Of a DNA stretch of 42,111 bases, positions 1 through 42,111 are shown piece by piece. How positions within the stretch are numbered: position 1 is the first letter of the stretch; every line of letters starts with the position of its first letter. Location: positions 1 through 42,111 of the IMG/VR virus record IMGVR_UViG_3300015076_000006, one strand, 5' to 3'. Made by a program: the position numbers and the translations under genes. A model generated the notes under the pieces. The model searched no databases. It had not been told where the DNA came from and saw only the letters and a program-made list of their open reading frames with translations. This DNA comes from a virus.

Positions 1-165
1 TACGCCTACGCCAACGCCGCCGCCGCCAACGCCGCCGCCAACGCCGCCGCTCGCGACAAATTCTTGGCTTTCGTCGCCGAAGAAGTCGTTCAAATCCTGA
101 TCGACATGAAAGCCCCAGGCACTGAGTGGCTTGATCTTGCTCCGATCCAAACTGCTGCGGCTTGA
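1..165 (+). CDS. C-terminal part of Ala/Asn-repeat early protein (split by window ends)
   Basis: This is the 3' end of the gene that begins at 41522; the two halves are one gene on the circular genome. The visible 54 residues start in a low-complexity Ala/Asn/Tyr tract (about residues 1-17 here) made of GCC, AAC and TAC codons, followed by an acidic-hydrophobic tail that begins RDKFLAFVAEEVV and ends at TGA 163-165. The first 17 bases do not match the equivalent bases at the other end of the window, so the repeat length differs between the two copies, though both stay in frame. Function is unknown. Confidence 0.85.
   Translation, partial: YAYANAAAANAAANAAARDKFLAFVAEEVVQILIDMKAPGTEWLDLAPIQTAAA
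18..143 (+). repeat. Terminal direct repeat, left copy (circular overlap)
   Basis: Bases 18-143 are identical to 41986-42111. Because both copies lie in the same reading frame of the same gene, the simplest reading is assembly overlap of a circular or circularly permuted genome, not a true terminal repeat. The match stops abruptly at base 17, inside the GCC/AAC repeat tract. Confidence 0.9.
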
Positions 166-173
166 GGCACACC

Positions 174-371
174 ATGACACTCGAACAAGCCCAGACACTG
201 GCAGACAAGCGCCAAGCCACCTTTCCCGGAGCGTGGGTTGAAATCATCCAGAACGATTGGAACGACTACAGCGTGTCCGTTGATTTTCGCGGCTATTCAG
301 GCGAGTCGATCTGCGAGGCCATTTCGACGCGCAACGGCAACATTCAACAGCTTTACACATGGGGGCATTGA
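174..371 (+). CDS. Small hypothetical protein (65 aa)
   Basis: The ATG at 174 is preferred to a TTG at 162, which would overlap the previous stop. The protein is soluble, with no membrane segment, and includes the stretch GAWVEIIQNDWNDYSVSVDF, which looks like a short beta-rich domain. No family was recognised. The gene follows the repeat protein by 8 bp, and its TGA overlaps the next start by one base (TGATG), so it is co-translated in the rightward early operon. Confidence 0.7.
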   Translation: MTLEQAQTLADKRQATFPGAWVEIIQNDWNDYSVSVDFRGYSGESICEAISTRNGNIQQLYTWGH

Positions 372-577
372 TGAAGCGCCCTCCTGAAATGAGCCGCGCT
401 CAATTCACTGCTGCGCTTAAGCGCCATGGCTGGACAAAACAGCTTCTCTGGATATGTCGCACAGATCGCGATGCTGCGGTGGGCATGGTGCTGCACATGA
501 ACGGCAGGCCCGCATATCGGGCCTCGCTGGCAAAGGCCGTTCGAGCTTTCGAAACCGATGAACGGAGGCCAGCATGA
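371..577 (+). CDS. Small hypothetical protein (68 aa)
   Basis: The start ATG at 371 overlaps the previous TGA by one base, and a GGGGGC stretch at 361-366 can act as ribosome binding site. An upstream ATG at 359 is possible but poorly spaced. The product is basic (RAQFTAALKRHGW, VRAFETDERRPA) and has no recognised domain. It ends with an ATGA overlap onto the next gene. Probably a host-takeover or accessory protein, by position only. Confidence 0.65.
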   Translation: MKRPPEMSRAQFTAALKRHGWTKQLLWICRTDRDAAVGMVLHMNGRPAYRASLAKAVRAFETDERRPA

Positions 578-777
578 ACCGCCCCCTTCACGCTGGCATA
601 GCCCGCATTCTCAGCAAGCCCCACCACCGCATATTGATCGTGGGCAAGGCTTCCACGCTGTCAGCACAACTCGCGGCCATTGCAGATCGTGAGCTAGGCA
701 TTGTCCCTTGGCAAGACGTGGACTGCAACGCGCCGCACTATTCACCAACTGTTTCGAAAGAGGCTTCAAATGGCTGA
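574..777 (+). CDS. Small hypothetical protein (67 aa)
   Basis: It starts in an ATGA overlap with the preceding gene. The protein is basic at the N-terminus (LHAGIARILSKPHHRILIVG) with an alternating hydrophobic stretch and no clear membrane segment. Its C-terminus overlaps the start of the next gene (770). No family was recognised; the gene is supported by tight packing in the operon. Confidence 0.6.
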   Translation: MNRPLHAGIARILSKPHHRILIVGKASTLSAQLAAIADRELGIVPWQDVDCNAPHYSPTVSKEASNG

Positions 778-1129
778 ACATTCACCACTGCCTTGGCGTG
801 CTTGTGGACAAGATCGCGGAGGCTGCGAATGCGGTATTGTGGACTCAATACCGGGAGACTTTTCTGTGTGTACGGCAAATAGGCGCACTCGCGTTGCTCT
901 TGTTCACGAACATATGGCCGACGCTCCCGATCTGATTTACCAATCCATAGACCCAAACATCGTTAAGGCCAACGCCGCCTTCATTGTCAAAGCCTGCAAC
1001 TCCCATGATGATCTGGTGAAGGCGCTGGAAGCCATGACTGACCGATGGGAACCAGACTGCATCGGCACTGACCGGATTATGTGGGAGAACGCCCTCGCCG
1101 CTCTCGCTCTCGCAAAAGGTGAAGCATGA
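770..1129 (+). CDS. Conserved phage protein with Cys-rich N-terminus (119 aa)
   Basis: The ATG at 770 (MAEHSPLPWRACGQD) is preferred because the upstream extension back to 701 is out of character and overlaps the previous gene. The pattern (MAEHSPLPW..., Gly/Cys-rich GGCECGIVDS, then NAAFIVKACNSHDDLVKALE) is a common small protein of alphaproteobacterial phages and prophages. Its role is unknown; the C-terminal part is probably helical. Joined to the next gene by ATGA. Confidence 0.75.
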   Translation: MAEHSPLPWRACGQDRGGCECGIVDSIPGDFSVCTANRRTRVALVHEHMADAPDLIYQSIDPNIVKANAAFIVKACNSHDDLVKALEAMTDRWEPDCIGTDRIMWENALAALALAKGEA

Positions 1130-1323
1130 GAGACAGTGAACGCATGGGCGGTTATCTCGATCACCAGCCAACACGCGCTGACATTCTCGACTTCACGTGC
1201 CACCACATCCGCGTCGAAGCGGAAGAACTGGCCGGAATGAATATCAGCCTCACCAAAGAACAGGAGGACGATCTGTCAACTGCGGCGGCTGAATTGAATG
1301 CAATTCTTAGGAGGCTTTCATGA
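1126..1323 (+). CDS. Small hypothetical protein (65 aa)
   Basis: It begins in an ATGA overlap and ends in an ATGA overlap with the ERF gene. The product is acidic and helical, with TKEQEDDLSTAAAELNAILR near its end. The tight coupling to the annealing protein suggests a recombination-module accessory, but no motif supports a specific function. Confidence 0.6.
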   Translation: MRDSERMGGYLDHQPTRADILDFTCHHIRVEAEELAGMNISLTKEQEDDLSTAAAELNAILRRLS

Positions 1324-1904
1324 AAACGAGCGAAAAACTTGACGCACTGGCTCCTGACTATATCGCGGCGCAAACCGAACTCAAGAACGCTGCCTTTGAC
1401 AAGGTTAACCCGCATTTCAAGAGCCGCTACGCCACGTTGGCACAAGTGCGCGACACCATCACGCCCGTTCTGGCCAAGCATGCGCTGGCAGTCATCCAAG
1501 GCTCATTGGTAACAGATGGCACGGCTATCATCACAACCCGCTTGCTGCACAAGTCAGGGCAATGGATTGAAAGCAGCTACCCATTTGCAATTGGCAAGCC
1601 GCAGGAAATGGGCAGCGCCATGACATACGCGAGGCGCTATGGCCTTTCGGCGATTTGTAACATTGCATCGGAGGAAGATGACGATGGCAACGAGGGGAAC
1701 AAAACTGAACCCACCAAGGTTGCCACGCGGGATGAATTCCAAGACCTTTGCCGCATTATGAATATGTGCAGCACTCCGTCCGAATTGCAGGAATGGGCGC
1801 ATGCCAGCAAGGCACGAATTGACAAACTAAATGGTGATTTGGTCAAGAACCTCCGCGCGTCCTTTGATGACAAGATGACGGAATTGAAAGCCAGGGCAGC
1901 ATGA
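1320..1904 (+). CDS. erf: ERF-family single-strand annealing protein
   Basis: Predicted homologous-recombination protein that pairs complementary single strands, likely for circularising or repairing phage DNA. The N-terminal 130 residues show the ERF pattern: a helix (LAPDYIAAQTELKNAAFD), the NPHFKSRYATLAQVRDTITPVL segment, then the core MGSAMTYARRYGLSAICNIA and an acidic EEDDDGNEG end. The C-terminal 60 residues are a variable helical tail. Length (194 aa) is normal for phage ERF proteins. It lies in a recombination cassette with the NinB-like and HNH genes, and a RusA resolvase is encoded in the leftward unit. The assignment is firm at family level. Confidence 0.92.
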   Translation: MKTSEKLDALAPDYIAAQTELKNAAFDKVNPHFKSRYATLAQVRDTITPVLAKHALAVIQGSLVTDGTAIITTRLLHKSGQWIESSYPFAIGKPQEMGSAMTYARRYGLSAICNIASEEDDDGNEGNKTEPTKVATRDEFQDLCRIMNMCSTPSELQEWAHASKARIDKLNGDLVKNLRASFDDKMTELKARAA

Positions 1905-2320
1905 AAGAGGAAGCACCCATTGTCTTGCGCCGCACCCGTCACGGGCTAGAGGCTCTTGACCAGATCGACGCCGAACTGCTGGACACAATCAGCCTTGGAA
2001 GTGATGTGGAAGTAATCCTTCGCAAGCGCCGCTCAGGCCCCCAGCAGCGGCTCTATTGGAGGGTTTTGGGCAATGTGGTCAGGGCAACAGACAGGTGGCC
2101 CACATCACAGCACCTTCACGATGAAATCAAGTTTGCGCTTGGCTATGTGGAAAAGCGCGTTTCATTCACAGGGGCTATTTATTACCGAGCCGACAGCACG
2201 GCATTTCAGAAAATGGACGGTCAGGAATTCAAGGTTTACTTCGACCGCGCCATGAAACTGATTGCCGAGCATTGCGGCTTCGATCCGCTGGCGGAATATG
2301 TTGAGAGGAAGGCAGCATGA
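1901..2320 (+). CDS. NinB-like/phage recombination-associated protein
   Basis: The protein has 139 aa with an RSGPQQRLYWRVLGNVVRAT segment, followed by HLHDEIKFALGYVE and a C-terminal EYVERKA. The 'xxQxRLYWxxL' arrangement and location directly after an ERF protein resemble NinB/Orf-type single-strand DNA-binding recombination mediators, where DNA is held by a basic helical face. I see no catalytic motif. The family name is tentative; it could be another conserved phage recombination accessory. Overlaps both neighbours by ATGA. Confidence 0.6.
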   Translation: MKEEAPIVLRRTRHGLEALDQIDAELLDTISLGSDVEVILRKRRSGPQQRLYWRVLGNVVRATDRWPTSQHLHDEIKFALGYVEKRVSFTGAIYYRADSTAFQKMDGQEFKVYFDRAMKLIAEHCGFDPLAEYVERKAA

Positions 2321-2655
2321 GCCAGCGGGTTGAATTCACCACCAAAGTCAAAGTTACAGCTTTCACCCGCGCCAAGGGCCGCTGCGATGAATGCACGGTG
2401 CGGGTGATTGCACCTGAGTATGACCATCGCGTTCCGCTGGCCATGGGCGGCGAAAGCACATTGGAGAACTGTGTTGTGCTGTGCCGCACTTGTCACGCAC
2501 TGAAAACCACACAGCAAGACATTCCGCGCATTGCCAAATCCAAACGCATTGAAGCCAAGCATCGCGGGGCGAAGCGCGGCCCTAAACAGAAGATCGCAAG
2601 CCGTGGATTCCGGCGCACTGAAAGCAACACGAAACAAACGAGTGTGAGGTTTTGA
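2317..2655 (+). CDS. HNH endonuclease
   Basis: This small 112-aa HNH nuclease has two zinc-binding CxxC pairs (C23/C26 and C56/C59) and the betabetaalpha-metal core DHRVPLAMGG (D36, H37), N51 and H60 in LCRTCHALKT. The C-terminal third is strongly basic (KHRGAKRGPKQK), suited to DNA contact. Phage HNH proteins either assist packaging or act in recombination. Position beside ERF, and far from the terminase genes, favours a recombination role or a free-standing nuclease. The start overlaps the previous gene by ATGA. Confidence 0.9.
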   Translation: MSQRVEFTTKVKVTAFTRAKGRCDECTVRVIAPEYDHRVPLAMGGESTLENCVVLCRTCHALKTTQQDIPRIAKSKRIEAKHRGAKRGPKQKIASRGFRRTESNTKQTSVRF

Positions 2656-2657
2656 AC

Positions 2658-2888
2658 ATGACCGAAGATGAAGCCAAGACGAAGTGGTGCCCATACGCGA
2701 TTTATCCGTTTGCGGGAGGTATGTCGGCAAATCGTGGCTTTGACAGCCACTCAAGCGAGGATAAAGTCAAATGCATCGGCTCTGCCTGCATGGCTTGGCG
2801 CATAGGATTGTCACTTACAATCTCCGGTGACAATCAAGAAATTGGCACGAAGCCGCACGGTTTTTGTGGGTTAGCAGGCAGGCCATGA
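2658..2888 (+). CDS. Small Cys-containing conserved phage protein (76 aa)
   Basis: The ATG at 2658 follows the HNH stop by two bases; a TTG at 2652 overlaps it and is less likely. The protein shows KWCPYA near the N-terminus and CIGSACMAWR in the middle, a cysteine arrangement seen in many small phage proteins that probably bind zinc. Cys residues recur near the end (GFCGLAGRP). No enzyme motif is visible. Confidence 0.75.
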   Translation: MTEDEAKTKWCPYAIYPFAGGMSANRGFDSHSSEDKVKCIGSACMAWRIGLSLTISGDNQEIGTKPHGFCGLAGRP

Positions 2889-3040
2889 AACTCATTCTTG
2901 CAATTCTGGCCTCTCTCAAGCCCAAGCCTGAACCCAAGGTTCACTACATCACAAGCATTTTCACCAACAACCAGAAGATCGTAATAGGAGCTACCAATGA
3001 CGCTTACCGACCAGCTAACAGCAGCACAAACGCATCGTGA
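2885..3040 (+). CDS. Very small hypothetical protein (51 aa)
   Basis: A short reading frame starting in an ATGA overlap with the gene before it. The N-terminus (MKLILAILASLKPKPEPK) is hydrophobic then Lys/Pro-rich, like a short signal or membrane anchor. It overlaps the next gene, in another frame, by 44 bp, so only the first part may matter. Plausible because it fills an otherwise empty stretch of a densely packed operon, but weakly supported. Confidence 0.4.
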   Translation: MKLILAILASLKPKPEPKVHYITSIFTNNQKIVIGATNDAYRPANSSTNAS

Positions 3041-3206
3041 AGCTGACAGCCAGAACTACGACATGCAGATCGAAATGATTGGCAAGCATGTTGAATTCAT
3101 CCAGCAGCAGAAAGGTTTATCACTGGGCGCACATGACAAGGCGATTGCTATCATCAAGGCGCAGATTGAAGCCCACAAGGCATTCATTGGCGAAGAGGCC
3201 GCCTAG
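2997..3206 (+). CDS. Small hypothetical helical protein (69 aa)
   Basis: Start supported by an AGGAG site at about 2986-2990. The product is hydrophilic and almost wholly helical (coiled-coil-like), with many Gln, Glu, His and Lys residues (THREADSQNYDMQIEMIG, IIKAQIEAHKAFIG). No domain recognised. It is followed by a 45-bp gap before the next gene, so it closes a tightly linked sub-block. Confidence 0.65.
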   Translation: MTLTDQLTAAQTHREADSQNYDMQIEMIGKHVEFIQQQKGLSLGAHDKAIAIIKAQIEAHKAFIGEEAA

Positions 3207-3251
3207 AAAACCCCGCGTCGGGGAACGACGCTTAACTGAAAGGAAACTAAA

Positions 3252-3476
3252 ATGAAGACTCTAATCTCACTTGCCTTGTTTACCCTGCTTTCCAGTGCTG
3301 CAACGGCTGCTGTTGTGGTCAAACCAGCGCCCCCGCCTGTTACACTGCTCACACCAGAGCAGGCGGCGGCTCGCTTTGCCTCACTGTTCCCGTCACGCGG
3401 TGACAGCAACGATACGGGCGGCGTGAATTGCCCTGCCGTTGTGATTGGTGCTTGCCACTCGCATCCGAACAAGTAA
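3252..3476 (+). CDS. Small secreted or periplasmic protein (74 aa)
   Basis: The start is supported by AAAGGAAA at about 3239-3246. The first 19-20 residues form a clear Sec signal peptide (MKTLISLALFTLLSSAATAA). The mature part begins with a Pro/Val linker, then PEQAAARFASLF, and ends with two cysteines (CPAVVIGAC) and His residues, which may form a disulfide in the periplasm. An exported early protein in a phage often acts in superinfection exclusion or envelope modification; that is only inference. Confidence 0.7.
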   Translation: MKTLISLALFTLLSSAATAAVVVKPAPPPVTLLTPEQAAARFASLFPSRGDSNDTGGVNCPAVVIGACHSHPNK

Positions 3477-3531
3477 ACCTCGCGGAACGCCGGAGCACCC
3501 CGGCGCTCTACCAGATTTATGAGGCGATGTA

Positions 3532-3975
3532 ATGGCAATCCTTAACTACACCACGAAGATTTCAGCGGAAAAGACCGTTGGCGAAATTCAGGCAATTCTT
3601 GTGAAGGCAAGGGCCAGCGCGGTTATGTCGGAGTTCGATAATGGCATCATTTCTCGACTGTCATTCAAAGTGACAACCGTTCACGGCGACCATGCGTTTC
3701 AATTGCCCGCCAACATCGAAGGCGTGTTCAACGCCATGAAGCGCGACCATCGGGTGCCGCAACATCTTAAAATAAGGGAGCAGGCGGCGCGTGTCGCATG
3801 GCGCATCATCAAAGATTGGGTTGAAGCGCAGATTGCCATCATTGAAGCCGATATGGCCACGTTGCCGCAAGTGTTTCTGCCCTACATGCAGATCAGCGCC
3901 AACGACACAGTCTATTCCAGATTTGAGAAGCAGGGCTTTCCTGCACTGACATATGGAGGAAAAGATGAAGATTAG
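3532..3975 (+). CDS. Conserved phage protein, MAILNYTTKI family (147 aa)
   Basis: A conserved hypothetical protein frequent in alphaproteobacterial phages. Recognisable parts are the start MAILNYTTKISAEKTVGEIQ, a basic middle (FQLPANIEGVFNAMKRDHRV) and the helix QAARVAWRIIKDWVEAQIAI. It ends in VFLPYMQI. It has no known catalytic motif; the helical core suggests nucleic-acid or protein binding. It starts 55 bp after the secreted protein gene and overlaps the next gene slightly. Confidence 0.8.
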   Translation: MAILNYTTKISAEKTVGEIQAILVKARASAVMSEFDNGIISRLSFKVTTVHGDHAFQLPANIEGVFNAMKRDHRVPQHLKIREQAARVAWRIIKDWVEAQIAIIEADMATLPQVFLPYMQISANDTVYSRFEKQGFPALTYGGKDED

Positions 3976-4180
3976 TTACGATGACTGGCTGAAAGCCAAA
4001 GGGCTATATCTGCTGGCAAAGACCGCGAACGATAAGGCCGACGAATACAGGAGAGCGCTAGAGGTTCATCTTGGAAAGATGGCCGACGACTATGGCCACA
4101 TTTCAGATTCGGTTCATGGCACTCGTGATTTCGACGAAGCCTTGCAGCTAGAGGGCATCACAGTAGAGCCCAAACCATGA
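3965..4180 (+). CDS. Small hypothetical protein (71 aa)
   Basis: The ATG at 3965 is chosen because GGAGGA at 3955-3960 sits at the right distance; an ATG at 3953 would contain that site. The protein is helical and acidic (LAKTANDKADEYRRALEVHL) with no recognised domain. It overlaps the previous gene by 11 bp and the next by ATGA. Confidence 0.65.
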   Translation: MKISYDDWLKAKGLYLLAKTANDKADEYRRALEVHLGKMADDYGHISDSVHGTRDFDEALQLEGITVEPKP

Positions 4181-4431
4181 CCACCCTGTTAGACGCAATC
4201 GCAGGCACGATCCTGCGCAACGGGCGGGCGCTTGAAACTGTTCTGGATGCAGGCGATTGCGAACGCATTGCAAAGAGCGTGCTGGAGGCCCAACCCACCA
4301 TCACCCTGCCAGAGATTGAGACGCGCATGGCAAATCTCGAACCAGAGGAGAGAGATGATTGGCCATACCAAGCCATTCGCCAACTCCAAGCCGAACTGAA
4401 TGCCAGATCTGAAAAGAAGTGGAGGAAGTGA
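4177..4431 (+). CDS. Small hypothetical protein (84 aa)
   Basis: It begins in an ATGA overlap. The product is acidic in the middle (LPEIETRMANLEPEERDDW) with a basic C-terminus (ARSEKKWRK) and is predicted helical. No family recognised. Its stop overlaps the next start in TGATG, with GGAGG upstream for the following tiny membrane gene. Confidence 0.6.
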   Translation: MTTLLDAIAGTILRNGRALETVLDAGDCERIAKSVLEAQPTITLPEIETRMANLEPEERDDWPYQAIRQLQAELNARSEKKWRK

Positions 4432-4520
4432 TGGGTATAATTCAAGTAGTTGCGGTTATCTGCATTTTTGGCGGGGTTGCGCTTATAGTATTGGGCTTTG
4501 CGATGGTGTTTTTTAGATGA
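4431..4520 (+). CDS. Tiny single-pass membrane peptide (29 aa)
   Basis: ATG overlaps the previous TGA and has GGAGG at 4421-4425. The whole peptide is one membrane segment (about residues 3-27, VVAVICIFGGVALIVLGFAM) with a single Arg at the end. Its stop overlaps the next start (ATGA), so translation is coupled on both sides. Such peptides can modulate membrane proteins; the function here is unknown. Confidence 0.6.
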   Translation: MGIIQVVAVICIFGGVALIVLGFAMVFFR

Positions 4521-4696
4521 CCCACTCCTCCGACATTCGCGCCATGTTCGATGACACAATCATCCCGTTCCCGCTGAGGCCTGATGTGGTGGTCAAGATA
4601 CACGGCATTCCCCCCGACATGACCGAACAGGAAGCAGAACGCCTTGCAAAATTCATCAAGGCATTTGCCAAACCAAAACAGGACAACTCCAAATGA
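4517..4696 (+). CDS. Small hypothetical protein (59 aa)
   Basis: It begins in ATGA with the membrane peptide and ends in ATGA with the next gene, so the four-gene block 4177-5187 is translationally coupled. The sequence has a short beta-like segment (PDVVVKIHGIPPDMTEQEAE) followed by a helix (AERLAKFIKAFAK), compatible with a small folded domain. No family recognised. Confidence 0.6.
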   Translation: MTHSSDIRAMFDDTIIPFPLRPDVVVKIHGIPPDMTEQEAERLAKFIKAFAKPKQDNSK

Positions 4697-5187
4697 CTGA
4701 TGTTGAGAAGCTGCTGCATTGGGCATTTGAACATTTGCCAACACATGAAGCTGTTGCGATCAAAGCAGTAATAACACAACTCCAATCCGAACTCGCCGCC
4801 GCACGCGCTCGTGATGTTTCATGGGCGGAGGAAGTCAGGGTGTATAAATCGGAATGTAAGCAGCTTCAATCCGCCTTTGAAGCCGCACGCGCTGGCAATG
4901 ATGTGATTGAGGGTGATAACGTCGCCCTGAGTGCAGCGCTTCGTGAGTTGCTAAGGCTTTATGACTGGCGGAATGTCTTAGCTGACACTGCAAAAGACAA
5001 CCCCGGCATTGACCAGCGCAAAGATTTACTGACCTATGGCCGTGAAAAGAAAGCCGCGTGGGAAGTTGCTCGTAATGTGCTGTTCACCCGCCCCGCACAA
5101 TGGATTGCGACCGACCCAAACGGATATAAGATCAAAATCAGGCCATCCGAAATAAAAAAGCCCGGCACCAATGAGGGGCCGGGCTAA
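4693..5187 (+). CDS. Hypothetical coiled-coil protein (164 aa), last gene of rightward unit
   Basis: The protein has a strongly helical N-terminal half (LQSELAAARARDVSWAEEVR, CKQLQSAFEAARAG), probably a coiled coil, and a C-terminal segment with VLFTRPAQWIATDPNGYKIK. No enzyme motif is visible. Its last codons overlap the terminator hairpin at 5159-5185. It is convergent with the last leftward gene, with a 30-bp gap. Confidence 0.65.
   Translation: MTDVEKLLHWAFEHLPTHEAVAIKAVITQLQSELAAARARDVSWAEEVRVYKSECKQLQSAFEAARAGNDVIEGDNVALSAALRELLRLYDWRNVLADTAKDNPGIDQRKDLLTYGREKKAAWEVARNVLFTRPAQWIATDPNGYKIKIRPSEIKKPGTNEGPG
5159..5185 (-). terminator. Intrinsic terminator closing the leftward unit
   Basis: The stem AGCCCGGC (5159-5166) pairs with GCCGGGCT (5178-5185) around an 11-nt loop. 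The T-run lies on the minus-strand side (complement of AATAAAAAAG at 5151-5160), so it terminates leftward transcription. It overlaps the 3' end of the rightward gene, which has no T-run of its own, and may also slow opposing polymerases. Confidence 0.85.
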
Positions 5188-5217
5188 TATTCCAATATGG
5201 CGCGGACAAGCGCCCAA

Positions 5218-5529
5218 TCAATCGTGCGGCGCTCTATCATCCTCACCTGTGCCGCGCTGCTCGTAGGCAATGAGAAACACAATGCAGCAGCCAGCATGCC
5301 AGAGGTGGCTCTTACCAGTTTCGTGGTCAGCCTTTTCGCCAGCCCACCAAGCCCACATATGACGCATCAATGCGCCGAATATGCGTGACCACTTCATCCC
5401 CTTTTCCCAGTTTCGCTCCCCATACTTAGCCGCCCCGAAACCAAGGATGTCGCTGATCCCACTAAGGGCCTCTGGTGGGAATAGTTCAATTCTGACTTTC
5501 CCGCTATCGGACTTGGCGCCCTCACTCAT
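5218..5529 (-). CDS. dATP/dGTP diphosphohydrolase-like protein (DUF5664 type)
   Basis: The ATG at 5529 forms an ATGA overlap with the upstream gene and is preferred to 5544. The 103-aa protein shows the family pattern: SGKVRIELFPPEALSGIS, then AAKYGERNWEKGMKWSR, FGALMRHMWAWW and HETGKSHLWHA. Proteins of this type hydrolyse dATP or dGTP, and a related enzyme takes part in 2-aminoadenine synthesis in some phages. No PurZ-like partner gene is visible here, so pool adjustment is the likelier role. Family assignment good; activity inferred. Confidence 0.75.
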   Translation of the reverse strand: MSEGAKSDSGKVRIELFPPEALSGISDILGFGAAKYGERNWEKGMKWSRIFGALMRHMWAWWAGEKADHETGKSHLWHAGCCIVFLIAYEQRGTGEDDRAPHD

Positions 5530-6566
5530 TTGGAACGCATCCACTTCAGAAAGTCGGCCCCAGCCTCAATATCCACAAACGGAATAACGCGCCCTGCCCG
5601 CGTCTTGGCCAGAGGGTTGAGAATGGTAAAGATTGACGCGCCTTCATTCTGCTCCGTCTTGCCAATGCGCCGGGCATAGTCATCATTGAATTTATAGCCA
5701 CGGGTGCGGATGAGGACTGGTGTTGTGCCTTTTTCTGGTAATTCGGTTTGTGTGATTCCCCAATTGTGCTTGTGGCCACAGACGAGCAGATCAACGTCAG
5801 CCCCGAACTTGGCGGCTTTCAATGGCCCATGAAGGTTGTTCCACATGCTGTCGCCGGGGAAATCATGTGCGGCCCAGACATTGATCCGCGTTTGGTTGGG
5901 GAATTCAAGACTAAACCGTGCTTCCCAGTCATGCAGTACCAGCTTTTGTGTGCCGTGGCGCTTGGCCATCTGTGCGAGGATTGACGCGCCGTCTCCCCAA
6001 GCATCGTGATTTCCTAAAAGCCAGATCATCCATTTTATGCCAGCGTCCAGCATGAACCATTCGGCCAGTTTTCCTGCCGTCTTGGCGCTGGTTTCCTGAT
6101 CGGCGTATTTGCGTACCAATCGCCCAGCCCAATTGTTTGTTGTGTCGCCTATATTCGCGCCGTAAATCCCATCGCGGCGGCACAAGGCAATATGGCTTTC
6201 AAGCAGTGTCCAGTCGCAGCCATCGTCATCCACATGCGGGTCGCCAAAGAACATAATTCCGATTGGCTTCTTGTCTTTGACCTTTATCGGAAACCATGTG
6301 TGAGCGTCATAGGAAGCGCGGCGAATGGATGAGCGCTCTTTCATGCCGTCAATGATTTTGTTGATTGGCAGGCCGTCAGATGGAAAATCGGGGAATTCTA
6401 GTTCGTCTTTTGAAAGCTGCTTGATCTTGTAATTAGCGAGGCTGTGGCGCAGTGTGCCACGTTCAATGCCTAAAACACTTGCGGCCTTTCGTTCGCTGCG
6501 CCCGCACTTCACATACATTTCATAGCGGCGGTTTAACTCATCGTCGGAAATGCCAGGATTACTCAT
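5526..6566 (-). CDS. Calcineurin-like metallophosphoesterase with N-terminal helix-turn-helix
   Basis: All the metal-binding blocks of the metallophosphoesterase fold are present in order: GDPHVD (near residue 108), GDTTN, GNHD, AHD and GHKH. The first 70 or so residues resemble a Trp-repressor-type or transposase-like helix-turn-helix (ERKAASVLGIERGTLRHSLA), so the enzyme may be DNA-bound. Phage enzymes of this class may act on nucleotides, on DNA ends like Mre11/SbcD, or on phosphoprotein. Length (346 aa) is typical. Start overlaps the neighbouring gene by ATGA. Confidence 0.9.
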   Translation of the reverse strand: MSNPGISDDELNRRYEMYVKCGRSERKAASVLGIERGTLRHSLANYKIKQLSKDELEFPDFPSDGLPINKIIDGMKERSSIRRASYDAHTWFPIKVKDKKPIGIMFFGDPHVDDDGCDWTLLESHIALCRRDGIYGANIGDTTNNWAGRLVRKYADQETSAKTAGKLAEWFMLDAGIKWMIWLLGNHDAWGDGASILAQMAKRHGTQKLVLHDWEARFSLEFPNQTRINVWAAHDFPGDSMWNNLHGPLKAAKFGADVDLLVCGHKHNWGITQTELPEKGTTPVLIRTRGYKFNDDYARRIGKTEQNEGASIFTILNPLAKTRAGRVIPFVDIEAGADFLKWMRSK

Positions 6567-6820
6567 TCGTCGCCCTTTTCAATGCGTCGGAAGCCTAGCC
6601 GAAACAGGACATCGCCTATCTCATCGCCAGCTTCGTCAACGGCGGTTTCTGTCAGGAATGGAAAAACAATGTGCAGCACTTCATGCGCGGCGGTTGAAAG
6701 CATGGTTGGATCGTCCATGCGTTCATCGAGTTCTATCTCTCGGTCTATGTCGTAGGCATAGCCCCACGCGGATGAGAGCGGCTTCAAGACGACCTTGATT
6801 TTCTTGCGCCGCCTGCTCAT
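6563..6820 (-). CDS. Mini HExxH zinc-metallopeptidase-like protein (85 aa)
   Basis: The motif HEVLH (H46, E47, H50) is the zinc-binding/catalytic signature of gluzincin-like proteins; a third ligand cannot be assigned with confidence. A basic N-terminus (MSRRRKKIKVVLK) precedes a short beta-rich segment. The protein is far shorter than free SprT or WSS1 proteases, so it may be a minimal domain. Similar short HExxH proteins are known in phages, with uncertain function. Confidence 0.7.
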   Translation of the reverse strand: MSRRRKKIKVVLKPLSSAWGYAYDIDREIELDERMDDPTMLSTAAHEVLHIVFPFLTETAVDEAGDEIGDVLFRLGFRRIEKGDE

Positions 6821-6835
6821 GGCCGTCTTACTTTC

Positions 6836-7018
6836 TTACTGCTTCGTCTGGCCTTCGCTATCGAGCATGGTTTTGTGGATGATCAGGCCCGCAATCAGCC
6901 CATCCGCCTTTTCGGGGCCATGCAAGTTGTAATAGGTCGTGAAGGCCTGAACCACGGGCCAGACTTGCAGCAGGTTATCAAGATGGGCTTGGGTTTTGGA
7001 CTGCTCGGCTTCGGTCAT
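6836..7018 (-). CDS. Small hypothetical protein (60 aa)
   Basis: An acidic helical protein (MTEAEQSKTQAHLDNLLQVW) with a C-terminal part containing PEKADGLIAGLIIHKTML. The start overlaps the spanin gene by ATGA. No membrane segment and no family. It lies between the lysis genes and the HExxH protein, so its role is open. Confidence 0.6.
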   Translation of the reverse strand: MTEAEQSKTQAHLDNLLQVWPVVQAFTTYYNLHGPEKADGLIAGLIIHKTMLDSEGQTKQ

Positions 7019-7239
7019 TTGCAGTATGCCGCCCGCGATGCATTTGACCGCTTCACCTGCGCCACGGTTTCAGGCGTGTCGTGCTTGCCTGCATAGGTGA
7101 TGGCCTGCCATTGCGTGCAGACAAGGGGCGAGTTACCTGTCCCTGTCATAGATGTCAGGCGTGTCGATTGGCAGCCGCCCAGCAGCAGCGCCAGCATTGG
7201 CAGCATCTTCAGTGCGTTTGATGTCAGCATTTTGTGCAT
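7015..7239 (-). CDS. o-spanin (Rz1-like outer-membrane lipoprotein)
   Basis: An N-terminal signal with lipobox (LALLLGGC, Cys23) marks an outer-membrane lipoprotein. The mature part is short with a Cys pair and an end like CTQWQAITYAGKHDTPETV, typical of alphaproteobacterial phage spanins. It overlaps the 3' part of the upstream i-spanin gene in another frame by 107 bp, the usual Rz/Rz1 arrangement. Together the pair joins the inner and outer membranes in the last step of lysis. ATG at 7239 or 7230 are both possible. Confidence 0.82.
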   Translation of the reverse strand: MHKMLTSNALKMLPMLALLLGGCQSTRLTSMTGTGNSPLVCTQWQAITYAGKHDTPETVAQVKRSNASRAAYCK

Positions 7240-7372
7240 CCACTTGGCTTGCGTCTGCGCCCGCTTGGCGCTCTGCCTGCACCGCAGCGGTTTGGGAGCG
7301 GTTCAAATAAAACCGCAAACCCCAAACCGCCAGCGGAACGAAGGCGGCAACAGTTGTTAGGATTGCCCACAT
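7133..7372 (-). CDS. i-spanin (Rz-like)
   Basis: The N-terminus carries one membrane segment (residues 2-21, ILTTVAAFVPLAVWGLRFYL), followed by a helical, Ala/Gln-rich periplasmic domain suited to a coiled coil (AERQAGADASQVDAQNADIK). It overlaps the o-spanin gene in a different frame. Length (79 aa) is short for an Rz protein but within the range of small phage spanins. Assignment is from architecture and neighbour, not sequence identity. Confidence 0.75.
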   Translation of the reverse strand: MWAILTTVAAFVPLAVWGLRFYLNRSQTAAVQAERQAGADASQVDAQNADIKRTEDAANAGAAAGRLPIDTPDIYDRDR

Positions 7373-7373
7373 T

Positions 7374-7451
7374 TCACGGATCGCTAAAAATGAGCATCAG
7401 CAAAACGATAAGGACAGCACCCAGTCCTGCGCCTAACAAAAGCGCCATCAT
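7374..7451 (-). CDS. Tiny single-pass membrane peptide (25 aa)
   Basis: The peptide is almost entirely one membrane helix (LLLGAGLGAVLIVLLMLIF). It starts in an ATGA overlap with the endolysin gene and ends 1 bp from the i-spanin ATG. Its place between endolysin/holin and spanins makes it a candidate lysis modulator (antiholin or holin partner), though such a short frame could be incidental. Confidence 0.45.
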   Translation of the reverse strand: MMALLLGAGLGAVLIVLLMLIFSDP

Positions 7452-7762
7452 GTGCGCGGAGCTGCATAAGCCAAGGCGGCGTCATGCAAGCCTTGGCTTA
7501 CTTGATCAAGCGTGGGCTTCAGACTTGGCTTGAATGCCTCTGCGGCGGGAATGATGTCATCGGCAACGACGGCCACAACTCCGGCAGCGGTTCCGGTGGG
7601 CAAGAATGCCTGAATCAGCATCCCAACAGCAAGTGCACCAGCGGCAATCATGCCAAAGGTGCCGTATTCAGCAGTGACTTTTGGCAGCAACGCACCGTAA
7701 CCGCCGATCATGGCGATAATGGAGGCAATGTTAATCGTATTATGAGAGGGGGCAACAGACAT
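7448..7762 (-). CDS. Nested holin-like protein from internal start in the endolysin gene
   Basis: An in-frame ATG at 7762 (MSVAPSHNTINIASIIAM) is preceded by an AAGGAG Shine-Dalgarno about 9 bases upstream, which is better than the ribosome binding site of the full gene. The 104-aa product has one or two hydrophobic segments in the first 60 residues and an amphipathic tail, compatible with a holin. It is in the same frame as the endolysin, so the full-length protein carries it as a C-terminal domain. Independent translation is inferred, not shown. Confidence 0.6.
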   Translation of the reverse strand: MSVAPSHNTINIASIIAMIGGYGALLPKVTAEYGTFGMIAAGALAVGMLIQAFLPTGTAAGVVAVVADDIIPAAEAFKPSLKPTLDQVSQGLHDAALAYAAPRT

Positions 7763-8296
7763 GATAGAAACTCCTTTTGGGGGTTGGGTTGGTTTAAGAA
7801 TTGCGGGCTTTGAAACGGGCACCGCCAAGCCCGGCACGCGGGCCGCTTGGAAGTGCATTCTGTCATTGGGCAGGTTCTCCCAGCCCTCATTGGCGAAGGC
7901 TTGGATGACTTGGGGAACGAATGTGTGGTTGTGCGTTCCCATCGGGAAGCGTTCGGGAGCCAGATCAATCGCGCAGCCATATGAATGCATCGAGAGATGG
8001 CTTGAGCCGCGCATCAGGCGGAAGTTGTAGGAGCCGCCGAAGATCGAGACGCCCCAGCGGTCTATTGTAGCCTGATCGTGCTTGGCGGCTTCCCAAATGG
8101 CGGCAAACACCCGTCCAAGGCTATCGGCGCATTTCCGGTGAATCTTGACACTCAGAACGGGCCTGCCCGCATAGTACATCTTGAAAGGCGGCGAGACGTG
8201 TACGAGGTTCGCCGCCTCCCAAGCCGGATTGGAGCGCCCTACAGCGCCCCTAGGATCGCCGTAGAACGCATCGCAGTCTTTTTGCAGCGGCCACAT
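7448..8296 (-). CDS. M15 peptidase endolysin with C-terminal membrane domain
   Basis: The N-terminal 155 residues form a D-Ala-D-Ala carboxypeptidase/VanY-type M15 domain. The metal ligands are H104 (SLHSYGCAIDL context), D111 and H148 (DRMHFQ), matching the HxxxxxxD...H pattern. It should cut peptide bridges of the cell wall. A Pro/Lys linker (about 160-178) leads to a 104-residue C-terminal part with one or two membrane segments (IASIIAMIGGYGALL and GMIAAGALAVGMLIQAFL). That tail has its own start site (7762). Either one fused, membrane-tethered protein or two products are made. Confidence 0.85.
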   Translation of the reverse strand: MWPLQKDCDAFYGDPRGAVGRSNPAWEAANLVHVSPPFKMYYAGRPVLSVKIHRKCADSLGRVFAAIWEAAKHDQATIDRWGVSIFGGSYNFRLMRGSSHLSMHSYGCAIDLAPERFPMGTHNHTFVPQVIQAFANEGWENLPNDRMHFQAARVPGLAVPVSKPAILKPTQPPKGVSIMSVAPSHNTINIASIIAMIGGYGALLPKVTAEYGTFGMIAAGALAVGMLIQAFLPTGTAAGVVAVVADDIIPAAEAFKPSLKPTLDQVSQGLHDAALAYAAPRT

Positions 8297-8299
8297 TGG

Positions 8300-8575
8300 T
8301 TAGGCTACCGGGGCTACTGGCGCGGCTTCTGGGCCAGCCAGAGCGGTCACAAGTTGTTCCGCCTTGGCCACTACATCGGCAGGCAGGGCATTGGCCACTT
8401 GGCCTTGCAGGGTTCCAACCTGAGATTTTAGATCGGTGATTTCAGCATCCTTGGCCACATTTGCGGCAAGGGCAGCATCGAGACGTGCAGCAGTAAGCAT
8501 GTATTTATACTCCAAGTTTTTGATGTACCGCGCTTGATGACGGTGACGGTGGAACCGTTCGAGAAGGTGTTTCAT
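8300..8575 (-). CDS. Small coiled-coil protein (91 aa)
   Basis: The N-terminus is strongly basic and His-rich (LLERFHRHRHQARYIKNLEY), the middle is a probable coiled coil (LDAALAANVAKDAEITDLKS) and the end is Ala/Pro-rich (GPEAAPVAPVA). There is no membrane segment. It sits between the protease and the endolysin with a few bases on each side. Not recognised as a family; it may be a structural or lysis-associated accessory. Confidence 0.65.
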   Translation of the reverse strand: MKHLLERFHRHRHQARYIKNLEYKYMLTAARLDAALAANVAKDAEITDLKSQVGTLQGQVANALPADVVAKAEQLVTALAGPEAAPVAPVA

Positions 8576-8582
8576 TGGTGGC

Positions 8583-9341
8583 CTATGCTGCCACTGAGAG
8601 GTTCAGGGCCTTCAATAGGTCAAGAACGTTCTGTACTGGGGAAGCCAAGTAAGGGCCGCCGGGCCTAGCCCAATTAGTGAGGCCAATAAGTTCGCCAGAG
8701 TCATTGAACAAGCCGCCGCCTGAGGAACCGGGGGCCATGAGGCAATCAAACACAATGACAGTGACATCGCCCCTGTTGTTGGCAAACACATACTGAGGCT
8801 TGATAACGTTGCCTTGGGCCACTGCCCCAAGAAGCATCAGGGGGTTTCCCACAGTGAAGACAGGGGCACCAAAAGTAGTAAGGGTGCTGCTGATCTTTAC
8901 TTGGTTGGTGAAAGGAGAGGCCGCTATGCTGTGAAGGATTGCAACGTCACCGGGGTATGAAGCCCCGACAACCTCTGTGCTGTACTTTTGACTGCCTGTG
9001 ACATTGCCCTGATCATCAAAATTCCAGATGGTGATCTCAATAGGCTTGAAGTAAGTTCTATGGCCCTTCACTACCGAGCCATCGGGGCGGGTGACATCAA
9101 ACCAGTCTGTCGTTACGGCATCATCAGCGCAGTGCGCGGCTGTGACTACAAGCCCCTGCTGCTTGTCAATGACTGTGCCTGAGCAGTAGTCCCCCACTTG
9201 AACCAGAGTTGTGTTGGCTTGGTTGTGGGCTTCCTTGAGAGACCAGGCATTCGCCGGGGCGGTCAAAATGTAAATGAAGGCGACTGCAATGCAGATCACA
9301 GCGGCCCACATGCCGTATAGGATTTTGGCAGGTGTATCCAT
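8583..9341 (-). CDS. Membrane-anchored trypsin-like serine protease
   Basis: A chymotrypsin-fold protease with a full triad: His70 in TAAHC, Asp132 in PGDVAI and Ser207 in the GSSGGG loop. Before it comes an N-terminal hydrophobic segment (about 9-30, MWAAVICIAVAFIYILT), which may be a cleavable signal or an anchor. Cys53/Cys71 could form a disulfide near the His. The predicted site is the periplasm. No other phage protein here has an obvious long cleavable target. Proteases of this fold are uncommon in phage lysis modules. Length (252 aa) fits the fold. Confidence 0.85.
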   Translation of the reverse strand: MDTPAKILYGMWAAVICIAVAFIYILTAPANAWSLKEAHNQANTTLVQVGDYCSGTVIDKQQGLVVTAAHCADDAVTTDWFDVTRPDGSVVKGHRTYFKPIEITIWNFDDQGNVTGSQKYSTEVVGASYPGDVAILHSIAASPFTNQVKISSTLTTFGAPVFTVGNPLMLLGAVAQGNVIKPQYVFANNRGDVTVIVFDCLMAPGSSGGGLFNDSGELIGLTNWARPGGPYLASPVQNVLDLLKALNLSVAA

Positions 9342-9354
9342 GGTTTCGGCTTCC

Positions 9355-9621
9355 TTATTTTTGAAGAAAGTACAGCAAGAATTTGTGCATCACTGCGCCC
9401 ATCGCGCCCGCAATGACGCCGATGGTGGCCAGCACGCGCCAGCCGCCCTTGACTTGGTTTAGGATTGTGGAAAACTCATCCAGCTTCACGTCGATCTTTC
9501 TGAACTGATCTTCGGTTCGGTTGGCGTGATTGATGCGTTGCTGCTCGGCCTGCCGCTGGCCTTCCTGCAAAGCGCCAATGGCTTGGGAGATTTCGTTGAG
9601 CTGGCCTGATTGGTCGGGCAT
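9355..9621 (-). CDS. XhlA-like/DUF1515-like membrane protein, possible holin or anchor
   Basis: The 88-aa protein (ATG at 9621, six bases from the upstream stop; TTG at 9636 is the alternative) begins with a long coiled coil (ISQAIGALQEGQRQAEQQR, then RTEDQFRKIDVKLDEFSTIL) and ends with a single C-terminal membrane segment (about 65-83). This is the layout of XhlA-type hemolysin/holin accessories. It lies directly upstream of the protease and lysis genes, so a lysis role is likely. Confidence 0.65.
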   Translation of the reverse strand: MPDQSGQLNEISQAIGALQEGQRQAEQQRINHANRTEDQFRKIDVKLDEFSTILNQVKGGWRVLATIGVIAGAMGAVMHKFLLYFLQK

Positions 9622-9626
9622 GGTTA

Positions 9627-10961
9627 TTAATCCCAAGCCGCACTGATGGAACCAGCATCAAAAGTGCCCGCCCCCATGAGGAGGCGAATGGTTGTTACCG
9701 CAGCCCCCAAAGAGACGGTTCCAGCAGTAGAATATATTATATTGCCAACCGGATCAGCGATGCCGCCCGAAATTGACCAGTTATTGCCACCTGTGTGAAT
9801 GAGCGTAAGAACCCCGCTATGCAATGATGATGCGGCGGCGGTGCTGCTTAATTGGAATGAAGTAGTGGCTGGGGTTGATGTGGTTATGTTTGTGCTTGCG
9901 CTTCCAACAGCCATGGAAGCGTAATTCGTTGACACAATACCGCCGCCAGTACCGAGACGGAGCGTGAGATTACCTGCCGCGCTTCCACTAACGCCATTGA
10001 GAGCAACAAAAATGCGCGTTGGTGTGCCTGTCACTGTTATGTCAACAGTCGTGCCGCTGGTTGTGACGTTAGAAAGAGATTTGCCAACCGAAATGGCACC
10101 TCCACTCGCGGGGAATATCGTCACCTGCATATTCGCCGTGGTGAGAGCGTCAACGATTGCAAAATCACCAGCAGCGACTTGGTAGTTACTGCCGCCCGTG
10201 TTCATCACCATTGATGTGCCGTTGTAGGTTATTAGTGGGGTTCCGGTGAACAGCACATAACGCTTTTCGCCCGCTTGATGCGCTGTGCCAAAGCTCGTTA
10301 TGCCAGTGTTGCCCGTGACATTCACATCGTTGCCGTCGGCATTCGTCCAAATGTCAGTTGTGGCCGCTGCCGCCACGTTAGCGCCTTTGGCTTCGCGGAA
10401 ATCCTTGCCCGACATGATGAGCGCAGATGTAGCCGTGCCGCCCGTGAATGCGCTGGCCTGTGGGGTTAGAAGCCTGACATTCGTGCCGTCGTAATAGCCC
10501 CGATTGAGAACGCCAGAAACACCCGTTGCGCCCGCTGCCAATGCGGCACCCGTCGATGAAACAATGGTTTTAGCGCCGATACCATCTTTGTTGATCGTTG
10601 GCGTTGCGCTGGTATTGGCACCCCCGCTAATCCACTCAAAGGTTTCTTTTGTCACCCACGCCACAGAGGCTGGCGACATAGCGATGGTGATTGCGTCAAC
10701 CGTGCCAGCAACACTGGCCGCTTTCGAGATAATCTCCTGCTGTAACTGCTTGACGGTTGCGGGGTGAGCGACCGCCGTGCCATCGCCTGACAGCGTTTGC
10801 AGCCCTGTCATAGCCAACTTGCCGTCAAGATTGACCTTGCCGTTAATGCCCGTCACGGCATTATTGGTTTCGTCATTTACTTGCTGTGAGACAAGCGCAG
10901 CCGAATTTGCTATGAGAGTTCCAGGGGTTCTCGTGAAGTTACCGCCGCCGTCGAAAGGCAT
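9627..10961 (-). CDS. Tail fibre protein
   Basis: A 444-aa beta-rich, Gly/Ser/Thr-rich protein. The N-terminus (FTRTPGTLIANSAALVSQQV, with NGKVNLDGKLAMTGLQTLSG) has the phage tail-fibre head pattern of a short virion-attachment domain and a repeat-rich stem. The C-terminal 200 residues are Gly/Thr-rich beta strands ending in GAGTFDAGSISAAWD, a probable receptor-binding tip. No enzyme motif is visible. It is the last structural gene before the lysis module. Confidence 0.8.
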   Translation of the reverse strand: MPFDGGGNFTRTPGTLIANSAALVSQQVNDETNNAVTGINGKVNLDGKLAMTGLQTLSGDGTAVAHPATVKQLQQEIISKAASVAGTVDAITIAMSPASVAWVTKETFEWISGGANTSATPTINKDGIGAKTIVSSTGAALAAGATGVSGVLNRGYYDGTNVRLLTPQASAFTGGTATSALIMSGKDFREAKGANVAAAATTDIWTNADGNDVNVTGNTGITSFGTAHQAGEKRYVLFTGTPLITYNGTSMVMNTGGSNYQVAAGDFAIVDALTTANMQVTIFPASGGAISVGKSLSNVTTSGTTVDITVTGTPTRIFVALNGVSGSAAGNLTLRLGTGGGIVSTNYASMAVGSASTNITTSTPATTSFQLSSTAAASSLHSGVLTLIHTGGNNWSISGGIADPVGNIIYSTAGTVSLGAAVTTIRLLMGAGTFDAGSISAAWD

Positions 10962-10974
10962 GAGTGCATTCCTT

Positions 10975-11184
10975 ATGAAAATACTGCAATTGATTGGATG
11001 GGCAGCGCTTAGCTACGCATGGTGGTGGGCCGCGCAGACGTATCACTGGGCGGACGGCAAAGAGCCTTGGATTAATATCGCGGTGGCGATCTTGTTCGGA
11101 TTTTGCAGCGTCTATTGGCTGCTGGTTATTGTGCTGGAGTGGCCATGGAAGCTGTTGCGGCTCGTCCGGCGAGTAAGGCTTTAA
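10975..11184 (+). CDS. Antisense-oriented small membrane protein (69 aa)
   Basis: A rightward frame in the otherwise leftward virion block, with ATG at 10975 just 13 bp from the divergent fibre start. The protein has two hydrophobic segments (about 4-22 and 34-52) with many Trp and Tyr residues (ALSYAWWWAAQTYHWADG) and a basic tail (RLVRRVRL). It fills a 165-bp gap of the leftward strand and overlaps the 3' end of the 650-aa gene by 59 bp. The ribosome binding site is weak. A holin or moron-type gene is possible. Confidence 0.5.
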   Translation: MKILQLIGWAALSYAWWWAAQTYHWADGKEPWINIAVAILFGFCSVYWLLVIVLEWPWKLLRLVRRVRL

Positions 11185-13078
11185 TCCATTCTTTGTCGTT
11201 GAATGGAATGCGGGTTGAGGCATTTCGAACGGGTAACGTATTTCCCAAGAGCTTTTTAGCGAGCAATGAGCGCACCGCCGAGTTTTTACCCGTCAGAAAA
11301 TTAGCGCCGCCACGGATGCCGAGTCTAAGCAGGCCAGACGGGCCAGACAAAATAGCGTGTGCCAAATCAGTTGGCGAAACCGCAGACATGCCAGCATCAT
11401 TGATGAGGTTCATATCTGTTTTTGAACCGCCAAGTGCACGCTGCATAGTGGCGTTCATAGTATTTTCGCGGGCCAATTGACGGGCAAGCAATGCAGGGTC
11501 TTTAGCCATCGCGCCAAATTCTGTTGCATATTTATCTGAAAGCAATGGGCGAACTGCGTTTGAAGAAATTGGCGAATTCTCAAGCCGTGCCAAGAGCGGA
11601 TCAGCATAACCCGATTTATAGGACATCTGCGAAACGGGGTCTTTAGTCATGGCTTGATATGCAGAAACACTATCCGCAGCGCGAGTGCTTCCGCGTGCTC
11701 CTTGTGCTCCTGTATCAACGGCTTCAATCGGGCGCGACATTTGGGAGAATGTACTATTTGCAGCGCGGTAGGAGGGCGACGCGTCGGCAAGCGCCGCATC
11801 GAGTTGGTTATAAACTTGCTTCAATGCACCCGCTTGTTCGCCCTTGCCGCTGTCATAAAGGCTTGCAATCTTGTCGCGCAAATCGCCCTTTTGTGAAAGA
11901 ATGCGTCCAAAATCGCTGCGTGACGTAATCCCGTCTTTCGCCGTACCGCTTGCAAGCTGGTTGCGCAAACTACGCAATGCGCCTTCTGTGCTGTCCGGCG
12001 AAATCCCAACGTCGTATTTTGTAGTTGGCCCAACAAGTTCATCAATCTTGTTAATTGCCCCGCTCAAATCAACGGGGCCTCCATCGGCGCGCGAAGCGGT
12101 ATAAAGACTATCTGCGACCATCTTACGTAGGCCCGTAAGACCGGACGCCATTTTTTGCGAAGTGCCATCAGCGCCAAGCCCGGTTTTGACAAAATCTCCC
12201 ACGCGACTAGCCTGCCCCGCTTGGCGGTTCGCCAGGGTTTCCGCAATTGTCTGCTGCATGTCGTTTGGAGAACGGGCCACGGACGCCAGCAACTCTTGTC
12301 CGCGCTGTCCCATTGCATCAGCAGTTGTAAAGCCCGGTTGGCCTTCTGTAATGGCGGCCCGCAGCGATGCGGCAAGTTCAGCAGGGGTTTGCCCGGAACG
12401 TGCAATGGCCTTATTGAAAATTGTATCAGCCATATCGGTCGGGTTGAAATAACCATAAGCAGGCGCGGCAACAGTCTTTGCAACGCCGGGGCCATAAGCG
12501 GCGACAGGCTTGGCCACCAGATTAACCGGATTGCTATATTCCGCCGCTGTGCCGAGCGCATCGGCAGCACGCACCATGCCCATGGCGTCTGCACCTTTAG
12601 CTACCATCCCAAGGCCGGGCGAGAAGGCTAGAGCCGCATCAAACGGATGTGTGGCAATCGTGTTCCATGCGCGGGTTGGCGTTCCCAGCTTATCGCTCAG
12701 CATCTGTGTAGCTGCATTATAGGCCGCATTGGGGTCTTGAGCGATGCCTTTAGCCAGCCCGTAAATGTCCTTCATATTTGATACAACAGGCCCCATAGGC
12801 CCCAAGGGCATTGGGCCAATTGGTGTGGGAACCGTGTCAAACAAATGCCCAGCTTGGTTATAAGCACCCTGTGCTGCGCCCTGTGCACCATGCCAAGCAT
12901 TTGGCAGGAAGTCCGTAACTGGCGTGTACCAAGGCACGGCGGGGCTATCAGGGGTTAGGCTGCTTGTGTCGAGAGGATGGCGGATGGGATCAATTGGCGC
13001 AGCATCGTTCCCCACAACTGGCGCACTTTGCCATGCGTTGCCCGCAACAACGGGAGCGTTTTGCCACGCGTTAGCCAT
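11126..13078 (-). CDS. Internal virion/DNA-ejection protein candidate (650 aa)
   Basis: A large, mainly helical, Ala-rich protein. The first residues contain a short repeat (AWQNAPVV then AWQSAPVV), followed by a Pro/Gly-rich region and helical segments rich in Ala, Gln and Ser (SLYTASRADGGPVDLSGAIN). Two genes follow the same style upstream, and by position between tail hub and fibre such proteins are typical of podovirus internal virion (ejection) proteins. There is no enzymatic motif. Its start overlaps the previous gene stop by one base. Confidence 0.65.
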   Translation of the reverse strand: MANAWQNAPVVAGNAWQSAPVVGNDAAPIDPIRHPLDTSSLTPDSPAVPWYTPVTDFLPNAWHGAQGAAQGAYNQAGHLFDTVPTPIGPMPLGPMGPVVSNMKDIYGLAKGIAQDPNAAYNAATQMLSDKLGTPTRAWNTIATHPFDAALAFSPGLGMVAKGADAMGMVRAADALGTAAEYSNPVNLVAKPVAAYGPGVAKTVAAPAYGYFNPTDMADTIFNKAIARSGQTPAELAASLRAAITEGQPGFTTADAMGQRGQELLASVARSPNDMQQTIAETLANRQAGQASRVGDFVKTGLGADGTSQKMASGLTGLRKMVADSLYTASRADGGPVDLSGAINKIDELVGPTTKYDVGISPDSTEGALRSLRNQLASGTAKDGITSRSDFGRILSQKGDLRDKIASLYDSGKGEQAGALKQVYNQLDAALADASPSYRAANSTFSQMSRPIEAVDTGAQGARGSTRAADSVSAYQAMTKDPVSQMSYKSGYADPLLARLENSPISSNAVRPLLSDKYATEFGAMAKDPALLARQLARENTMNATMQRALGGSKTDMNLINDAGMSAVSPTDLAHAILSGPSGLLRLGIRGGANFLTGKNSAVRSLLAKKLLGNTLPVRNASTRIPFNDKEWIKALLAGRAATASMATPAQ

Positions 13079-15075
13079 TAGGGCTTTTTCCTGATTTGGC
13101 CGTCAGGGCCTTTGAATGTAGTACCGCTTGGAAGCGCATTATATCCTGCATCGTCATTGATTGTTACGGGGCCTTGACTTGCGGGGCCTGTTGAAGGTTC
13201 ATTTGGAACACCACCACCAACATCAAGACCACGAGCCGCCAAAACAGCTTCCGACCTTGGCGTAAGAAATCTAAAATTAAGTGGTTTGCCCATAGCTGAC
13301 TGATACTGATTTTTAACCGTATCAATACGCGAGGCGAGCAACTTGGTTGCCGTTTCAACCGCGCCCTTTATTTGAGCGGGCGAACTGTTCTGGTCAAAAT
13401 TGCTTTCCCATTCATTGATGGAATTAACATCGGTTGCGCCAACGCCCTTAAACACCTTAGCCAATTCAGCAGCCACAGCCTTTTTGGCTGTCAAGAAATT
13501 GGAGACAGACGCTTGGCCAGTTTGGGTTTTAAGAGCATTTTCCACACGGTTCTTTATTGGATAGTCACCATTATCCAGCGCATCAGCCGCATTTAATAAC
13601 GCGTCCATATGCTGAATGACAAGGTTGGATGACATAAGGGCTTGCGAGAGGTTCCCAGAGGTGAGCGAGTTTTTGAATGCTTGCCTTGATTTGAATTGAG
13701 ACAAATCAAATGTTGGATCGGCTTGTGTCGCAAGGTTGACAAGCCTTTCACGTTCATTGCCGCGCAAGCTGGCAAACTTTGTCGGATCAAGTTTATAGTC
13801 AATCATGCCCTTGACCATGTTAGCATCATTGGGCGGCAATGCACTCAGGAATGCTTGCTGAGTTGTTGGGTCAACATTGCCTTGTGGGTCGGAAAGAACT
13901 GCGGGCAGATTATTTACATCTGATCCATTCGGGTCTTGCTTGTTTTTGAATTGCATGAATGTGCCAGTGTAGCCATTAGCTTTTGCATATTCATAGTTCT
14001 GTTGATCTGGCGTTGGCTTGCCGCCGCCCTCACCTTGATGAACAAGTTTCCAAGGTTGGGTTGGATCGGTTGCATCATAGGAATAACTATTGCCAGAATG
14101 CGGGTCAGTATAAATAGAGGGATTGTCCGGTGCCTTCGCATTCTTGAGTTGTTCCTGTGCCAAGCCCAATTGCGTCTGATACATCGGGTCGGATTGCTTT
14201 TGGAGCATGTCGAGACGTGAACGCAGCACGGCCTTGTCGCTTTCCGAAACCCATGGGTTATTCAAAACCTGCATAATCTGGGGGATCATCGCCGCATTAT
14301 TGCTGGCAGGCGTCATTGGCGCGGCGGCAGGCGTTGCGGACGCAGGAGAAGCGCCCCCCTTCGCAGCCGCCAGCCATTCAGCCTGAGAAGGCACACCATC
14401 GCCATCATTGGCTTGTGCTTGCGTAAATGTTCCATCATAGCCCGGAACTGAGATAGCAGGTTGACTATCCGAAGCTGGTGAGATGACGGGGGGGGGTGGC
14501 GGTGCGGTAACTGCCGTCTGTGTGGGTGCCGGGGTAAACGGTGCACCACCGGGAATTGTCCCGCCCATCATGCCGCCATAAGGCAATGAGGCCTGCGCGG
14601 ATGGGATTGATGGTGGAATGGGGTTTGCAACCGTCGGGTCTATGGGCTGGGTTGTGACTTGGTTGGGTGCGCCCGTGTTCACAACCTGCCCCGTGGTTTG
14701 CCCACTAGCTTGGTTAGGGGGCGAATACACAGCGAGTTGAGGTGTCTGGCCTGTGGATATGCCCGATTTGATTGCAGCCCCCACGGCGTCATTTGTGGGC
14801 GGCGCGGTCATGCCGGGCGCGGCAGGTGGTTGGCTCAGGAGGTTCGATAGATTATCAACGGCAGATCGGCCATAGGCGTTTCCGGCCTGTTCGGCCTGAT
14901 CTGTCCGATAGTTGGAAAAGCCCGCCCCCAGACCCCTGAAAATGTCGCCAATACCCTGCCCGATGGAAGGCGTGCCCCAACCGATACGCTGGGCAATCGC
15001 GTTCGCACGCGCACGCCTGTCGGCCAGCATCTGCGGGGTTTGTGTTGCGGGGTTGAAGGTGGGGAGAAAGCCCAT
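13078..15075 (-). CDS. Internal virion/DNA-ejection protein candidate (665 aa)
   Basis: The N-terminal half is disordered and Pro/Ala/Gln-rich (LSQPPAAPGMTAPPTND and a PPPPPV run), with GLGAGFSNYRTDQAEQAG near the start. The C-terminal half is helical (TKLLASRIDTVKNQYQSAMG) and ends with a short beta/Gly segment. No catalytic residues are evident. It lies between the S74-bearing gene and the 650-aa gene, as in podovirus ejection protein cassettes. Function inferred from position. Confidence 0.6.
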   Translation of the reverse strand: MGFLPTFNPATQTPQMLADRRARANAIAQRIGWGTPSIGQGIGDIFRGLGAGFSNYRTDQAEQAGNAYGRSAVDNLSNLLSQPPAAPGMTAPPTNDAVGAAIKSGISTGQTPQLAVYSPPNQASGQTTGQVVNTGAPNQVTTQPIDPTVANPIPPSIPSAQASLPYGGMMGGTIPGGAPFTPAPTQTAVTAPPPPPVISPASDSQPAISVPGYDGTFTQAQANDGDGVPSQAEWLAAAKGGASPASATPAAAPMTPASNNAAMIPQIMQVLNNPWVSESDKAVLRSRLDMLQKQSDPMYQTQLGLAQEQLKNAKAPDNPSIYTDPHSGNSYSYDATDPTQPWKLVHQGEGGGKPTPDQQNYEYAKANGYTGTFMQFKNKQDPNGSDVNNLPAVLSDPQGNVDPTTQQAFLSALPPNDANMVKGMIDYKLDPTKFASLRGNERERLVNLATQADPTFDLSQFKSRQAFKNSLTSGNLSQALMSSNLVIQHMDALLNAADALDNGDYPIKNRVENALKTQTGQASVSNFLTAKKAVAAELAKVFKGVGATDVNSINEWESNFDQNSSPAQIKGAVETATKLLASRIDTVKNQYQSAMGKPLNFRFLTPRSEAVLAARGLDVGGGVPNEPSTGPASQGPVTINDDAGYNALPSGTTFKGPDGQIRKKP

Positions 15076-15076
15076 G

Positions 15077-16066
15077 TTATGCCGCCTTCCTTCCGAGTGC
15101 GATGCCGTAATTCACGCGCTTGAGGCCATCGTTGCCAGTCACTACCGCTTCCGGTGTTTTCTTCTGCACGTCTTGCGCGATGAGGCCCAGCCTGATGCCG
15201 CCGCCCGATTTCATCTTGTACTTGTAAACATTCTGGCCGTTCATCTCGCCGACCTTGTGAATGTCTTTCTTGGCGCGGCGATCTGACAAGGCAACCGCGC
15301 CGCCCGCAAGACCAGACAGAACACTGCCCCAGCCCGCGTTGTTGGCGTTGGCTTGGTTTTGGTTGGCCTGATAGGCGTTGTTGATGATGTTGGTATTGTC
15401 GGTTGGCGCAATCTGCGCGACATTGGCGCCTTGGAATGAAGGCTGGGCAACCTGCGCGCCGCCTGCCAATGCCGTGATTTCATTAATAGGCTGATTGCGG
15501 AGGGCCTGCTGCTGTTGGAAGTCCTGCTGTTGGCTGTTCAGATCGAATTGGTTTTTAGAATATTGCTGGCTTTGCTCAAGCCGCGAGATTTCATTGTCAT
15601 AGGCGGGTGTGCCCATCTTGATGCCCATATTGGACAAGCGCGATTGCGCCTGCTCCATGGCCAAGGCATTGTTTTTATCATTCAGCTTGCCATAGAGATC
15701 GTTCGCCCAATTCTGGTGGGCCGTGTCATCAAATGTGAAAGGCTTGGACATATAGCCTTGCAGGAATTGCGTCTGGTTATTGGCCAGTGTGCCAAGGCCG
15801 AGTTTGGTCGCATCCTGCTGGGTTTTGATAGCCTGCTGGGCGGGGGAAAGCGTTGTGGTCACGTCTGGAATGACGGCCTTGTTGGTGACGCCAGTATAGG
15901 GATCAGTCACGTCTTGGGTTCTAAATGTGGTCGTGCGCGTGCCGTCCGGCGTGGTCACATTGCCATTGGCCGCGTAAGTGTTGGCATTGGCCGTCGTGAC
16001 ATTTGAGCCCGTTTGCGCCGCACTGGTGGCTTGCGGGTTGGGGATTTGCGCCTGCTGTTTGCTCAT
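15077..16066 (-). CDS. Virion protein with C-terminal S74-type chaperone motif (329 aa)
   Basis: The N-terminal 250 residues are Asn/Gln/Thr-rich and helical. The end shows SDRRAKKDIHKVGEMNGQ followed by GLIAQDVQKKTPEAVV, which is the core of peptidase S74/intramolecular chaperone domains: SDRRxKKDI, then GLIAQDV. That domain normally folds trimeric tail spikes and cuts itself off. Here it is short (about 70 aa) and attached to a predicted internal virion protein, so it may be a relic or a scaffold-like helper. The rest of the protein is unrecognised. Confidence 0.7.
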   Translation of the reverse strand: MSKQQAQIPNPQATSAAQTGSNVTTANANTYAANGNVTTPDGTRTTTFRTQDVTDPYTGVTNKAVIPDVTTTLSPAQQAIKTQQDATKLGLGTLANNQTQFLQGYMSKPFTFDDTAHQNWANDLYGKLNDKNNALAMEQAQSRLSNMGIKMGTPAYDNEISRLEQSQQYSKNQFDLNSQQQDFQQQQALRNQPINEITALAGGAQVAQPSFQGANVAQIAPTDNTNIINNAYQANQNQANANNAGWGSVLSGLAGGAVALSDRRAKKDIHKVGEMNGQNVYKYKMKSGGGIRLGLIAQDVQKKTPEAVVTGNDGLKRVNYGIALGRKAA

Positions 16067-16524
16067 TTAGGAACCTCGTTGAGCCTATGTTTGGCCCACT
16101 GATCTTTGGTCATCATAAATAGCCATTCGTGTTTTCCTGCCCCACGCATGTTGGGCAACAGAAGGGCTTTGAAACCAAGGAATTTATAAATCTTGATGGC
16201 GCGCTCATTATTTGTCGCCATGCGTGAAACTATTTGCTGACAATTGTGTTGTATAAAGCAGATCGCCATAATCTCGCGGACGGCACGCTTGCTGAACCAT
16301 TTTGGGCTGCTTGCAGCCGCGCTTATTTCGATCACGCCATAACCGGGATGCCAGCCATGAAAAATAATAGCTGCTATCAGTTTTCCGTCGTCAAATATGC
16401 CAAGGGTTCCACAGGGGCCGAAATCATTAGGCTGGCTGAAAATTAGCTGGGCGGCAAAATTACAAAAGGCCGTGTTGAGTTTCGGCGATGCCTTCGCATT
16501 GGCATATAGAAACCTAACCGACAA
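16063..16524 (-). CDS. GNAT-type N-acetyltransferase
   Basis: This 153-aa protein has GNAT features: beta-strand segments around GKLIAAIIFHG, a region KRAVREIMAICFIQHNCQQI where motif A should lie, and the later TNNERAIKIYKFLGFKA, a classic motif B (NxxxIxxYxxxGF). The ATG overlaps the tail hub gene and the stop overlaps the next gene. The family is convincing; the substrate is unknown. It may modify virion or host proteins. Confidence 0.75.
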   Translation of the reverse strand: MSVRFLYANAKASPKLNTAFCNFAAQLIFSQPNDFGPCGTLGIFDDGKLIAAIIFHGWHPGYGVIEISAAASSPKWFSKRAVREIMAICFIQHNCQQIVSRMATNNERAIKIYKFLGFKALLLPNMRGAGKHEWLFMMTKDQWAKHRLNEVPK

Positions 16525-18166
16525 CGGTGCCCGGCCTATAAGTCACGGTGTTGGAAACAATCTCCACGTCTGGGGCCGTAGAGTTATTGAGCGTCATCTG
16601 AATTTGAATTGCGCCTTCATACCCGGCGCGGCCCACTGAACGCCACACATGGTCAACCGTGCGGGCCGGGGCCGTATCCCACGTGCCGCCCGTATCCCAG
16701 AAGCCGCCTAAATCCCAAAACCCGCCCGTGGTGCTATTGGCACCAGCCGCCCCTGCCGTAGACCATGACACGACAAAATCAGTCGAGATGTTGACCTGTG
16801 CATTAAAGGGTTGAGAGTACGTGAATGTTGTACGGCATTGCAGAAACTGCTTGATGCCGGGGTCGCCAAAATCATCCGGCCATTCGAGATATTTGAACAC
16901 ATAGGGCGAGCCGTCATCGCTGCCCGTCGCTTCGGCCAGATAAACCCGCCCGTTGGCCGAACCAAAATAAAGCTGTCCGTTGAAATAGATCGAACACTGC
17001 ACATCCCAACCCGTGTAGGAGCTATTCCATGCGCCTGTTTCAATGTTGGCTGCATAAGCGTTGCCGGGATTGTTGATGGTGTCTGTGGTTCCCCCGATGA
17101 GCGTGTAGGCCCCGGCATAGGCCGCTAGCATCATGTTCTTTTCGGGCCATTTTTCCAGTGACCATTCAAGCGTTCGGAAGGATGCCGCAATGGATTTCCA
17201 GCCGGGGTTGACTTCTTTTGTAACCGCCGAGATTGACAGCGAGCCTGCATCCTTGGTTACGGCCAATGAAAGGGTTACAATGCCGTCAACGGTGCCGACA
17301 ATCAGATCGCCGCCGATGTAGGCAAAGCATTTCCGGCCCAACGGCTTGCCAATATTGTAAGTGCCGAGACGCGACCAGGTGCTTGGGCTGGACGGATCGG
17401 TGCCTGTATAAACCGCAACCTCGCCTTCCGAAGTCACAAACACAATCTTTTCATTGAGGCCCGATCCGGTATCGCTTGACCATTTGCCCCCGAAAATCAG
17501 ATTGCCGCCCTTTTGAAAAATGCCCTTCAGCGAAACCTCAGTGACCGCGCCGCCGACGCTATCAACGGGCAAGTACCAGACGGAAAGCGTGTTTTTCTGG
17601 ATGAACCAAAGGCGGCTCGCGTATGACCATACAAAGTTGAAATTGTCGGAAGTCTTGCCCGTGATGGCCGGGCTGTTTGATGCCCATGCCGCACCGTCAT
17701 AGATTTGATGCAGGTCACTGCCGTTAACCGCGAGCATGAAATTGCCGCCCGCCGTGGCGAAATTGCACGACACATAGAAACTATTGGTTAGGCCCGTAAC
17801 CGAAGCGGCGGGGGGCACCGTTGGGCTGGCAGGGGCTGTGATGGGATAAATGCTGCCATTAGCAACGGCCCATAGTGATTTCGCCGAGCCGCCCTGGTAG
17901 CCCAGAAGGCTTTGCACCGCCCGCGTGCCAGTCGTAGCCCAACGCTGTGAACCGCCGCGCGGCCTAACACCCGTCTGGGTCGGGAAACCGTTTTCAATAA
18001 GCTGGGCAAAGCCCGCAGCGGGTGCGCCGATAGACCGTGCCGACGAAACGCCCTTGGTCGCAGCAGGGATAGTTGGGGCAACCTTGGCTGCAACGGGTTG
18101 GGCCGGGGCTTGTGCCGTCTTGACCTTCTGCTTGGCATAGGGATAGGCCGCAAGCACTCTGCTCAT
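16514..18166 (-). CDS. Tail hub/packaged-DNA stabilisation-like protein (550 aa)
   Basis: The protein is beta-rich with repeated Trp/Gly/Asn strands (WAVANGSIYPI, FVWSYASRLWFIQK, GGDLIVGTVDGI, QLYFGSANGRVYLAEA) that look like propeller blades. A basic, Pro/Ala-rich N-terminus precedes them. This is the layout of the P22 gp10-type tail hub that closes the portal after packaging. Two adaptor genes lie immediately upstream, which supports this. There is no catalytic motif. The family link is inference from architecture and order. Confidence 0.65.
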   Translation of the reverse strand: MSRVLAAYPYAKQKVKTAQAPAQPVAAKVAPTIPAATKGVSSARSIGAPAAGFAQLIENGFPTQTGVRPRGGSQRWATTGTRAVQSLLGYQGGSAKSLWAVANGSIYPITAPASPTVPPAASVTGLTNSFYVSCNFATAGGNFMLAVNGSDLHQIYDGAAWASNSPAITGKTSDNFNFVWSYASRLWFIQKNTLSVWYLPVDSVGGAVTEVSLKGIFQKGGNLIFGGKWSSDTGSGLNEKIVFVTSEGEVAVYTGTDPSSPSTWSRLGTYNIGKPLGRKCFAYIGGDLIVGTVDGIVTLSLAVTKDAGSLSISAVTKEVNPGWKSIAASFRTLEWSLEKWPEKNMMLAAYAGAYTLIGGTTDTINNPGNAYAANIETGAWNSSYTGWDVQCSIYFNGQLYFGSANGRVYLAEATGSDDGSPYVFKYLEWPDDFGDPGIKQFLQCRTTFTYSQPFNAQVNISTDFVVSWSTAGAAGANSTTGGFWDLGGFWDTGGTWDTAPARTVDHVWRSVGRAGYEGAIQIQMTLNNSTAPDVEIVSNTVTYRPGTVVG

Positions 18167-18801
18167 GGCGTTCTCGCGTTATCGTCAAACATCGCATAGG
18201 TTTTCAGGACGTTTTCATATTCGCCCATGTAGTCCTGATAGTCCATGCCCTTCTGCCGACGCCAACGGGCAATTGAGCCTTTAATCAATACCGCATCGGG
18301 GAAATAGGCCATGTCCGTGTCACTGGTGAAAGTCGCGGCGGGGCCGACGCTGTTCCAATAGCGGCTTTGATAAACCACAGTGACCGTCGCGCCATTGGCC
18401 AAGGTTGGCCAGAATTGGATCGTCTTGGCGTCGGGAGGCCCAGCAACCAGATAATAGCGCGGCGTACCCGCCGTGGCAGTCAAGGCCAGAAATTCTTCAG
18501 CCGATAACCCGCCTCGAATGGTGGCGCCCGCAAGCGTCACGGCATTGCCTTGTGTCATCCGGCTATAGGCGGCGGGCAGCGCGAAAGCCGAGGCTGCACC
18601 CGTGCCCACAATGCTTGTGGTCGCGCGCAAAGCCGCCCAATCAACGCGCCGGGCTATTTCTTCGCCTGTCAGGTCAATGATTTGCTTCATTTCCAACATG
18701 GTGCGGTCGGTTGCATCGGTAGCGACGGCCACCACAACGGGAACCTTGAGGCCCAAGTCAATCGCGGCAATCGTTGCAATTTGGAGCAGCGTGCTTGTCA
18801 T
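18163..18801 (-). CDS. Head-tail adaptor-like protein (212 aa)
   Basis: The protein starts MTSTLLQIATIAAIDLGLKV and includes LTGEEIARRVDWAALRATT, a helical bundle followed by beta segments (TIQFWPTLANGATVTVVYQS) and a C-terminal helix. This layout resembles podovirus adaptors that attach under the portal (gp4/gp11-type). It is one of two consecutive adaptor-like genes and overlaps both neighbours by ATGA. Exact family not confirmed. Confidence 0.65.
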   Translation of the reverse strand: MTSTLLQIATIAAIDLGLKVPVVVAVATDATDRTMLEMKQIIDLTGEEIARRVDWAALRATTSIVGTGAASAFALPAAYSRMTQGNAVTLAGATIRGGLSAEEFLALTATAGTPRYYLVAGPPDAKTIQFWPTLANGATVTVVYQSRYWNSVGPAATFTSDTDMAYFPDAVLIKGSIARWRRQKGMDYQDYMGEYENVLKTYAMFDDNARTP

Positions 18802-19397
18802 GGCGTCGGTGCCCTTGTTCTGATCGTGGCGTTGCCATAGCGGGCGCGGGCATTGGCGCGATTATGCTCAAGCACTTCTTGCGCCAGCAACCCTTGGGCG
18901 GCGTCAACCAAATCCTTGTTTTTCATCCACTTCGCGGCCTCTACACAAACCGCATAGAGGTAAAGGTTTGGGGCGGCTTGCAGCAACCAGTTGGAAGTCG
19001 TTGGCGATGCCGTGAGGGTGGGGAGCGCCGCATAATAATCCAGCAGACGTGTCACTCCATCTAGGCTGTCAATAAAAACGTTCGAACCCGAAATTGAAAA
19101 CGAATAAATGTCAGACGTACCTTGCAATAGTTGCTTGCTGTCCGCGCCGGATAGTGGACAGCGATTGGTGGCATCCCAGATGGTTTTCACTTCGAGAAAA
19201 TCAGCAGGCAACGGCGCAAGACTGGCAGTGAATGTCAGGGTTGCCCCGAATGTCAGCATTTCACGCGACCGCATGAACCTATTGATTTCGCGCTCAGCCG
19301 CTTGAACAAAGCGCGGCATGACATCGCCGATGTCGCGCCGATCCACAAATTCAGCAACAGCAATGCGAAGATCAAGATAGTCTGCGAAAGTTGCCAT
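18798..19397 (-). CDS. Head-tail adaptor-like protein (199 aa), phage adaptor family
   Basis: The N-terminal helices (DLRIAVAEFVDRRDIGDVMP then FVQAAEREINRFMR) and the beta core (GATLTFTASLAPLPADFLEV) are typical of short-tail phage adaptor proteins. The C-terminus has NLYLYAVCVEAAKWMKN and a helical tail. It lies just before the second adaptor-like gene, so the pair probably forms successive rings below the portal. A probable real gene; function from pattern and position. Confidence 0.75.
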   Translation of the reverse strand: MATFADYLDLRIAVAEFVDRRDIGDVMPRFVQAAEREINRFMRSREMLTFGATLTFTASLAPLPADFLEVKTIWDATNRCPLSGADSKQLLQGTSDIYSFSISGSNVFIDSLDGVTRLLDYYAALPTLTASPTTSNWLLQAAPNLYLYAVCVEAAKWMKNKDLVDAAQGLLAQEVLEHNRANARARYGNATIRTRAPTP

Positions 19398-19399
19398 TA

Positions 19400-19738
19400 T
19401 TATGCTTTCAGGTCACTCGTGCGAAACTTGGAATATTCGCTGTCGTTCAAAATCTTCTTGACGTGCTTGCGATCGCCTTCCCGCAATGCCTTATCAATGC
19501 TCAATTTCTGCATCGTAATGTCATCAAAGCGGGCCAAGGGAACCCAATCTTTCATCGGCGCGTTAGCCTGTTCGTGAAACAGAGCCTTGTTCACATCGAG
19601 CAATTCCGTCACATCTTGGCGCACATAAACGGTCGTGCTGCCGTCCTCATTGGTGCGAAAGAACTTTTCAATTCCCGTCACAGGGTCACGCTCTAAGAAC
19701 GTGAAGCCCTGCACTTTGAGAAAGACATCCTCATCCAT
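19400..19738 (-). CDS. Small structural-region protein (112 aa)
   Basis: An acidic/basic mixed soluble protein with a beta start (MDEDVFLKVQGFTFLERD) and a helical C-terminus (MQKLSIDKALREGDRKHVKK). No domain recognised. It lies between the capsid/decoration block and the adaptors, where head-completion or small connector proteins are usually encoded. Starts immediately after the upstream gene. Confidence 0.6.
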   Translation of the reverse strand: MDEDVFLKVQGFTFLERDPVTGIEKFFRTNEDGSTTVYVRQDVTELLDVNKALFHEQANAPMKDWVPLARFDDITMQKLSIDKALREGDRKHVKKILNDSEYSKFRTSDLKA

Positions 19739-20050
19739 TTAGAGGGGGTCCATCCGGTTGGCCTTGCCAGCGTCAATCATCTTTTTGGCGATGGAAATGG
19801 GCAATTCAACTATGGAATATGTCGTCACAGGGCTTTTGGTTTTGCGATCAATCTTGGGGTTTCCTTCGTCATCAAGCACGGGAATGTTAGTGCGGACGCG
19901 GCGGATTCCGGTTGGGTCACTATCCTCATGCCCGGGGTCGTTAATCCAGACATCATACAATAACTGCACGGAGACTTTGCGTTCTGACGCTTCAGGCGCG
20001 GCTTGGGTACCGGGCATGGCTAGAGTGTTGGGTGATTTTGTATCAGCCAT
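19739..20050 (-). CDS. Small structural-region protein (103 aa)
   Basis: The N-terminal part is Pro/Ala-rich and disordered (MADTKSPNTLAMPG), then KVSVQLLYDVWINDPG and an Arg/Val-rich beta segment. It has no enzyme motif. It is the first gene after the hairpin at 20075-20094 that separates it from the capsid/decoration genes. Likely head or connector accessory. Confidence 0.55.
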   Translation of the reverse strand: MADTKSPNTLAMPGTQAAPEASERKVSVQLLYDVWINDPGHEDSDPTGIRRVRTNIPVLDDEGNPKIDRKTKSPVTTYSIVELPISIAKKMIDAGKANRMDPL

Positions 20051-20074
20051 TGGTGCTTTCCATGAGAAAGGGCC

Positions 20075-20094
20075 GGGCGGCGTGATTGCCGCCC
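20075..20094 (-). other. Strong hairpin downstream of decoration-protein gene
   Basis: The arms GGGCGGC (20075-20081) and GCCGCCC (20088-20094) form a perfect 7-bp stem with a 6-base loop. On the minus strand it is followed by CGGCCCTTTC, only a weak T-run. It could be a partial terminator or an RNA-stabilising 3' hairpin that raises capsid over downstream adaptor products. Confidence 0.6.
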
Positions 20095-20112
20095 AGCTTT
20101 ATGTTGTGAAGA

Positions 20113-20538
20113 TTAGGTGTTGCTGTACGGCGTAACCTGGGTGCCGGAAGCCTGTCCAAGAACCTGAACAGACCAGACGCCAGCAGACATATCAGTGCAT
20201 AAGATCACGTCACCGATAATGCCGCCTTTGGTCGTGCCGTTCAGCGTCAAGGTGTTGTCAGTAGCGCCGGGCTTCCAAGTGAGTGGAGCCGAACCACTGG
20301 CAGCGCCCGCTTGTGTTGCCATGCCGATAAATTTATCGGCAGCAATACCGCGTTGGATAATAACGTTGCCAGAAGTCACGGTCGTGCCGATGATGATCTT
20401 GAAGTTGTAGCCCAAACCCGTGGCAGCGGGAAGGGTCAACGTCAGACCAGCAGCGGCGTTAACCGTGATATCGGTTTCCGCGTCACTCTGTGTGAGCGTG
20501 GCAGAAGCCGTGTAGTTTTTGGGGGCAAATGAAGCCAT
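20113..20538 (-). CDS. Capsid decoration-like protein (141 aa)
   Basis: A beta-rich, Thr/Ala/Gly-rich protein starting MASFAPKNYTASATLTQSDA and ending GQASGTQVTPYSNT. Repeated short strands (ITVNAAAGLTLTLPAATG, NTLTLNGTTKGGII) suggest a beta-sandwich. It follows the major capsid gene by 13 bp, the usual place for a head-decoration or head-fibre protein. No known family seen. Confidence 0.6.
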   Translation of the reverse strand: MASFAPKNYTASATLTQSDAETDITVNAAAGLTLTLPAATGLGYNFKIIIGTTVTSGNVIIQRGIAADKFIGMATQAGAASGSAPLTWKPGATDNTLTLNGTTKGGIIGDVILCTDMSAGVWSVQVLGQASGTQVTPYSNT

Positions 20539-20551
20539 TTTCGTGTTCTCC

Positions 20552-21547
20552 TTAAGTGGAAGCGGTGAGGCCGAAAATGTCTGCGACGACGCCGCAGCCA
20601 GCTTCGTTGTTCATTTTCACGCCGCCCTCGCCAAGGATCACGCCCTGATCGGAGTCAGCAATCTTGGCGATGTTCGGCACGTTGGCAATCGGACGGAACC
20701 AAGCCCATTGCAGCATGTCGGGATCAACCAGGAACACACGACGCGCAACAGTCGCCGAGTTGGCCATGACGCGGTTGGGAACAATTTCAATCTCGCCCCA
20801 AGGTGATGCATACACATCAGCATTGGACACGATCTTGTTGTTGTCGCCGCTCTCCGCCATGTAGCGGAAGGTTGCCACGTTCGCGTTCGACATGAACGAG
20901 ACAAACACACCCTTGGCATAAGGCGAAACATAGGCCTTGGTGACATTGGCACCGGAGACGTAGCAAGACTGCATCACGGTATCCATAAGCGCTTGGGTGA
21001 AGGCGCGTTGCGTACCCGTGGTTTCGGCTACAGTCAGCTTGGAGCCCGAAGAATAGCCTCCGTTCGCACCGCCGCCGCCGCCGCGTGACACGTTGGAAAC
21101 CAGCCAAGAAGGCAAGCCGCCAGTGACACGGGTTTGACCGCCAACAGATGCGGTGTTGGTGACGATGGCAAGTTCGACATCCTTGCGGATTTCAATGCCA
21201 CGCTTCAACTGCACGCGCTTGCGCTTTTCAGCGTCGCCCGCGTTGTCTGAGCTTTCCTGCGAGGCCGAGATTGACCACGTTTTGCTCATAATTTGGGTGT
21301 AATCACCAACACGGGTGACGGCACCAACAGTGTTAAAAGTGAACGTGTCACCTTCAAGCTGGGTGTTGGCAACTGGCGCAGCCAGCGTGTCAATTTCCCA
21401 TTCAAAGAAAGCACGATCAACAGAGGGGTGGTCGATTTCCGAATAAATCGGTGTATCGCGGGGGGTGATCATGGAGATCACGTCGGAGAGACTTTCGCGG
21501 TTGCCCACGGGAGTCGCGGTTGTAAAAGTACCAGCTACAACAGCCAT
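20552..21547 (-). CDS. Major capsid protein, SU10-like (DUF5309 type)
   Basis: The 331-aa protein shows the pattern of the SU10 major-capsid family: start with SLSDVISMITPRDTPIYSEI, then EWEIDTLAAPVANTQLEGD, VGDYTQIMSKTWSISASQES and RKRVQLKRGIEIRKDVELAI. It ends with beta segments typical of an HK97 fold. A Gly-rich loop (RGGGGGANGGYSSG) interrupts the centre. The preceding scaffold gene and following decoration gene fit. Confidence 0.85.
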   Translation of the reverse strand: MAVVAGTFTTATPVGNRESLSDVISMITPRDTPIYSEIDHPSVDRAFFEWEIDTLAAPVANTQLEGDTFTFNTVGAVTRVGDYTQIMSKTWSISASQESSDNAGDAEKRKRVQLKRGIEIRKDVELAIVTNTASVGGQTRVTGGLPSWLVSNVSRGGGGGANGGYSSGSKLTVAETTGTQRAFTQALMDTVMQSCYVSGANVTKAYVSPYAKGVFVSFMSNANVATFRYMAESGDNNKIVSNADVYASPWGEIEIVPNRVMANSATVARRVFLVDPDMLQWAWFRPIANVPNIAKIADSDQGVILGEGGVKMNNEAGCGVVADIFGLTAST

Positions 21548-21574
21548 GATAATTAATCCTTCAAGGGAAGGGCT

Positions 21575-22546
21575 TCACCAGTTGAGCTTCAAAGCGTCAT
21601 CCAGCTTGCCAGTTTTTGCTAGCACCTTGCGGGCGTTGACCTGATCCAATGCCGCTTGGCTATTGGGATGTGTGGATCGTGCCTTCGGAGGTGCCATAGG
21701 TGACGCATTCTCCACCTTGCCCTTTGCGTTTTTCGCATTCGCCATGATTTCCCGATAGCGTGCCGCTTCCCAGAAGACGGAGCGCAGACGATGATCTGCG
21801 GTCGTATCAACTTCTTGGTCGCTGTAGCCCAATGACTTGGCAAGGGCTTTGGCTTTGGCATCTGCTGCCGCGAACCGCTTCGGGTCTTTCAATGCCGGCA
21901 TCGCGCTAACCCATTGCTCATCTTCTTTGGCCTTGAAAGCCTTGAAGTCGGCATCGGACAGCATGGAGACAGCTTGTTTAGAACCTTCGGCTACCGAGAG
22001 CATGTCTTGCAATTCTGCGATGGCATTATTGCGCACAATGGTCTGGCGGTAGTGTTCTGCGGGCTCGGAATAGGCGAGTTGTGGGCTAGGTTCGGGCGGC
22101 AATCGTTGCACAAGGTAGTTGGAGACATTCTCCAAGGCTTGCGCCATGTTTGCGCCGAGATTGTGTAAATTGCTTCGCTCCGTAGCGACTTCTTGCATTA
22201 CACGCGTTGTTGCGATCCTGCTTTCCTCAAAGGCCGCATGAGCTTGTTTGAGATCGGCGAGTTTCGCGGTCTTGCCCTCACCGAGGTCGATCAGGGCATC
22301 GTCTGCGAGGGTTTCGGCGGCAACAGCGGCCTTGTCCTCTTCTTCAACTACTTTTTCTTGTGGGTCATCCGGGTCGGCGAGAACGTCAATTGCGTCATCT
22401 TGAACCGGGGCCTTTGTGGGGGCTTTAGCGGCGGGCTGGGCTATCGGCGTTTCTGGCGCGTCATCTTCCAACAGGGCCAAAGCATCATCAAAGGAAACTT
22501 CAGACGGGGCAGCGGCAACAGGTGCGGCTGTTTGTTCAGGAGGCAT
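21575..22546 (-). CDS. Scaffolding-like protein (323 aa)
   Basis: The N-terminus is acidic and Ala/Pro/Asp-rich (PSEVSFDDALALLEDDAPET) and the centre is helical (LADLKQAHAAFEESRIATTR). The C-terminus is basic and ends in helices (KARSTHPNSQAALDQVNARK). An acidic, helical protein directly upstream of the capsid gene is typical of scaffold proteins. There is no protease motif, so maturation by a phage protease is not evident from this gene. Confidence 0.7.
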   Translation of the reverse strand: MPPEQTAAPVAAAPSEVSFDDALALLEDDAPETPIAQPAAKAPTKAPVQDDAIDVLADPDDPQEKVVEEEDKAAVAAETLADDALIDLGEGKTAKLADLKQAHAAFEESRIATTRVMQEVATERSNLHNLGANMAQALENVSNYLVQRLPPEPSPQLAYSEPAEHYRQTIVRNNAIAELQDMLSVAEGSKQAVSMLSDADFKAFKAKEDEQWVSAMPALKDPKRFAAADAKAKALAKSLGYSDQEVDTTADHRLRSVFWEAARYREIMANAKNAKGKVENASPMAPPKARSTHPNSQAALDQVNARKVLAKTGKLDDALKLNW

Positions 22547-22575
22547 TAGCTAGTCCTTTAGTTTGTGGCGGCGAG

Positions 22576-22827
22576 TTATTTCGCGGCCTGGTTACGCTTC
22601 AGCGTGGCTTCACCTTGGCTTATGATGAAAGACAGGCTTGAGCGGAATTTGCGAACGGCCCGCACTTCGGCAAGGAAGGCGGCGGGGGTTTCGGTATCAG
22701 TCAGCTTGGCGTTGACCGCGCTGTTCAAGGCTTCCATTTCCATGTCGTCAAAGATTTCTTTGACAACTGGATGGTCTAAAATCATTCGTGCAGCCGTAAT
22801 GGACTGTTGGTCGAGTTTGAGAGCCAT
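22576..22827 (-). CDS. Small helical protein upstream of scaffold (83 aa)
   Basis: Helical protein with VVKEIFDDMEMEALNSAVNA and a basic C-terminus (KFRSSLSFIISQGEATLKRN). The start overlaps the end of the upstream gene by 46 bp in another frame. No family recognised; it may be a head-assembly accessory because of its position between tail-spike and scaffold genes. Confidence 0.55.
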   Translation of the reverse strand: MALKLDQQSITAARMILDHPVVKEIFDDMEMEALNSAVNAKLTDTETPAAFLAEVRAVRKFRSSLSFIISQGEATLKRNQAAK

Positions 22828-23201
22828 AGAATAAGTTCTTCCTCTTCGGCCTGTTGGCGCTTGCGTCTGGCCTCCATGTCGGCAACCAGATTGTCGATTT
22901 CAGTTGCTATCTTTGAAGCCGCCGCCTGAATGCCTTCATGCTTGGCGGTTTTGCGCGATACCTTGACCAGCGCTTTTGTGATGCTGGCCAGTGCGGGCGC
23001 GTAAACGTCCAGGACCTCAATGGTCTTGACGGCGGCTAGGGCAGTCTTGACCGCCTTCTTGTTTTCAGTGACGCGGTTGGTTTCAGAAATGGTTTCGACA
23101 AGTTCAAGGACGTCATCAAGTTCTCGCTCGGCCTTGGGTCGGATGCGAACAATGGGCTTGACGCCGCGATGCTTAGGGTAATCGCAATCTGAGGCTGACA
23201 T
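22782..23201 (-). CDS. Hypothetical coiled-coil protein (139 aa)
   Basis: A highly charged helical protein with many Lys/Glu/Arg residues (RPKAERELDDVLELVETISE, EARRKRQQAEEEELILWLSN) and a Ser/Asn-rich end. It begins with MSASDCDYPKHRG; a GGAG site lies about 11 bases before the ATG. No domain assigned. A 76-bp spacer separates it from the spike gene. Confidence 0.6.
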   Translation of the reverse strand: MSASDCDYPKHRGVKPIVRIRPKAERELDDVLELVETISETNRVTENKKAVKTALAAVKTIEVLDVYAPALASITKALVKVSRKTAKHEGIQAAASKIATEIDNLVADMEARRKRQQAEEEELILWLSNSTNSPLRLHE

Positions 23202-23277
23202 TATGCGTTAGTCTCCATGCCAAAGATTTTAAGTAAGGCAACAAAATAATACGACGGTAGCGGTTGATGGTTAATGA

Positions 23278-25578
23278 TTAGCTGGTAGTGAACTTCCACG
23301 TTGTATAGCCCTTGTTCCAGTTATAGAGCGCCGTCCATTGTGGCGTTGCGGCGGTGTCAAAATCATTCAGTCGTTGTGAACCCCAAGTTGCGCCATTCGT
23401 CCATGGGCCTATAATGGCATATTGGGATGGCCACGTTGTGCCTGCGTTCTTGAGGTCGTTCATAATTTTACTGACAGCAAAAGCGTGTTGGCTGCTGGCT
23501 AGATACCCGATGTAAAAATCCCTAACATTCTGGACTGTGATACCGCCCGTTGGGAAACCACCGATGATGTTATCAGAACCCGGAATGCCATTGCCGCCTT
23601 CATAATTCCAGTATTCAATGCCGCCGCCGCTTCTGCCTGTAAAAGCAGATTTCCCAGTAACCCATTGCGGGATGTAGGTCGAAATATGCACCGACAATGG
23701 TTGCTGTTGCGAGAAGCCACTTTGGACAGCACCGACAAGCAGTTCATTCTGGAGCCAGTCATAAGCCGTGCTGGTGTTTCCTGCTTTCCATGCCAGCATT
23801 GCAGTTTGAAAACCGGGGTAGGTTGCGGCATTACCCGCGTATAGAAAATTTACTGTAATGTATGGTGCAGTTGCTAGAACATCGCAGAGGTTGAGCGGGT
23901 ATAGCGCCGAATTGCCGGGGGTGCCGGGGTTGACATATCCAGAAATTGGGCCGCATTTGAAGGCATCCACATTTGAAGCATAGCTTGAGACATTCTGCGG
24001 AGCCATCACGAGCTTATAGGTTCGACCTGTGCCGCCTAAAGCAGTAGCGGCGTTACTCGCCAGATCGGTGATCTTGTATCCTAGCCCATAGGCACTATTG
24101 AGAACACCAGTCTTGAACGCCCCATAACTTGTAAGCTGGCCGTTGGCCATAAAGCCACTGTTCCAAGTTTCATTGGAGTATTCGATGATAAGCTGGAGTT
24201 CTGAACTCAGATTGGTATGAAATAGCTGTAACCATGTCTGCAATTCCGACCCGGTTATGCTAAATGGAGTGTTGATCCACAGATGTGATTTGAGCTTGTT
24301 CGCAAGGGCGCAAAGAGCTTCAGGAGGAGGGCCGGGATTGATTTCATAGTCCCTGTCGCCTGTCATGCTAATTGCATCGAAGTCAGCGAAGTAAGTCCCT
24401 GTGATAACACCACCACTTGGAAAGTTAGCCCCCCACTCGCTGTTGTAATGAGTTGTGAACCCAGCCCGATAGAACCGTTTGGCAGCTAGGAAACCATCAG
24501 TTACTGTGCAAGATGGGATAACCATAAATGAACCGCCTGCGGTGAGGGCGCTTGAATCTACCGCTATTGTGAAGTTGTTGTTGTCAATTTTCGTGATGGC
24601 GTATTCGGGAGGTAGCCCGGTTGAGCTGGATTTGGTTCTCATCAAATTGGCGAGAGTACCCGTAGATTCCTGTGCGCATTCAATCTTCTTGCCTGTCGTC
24701 AGCCCGTGAGCAGTGCAATTGAATGATGTTGGGTTAGCTAATGTTACAGTGCATGTCAGCGTAGTGGGCGGCGATGGCATATAGAACTGCACTGGCTGGC
24801 CGTCCGTCCATGTCGTCGGATTGCCGGGAAGCCTTGTGAGTGTGGTGTAATCATTCAGGCTCTTTGTGGCGAGGCCAGCATAAAATCTGGCGTCAGTTAG
24901 TGCCGCAGTCCACGAATAGTCCGTCAATGCGTGACGATGAGCCGCTAACCGAACTGATGAGACATTCGTGCCCATCCAGTCCATCATGCGCACCATGCCA
25001 AAAGGCGTCAGGCCCGAACCATATCCCATCCGAGCCAGAAAATCCGGCGTGTATATCTCGCCTGCATCCAACAGAGCCTTGTGATTAACGACAACGCCGC
25101 CGATCTTATATGCGCTTAGAATAATTCCGCCCGTCCAGTCGTTTCCAGACATTGCTGTGATGGTCATTGCTACGGCAGCAGTAGGCTCTGAGGTGCCATC
25201 CCCGAACGTTTGCCAGGGCTGGGTTCCGGTCATTCTGAAGCGTTTCTGACCAGCAGGAAGGCCAAGGCCACCACTTATATCAGTGAGTGTAAGGTTGCCG
25301 AAGCCTGTCAGTGTGATGGTATGTTGACTTGGCCAGAAGAAATCCCACTCGTCATTGACATTCCCCCAAATAGACAGGAAGGGGAAACCCCAAGTTCCAA
25401 CAGATGGCATCGCTGTTGGGTAACCATTGGCATTCAGTAGTGTTGGATAAGTCGTGTCACCCGCTTGATTGGCTTTTATCCCTTGACCCTGCTGCTTGCA
25501 TGCGTTTAGCGCCCAAATACCGTAGTAATTGTTATTAAACCAAAGGTTAGCATTCAGCCTTCCGCCATTGTGGGCCAA
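23278..25578 (-). CDS. Tail spike/depolymerase with glycoside hydrolase-like catalytic domain (766 aa)
   Basis: The N-terminal 260 residues lack clear family signals. An inserted beta domain (about 270-355) shows the FCCH-like tail pattern NPTSFNCTAHGLTTGKKIE. Next is a large domain with LQLIIEYSNETWNSG (N469-E470), the Asn-Glu acid/base motif style of GH clan A enzymes, and a later Glu in IEYWNYEGGNG (near 660) that could be the nucleophile. The pattern matches a family of secreted glycan-active proteins. A capsule or exopolysaccharide depolymerase role is inferred; the substrate is not known. Confidence 0.7.
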   Translation of the reverse strand: MAHNGGRLNANLWFNNNYYGIWALNACKQQGQGIKANQAGDTTYPTLLNANGYPTAMPSVGTWGFPFLSIWGNVNDEWDFFWPSQHTITLTGFGNLTLTDISGGLGLPAGQKRFRMTGTQPWQTFGDGTSEPTAAVAMTITAMSGNDWTGGIILSAYKIGGVVVNHKALLDAGEIYTPDFLARMGYGSGLTPFGMVRMMDWMGTNVSSVRLAAHRHALTDYSWTAALTDARFYAGLATKSLNDYTTLTRLPGNPTTWTDGQPVQFYMPSPPTTLTCTVTLANPTSFNCTAHGLTTGKKIECAQESTGTLANLMRTKSSSTGLPPEYAITKIDNNNFTIAVDSSALTAGGSFMVIPSCTVTDGFLAAKRFYRAGFTTHYNSEWGANFPSGGVITGTYFADFDAISMTGDRDYEINPGPPPEALCALANKLKSHLWINTPFSITGSELQTWLQLFHTNLSSELQLIIEYSNETWNSGFMANGQLTSYGAFKTGVLNSAYGLGYKITDLASNAATALGGTGRTYKLVMAPQNVSSYASNVDAFKCGPISGYVNPGTPGNSALYPLNLCDVLATAPYITVNFLYAGNAATYPGFQTAMLAWKAGNTSTAYDWLQNELLVGAVQSGFSQQQPLSVHISTYIPQWVTGKSAFTGRSGGGIEYWNYEGGNGIPGSDNIIGGFPTGGITVQNVRDFYIGYLASSQHAFAVSKIMNDLKNAGTTWPSQYAIIGPWTNGATWGSQRLNDFDTAATPQWTALYNWNKGYTTWKFTTS

Positions 25579-26289
25579 TTAAGTTGCTCCCGGATACCAG
25601 AATGACCATGGATCGGCAGCCCATCGGGACAGTTCAGCAAGACCAAGCCGAGCCGGGGCATACATTGCCGCCGCTATTTTAGCAGGATATGAATTTGATG
25701 GTAAGCCACCTATGTAATAGGTTCCATCTGATGCCTGCGCGGTTCCGCCAGCAGCAATTGTTGCTTTCTTTATAATTCCTGTCCGTAAGTCGGTGACTAC
25801 AAAATCCACATTAGACGCATCACCAGAGGCAGCAACAAAATACGGAATATTGACGGATAATATCAATCCAGAGGCGTTAGCTGCAATAAATGGGTAAGAG
25901 TAATTAAAATTCCCGGCAGAGGTAATGTTTATGGCAACGCCATCATTAGCTCCACCTCCAAGTGAACTGGCTACGAAGTAATTATTACCATTAAGAAATG
26001 ACGAACAAATAAAGATTGCACCCATCGTTGTGCCCGAAGGGGCTACGACAGGATTACCAGAAAAGCTGATCTGATCAGTAAGCGCAGAATGCGCGGTGGT
26101 CAGCCCCAAGTTTCCGTGGATAGCTGTAACAGGTGCAACCGTAACTGTGCCAGATTTCCCTCCCGTCAAATTCCGGTAATTAGAACCCGTGGCTACGACA
26201 GAGATGCCATTGTTTGGAGAGATACCACTTGATGCTGGATGCTTCGGGTCAAAGCCAGCAGGAATACCCTGTGGAACCGCCAACCCCAT
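25579..26289 (-). CDS. LamG/concanavalin-like surface protein (236 aa)
   Basis: A Gly/Ser/Asn-rich beta protein with VDFVVTDLRTGIIKKATI and a C-terminal AELSRWAADPWSFWYPG. The ending, with AxLSxxAxDPWxxxxP, is common in LamG-like domains of phage tails and carbohydrate-binding proteins. It lies directly upstream of the spike gene, so it may be an anchor or lectin partner. Family assignment tentative. Confidence 0.6.
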   Translation of the reverse strand: MGLAVPQGIPAGFDPKHPASSGISPNNGISVVATGSNYRNLTGGKSGTVTVAPVTAIHGNLGLTTAHSALTDQISFSGNPVVAPSGTTMGAIFICSSFLNGNNYFVASSLGGGANDGVAINITSAGNFNYSYPFIAANASGLILSVNIPYFVAASGDASNVDFVVTDLRTGIIKKATIAAGGTAQASDGTYYIGGLPSNSYPAKIAAAMYAPARLGLAELSRWAADPWSFWYPGAT

Positions 26290-26885
26290 TACGCCACCGG
26301 AGCGATGGAGAGCGTTTGTACAGTTGTAGCACCAGAGCCAAGGGCAACACCGCTATTATTTTGCAACACCACCTTGAAGAACGTCGATGGCAACTTGACG
26401 CGGCCAGAAGCAAACTTGCGCTTGCCTGCTGTACCCGTAGCAACCAAATCAAGCGGGATGACAAAATCAGGCGCACGTGAAAGAGCAGGAACGGTTGTCG
26501 ATGGTGTGTTGTCCGGGTCTTCGTAGGTCGTGCCGCCGTCCATTGATGTGATGAACCAGCCCGCAAGGTTAGCACCAGCGCCTGCTGGCGTGATGCCGGG
26601 GTTGCCCGATACAAACCAGACATAGCCTTCTTTAGCGCTTGTGGTATCAGTCTGGCTGAAGGCCGCGCTTGTGACCGCACCACCGCTTGCCAAGCTGTTT
26701 AGCGATGTTGACGCAAAGGCTGCGATGGTGGCAAGGATGCCGTTTGCTGCTGGCAGGAAGAAACCATTATTTGCTACAGCCACCAGATTAGCCAGTGGCG
26801 ATGCCACAACGGGTGCCCACTCGGCTAGGGTGAAGGTGACGCCACTGGCTGGGGTGGCGCTGTTATAGACTAAACCAGTTGCCAT
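26289..26885 (-). CDS. Virion-associated beta-rich protein (198 aa)
   Basis: The protein is rich in Ala, Thr and Ser and contains repeated short strands (ATIAAFASTSLNSLASGGAV, ISPAGAGANLAGWFITS-like blocks) plus a C-terminal part RVKLPSTFFKVVLQNNSG. No known fold was assigned. It lies between portal-side and spike genes and overlaps the next gene by one base, so a surface or tail role is likely. Confidence 0.5.
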   Translation of the reverse strand: MATGLVYNSATPASGVTFTLAEWAPVVASPLANLVAVANNGFFLPAANGILATIAAFASTSLNSLASGGAVTSAAFSQTDTTSAKEGYVWFVSGNPGITPAGAGANLAGWFITSMDGGTTYEDPDNTPSTTVPALSRAPDFVIPLDLVATGTAGKRKFASGRVKLPSTFFKVVLQNNSGVALGSGATTVQTLSIAPVA

Positions 26886-26897
26886 TTTATTTAATCC

Positions 26898-27284
26898 TTA
26901 TGCTGCAAGAAGAATCTGGAACCAACCAGCGGAAAGGGCTGCGATTGTGACAGTGACGGTATTTGACCAAGCCGATGAATTGTGTTTGGCCCTGAAGTAA
27001 TAAACGCCATCAGCAAGAACACCTGTCGCGAAAGGCGCGATTTGTGAGGCTTGTTCGCCAGCATCAATCGTGTTGGTCGCCGTTCCGAGGATTGCGGTAA
27101 AACCTGCATCAGAAGCCCAATTCAGCGTAATGATGTCGCCGACTATCGCACCTACTAACGCTGCACTGAATGTAGGCGTGTTGACAGTTGTGGCACTTGT
27201 CCATGTCAGGATGGGCGCAACAGCGACGGCACCCCCACCCACAAATGTTCTAATGCGGCCCCTATATCTTGCATCATGTCTCAC
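26898..27284 (-). CDS. Fibronectin-like small virion protein (128 aa)
   Basis: A short basic N-terminus (MRHDARYRGRIRTFVGGG) is followed by a single beta domain resembling a fibronectin type III or Ig fold: ITLNWASDAGFTAILGT, then DGVYYFRAKHNSSAWSNTVT. Such domains decorate phage tails and bind host surfaces. It starts in an ATGA overlap with the portal stop. Confidence 0.6.
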   Translation of the reverse strand: MRHDARYRGRIRTFVGGGAVAVAPILTWTSATTVNTPTFSAALVGAIVGDIITLNWASDAGFTAILGTATNTIDAGEQASQIAPFATGVLADGVYYFRAKHNSSAWSNTVTVTIAALSAGWFQILLAA

Positions 27285-29827
27285 GCGGATGCCCCCGTGG
27301 TCTCCATGCCCGCCAGTTGGCCCGTCTTGGGGTCGCGGATGAAAGTTGTCTTGACAGACTTGGGCTTTGAAGACCCTTTGCCATCGCCGGAGGCCGCGCC
27401 TGCTTTGTGATGAACAGCCTGGGCCGCTGCATCGGCTGCGGCCTTGGCCTCATCCACGGCCATGATGGCATTGCTAACCGTGCCCGCCTGATGCTTCAAA
27501 TAGTCGTGCTTGGTGTGATCCATTGCAATCTTTTCGGCTGATGCAATCTTCGCCAAAGCAATGCGCTCCGCGCTGTCCGTTTTGTGCTTGTCCAATAGGT
27601 TCTTGACGTATTCATCGGCCTGGGTCTTTTTCGCTTGAGCAGCAGCCACAATGATTTCGGCCTCATGCTTGGCTTTGTTGACCACCAGATCGGCCTGCAT
27701 CTGTGCGGTTTCCTTGGCCGTAGCGGCTTTGGATTGCTCGCCCAGCAATTGGATTTGCGCATTGGTCTTTTGCTGTGCGGGCGACACCTGTGCGGCCTTC
27801 TGCTGCTTGTAGGCCATGACGCTTTGCGGCGTTGGCTTGGTGAAATACTTGCCCACCGACTTGATGCCCGCCGCATGCACGGCGCTTTCCACCGCGTTAT
27901 AGATATTCTCCGGCTGCAAGATAGGGCTATCGGCACCGAATAACTGCTCCAACGTCTGTTGAATGGTCATAATCTGCTGCATTACCGCCATGTCGCGCTC
28001 GCGCGTGCCCGCACCGAGTCCGGTATTAATCCGGCAATCCATCGCGGCATTCCATGAGCGCGGGTCAACCTGCACATCCTTGCCGCGCAGGCGGATCATC
28101 TTGGCCTTGTCCTGGTTCTGGATGGTCAACTGCAACAGGGCAATGAAAACAGGCCGCAGGCAATTGGCAACCGTGCGCACCATCATTTCAGTTTGGGCTA
28201 TGCCCTTTTGCTCCATGACCGCTGTGGCCTTGGCCGTGACATTCTGCAAGGCATCGTCCGGCATGCCTGCGCTGGTATCATCAATGCCCGTGCGGTTGCT
28301 GATTTGCTTATCCCAATAATCTATCGCCGCCATGGCCTTGTCGCCAATGTAAGGCGTCATGTCATACTGGATTGCGTCTTGCACCTTGTCGTTGCCAGTC
28401 AACCAAATGGGACGGCCCGGCTCGGGGTTCATTACGGCGTCCATATCGCCGCCCTTGAGCTTGTCCACGTTGATCGCCTTGCCGGGGCTTACCACCTGAT
28501 AGGTGTTGTCCATGGCATTGCGCAGCAGCACGGTTTTAACACGCTGGATTTCAATCACATCATCGGTGATGGATGTGCCTTCCCATTGGTGCGGGCGGCG
28601 TTCAATCACCACGTCAAAATAGCGCACAAAGTCGGCGTAGTCGTTCACCAGAATGTGCTTTGAGGTGAGATCACCCGCCGCGCAGACATGGCGCAACTCA
28701 GCAATGCCGTCGCCATCATAGTCAAGCCGCACATAGAGGTCATAGAACAGGATTTGTTCAAGTTCTTTTTGGTCGGGTGCGTTTTGCAGCCATGTGTCTT
28801 GGCGGCGGTTGAATTTCTCGCCGTCCGTTGAGGAATTGAACGACATTGCGGGCAGGTCTGCGACCATCTTGGCGTCATAACCCATTGCAATGAGATCAGA
28901 ACGCGACTTGCGGGTTTCGCGGCCCACCAGTGCGGCATCAACTTGGCTGTCCGTCGCGTCCGGGTGAATGATATATTCCTCCGGTGGAACACCGAGCAGC
29001 TTGACCTTGGCCTTCTTGACCGTGCGCTTGATTTTCAGGTCATAAAGCATTGCAGGGGGCGCAGGCGGCATCGGCATGCCCATAGGAGGGGCAGCAGACG
29101 CGATAGGAGGGCCGCCCATAGGCATTGGTGGCGGCGCAGTAGGATCGGGCGGCAACGGCCCCGCGCCCGCTTGTGGCGGCATTTGTGGGGCTTGCGAAGG
29201 ATCAACAGGCGGCATCGCATTGGGATCGACGGGCTGTTGCGGCGCATTAGGGTCAATTGGCGGGGGTGCCTGTGGGTCGGGGTCGGGATAGCTTCGCGCT
29301 TCCAGCACATCCACGCCATCGTCGCTAACCAATTCGGTCATTGACAATTCATCAAGCCCCGTATGCATGGAGCCCGTAACAATCGTCTTGTCCTCAATGC
29401 CAGCATAGAGAATGCCATTGCGCAGCATGCATGCATCATGCAGCGCGTCATAAATAGCCTTCTCGCCCTCGCTTTCGGGCAGCACGACAAGGTTGATGTA
29501 ATCCGTGGCCTGTTCGGCCCCCGGAACGTCCTCTTCAGTTTGGCCCGTAAATTCTCCGACGATCTCGTTGCCTAGAATAGTCCGCATCAATGAAGGCAGC
29601 ACCTTCTTGATGGTGGAGCGCACGTCCATTGAGACGGTTTGCGACCACCCCTTGCGGGAGATGATGTCCGTCATTTCGCCATTGAAATATTGCATGGCGC
29701 GAATGCGATCAGCCGAGAGTTGGTCACGATAAAGCGTGGCGGCGGACACCAGCTTGCCAACATCCTGTGCGAACTGTTCGTCCTTCGCAGCGATAGAGGC
29801 ATTGCCCATATAGTTCTTGTCAGCCAT
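27281..29827 (-). CDS. Portal protein (848 aa)
   Basis: The large size, gene order (terminase upstream, capsid downstream) and several portal-like stretches (VKTVLLRNAMDNTYQVVSPG, ISNRTGIDDTSAGMPDDA) point to a podovirus portal. A Pro/Met/Gly-rich insertion occupies about residues 185-270 (PPPIDPNAPQQPVDPN, PMGGPPIASAAPPMGM). The C-terminal third is coiled-coil (KAATAKETAQMQADLVVNKA) and basic. This longer form is unlike the smaller T7-type portals and more like P22/N4-type ones. Forms the DNA channel ring. Confidence 0.8.
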   Translation of the reverse strand: MADKNYMGNASIAAKDEQFAQDVGKLVSAATLYRDQLSADRIRAMQYFNGEMTDIISRKGWSQTVSMDVRSTIKKVLPSLMRTILGNEIVGEFTGQTEEDVPGAEQATDYINLVVLPESEGEKAIYDALHDACMLRNGILYAGIEDKTIVTGSMHTGLDELSMTELVSDDGVDVLEARSYPDPDPQAPPPIDPNAPQQPVDPNAMPPVDPSQAPQMPPQAGAGPLPPDPTAPPPMPMGGPPIASAAPPMGMPMPPAPPAMLYDLKIKRTVKKAKVKLLGVPPEEYIIHPDATDSQVDAALVGRETRKSRSDLIAMGYDAKMVADLPAMSFNSSTDGEKFNRRQDTWLQNAPDQKELEQILFYDLYVRLDYDGDGIAELRHVCAAGDLTSKHILVNDYADFVRYFDVVIERRPHQWEGTSITDDVIEIQRVKTVLLRNAMDNTYQVVSPGKAINVDKLKGGDMDAVMNPEPGRPIWLTGNDKVQDAIQYDMTPYIGDKAMAAIDYWDKQISNRTGIDDTSAGMPDDALQNVTAKATAVMEQKGIAQTEMMVRTVANCLRPVFIALLQLTIQNQDKAKMIRLRGKDVQVDPRSWNAAMDCRINTGLGAGTRERDMAVMQQIMTIQQTLEQLFGADSPILQPENIYNAVESAVHAAGIKSVGKYFTKPTPQSVMAYKQQKAAQVSPAQQKTNAQIQLLGEQSKAATAKETAQMQADLVVNKAKHEAEIIVAAAQAKKTQADEYVKNLLDKHKTDSAERIALAKIASAEKIAMDHTKHDYLKHQAGTVSNAIMAVDEAKAAADAAAQAVHHKAGAASGDGKGSSKPKSVKTTFIRDPKTGQLAGMETTGASA

Positions 29828-29832
29828 TCAGC

Positions 29833-31311
29833 TTATGCTCGCTTTTTCCATGGGTCTGACCATGCAACTTGTTCTTTGTAACCGTCGCTGAATGTCATAA
29901 ATGCATCCGCCCCGTGCTTGTGTTCGTTGCGCATCGGCTCGGGACGCCAGACGCCAAACTTGTCATCCCATTCTTTCGAGAATTGTTCGAGATGGGCAAT
30001 GCCGTCAGCACATCCGATTTCATCAAATTCGCAATTTGGCAGGATCGCCCGCGCGCCTTGGATTGAGTTCTGTTTGACTTGGTTGCGTTCAACCCGACTA
30101 AATTTGAAGCCTAGGTTCTTTGCAATCTCCATGCGGTTGGTGATTTGCCCGCTGTCACTGTCTTGTCGTTTGTCGATGTCGTGAGGGCCGTAATGCGTTC
30201 CCCATGTCGCGCCGCGTCTCGACCGCCACTTGTCCAGCCAGTCGAAATAATGCGCCAGCCCTTCGCCGCTGCCCTCGTAATATCCAATGAACCGATGCCG
30301 CCCGGCTACGACTTGGTGCAGCCAAATACTCATATAATCGTTGATGCCTAAATCCCAGAACGTGTTGACCGGAACGGTGGGGAAGAATTCGAACTGCCCT
30401 ATCTTTTTCAGCACCCGGAGGTTTTGCATTTCCTTGCTGAAATATGTGCCATCACGAATGGCCTTGAAGGCCTCATCCGGCGTGGAGGGAAATTCCTTCC
30501 ACATGCCGTCGCCTTGCTCGCGGGCCTTGGCGGCATACCACCATTTTTGGCCGTCGGTGAGTTCAACGCCTTTCGCAAGCAGGTCATTGAAATAGACAAG
30601 GTTCTCGGCTGATAGTGTTTCGGGTGTTGAAAGCGTGTAGGCTGCATCCTCAAACCACGGGAAGAAATGAAACTTGTAATCCAGATCGCCTAGTGGCTTG
30701 CCCGCGTGTTGGAGGTTCTGCGCCGCCTGCGCCTTATCGTAGAAATCACCCGAGCGCCCTTCCGCAGTGCTTTCGATAAAACATAATTGACGAGGTGCCA
30801 GCGTATTGAGCGCGCCAGTCTTGATTTCATCTGCCTTGCCGGGGTCTTTCGCGCAAATCTTGCCGTATTCTGATATGTGAATGAAGTTATAAGTACCCGA
30901 ACGCAAAGACGTGCCAGTGCGGATCGTGCTGCCAGTGGCAAAACTCATTTCCTCCGTATTGTCAGTAATGAGCGGGACGCCGCGCTTGATAACGGCAGGC
31001 AGATGCTCATAGGCAAACTTTACACGATCCAGCAGCGTTTTGGAATTGTCTAGCGTGTCTGCGATCAGGCCCGCCGAGAAATGCTCGTTGAACAGGCAAC
31101 AATCCAAAGCCAAGAGGAGTATGAAGGTTGAAAAACCCAACTGCCGGGCCTTCAGGATGATGTTTAGATAGTGCAGATTGGCCAGTAACCGCTCCTGGGC
31201 GGGGTTGAGATGGAACGGCACAATCTCGCCGTGCTTGTCCACGATCTTGTAAAGGTTGTTCAAGCGCCATTTGCGGTCGCGCAAGAGTTTGATCTGTTCC
31301 GGAGTTATCAT
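29833..31311 (-). CDS. terL: Terminase large subunit
   Basis: The 492-aa protein has the terminase ATPase motif near residue 55 (KARQLGFSTF), an acidic Walker B-like site (HISEYGK) and a nuclease-domain-like C-terminal half starting at DLGINDYMSIWLHQ with later acidic residues. The Walker A form lacks the usual GKT, as in several podovirus terminases. It should cut and pump the DNA into the head. The start overlaps the transglycosylase gene by ATGA. Confidence 0.85.
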   Translation of the reverse strand: MITPEQIKLLRDRKWRLNNLYKIVDKHGEIVPFHLNPAQERLLANLHYLNIILKARQLGFSTFILLLALDCCLFNEHFSAGLIADTLDNSKTLLDRVKFAYEHLPAVIKRGVPLITDNTEEMSFATGSTIRTGTSLRSGTYNFIHISEYGKICAKDPGKADEIKTGALNTLAPRQLCFIESTAEGRSGDFYDKAQAAQNLQHAGKPLGDLDYKFHFFPWFEDAAYTLSTPETLSAENLVYFNDLLAKGVELTDGQKWWYAAKAREQGDGMWKEFPSTPDEAFKAIRDGTYFSKEMQNLRVLKKIGQFEFFPTVPVNTFWDLGINDYMSIWLHQVVAGRHRFIGYYEGSGEGLAHYFDWLDKWRSRRGATWGTHYGPHDIDKRQDSDSGQITNRMEIAKNLGFKFSRVERNQVKQNSIQGARAILPNCEFDEIGCADGIAHLEQFSKEWDDKFGVWRPEPMRNEHKHGADAFMTFSDGYKEQVAWSDPWKKRA

Positions 31312-33386
31312 GCGGCAAGGCTGACGCCCCGCATGATTGGATTCTGTGCCGCAACCAAAGCCGCATATTGCGGATCACCGCGCAGCACGTGCTTGCCCGT
31401 GGCGGGGTCTAGTATCCATGGCATACCGAGAACGGGATCAACGCCGGACGTGGCATTGGCCTGCGGGTATTGCTGGGGTGCGAGCTGATTGCCGCCCATG
31501 CCTGTGCCGAAGCGATCCGCGACCTGCACGGCTGGTTGGTTGCCTACAGTTACATTGCCATAAGGCGAGGGGTTTTCGACGGGCTTGTTGGCATAACGGT
31601 TTGCAGCGTCAACCAATGCTTGGCCCGTGCGGCGTCCGTTCAACACACCACCGACAACCCCGCCGCCGAAGCGTAAGGCAAGTTCAGCAGGCTTGGAGAT
31701 GGGCTGCGCAGGGAAGTTTTCTTGCGGGCCTACCGTGTAGTCATAGCCCATGGGTTCAGCCGTTGCCACCTGTGACGGCGGTGTGAGACTCACGGGGCGG
31801 CGCGCAATGGGCGGGGCGACGCGTGGGGCATTCGTTGCCATCGCTGTTGCAGGCGCTGTGACATCACCATTATTCAGCCATGCATCAGCCTTTTGCGCGT
31901 ATGGGTTGTTCGGTGTGTTGAGCATCGCCATTTTGTCATTGATGGTCGGATAGGAAGGGTTGCCGTCGCTCTTCCATCCGTATTTGGCTTGGGTGCCACT
32001 GCCCGCGTTGATCGTTGTGTACATATCGCCCAAGGTGCCGTTGCGTGGCATGCCGCGATCTTTCAGGAAGCTTCCAAGTGCATTGACTTCATCGCCAACA
32101 CTGGAATTAGGCCCAATGCCATATTTCTGTTGCTCTTTGGGGCCTGCCTGAAACAGGCCCATGTATTTGCCGCCAGTGCCGCCCTTGATTTGCGGGTTCA
32201 TCGTGCCTGCCGACTCATATTGCAGTAGCTTGGCAACCTGGCCAGCCGTGATGTTTGGGTATTGGTTGGCCAGCGCGTAAACAGCCTTGCGGGTCGGGTC
32301 TAAGCCTGCGGCCATGTCTTGCGGTGGGAAGCTGCCATAATTACGAGCCGTTGGCGCGACGGGAGGCGTGATACGATCCGGCCCCAGCAAAGCCTCGCGG
32401 CGCGTTAGAATATCGCCCGATGATGCGTCTGGCGTGCCTGCAAGCCCTTGTCCGCTAGGATATTGGCCATAGCCGTTCGCCAGCATGTCATAAGGCTTGC
32501 CAGAAGGCATTGAATTGTCTTGAGGCACAGGTGGGACGGAAGCAACCGAGGGAGCGCCCACTGTGCGGCGTTGCGCGGGCGGCGTGTTGGTGCGGTAAGC
32601 TGTTGATCCGTTCTGATCGACCGTCGAGGTGCCGCTGTACCCACCATCCTTGCTGTATTTGGCCATGGCCAGCAGGTTGCCCACGCCGTAATCACGCGGG
32701 CCGAGCGTTGGCGGCGGGCTGGGGTCTTGGAATTGGGTTGAGCCGTTCTGATAGGCTGTCGAGCTTCCGCTATTGTCTGTCAGCCCCTGCCCCGATGGAT
32801 ATTGCTTGTAGCCGCCCGCGTTTAGGTCGGCGGACGAAAGCTGCACGCCGGGCTTGACCGTGGATGAGCCGCCTGTGGCGATTGATGTGTTATCCCCCGA
32901 GCGATAGGCTGTTGAACTGCCTGAATTATTGTTCGGGCTGCCAAGCACGGGGCTAAGAGCATCAACCGTTCCACGTGAAACGCCCGGCCCAACCGACCAG
33001 CCGCCGCCGATTGAGGTCATTGACGGGCTGGAATTGTCGTTCCTGCTGCCATAGCTAGTCGGCGCGGATGGTGAATAACCCGTGACGCTGCCCGTACCCC
33101 AGCCGCCTGTTGATTGGTTTCTGACTGTTGCTGCGGGAGCCGAAGGCTGCGAGCCGCTGCCATTCCAGTTTGAACGGGTTTGAGTGCCGGACATATCGCC
33201 GCCATAGGACTGGCTTGGGTCGGTATAGCTGCGCACGCCCAGCTTGGTCATCTTGCCCTGCCCGCCGAAGCGCTTGAGCAGATTGGCCTCGCCCGTATTG
33301 ATCAGCGCAAGCCGCTCCGTCGGTGTGCCCGTGCTGGGCTTGAACCGGACGCGGTTGAGTTTGGCGCTGATCTGGGCTGTGTTCAT
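31308..33386 (-). CDS. Virion protein with lytic transglycosylase-like domain and repeats (692 aa)
   Basis: The N-terminal half is Ser/Thr/Asn/Gly-rich and disordered, with repeated patches: YPSGQGL occurs twice and STAY three times. In the middle (about residues 365-470) is a lysozyme/transglycosylase-like region with Glu in LLQYESAGTMN followed by KYMGLFQAGPKEQQKYG, the SLT-type arrangement (E...GLFQ). The C-terminal third is disordered. Such virion muralytic domains open the wall during DNA entry. It lies between small and large terminase genes, unusual for this kind of protein. Confidence 0.75.
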   Translation of the reverse strand: MNTAQISAKLNRVRFKPSTGTPTERLALINTGEANLLKRFGGQGKMTKLGVRSYTDPSQSYGGDMSGTQTRSNWNGSGSQPSAPAATVRNQSTGGWGTGSVTGYSPSAPTSYGSRNDNSSPSMTSIGGGWSVGPGVSRGTVDALSPVLGSPNNNSGSSTAYRSGDNTSIATGGSSTVKPGVQLSSADLNAGGYKQYPSGQGLTDNSGSSTAYQNGSTQFQDPSPPPTLGPRDYGVGNLLAMAKYSKDGGYSGTSTVDQNGSTAYRTNTPPAQRRTVGAPSVASVPPVPQDNSMPSGKPYDMLANGYGQYPSGQGLAGTPDASSGDILTRREALLGPDRITPPVAPTARNYGSFPPQDMAAGLDPTRKAVYALANQYPNITAGQVAKLLQYESAGTMNPQIKGGTGGKYMGLFQAGPKEQQKYGIGPNSSVGDEVNALGSFLKDRGMPRNGTLGDMYTTINAGSGTQAKYGWKSDGNPSYPTINDKMAMLNTPNNPYAQKADAWLNNGDVTAPATAMATNAPRVAPPIARRPVSLTPPSQVATAEPMGYDYTVGPQENFPAQPISKPAELALRFGGGVVGGVLNGRRTGQALVDAANRYANKPVENPSPYGNVTVGNQPAVQVADRFGTGMGGNQLAPQQYPQANATSGVDPVLGMPWILDPATGKHVLRGDPQYAALVAAQNPIMRGVSLAA

Positions 33387-33598
33387 TGCGGCGGCTTGAT
33401 CCGCACAAAATTGAATTGAATTAAAGCCTCTTTCGGAGAGCTAACTTCCTTGAACTCACCAGTTCTTTCAATAACCGAGGCAGCAGCGATGGTTTCTGCA
33501 TCATCCCTCGGCCAAAGCGTAATGTATTGGCCAACATTGGTGAAAGCCATGTGATCCTCTACGGATGAAAACTCATTTGGCATGGAGCTATCTTTCAT
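33383..33598 (-). CDS. Small hypothetical protein (71 aa)
   Basis: The ATG at 33598 is in an ATGA overlap with the small terminase stop; a second ATG at 33583 is possible. The product is soluble with no cysteine or membrane segment (HMAFTNVGQYITLWPRDDAE). No family recognised. Likely co-translated with terminase. Confidence 0.55.
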   Translation of the reverse strand: MKDSSMPNEFSSVEDHMAFTNVGQYITLWPRDDAETIAAASVIERTGEFKEVSSPKEALIQFNFVRIKPPQ

Positions 33599-34197
33599 GG
33601 GGCGGGCGTGATCGTCTTGGTCTGGTTGCCTATGGCTGCGAAGATGTCAGTCCAGCCGTCACCTTTGTTGATTGTGGTGGTTGTTTCGGTCTGCTCACGC
33701 CAATCTGAAATTTCATCGCCCAGCCGGGCATTGACAAGGCCAAAGCGGCGGGCAGTCACCATAGGGCCAGTGGCGTTAGGGTCAAACATGCCAATCTCTA
33801 GCCATTCTGATCTTTTGCCTATGCCAATCTTGCAAGCTAGCAAAAAGTCAGGGTAATCATTCATCCAATTTGTGATTGTACTGCGAGCAACGCCGATATT
33901 ACCTGCAAAAGCCGTGAGACTAAGCCCTTGTGAGCAATAGGCAATTACACGGTCACAATAAGCCGGGTCGTAAGTTGTCGGCCTACCCATGATGGGTTTG
34001 ACGGGAAGCGGGGCGGGCTTGTCAGGCACGAAAGGCGGACGGGCTAGATTGTCGCTCCAGCTTTGGGCCACGTTATCCCATACGCTGCCATCGCTAAACA
34101 TGACGGCAGTATAGGGCAGCGATGTGAGATCATCCCCGCTTATGGGCTTCCAATCACCGCCTGCAACTGTGGCAAAGTTGGTTGGAATGCAGTCCAT
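33595..34197 (-). CDS. terS: Terminase small subunit-like protein with helix-turn-helix
   Basis: A 200-aa protein. The centre has a helix-turn-helix (CDRVIAYCSQGLSLTAFAGN, then IGVARSTITNWMNDYPDFLL), the usual DNA-recognition part of phage small terminases, followed by a helical oligomerisation region and an acidic end. The N-terminal 65 residues are a beta-rich region (FATVAGGDWKPISGDDLTSL) that may have fused on. Its position before the large subunit, with two intervening genes, supports the call. Confidence 0.75.
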   Translation of the reverse strand: MDCIPTNFATVAGGDWKPISGDDLTSLPYTAVMFSDGSVWDNVAQSWSDNLARPPFVPDKPAPLPVKPIMGRPTTYDPAYCDRVIAYCSQGLSLTAFAGNIGVARSTITNWMNDYPDFLLACKIGIGKRSEWLEIGMFDPNATGPMVTARRFGLVNARLGDEISDWREQTETTTTINKGDGWTDIFAAIGNQTKTITPAP

Positions 34198-34199
34198 GC

Positions 34200-34325
34200 T
34201 TAGTCAGCATAGCCTTTGACGGACTTTGCGCCCTTGGAATAGGTTGGGAAAGTCTTGTTGGTCATCTTGGTGCCAACGGGGGCGCCATGCTTGGGCGGGG
34301 TGGCAGGCTTGTGAGGAAGTTTCAT
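34200..34325 (-). CDS. Very small basic protein (41 aa)
   Basis: A short reading frame with a good AGGAG site about 8 bases before ATG 34325, ending 2 bp before the small terminase start. It is Lys/Pro-rich (MKLPHKPATPPKHGAPVG) and ends YSKGAKSVKGYAD, suggesting nucleic-acid binding. Probably a real gene given the RBS, but with no known family. Confidence 0.65.
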   Translation of the reverse strand: MKLPHKPATPPKHGAPVGTKMTNKTFPTYSKGAKSVKGYAD

Positions 34326-34494
34326 TTGGCAGTCTCCTATGGTTTGTGGTGTTTAGATAGGGCGCGGGGCACCAGCTTTAGGCTAGTGATTTTGTGACTT
34401 CTGGCTTATCCGTCCGGCAACAGCATGATCTGTTGCTATAGGCACACATGGAAAGCGGGGCCACATTATCGGCGTGAGCCGCCCCTGTGGAATC

Positions 34495-34719
34495 CTATTG
34501 GCTGATATATTTGGCGTGGGCCTGCTTGACAGCAGTTTCAAATTCAGGCCCAATTAGCGTTCCGTTACGCGGAGGGCTATTGGGCCATTCAAATTGGCTG
34601 GTCTGTTTGAGGTCGGTGTCCATAATGTCACTAGCGACCGTCGCTAATACCGTGCCATCTTCGGTTATGATCTTGGTGCCTTTGGGCAGATAAATAGTCA
34701 TGGGATACTCAAATAGCAT
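34495..34719 (-). CDS. Small hypothetical protein (74 aa)
   Basis: The ATG at 34719 or 34701 are both possible; neither has a strong ribosome binding site. The sequence is soluble, with TKIITEDGTVLATVASDIMD, then a Pro/Gly loop and a helix (GPEFETAVKQAHAKYIS). No domain recognised. It is bounded by spacers of 169 bp before the next gene and 23 bp after the previous. Confidence 0.55.
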   Translation of the reverse strand: MLFEYPMTIYLPKGTKIITEDGTVLATVASDIMDTDLKQTSQFEWPNSPPRNGTLIGPEFETAVKQAHAKYISQ

Positions 34720-34742
34720 GAATTGGCTCGGCCCGAACGGGG

Positions 34743-35111
34743 TTAGGCCACAAGCTGGCCGAAATAATTCACGCCTGGCTTCACCTCAATGGGCTTTGCA
34801 AAGCGGCGCTCTTTGGTGACTTCACGGTGGCGGCGTTCAATCTTCTCGATAACGCGGCTCTTGAAGGCGTCGGCGCTTTCCGGCTCACTTGCCTTGAAAT
34901 TGAGCTTCTTATTGGCCTTGCGGCCTTTCATTGGCAGCATGCGCTTGACGTTAACAGTATAGGCCCCTTGGCCGTCTCGGAAGCTGAACGCGGCCCACAT
35001 AGTGGGAGCTGTTAAGCCGTCTTTGTCATCTTCATCAAAGTCCCGAATGAATACAACATCGTAACCTTTTGCGTCAGCATAATCGCTGACAGCATTGAAG
35101 AATGCTTCCAT
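34743..35111 (-). CDS. Hypothetical protein with basic helical C-terminus (122 aa)
   Basis: The start is supported by an AGGTGA site just before ATG 35111. The N-terminal half is mixed alpha/beta (ADAKGYDVVFIRDFDEDD) and the C-terminal half strongly basic (MKGRKANKKLNFKASEPES, IERRHREVTKERRFAKPIEV). A nucleic-acid-binding role is plausible, but no family was recognised. It is the first gene after the 546-bp non-coding region, so its expression marks entry into the late unit. Confidence 0.65.
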   Translation of the reverse strand: MEAFFNAVSDYADAKGYDVVFIRDFDEDDKDGLTAPTMWAAFSFRDGQGAYTVNVKRMLPMKGRKANKKLNFKASEPESADAFKSRVIEKIERRHREVTKERRFAKPIEVKPGVNYFGQLVA

Positions 35112-35244
35112 TGTTCACCTATGATTTGAGGTTATGAGGCTCGGCCCCGCATGCAGGTCAAACACTGGGTGGTCAGTGCGGTTAAGGACGGCATGGGCTG
35201 GCGTTAATTCGCGGCTGTTGGTGACAACAGGGGCCGAATGAGAA

Positions 35245-35282
35245 ACCAGTCTGAGGCGCTTCCATGGAGAGGCGCGACTGGT
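35245..35282 (-). terminator. Possible leftward terminator or attenuator
   Basis: ACCAGTC (35245-35251) pairs with GACTGGT (35276-35282) across a 24-base loop with some internal pairing. Read leftward, the stem is followed by TTTCTCATT, a weak T-run. It lies between the NusG-like operon and the late genes, where an antiterminator would act. Weak as a terminator on its own. Confidence 0.4.
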
Positions 35283-35440
35283 GTTGTTAAGGTATCCCCA
35301 CACACGGGACATGGCTGCAATCGCATATGATCACTGCTTATGAGCGTGGATTGGTGTCAGGGGTGGGGAATGGGGAACCGCCGCAAGAGTGGTTGTAGCC
35401 ACGCCCCCTACAAAGGGCTTTCTCGTCTCGCTAAGCGGTA

Positions 35441-35546
35441 TTGAAATGCATCACGGGCGGTTCACCTTGCCGCCTTACGGTTGGGCAACTTCCCACCTTT
35501 TACCGTGGGAGGCTCGTACACAAACCGCCCGTGAATTTGAAATGCA
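35441..35546. repeat. Nested palindrome flanked by 10-bp direct repeats
   Basis: TTGAAATGCA occurs at 35441-35450 and 35537-35546. Between them, CACGGGCGGTT (35452-35462) pairs with AACCGCCCGTG (35523-35533), an 11-bp perfect stem. Inside it, GCCT/AGGC (35472-35475/35510-35513), ACGGT/ACCGT (35477-35481/35502-35506) and TGGG/CCCA (35482-35485/35492-35495) continue the stem around a 6-base loop. The layout resembles a small mobile element with terminal inverted repeats and target-site duplication, or a structured RNA. Confidence 0.7.
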
Positions 35547-35657
35547 GTAGCACTACGGCCCGTTGGGGCGCGGCTCGCGGGGTGCATCGGCTAATCGACG
35601 GATACCCCTGTCAGACAGGGCCACCAAATGCGAACGCTTTCAGCGTAGCATGAAACT

Positions 35658-35870
35658 TTATTGCGTGTCAAGTGGGGGTTTTGGGAGGGGCATCCAGTGG
35701 GTGGCCTTATTCACTGATGACCAGCACCTAAACTTCCCAGTAAAGAAGCTCTGTTTTGGAGTCAATTTCTTGGGGTTTATAAGGTCATCGGCGTTATCAA
35801 GCCAAAAAAGAAATTCGCTATCTTCGTACAAAACGTTGAAACTCGATATGGGTTGCCAGTCCATCATCAT
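35658..35870 (-). CDS. DUF551-like small protein (70 aa)
   Basis: The end NKATHWMPLPKPP and the start MDWQPISSF are the typical ends of DUF551 phage proteins. It is basic-acidic mixed with a central DNADDLINPKKL. Function unknown for the family. The ATG at 35870 lies in an ATGA overlap with the previous gene. Last gene of the NusG-led mini-operon before the hairpin-rich region. Confidence 0.8.
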   Translation of the reverse strand: MMMDWQPISSFNVLYEDSEFLFWLDNADDLINPKKLTPKQSFFTGKFRCWSSVNKATHWMPLPKPPLDTQ

Positions 35871-36064
35871 GGCCGTTCTCCGCGTCGCCAGGCGCGAAAC
35901 TGTATCTTGTGTTTGTTATTTCCGTATGTGTATAATCTAAATTGCATTTCGTGAACTAACCCGCAGGCGCAACATTTCATCAAGTAGCCGTCTCGAATGG
36001 GTTGAACCCACTCCCCTGCACTGACTGGAGGGAATTTCATGCGCTTCTTTTTGACGTCCATCAC
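35867..36064 (-). CDS. Small zinc-ribbon-like conserved phage protein (65 aa)
   Basis: The sequence MKFPPVSAGEWVQPIRDGYL, a CCxC cluster in MKCCACGLVHEMQFRLYTYG and the basic end IQFRAWRRGERP match a recurring small protein of alphaproteobacterial phages. The Cys/His cluster suggests zinc binding. An alternative start lies at MKFPP. It overlaps the NusG-like gene by ATGA and the DUF551 gene by ATGA. Confidence 0.78.
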   Translation of the reverse strand: MMDVKKKRMKFPPVSAGEWVQPIRDGYLMKCCACGLVHEMQFRLYTYGNNKHKIQFRAWRRGERP

Positions 36065-36537
36065 GCCGCCTCGCTTTCCACAATTCCAAACATTTTCTGC
36101 ATGACTTGCGCCTTCACTGCCGGGTCTTTCAGGTCGCCAAGGTTTAAAGCCAGTTTAACGGGCTTTGCAGGGGGCCTACAGCCCATTGCGATACTTTCCC
36201 GGCATACGGTAAGGTAAGCCTGAACTTCGCTTCTAAACCGCTGCAAATCGTATTCTGGGAGGTAAACCGGGACGCCATGTCTGTCAGCCCAGATTTCCCC
36301 GGTGTGCAGGATTTTGGACTTGAGCGAGAACAGATCAACAATTTCGCCCCGGATAAAAATAATGCCCGGAAGCATGGGCACCTCGATTGCTATCGTCTTG
36401 CCGCCTTTGCGGCCCATGCGAAAGGCCCTGCTTTCCATGGCCAGGTAATGTTCGACCTTAAAATCGCTTAGCTCGGAGGAAACTGTTTCCTCCCATTCAG
36501 GCTCGCAGTCGAGAACGTACCACTGTCTGTCACTCAT
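36061..36537 (-). CDS. NusG-like transcription (anti)termination factor
   Basis: ATG at 36537 (MSDRQWYVLDCEPEWEETV) is chosen because an upstream extension lacks a start site that fits; GGAGCG lies before it. The N-terminal 100 residues follow the NusG N-terminal domain: RQWYVLDCEP, helix, then LPGIIFIRGEIVDLF. A canonical KOW domain is not visible; the C-terminus is a short Pro/Lys-rich and helical tail. Proteins like RfaH or NusG bind elongating RNA polymerase. A role in letting polymerase through the following leader is inferred from position. Confidence 0.75.
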   Translation of the reverse strand: MSDRQWYVLDCEPEWEETVSSELSDFKVEHYLAMESRAFRMGRKGGKTIAIEVPMLPGIIFIRGEIVDLFSLKSKILHTGEIWADRHGVPVYLPEYDLQRFRSEVQAYLTVCRESIAMGCRPPAKPVKLALNLGDLKDPAVKAQVMQKMFGIVESEAA

Positions 36538-36544
36538 GGGAAAG

Positions 36545-36568
36545 CGCTCCGTTGATCTTAGCGGAGCG
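36545..36568 (-). promoter_or_regulatory. Hairpin sequestering the NusG-like RBS
   Basis: CGCTCCG (36545-36551) pairs with CGGAGCG (36562-36568) with a 10-base loop. On the minus-strand RNA this folds over the GGAGCG ribosome binding site of the NusG-like gene, 8-15 bases before ATG 36537. This suggests translational control by opening of the hairpin, for example by protein, a small RNA or temperature. Confidence 0.6.
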
Positions 36569-36596
36569 GCATTAAAACAAATCAGCGAGCGCTTGA

Positions 36597-36625
36597 AACA
36601 TAATTGAAGCGTACGCGTTTGTAAA
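36597..36625 (-). promoter_or_regulatory. Sigma-70 promoter for the NusG-like operon
   Basis: On the minus strand, TTTACA (36620-36625) is the -35 and TATGTT (36597-36602) the -10, separated by exactly 17 bases. Transcription would start near 36590 and enter the hairpin and the NusG-like gene. Match is good at -35 (5 of 6) and moderate at -10 (4 of 6). Confidence 0.65.
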
Positions 36626-36628
36626 GTA

Positions 36629-36681
36629 GGGCACGGCAACCAGCGTGTGGAATTCATAGTTCACTGGACTGGTTGCCGCCC
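36629..36681 (+). other. Long inverted repeat upstream of the rightward terminator
   Basis: CGGCAACCAG (36634-36643) pairs with CTGGTTGCCG (36669-36678); GGG (36629-36631) and CCC (36679-36681) extend it past a bulge. The loop is 25 bases. Together with the terminator 30 bases downstream, it suggests a structured rightward transcript of roughly 100-200 bases. A rightward promoter was looked for and not found with confidence. Confidence 0.5.
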
Positions 36682-36711
36682 TGCTCGCGGTGTTTTTACG
36701 CCGCTAACTTT

Positions 36712-36750
36712 GAGACCTTGCGGGGTTGCCCGCCCCCAAGGTCTCTTTTT
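36712..36750 (+). terminator. Rightward intrinsic terminator
   Basis: GAGACCTTG (36712-36720) pairs with CAAGGTCTC (36737-36745), with an inner GGGG/CCCC extension, and is followed by TTTTT (36746-36750). It works for rightward transcription, opposite to all flanking genes. Read leftward there is no T-run. Its role may be to stop antisense transcripts or end a small RNA. Confidence 0.8.
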
Positions 36751-36985
36751 ATGCCTCGCCCCGTTCGATCTTGTCGGCGCGGGTTAGTATCGCCTGATAC
36801 ATTGATGAAATGGCCGTATGTTGAAGTTCACCAAATTGCAAGCTGATGGCCTCCCGCATTCCATCAGCCTTGGCCTTGCGCAGGGCGGCGCGGATGGTGC
36901 CGGGGAAAGAAACGAATGGAATTCCGAAACTGTCAGCTATGTTTTCCGCAATCTCCTCGGCCCAATCTGGTTTGAAGTCTGTCAT
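36749..36985 (-). CDS. Small hypothetical protein (78 aa)
   Basis: ATG 36985 (MTDFKPDWAEEIAENIADSF) is preferred; a longer form from 37084 would overlap the previous gene fully. The product is helical and acidic, with a basic middle (RAALRKAKADGMREAISL). No family recognised. Its 3' end touches the terminator at 36712-36750. Confidence 0.6.
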   Translation of the reverse strand: MTDFKPDWAEEIAENIADSFGIPFVSFPGTIRAALRKAKADGMREAISLQFGELQHTAISSMYQAILTRADKIERGEA

Positions 36986-37016
36986 GCTGCTTTGCCTTCT
37001 TGGTGTGGGAGGGAAA

Positions 37017-37310
37017 TCATGTAATTGCTCCATCTCTGAAGGCTTGTGCCAAGAGACTGACCAAACGCCAATTTGCAAAACCATTTTTAGTCAACGGAAA
37101 CCGTTTTTGGTTTATGGTTTTCAAGTAAATGGCGAACTGCCTGCCCCGTTCATATTGCCATTCATCTCCATTAGGTGCGACACGCGAATAATCAAATTTG
37201 GCCTTTCTTTTTACGCTCTCGTAGCCAATAATGAACGACGGTCTCACCATAACGGCAGAGATGCTCGTCTTAGTGCCCCCGATTTGTGTGGGAATAGGAA
37301 TATCGGTCAT
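37017..37310 (-). CDS. Hypothetical beta-rich protein (97 aa)
   Basis: The sequence has QIGGTKTSISAVMVRPSFII, KAKFDYSRVAPNGDEWQYER and a basic end (KTINQKRFPLTKNGFANWR). The mix of beta strands and basic residues suggests single-stranded nucleic acid binding, but no family was recognised. Starts in an ATGA overlap with the DUF1376 gene. Confidence 0.55.
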   Translation of the reverse strand: MTDIPIPTQIGGTKTSISAVMVRPSFIIGYESVKRKAKFDYSRVAPNGDEWQYERGRQFAIYLKTINQKRFPLTKNGFANWRLVSLLAQAFRDGAIT

Positions 37311-37924
37311 GCTGCCCGTTCCTCTGCCTTGGCTGGTGGCCGCTCGCTTGGGAAGTGCCAGCCCTTCACGAGCCTGCCATCAATCCGAAATGTGACGCTG
37401 GGCTGTGATTTGCCGAGATGCTTTTCCCAAGCCTTGAAGGCAGAAGAAGTCTCCGAAACGAAAACCTTTCCCTCCATTGTTGGCCCCTCGTCACCTTTCT
37501 TCCCTTCCAAAAAAAGCTTGCGCTCTTTCTTATTTGGATATGGTTCTGGTTGCTTGTAGGGTTGCTTGAGCGATGCTTGAGCAGGGCTTAAGCGTTGCTT
37601 AGGCGATGCTTGTCCGCCCTTTTTACCAGCCATTACAAGGTTTTGATGCCTTGCATGTTGCTCTTCCATAATCTCTTTTGCCCTCAAATTAAACCAATCG
37701 TCCCCTTTTCTGGTGAAATAGGTTTCCAGCACAAAATCTATATCTGCCTCATCCTCCGCAAGCCTTGCTAAAGCGATGCTTAAGCGATGCTTGTGAGGGA
37801 TCGGCTGGCCCGTGCAATAGATATGGCGGAGCAAAAGCATATAGGCACCATGCTGGCCTTTAGTGAGATTGAATGTCTTGGCGGAGTAGTCCCCCCAGTA
37901 GAATGGATAGTAAGGCAGTGTCAC
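37307..37924 (-). CDS. DUF1376 (YdaU-like) putative replication protein, carrying the iteron array
   Basis: The N-terminal 95 residues show the DUF1376 pattern: LPYYPFYWGDYSAKTFNLTK, QHGAYMLLLRHIY, DFVLETYFTRKGDDWFN. Family members act in phage DNA replication initiation, with an N-terminal winged-helix-like fold. The central part is linker-like and basic (GKKGGQASPKQRLSPAQASL), and the end HFPSERPPAKAEERA is disordered. The coding region contains a DNA-level repeat array (37547-37611 and 37762-37792), as in lambda O. Adjacent methyltransferase, DnaA-like and RusA genes form a replication module. Confidence 0.8.
   Translation of the reverse strand: MTLPYYPFYWGDYSAKTFNLTKGQHGAYMLLLRHIYCTGQPIPHKHRLSIALARLAEDEADIDFVLETYFTRKGDDWFNLRAKEIMEEQHARHQNLVMAGKKGGQASPKQRLSPAQASLKQPYKQPEPYPNKKERKLFLEGKKGDEGPTMEGKVFVSETSSAFKAWEKHLGKSQPSVTFRIDGRLVKGWHFPSERPPAKAEERAA
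37547..37611. repeat. Iteron array A within the DUF1376 gene (candidate origin)
   Basis: Core GCGATGCTT is exact at 37570 and 37603. Related copies lie at 37559 (GGGTTGCTT), 37581 (GCAGGGCTT) and 37592 (GCGTTGCTT), spaced 11 bp apart, one DNA helical turn. A partial copy lies at 37547. The 11-bp spacing is not a multiple of three, so it is not a protein repeat. An A/T-rich stretch (about 37506-37545) lies directly next to it. Confidence 0.6.
37762..37792. repeat. Iteron array B within the DUF1376 gene
   Basis: Two exact GCGATGCTT copies at 37773-37781 and 37784-37792, 11 bp apart, with a degenerate copy at 37762-37770 (GCCTTGCTA). The same core as array A lies about 150-200 bp away. Both arrays are in one gene, the arrangement known for lambda-type origins. 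Confidence 0.6.
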
Positions 37925-38616
37925 AGCATGGCCTCCTGCTTGGCTTGGGGTTCTGGCGGGGCAATGAATAGATCAGGCTGGGCGTATGCTTTGCGGATGC
38001 GGTTGCAGGCTATCTCGAAATAGTCAGGCTCGCGTTCAATCCCGATGAACTTGCGGCCTAGCTTGACGCAGGCCACTCCTGTTGTTCCACTGCCCATGAA
38101 GGGGTCGAGAATGGTTTCGGCGTCGCGTGAAACTCGCTTCAACAGGCGCTGCCATTGTTTGATTGGTTTTGGGCAAGGGTGGCCATTCTTCTCGGCGCTA
38201 TCGGTGGCTATAAATGAATTGGAAGCCCTCCCCTTGCCATCAGCTAAGAAAGGGTCTTTTCCGTAGTAGAATATGGGCTGCCATCCAACGAATCCCCATG
38301 AACATGAGCCAGTACCCGCGGGGTAATAAAACACCCCAACAGCATTTGGCTCTGGATATTTGAACATCATATTTTGACCGGGGGTCATGACAAATCTGTC
38401 AAAGCGTGCTAACTTCAACACGTCTAAAACAAGCGTCTCGACTTCCGCTGGGTCATCAGAAAATGAAAGGTAGTCATTTTTGTCAGTTTCCAAACCCTTA
38501 AGCCCATAAGGCGGATCAGTCACCACAGCATCAACCTTGCCAAGCGTGGGCAGCACCTCGCGGCAGTCGGCCAATATCAGGCGGCAATCGCCAATGATTT
38601 CCTCGCGCCAGCTCAT
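37921..38616 (-). CDS. DNA methyltransferase M1 (N4/N6, DPPY type)
   Basis: Predicted beta-group amino-methyltransferase. Motif IV DPPYG is at residue 34, and the SAM-binding motif DPFMGSGTTGVACVKLG lies near residue 170. The end is a short tail (ALYAQPDLFIAPPEPQ-like). The middle (residues 39-165) is a target-recognition region. It shares nearly identical ends with M2 (39576-40256) but has a different centre, so the two likely target different sites. Length 231 aa is typical. Protects phage DNA from host restriction, by analogy. Confidence 0.85.
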   Translation of the reverse strand: MSWREEIIGDCRLILADCREVLPTLGKVDAVVTDPPYGLKGLETDKNDYLSFSDDPAEVETLVLDVLKLARFDRFVMTPGQNMMFKYPEPNAVGVFYYPAGTGSCSWGFVGWQPIFYYGKDPFLADGKGRASNSFIATDSAEKNGHPCPKPIKQWQRLLKRVSRDAETILDPFMGSGTTGVACVKLGRKFIGIEREPDYFEIACNRIRKAYAQPDLFIAPPEPQAKQEAML

Positions 38617-39056
38617 CCCAGCGCCTCCATGATTTTCTTGATGCGGAAAAGCTGGGCCGGATTTGGCTTCGCGTCATAGTGCTTGATTGAATACTGAATT
38701 GTCGAATGGTCTTTGCCGAAAAGTACCCCCATCTGTGGATATGACAGTTTGGTCAGCATTCGGAGCAACACATAGCAGCACTGCCTGGCCATGACGGTAT
38801 GATGAGGCCTGCGGTTGGATTTGATTTCCATAACCGTAATTCCAAATTCATCCGCAACCGCCTGAACGATTTTGTGGTGCATAAATGGGCTGTGAGGGGG
38901 TTCTTTCACTGTCTCGGCAGATGCTACCAGAAGCCAGTCCCGAACCGCTGGGGGGCGATTTATGGGGCGTGCAGGGGCATTCCTGGCCTGCCGGATGCGT
39001 CTGTAGTCGGCAAGGACTTGGGCTAGCGGCTTGTCGGCGAGTTGTTCTAGGGTCAT
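38613..39056 (-). CDS. DnaA domain IV-like helix-turn-helix protein (147 aa)
   Basis: The C-terminal 85 residues follow DnaA domain IV: IVQAVADEFGITVMEIKSNR, then ARQCCYVLLRMLTKLSYPQM and the signature GKDHSTIQYSIKHYD. This is the DnaA-box binding module; no AAA+ domain is present. The first 60 residues are a short basic tail. Such phage proteins may recruit or imitate DnaA at the origin or act as regulators. It lies one gene away from the DUF1376/iteron gene. Confidence 0.85.
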   Translation of the reverse strand: MTLEQLADKPLAQVLADYRRIRQARNAPARPINRPPAVRDWLLVASAETVKEPPHSPFMHHKIVQAVADEFGITVMEIKSNRRPHHTVMARQCCYVLLRMLTKLSYPQMGVLFGKDHSTIQYSIKHYDAKPNPAQLFRIKKIMEALG

Positions 39057-39217
39057 TCATCCCTCCACGCTTTGACGCGGACGCGGGGCTTGGGAACGCC
39101 ATTATGAAAGGCAAATTTAAGGGCCGCTCCTAACCCGTAAGCTTCGAGAAGATGCTCATAGTAGTATTGAAGCAGGATGTTCGATTTGCCAGTGTCTGGC
39201 CAGTTGGGTCTTTTCAT
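39053..39217 (-). CDS. Small hypothetical protein (54 aa)
   Basis: A short frame with ATGA overlap at both ends (with the RusA gene upstream and the DnaA-like gene downstream), which strongly supports translation. Sequence: KRPNWPDTGKSNILLQYYY, then EAYGLGAALKFAFHNG and a basic end PKPRVRVKAWRDE. It is likely a nucleic-acid binding accessory; no family recognised. Confidence 0.65.
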   Translation of the reverse strand: MKRPNWPDTGKSNILLQYYYEHLLEAYGLGAALKFAFHNGVPKPRVRVKAWRDE

Positions 39218-39579
39218 CCAAGCCTCTGCGTCGGTTCAATGGTGACAATCACAGCGCCGTTCATGAGCTTGTGGGCTTTGACGGGCTCGCCGTAAGTAAA
39301 TCTGGAATCGTCAATGCCAATCGTCTTGGAAATGCTGTCGATGAGCGGCTTGGCGGCTGCCAGCATATTGTCGGTATCTCTGGCGCGGTTGTCGGGCGGG
39401 TGAAATGTGAATGTCAGCTTTGCCCCGAATGCCTCAACCCGCTTCACGCCATGTGCCTGTAGGATATTATCGCACCAGCTGCGATACTTCTTGACCGCAC
39501 GGGCTTTAGCTGCCCAATGGCCCTTGTTGTTGGGGCTGAGTTCCTTGGGTGGCCATAAGAAGGCAATGGGGCCGATCAT
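39214..39579 (-). CDS. rusA: RusA-like Holliday junction resolvase
   Basis: The 121-aa protein has the RusA pattern: a beta start (MIGPIAFLWPPKELSPNNK), then PPDNRARDTDN with D68 and D70, the helix NMLAAAKPLIDSISKTIGID with D81 and D90/D91, all in the metal-binding layout. It resolves four-way junctions during phage recombination or packaging. Together with ERF it completes a recombination set. Starts in an ATGA overlap with M2. Confidence 0.92.
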   Translation of the reverse strand: MIGPIAFLWPPKELSPNNKGHWAAKARAVKKYRSWCDNILQAHGVKRVEAFGAKLTFTFHPPDNRARDTDNMLAAAKPLIDSISKTIGIDDSRFTYGEPVKAHKLMNGAVIVTIEPTQRLG

Positions 39580-40256
39580 ATCATAGCCTCCTGCTTGGCT
39601 TGGGGTTCTGGCGGGGCAATGAATAGATCAGGCTGGGCGTATGCTTTGCGGATGCGGTTGCAGGCGATCTCGAAATAGTCTGGATCAAGTTCGATTCCGA
39701 TGAACTTGCGGCCTAGCTTGACACAGGCCACGCCCGTAGTGCCGCTGCCCATGAAGGGGTCGAGAATGGTTTGGGCGTCGGGTAAGAACTCAAGGCACCA
39801 TTTCATAAGCTCAACGGGCTTCTGGGTTGGGTGTTGGCGGCCAATCTGTCTAACTTCAGACCCCTGAATAGAGAGGTCAAACATCCTTAAACTTTTACCA
39901 AAGTTTCGCCACGCAAACTCGCCATCGGCGTAATGCATTCCGCGAAATGTCTTGTTCCAAACCAACGGCCCAACACAGGGGGGTAAATCAAAATAGTTTC
40001 CTCCCCAGATTATTTGTTTAGGAGCCAAATCAAAAGACTGTTTAAGAATTTCGCCCACGTTGCCGGATGAATCCCATGCGTTGATTTTGTCGCATTCTTC
40101 TTGGCTCAAGCTGTTTCCACCAGTTGATGACCATGAACCAATCCCATAAGGCGGATCAGTCACCACAGCATCAACCTTGCCAAGCGTGGGCAACACATCG
40201 CGGCAATCGGCCAAGATCAGGCGGCAATCTCCAATGATTTCCTCGCGGAAGCTCAC
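39576..40256 (-). CDS. DNA methyltransferase M2 (N4/N6, DPPY type; GTG start)
   Basis: GTG at 40256 (VSFREEIIGDCR) is chosen because GGGAGG lies upstream and the stop of the previous gene is at 40258; the reading frame continues upstream without a start that fits. DPPYG is near residue 34 and DPFMGSGTT near 168, with WNKTFRGMHYADGEFAWRNF in the target region. The ends match M1 at DNA level while the centre differs. Its target likely differs from M1. Confidence 0.8.
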   Translation of the reverse strand: MSFREEIIGDCRLILADCRDVLPTLGKVDAVVTDPPYGIGSWSSTGGNSLSQEECDKINAWDSSGNVGEILKQSFDLAPKQIIWGGNYFDLPPCVGPLVWNKTFRGMHYADGEFAWRNFGKSLRMFDLSIQGSEVRQIGRQHPTQKPVELMKWCLEFLPDAQTILDPFMGSGTTGVACVKLGRKFIGIELDPDYFEIACNRIRKAYAQPDLFIAPPEPQAKQEAMI

Positions 40257-40257
40257 T

Positions 40258-40563
40258 TCACCCTCCCAGCCGATAGCGGTGCAGCCCGCGCCGAATGTAA
40301 ACCTGCTCGACTTTAAACCCGCCAAAAGAGGGCTTGCGAAAATCACGGAGCCGCGCTGAAATGCTGGCTTCCGGATCGCCGCACCTGTCGGCAAGCTCGC
40401 GCAATGACCACCAGCGGCCATCGCTCATTGCATCCCAAACCCGTTGGGCTTGGGCATTGAGGCGCTTCACGTCGCGCTTGTGGTTGAATGTCTCCCCTGC
40501 CCGATCACCAAGGATGGATTGCGGGGGCGGTGGCGTCCAGTCCAAGAGGTCAGGCTGCATCAC
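40258..40563 (-). CDS. Winged helix-turn-helix protein (101 aa)
   Basis: The C-terminal 70 residues look like a small winged helix: RVWDAMSDGRWWSLRELADR, then ASISARLRDFRKP and a beta wing (FKVEQVYIRRGLHRYRL). The first 40 residues are Pro-rich. Probably a DNA-binding regulator or replication accessory. Joined by overlap to the upstream gene and 1 bp from the M2 start. Confidence 0.7.
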   Translation of the reverse strand: MMQPDLLDWTPPPPQSILGDRAGETFNHKRDVKRLNAQAQRVWDAMSDGRWWSLRELADRCGDPEASISARLRDFRKPSFGGFKVEQVYIRRGLHRYRLGG

Positions 40564-40844
40564 GCGTCCACCCGTGTTGGTGCAGGGTTAAGCATGGCAG
40601 TGAAGATGGATATGTCTGTTTTAACTCCGGGGCGGAAACGAGAAGCACGAAATCCAGAACAATCACCCGAGGATATGATTGCCCGCGGAACCTCGCAAAG
40701 ACAAACACAGAGAGTGTCATCTTCGTTAAAATATGTTGATGAAATCGTATAAACTTTGTGTTTCTTAATCCAATCTCTTTGAGAAACCGAAACGAAGTCA
40801 TCCACGCAAACCACTTCCTGCCCGACATAAAAGTTATTGCTCAC
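40560..40844 (-). CDS. Conserved phage protein (94 aa)
   Basis: The sequence has VGQEVVCVDDFVSV, KKHKVYTISSTYFNEDDTL and ASRFRPGVKTDISIFTAML, a pattern seen in small conserved phage proteins with SH3-like beta folds. No role known. Overlaps both neighbours by ATGA, so it is co-translated with the early leftward genes. Confidence 0.75.
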   Translation of the reverse strand: MSNNFYVGQEVVCVDDFVSVSQRDWIKKHKVYTISSTYFNEDDTLCVCLCEVPRAIISSGDCSGFRASRFRPGVKTDISIFTAMLNPAPTRVDA

Positions 40845-41173
40845 TTCAATTCGCCTTTCTCGCCAGCCACAGCATCAGCCACGCGAACCAAAGAACGAGG
40901 CGGAAGCAGCAGGGATTTGACAGCCCCCGCCTCAAGGTTGCCGTCGGGGAGATCTGCGCGAGGAATCAGCGCTTGGACGCGACGGGGTTTGTAATTCACT
41001 GGACGAATCATCTTTTCGGGGTTTAGCCGAAACCGCTCGGCTGTATCCCTAATCCGTTGAATATAGTTGTAAATGGTGCTTTCCTTCATAGAATAGCGTC
41101 GGGCCATGTCGTTTGTGTCGCGTCCAGTGTTCCACATGCGGGCGGCGGCGGAAATGGTGAATAGCTCGGTCAT
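40841..41173 (-). CDS. Helix-turn-helix regulatory protein (110 aa)
   Basis: A helix-turn-helix at about residues 17-45 (TNDMARRYSMKESTIYNYIQ) is followed by a basic linker (RPVNYKPRRVQALIPRADLP) and a C-terminal hydrophobic/charged helix. It is probably a transcriptional regulator or replication accessory. Second gene of the leftward operon, starting in an ATGA overlap with the Cro-like gene. Confidence 0.7.
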   Translation of the reverse strand: MTELFTISAAARMWNTGRDTNDMARRYSMKESTIYNYIQRIRDTAERFRLNPEKMIRPVNYKPRRVQALIPRADLPDGNLEAGAVKSLLLPPRSLVRVADAVAGEKGELK

Positions 41174-41376
41174 GCTGCTGTTCCGTTGCGCTTTAGAAGG
41201 TCGGGGCGCAGCTTTTCAAGGGGAATGCCTGTCAACTCAGCCACGCGGAATATCCGCTCGGCTGGCACCCGTCCTTCGGCCCATTGCCATATTGCGCCGG
41301 GGGTTACTTTCAGGTCATTTGCCAGTTGGGTGCCGCGACCATGTTCGGCGTCAAGATATTTGCGAAGTTCACTCAT
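41170..41376 (-). CDS. Cro/YdaS-like repressor (68 aa)
   Basis: The protein has a classic lambda-type helix-turn-helix: RGTQLANDLKVTPGAIWQWA, then EGRVPAERIFRVAELTGI. Size and position at the start of the leftward operon, facing a divergent promoter region, are typical of Cro/YdaS proteins. It would bind the operators in 41377-41521. No CI-type partner is seen. Confidence 0.8.
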   Translation of the reverse strand: MSELRKYLDAEHGRGTQLANDLKVTPGAIWQWAEGRVPAERIFRVAELTGIPLEKLRPDLLKRNGTAA

Positions 41377-41384
41377 GGCTGGAA

Positions 41385-41412
41385 CCTATAGCATAACTAA
41401 CATGCTTTGCAA
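41385..41412 (-). promoter_or_regulatory. Leftward early promoter (PL-like)
   Basis: On the minus strand, TTGCAA (41407-41412) and TATAGG (41385-41390) lie 16 bases apart, with an extended -10 TGC directly before. The +1 falls near 41378, just before the Cro-like ATG (41376), so the leader is very short. The core TATGCTATA (complement of 41387-41395) is repeated in the rightward promoter, a likely shared operator. Confidence 0.6.
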
Positions 41413-41465
41413 TAGGGATTTTCGGGCTAGTTGAAAATTATGTTTAGCCGCCCTGCATTTTTCTC

Positions 41466-41493
41466 TTGCATCAATCTATAGGTATGCTATACC
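41466..41493 (+). promoter_or_regulatory. Rightward early promoter (PR-like) with operator
   Basis: TTGCAT (41466-41471) and TATACC (41488-41493) are 16 bases apart, with extended -10 TGC. TATGCTATA (41483-41491) is inside a palindrome GGTAT-GCT-ATACC (41481-41493), a good Cro-like operator. Divergent with the leftward promoter about 55 bp away, so a bound repressor could control both. Confidence 0.6.
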
Positions 41494-41496
41494 ACC

Positions 41497-41516
41497 CCCT
41501 CATCAACACATGAGGG
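41497..41516 (+). promoter_or_regulatory. Leader hairpin covering RBS of first rightward gene
   Basis: CCCTCAT (41497-41503) pairs with ATGAGGG (41510-41516), with a 6-base loop. The right arm contains the GAGGG ribosome binding site, 6 bases before ATG 41522, so the hairpin can hide it. This mirrors the hairpin at 36545-36568. Confidence 0.55.
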
Positions 41517-41521
41517 CGAAT

Positions 41522-42111
41522 ATGAACAAAGCAACACGAGAAACCGCCGAGAAAGTCATTGAGCTTCTTGGCCATGGCCTGACCAGCGGCAAGGGTAAAC
41601 CAATTCCCGGCCAGATGTGCGTTGAGGCCGCTGTCTGTTACGCGATGGGCCTGCCGCACGGCGATGAACCTGTCTGCGTCTCGCCCGCCATTCGCGCTTT
41701 CAAGATCAGGCTGAATGATAGCAATTGGTCATCCAACACGGCCCGCGCTGAGGGCATGAAGCGGCTGGCCATTGCGCAGTTAAATAGCGCTGGTGCAGTT
41801 GATGATAAGGAATTTGCCAAGCGCTGCGTCGATCTAGCCATTCGCAAGATAGTGCCATTTGCATTGCGTGAGGCCGCACGAGTTCACCCAAAGCAGGAGC
41901 ATAAGGACGCGCTGGAAACGGCGGCTAAGCGTTGTGAGACAGAAGGCACAAGAGAAGCGGCTCTAGAAGCAAAAACCGCCGCCTACGCCGCCGCCAACGC
42001 CGCCGCCAACGCCGCCGCTCGCGACAAATTCTTGGCTTTCGTCGCCGAAGAAGTCGTTCAAATCCTGATCGACATGAAAGCCCCAGGCACTGAGTGGCTT
42101 GATCTTGCTCC
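41522..42111 (+). CDS. Ala/Asn-repeat early protein, N-terminal part (split by window ends)
   Basis: First gene of the rightward unit. It has no recognised enzymatic motif, but a conserved N-terminal domain (KATRETAEKVIELLGHG, GQMCVEAAVCYAMGLPHGDE, SPAIRAFKIRLNDSNWSSNT) is common in alphaproteobacterial phages. An Ala/Asn/Tyr low-complexity tract begins near residue 150 with GCC-rich codons, then runs into the tail that continues at base 1. The repeat length at this end differs from that at the start of the window. Both versions stay in frame. Confidence 0.85.
   Translation, partial: MNKATRETAEKVIELLGHGLTSGKGKPIPGQMCVEAAVCYAMGLPHGDEPVCVSPAIRAFKIRLNDSNWSSNTARAEGMKRLAIAQLNSAGAVDDKEFAKRCVDLAIRKIVPFALREAARVHPKQEHKDALETAAKRCETEGTREAALEAKTAAYAAANAAANAAARDKFLAFVAEEVVQILIDMKAPGTEWLDLA
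41986..42111 (+). repeat. Terminal direct repeat, right copy (circular overlap)
   Basis: Identical to 18-143 (126 bp). Just before it, the right end reads ACC-GCC-GCC-TAC-GCC while the left end reads TAC-GCC-TAC-GCC-AAC, so the two ends disagree in the repeat tract. The physical genome ends are not shown by this overlap. Confidence 0.9.

Follow-up and report, generated by a model that had tools for sequence, protein, structure and literature searches.

The minus strand of the window (the whole stretch of 42,111 nt that was analysed, from an IMG/VR virus record) carries, from 8296 to 7448, a gene whose single frame encodes a predicted M15 endolysin joined by a disordered linker to a membrane domain; the latter contains two hydrophobic segments, each of the length of a helix. 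A strong Shine-Dalgarno (SD) sequence and an in-frame ATG lie at the junction of the domains. We propose, with a probability of roughly two in three, that a holin has become fused to its endolysin while keeping its own ribosome-binding site and start codon, and that the gene would thus give rise to a membrane-tethered endolysin plus a free holin. We infer the two products and the holin function from the sequence and from comparison with related phages.

Domains and surroundings of the fusion gene

The frame begins with ATG and comprises 282 codons and a stop. The first-pass annotation did not give the strand of 7448-8296; the frame is that of the minus strand, and the plus strand has three stops at the same coordinates in the frame starting at 7448. 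That annotation described an M15 endolysin continuing in frame into a membrane domain, a description with which the frame, the Pfam and PHROG matches and the hydropathy all agree. The start codon is located 3 nt beyond the stop of the upstream gene 8300-8575 and is preceded by a poor SD (anti-SD energy, −3.0 kcal/mol), and for these reasons translation of the fusion gene is likely coupled to that of the upstream gene.

The N-terminal part matches Peptidase_M15_4 (PF13539) at residues 97-150 (E=2.1e-6; score, 28.6 bits; cut-off, 25) and the endolysin family PHROG 17001 at residues 2-153 (E=2.5e-21). Residues H104, D111, D145 and H148 are all retained and are invariant in alignments of 9, 21 and 17 sequences; they are probably the metal ligands and catalytic residues. 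An M15 profile matched PDB entry 2vo9, an L-Ala-D-Glu peptidase, at 9e-6, and the top Foldseek matches of the domain were Hedgehog and VanX, which have the M15-type fold, with E values of only about 0.03. AlphaFold modelled the domain with pLDDT values mostly between 87 and 98. Judged by profiles and conserved residues together, the N-terminal part is predicted to be an M15 endolysin with L-Ala-D-Glu or D-Ala-D-Ala peptidase activity.

The C-terminal part contains two 17-residue hydrophobic segments with Kyte-Doolittle means of 1.80 and 2.11, and a weaker third peak. AlphaFold predicted helices at residues 190-231, 234-255 and 257-278 with modest pLDDT. Like a holin, the nested product would be a small protein with membrane segments, two in 104 residues. 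Comparison of the fused domain with known holin families gave nothing above noise, and no stand-alone copy of the domain was found in the phage collection at E values up to 1. Homology to the holins of the L012 type was suggested by BLAST (E=0.03) and was rejected, as profile comparison gave no support.

The coordinates of the fusion gene and of the spanin genes are collected in Table 1. The i-spanin candidate had no family match above noise in Pfam or PHROG. The host is probably a Gram-negative alphaproteobacterium, as judged from the relatives of the phage and from the spanins. Several other minus-strand genes of the window were noted. The gene at 6563-6820, near the lysis genes, encodes a small protein with an HEVLH motif that is possibly metalloprotease-like, and it has a close homologue in another viral contig, L001 (6246-6533). 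The product of 8583-9341 is a trypsin-like protease (PF13365, 57.8 bits) whose N-terminus bears a hydrophobic segment; the gene stands between gene 9627-10961 and the endolysin gene, an odd place for a serine protease. Among the structural genes, 16514-18166 encodes a 550-residue protein that matches PHROG 5107, labelled amidase, at E=2e-118.

Table 1. Features of the fusion gene and of the spanin genes
Feature	Position	Strand	Basis or remark
Full fusion frame	7448..8296	−	M15 endolysin, linker and two-segment membrane domain; homologue in L001 open over its full length
M15 peptidase domain, aa 1-154	7835..8296	−	Pfam and PHROG matches, retained residues, structure prediction
Proline-rich linker, aa 155-178	7763..7834	−	AlphaFold pLDDT; comparison with L001
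Internal Shine-Dalgarno AAAAGGAG	7771..7778	−	8 nt ahead of the internal ATG
Nested frame of 104 aa starting at the internal ATG (predicted free holin)	7448..7762	−	Hydropathy, position, L001 counterpart
Hydrophobic segments of the nested frame	about 7735-7685 and 7651-7601	−	Hydropathy
i-spanin (probable)	7133..7372	−	N-terminal hydrophobic segment; overlaps the o-spanin frame
o-spanin lipoprotein	7015..7239	−	PHROG 1275 (Rz-like spanin), E=2.4e-4; overlaps the i-spanin in another frame

The internal start site and a second fused gene

The internal ATG is codon 179 (7762-7760) and is preceded by AAAAGGAG-TTTCTATC. At −8.4 kcal/mol, the anti-SD duplex is far stronger here than at the endolysin's own start and has the lowest energy among the 240 internal in-frame ATGs of the genes predicted in the window. 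When GTG and TTG codons are counted as well, 6 of 569 other codons score lower, by energy only and with no spacing filter. Gene starts of equal strength are few (7 of the 50 in the window), and once a distance filter is applied, an SD core is present at 8 of 219 internal ATGs, of which the ATG at 7762 is the strongest. By these comparisons the strength of the internal SD is above chance, and the site is placed exactly at the domain boundary; the near-perfect SD reported in the first-pass annotation is thereby borne out in both energy and spacing. With regard to local structure, the SD is unpaired with a value of 0.44, which is middling, and the ATG, at 0.73, is mostly open.

A second gene with the same fusion architecture is present in L001, an IMG/VR viral contig of 40,484 bases, where it forms one open frame 53% identical to that of the window; its membrane part is 44% identical to the window's nested frame. 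At the junction, both genes have GGAG followed at a spacing of 8 nt by an in-frame ATG, within a linker that has otherwise diverged (5 of 24 aligned residues in common). The differences between the two genes at the first, second and third codon positions are 0.29, 0.27 and 0.56 in the M15 part and 0.38, 0.38 and 0.71 in the membrane part. Because third positions differ most in both parts, the sequence on either side of the junction appears to be under coding constraint. A search for a third fused example in viral contigs, genome contigs and 385 genomes of one class found only L001.

Residues 161-191 of the window's protein are predicted to be disordered (pLDDT below 50). An open in-frame linker would be expected by chance in about 14-19% of cases, and its presence is therefore modest support for continuity of the gene. 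One could envision instead that two ordinary overlapping genes were joined by a base missed during assembly or sequencing in the run CCCCCAAAA (7783-7775, minus strand), since the insertion of a single base at this place would bring the M15 frame to a stop shortly past the holin start. We regard such an error as highly improbable, because the independent contig L001 is fused too, lacks such a run and, in its single frame, resembles the window both before and after the junction. The indel between two originally separate genes that the first-pass annotation had named as a possible refutation is thus made unlikely. The same run holds the heptamer CCCAAAA, of the type at which −1 slippage occurs, just ahead of the internal SD; the shifted frame would meet a stop 11 codons on and would yield a free M15 protein. 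L001 lacks CCCAAAA, and we have set this reading aside for that reason.

The holin slot in related phages

Close relatives have an M15 gene that ends where the junction would be, and a separate, SD-led gene for a small membrane protein comes after it; the M15 frame of most other relatives ends within about six residues of the sequence HFQ. An SD-led small membrane gene comes next after 42 of 81 distinct short M15 genes, a count that includes near-copies, and 17 of the 42 are in the same frame as the M15 gene. In L010-L024, the same-frame, SD-led membrane gene begins 15 nt past the M15 stop, the spacer consisting of TAA TAG GAG and five or six bases before the ATG. In L031, L033 and L026, the gene in this slot scores above the Pfam cut-off for Phage_holin_10 (PF23987). 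L031-L033 are among the nearest M15 relatives of the window, and further along the L033 cassette lies the gene for an o-spanin that shares 57% identity with that of the window (E=4e-21). In L001, the gene downstream of the fusion is similar (E=5e-6) to the one that follows Phage_holin_10 in L026. Because close relatives carry a separate holin gene at this point of the lysis cassette, the gene order supports the view that the fused domain occupies their holin slot, and it is a predicted holin by position. The label "holin-like" in the first-pass annotation is upheld on the same ground.

A hydrophobic C-terminal segment was found in 13 of 96 distinct M15 genes. Eleven of the 13 are of other types, mostly M15 followed by a peptidoglycan-binding repeat and one membrane segment, and the combination of M15, linker, two-segment membrane domain and SD-led junction ATG occurs only in the window and in L001. 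The first-pass annotation had called the arrangement rare, which fits 2 of 96; the 96 genes were picked by similarity to the window's M15 domain, and this fraction is therefore not a general frequency. Gene 2992-4140 of L003 (MW202748.1), annotated as an n acetylmuramidase, belongs to the same M15 family in its N-terminal half, and the rest is an apparent peptidoglycan-binding repeat followed by a membrane segment.

The 11 genes of other types bear on an alternative in which the fusion gene makes one product, a tethered endolysin comparable to M4Lys, LysAP and the Enc34 enzyme. Its C-terminal domain would then anchor the enzyme or act as a delivery helix, the SD at the junction would be a relic or due to chance, and the holin would be encoded elsewhere, for instance by 9355-9636, whose product has a C-terminal hydrophobic segment. 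Endolysins that lyse through a C-terminal membrane domain do exist, and 9 of the 11 have no comparable internal start. However, the SD, its spacing and the ATG recur in L001 within the diverged linker, the slot is that of the holin in close relatives, and no candidate holin gene adjoins the fusion gene as one does in the published cases. We therefore consider a single product unlikely. Candidate internal starts in the 11 genes were limited to L115, where the SD-like sequence is a G-run, and L037, where the start lies inside the peptidoglycan-binding part; that of L115 was not found in its relative L038. Gene 9355-9636 (minus strand) encodes 93 residues and is a possible second holin candidate, or a lysis or regulator gene; in L001, the gene in a similar position (4419-4679) has its hydrophobic segment at the N-terminus.

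In the M15 tree, the window, L001 and L031-L033 form one well-supported group (100/99), within which L031-L033, with their separate genes, are placed with the window at 91/83. A single origin of the fusion was not adopted, because with this placement one fusion followed by replacement fits the tree as well as two fusions do.

Two predicted products and comparison with known systems

Endolysin and holin are usually encoded by two neighbouring genes, and the usual view of holins is that they release a soluble endolysin. According to our proposal, an endolysin gene and the holin gene following it would have merged into one frame in which the holin's ribosome-binding site and start codon were retained. 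In each full-length product, about 30 flexible residues would connect the M15 peptidase to the N-terminus of the membrane-bound holin domain, and initiation at the ATG at 7762 would produce the holin alone. Because both products would share the membrane domain, the tethered enzyme may co-assemble in holin rafts, would already be at the lesion on triggering, and its linker could let it extend through the lesion as far as the wall. Lysis timing might be tuned by the proportion of the two products, which would follow from the unequal strength of the ribosome-binding sites, the outer one weak and the inner one strong. We infer the membrane topology, the co-assembly and the timing from this arrangement. 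A stricter version, in which the gene gives no free endolysin, is tentative, and we would put it at somewhat less than even: M15, always tethered, would co-assemble with the free holin made from this frame and work through the lesion to whose formation it contributes, and one gene would then encode both the timing of lysis and the cutting of the wall in fixed coupling.

Two starts on one holin frame is also the arrangement of lambda S, a dual-start holin whose longer form acts as a timer or antiholin. By analogy, both products might be made with the long form serving mainly as timer or antiholin, M15 requiring proteolytic release before it could cut the wall. The disordered linker could be cleaved; however, no protease site was identified. 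We judge this alternative improbable. The small number of fused examples, two, counts against the reading of a tethered endolysin plus a free holin. If that reading is correct, the system would offer a direct test of whether release of the endolysin is required or whether the enzyme can act at the lesion while still tethered.

Each half of the arrangement has published precedents, and the combination is without a precedent that we could find: in a literature search of limited journal coverage, we did not come across an endolysin-holin fusion that also contains a free holin nested in its frame. The order of an N-terminal enzyme and a C-terminal membrane domain is shared with Enc34 ORF39, whose membrane domain has two helices (PMC8943055), and with M4Lys of BSPM4 (PMC7143992) and LysAP of AP1 (PMC8879335), in both of which the membrane domain is needed for lysis. 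The catalytic domains of the Enc34 and M4Lys proteins are unrelated to that described here, which is M15 and not the PHA02564 domain of Enc34. A separate candidate holin gene stands alongside each of the three endolysins, and no internal start is described for them in the accessible parts of these papers; a double-start motif is noted for Enc34 ORF38 (PMC8943055). A holin and an endolysin are translationally fused in the TpeE-family protein WP_163247266.1 of C. sporogenes (PMC9527704), but there the holin comes first and the endolysin last, the reverse of the order found here, with one membrane helix, a Gram-positive host and no free holin proposed. The Phage_holin_10 proteins of the relatives share the location of the fused domain, immediately behind an M15 endolysin and ahead of the membrane or spanin genes that come next; unlike it, they are encoded by separate genes past a stop codon, and they have no detectable sequence match to it.

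Endolysin genes of Gram-positive phages commonly contain in-frame internal starts, from which a second product is made (PMC9430671). As in Ms6 LysA, CTP1L, CS74L and LysP7951 (PMC9430671, PMC3111421, PMC4777826), the fusion gene has two in-frame starts and one stop, with the SD-led inner start between domains; in those endolysins the shorter protein consists of a wall-binding region or a further catalytic domain, whereas here it would be the membrane domain. The survey of such starts excluded Gram-negative phages as unlikely to have them (PMC9430671), and if our reading is true, internal-start endolysins would also occur in a phage whose host is probably Gram-negative, a group outside that survey.
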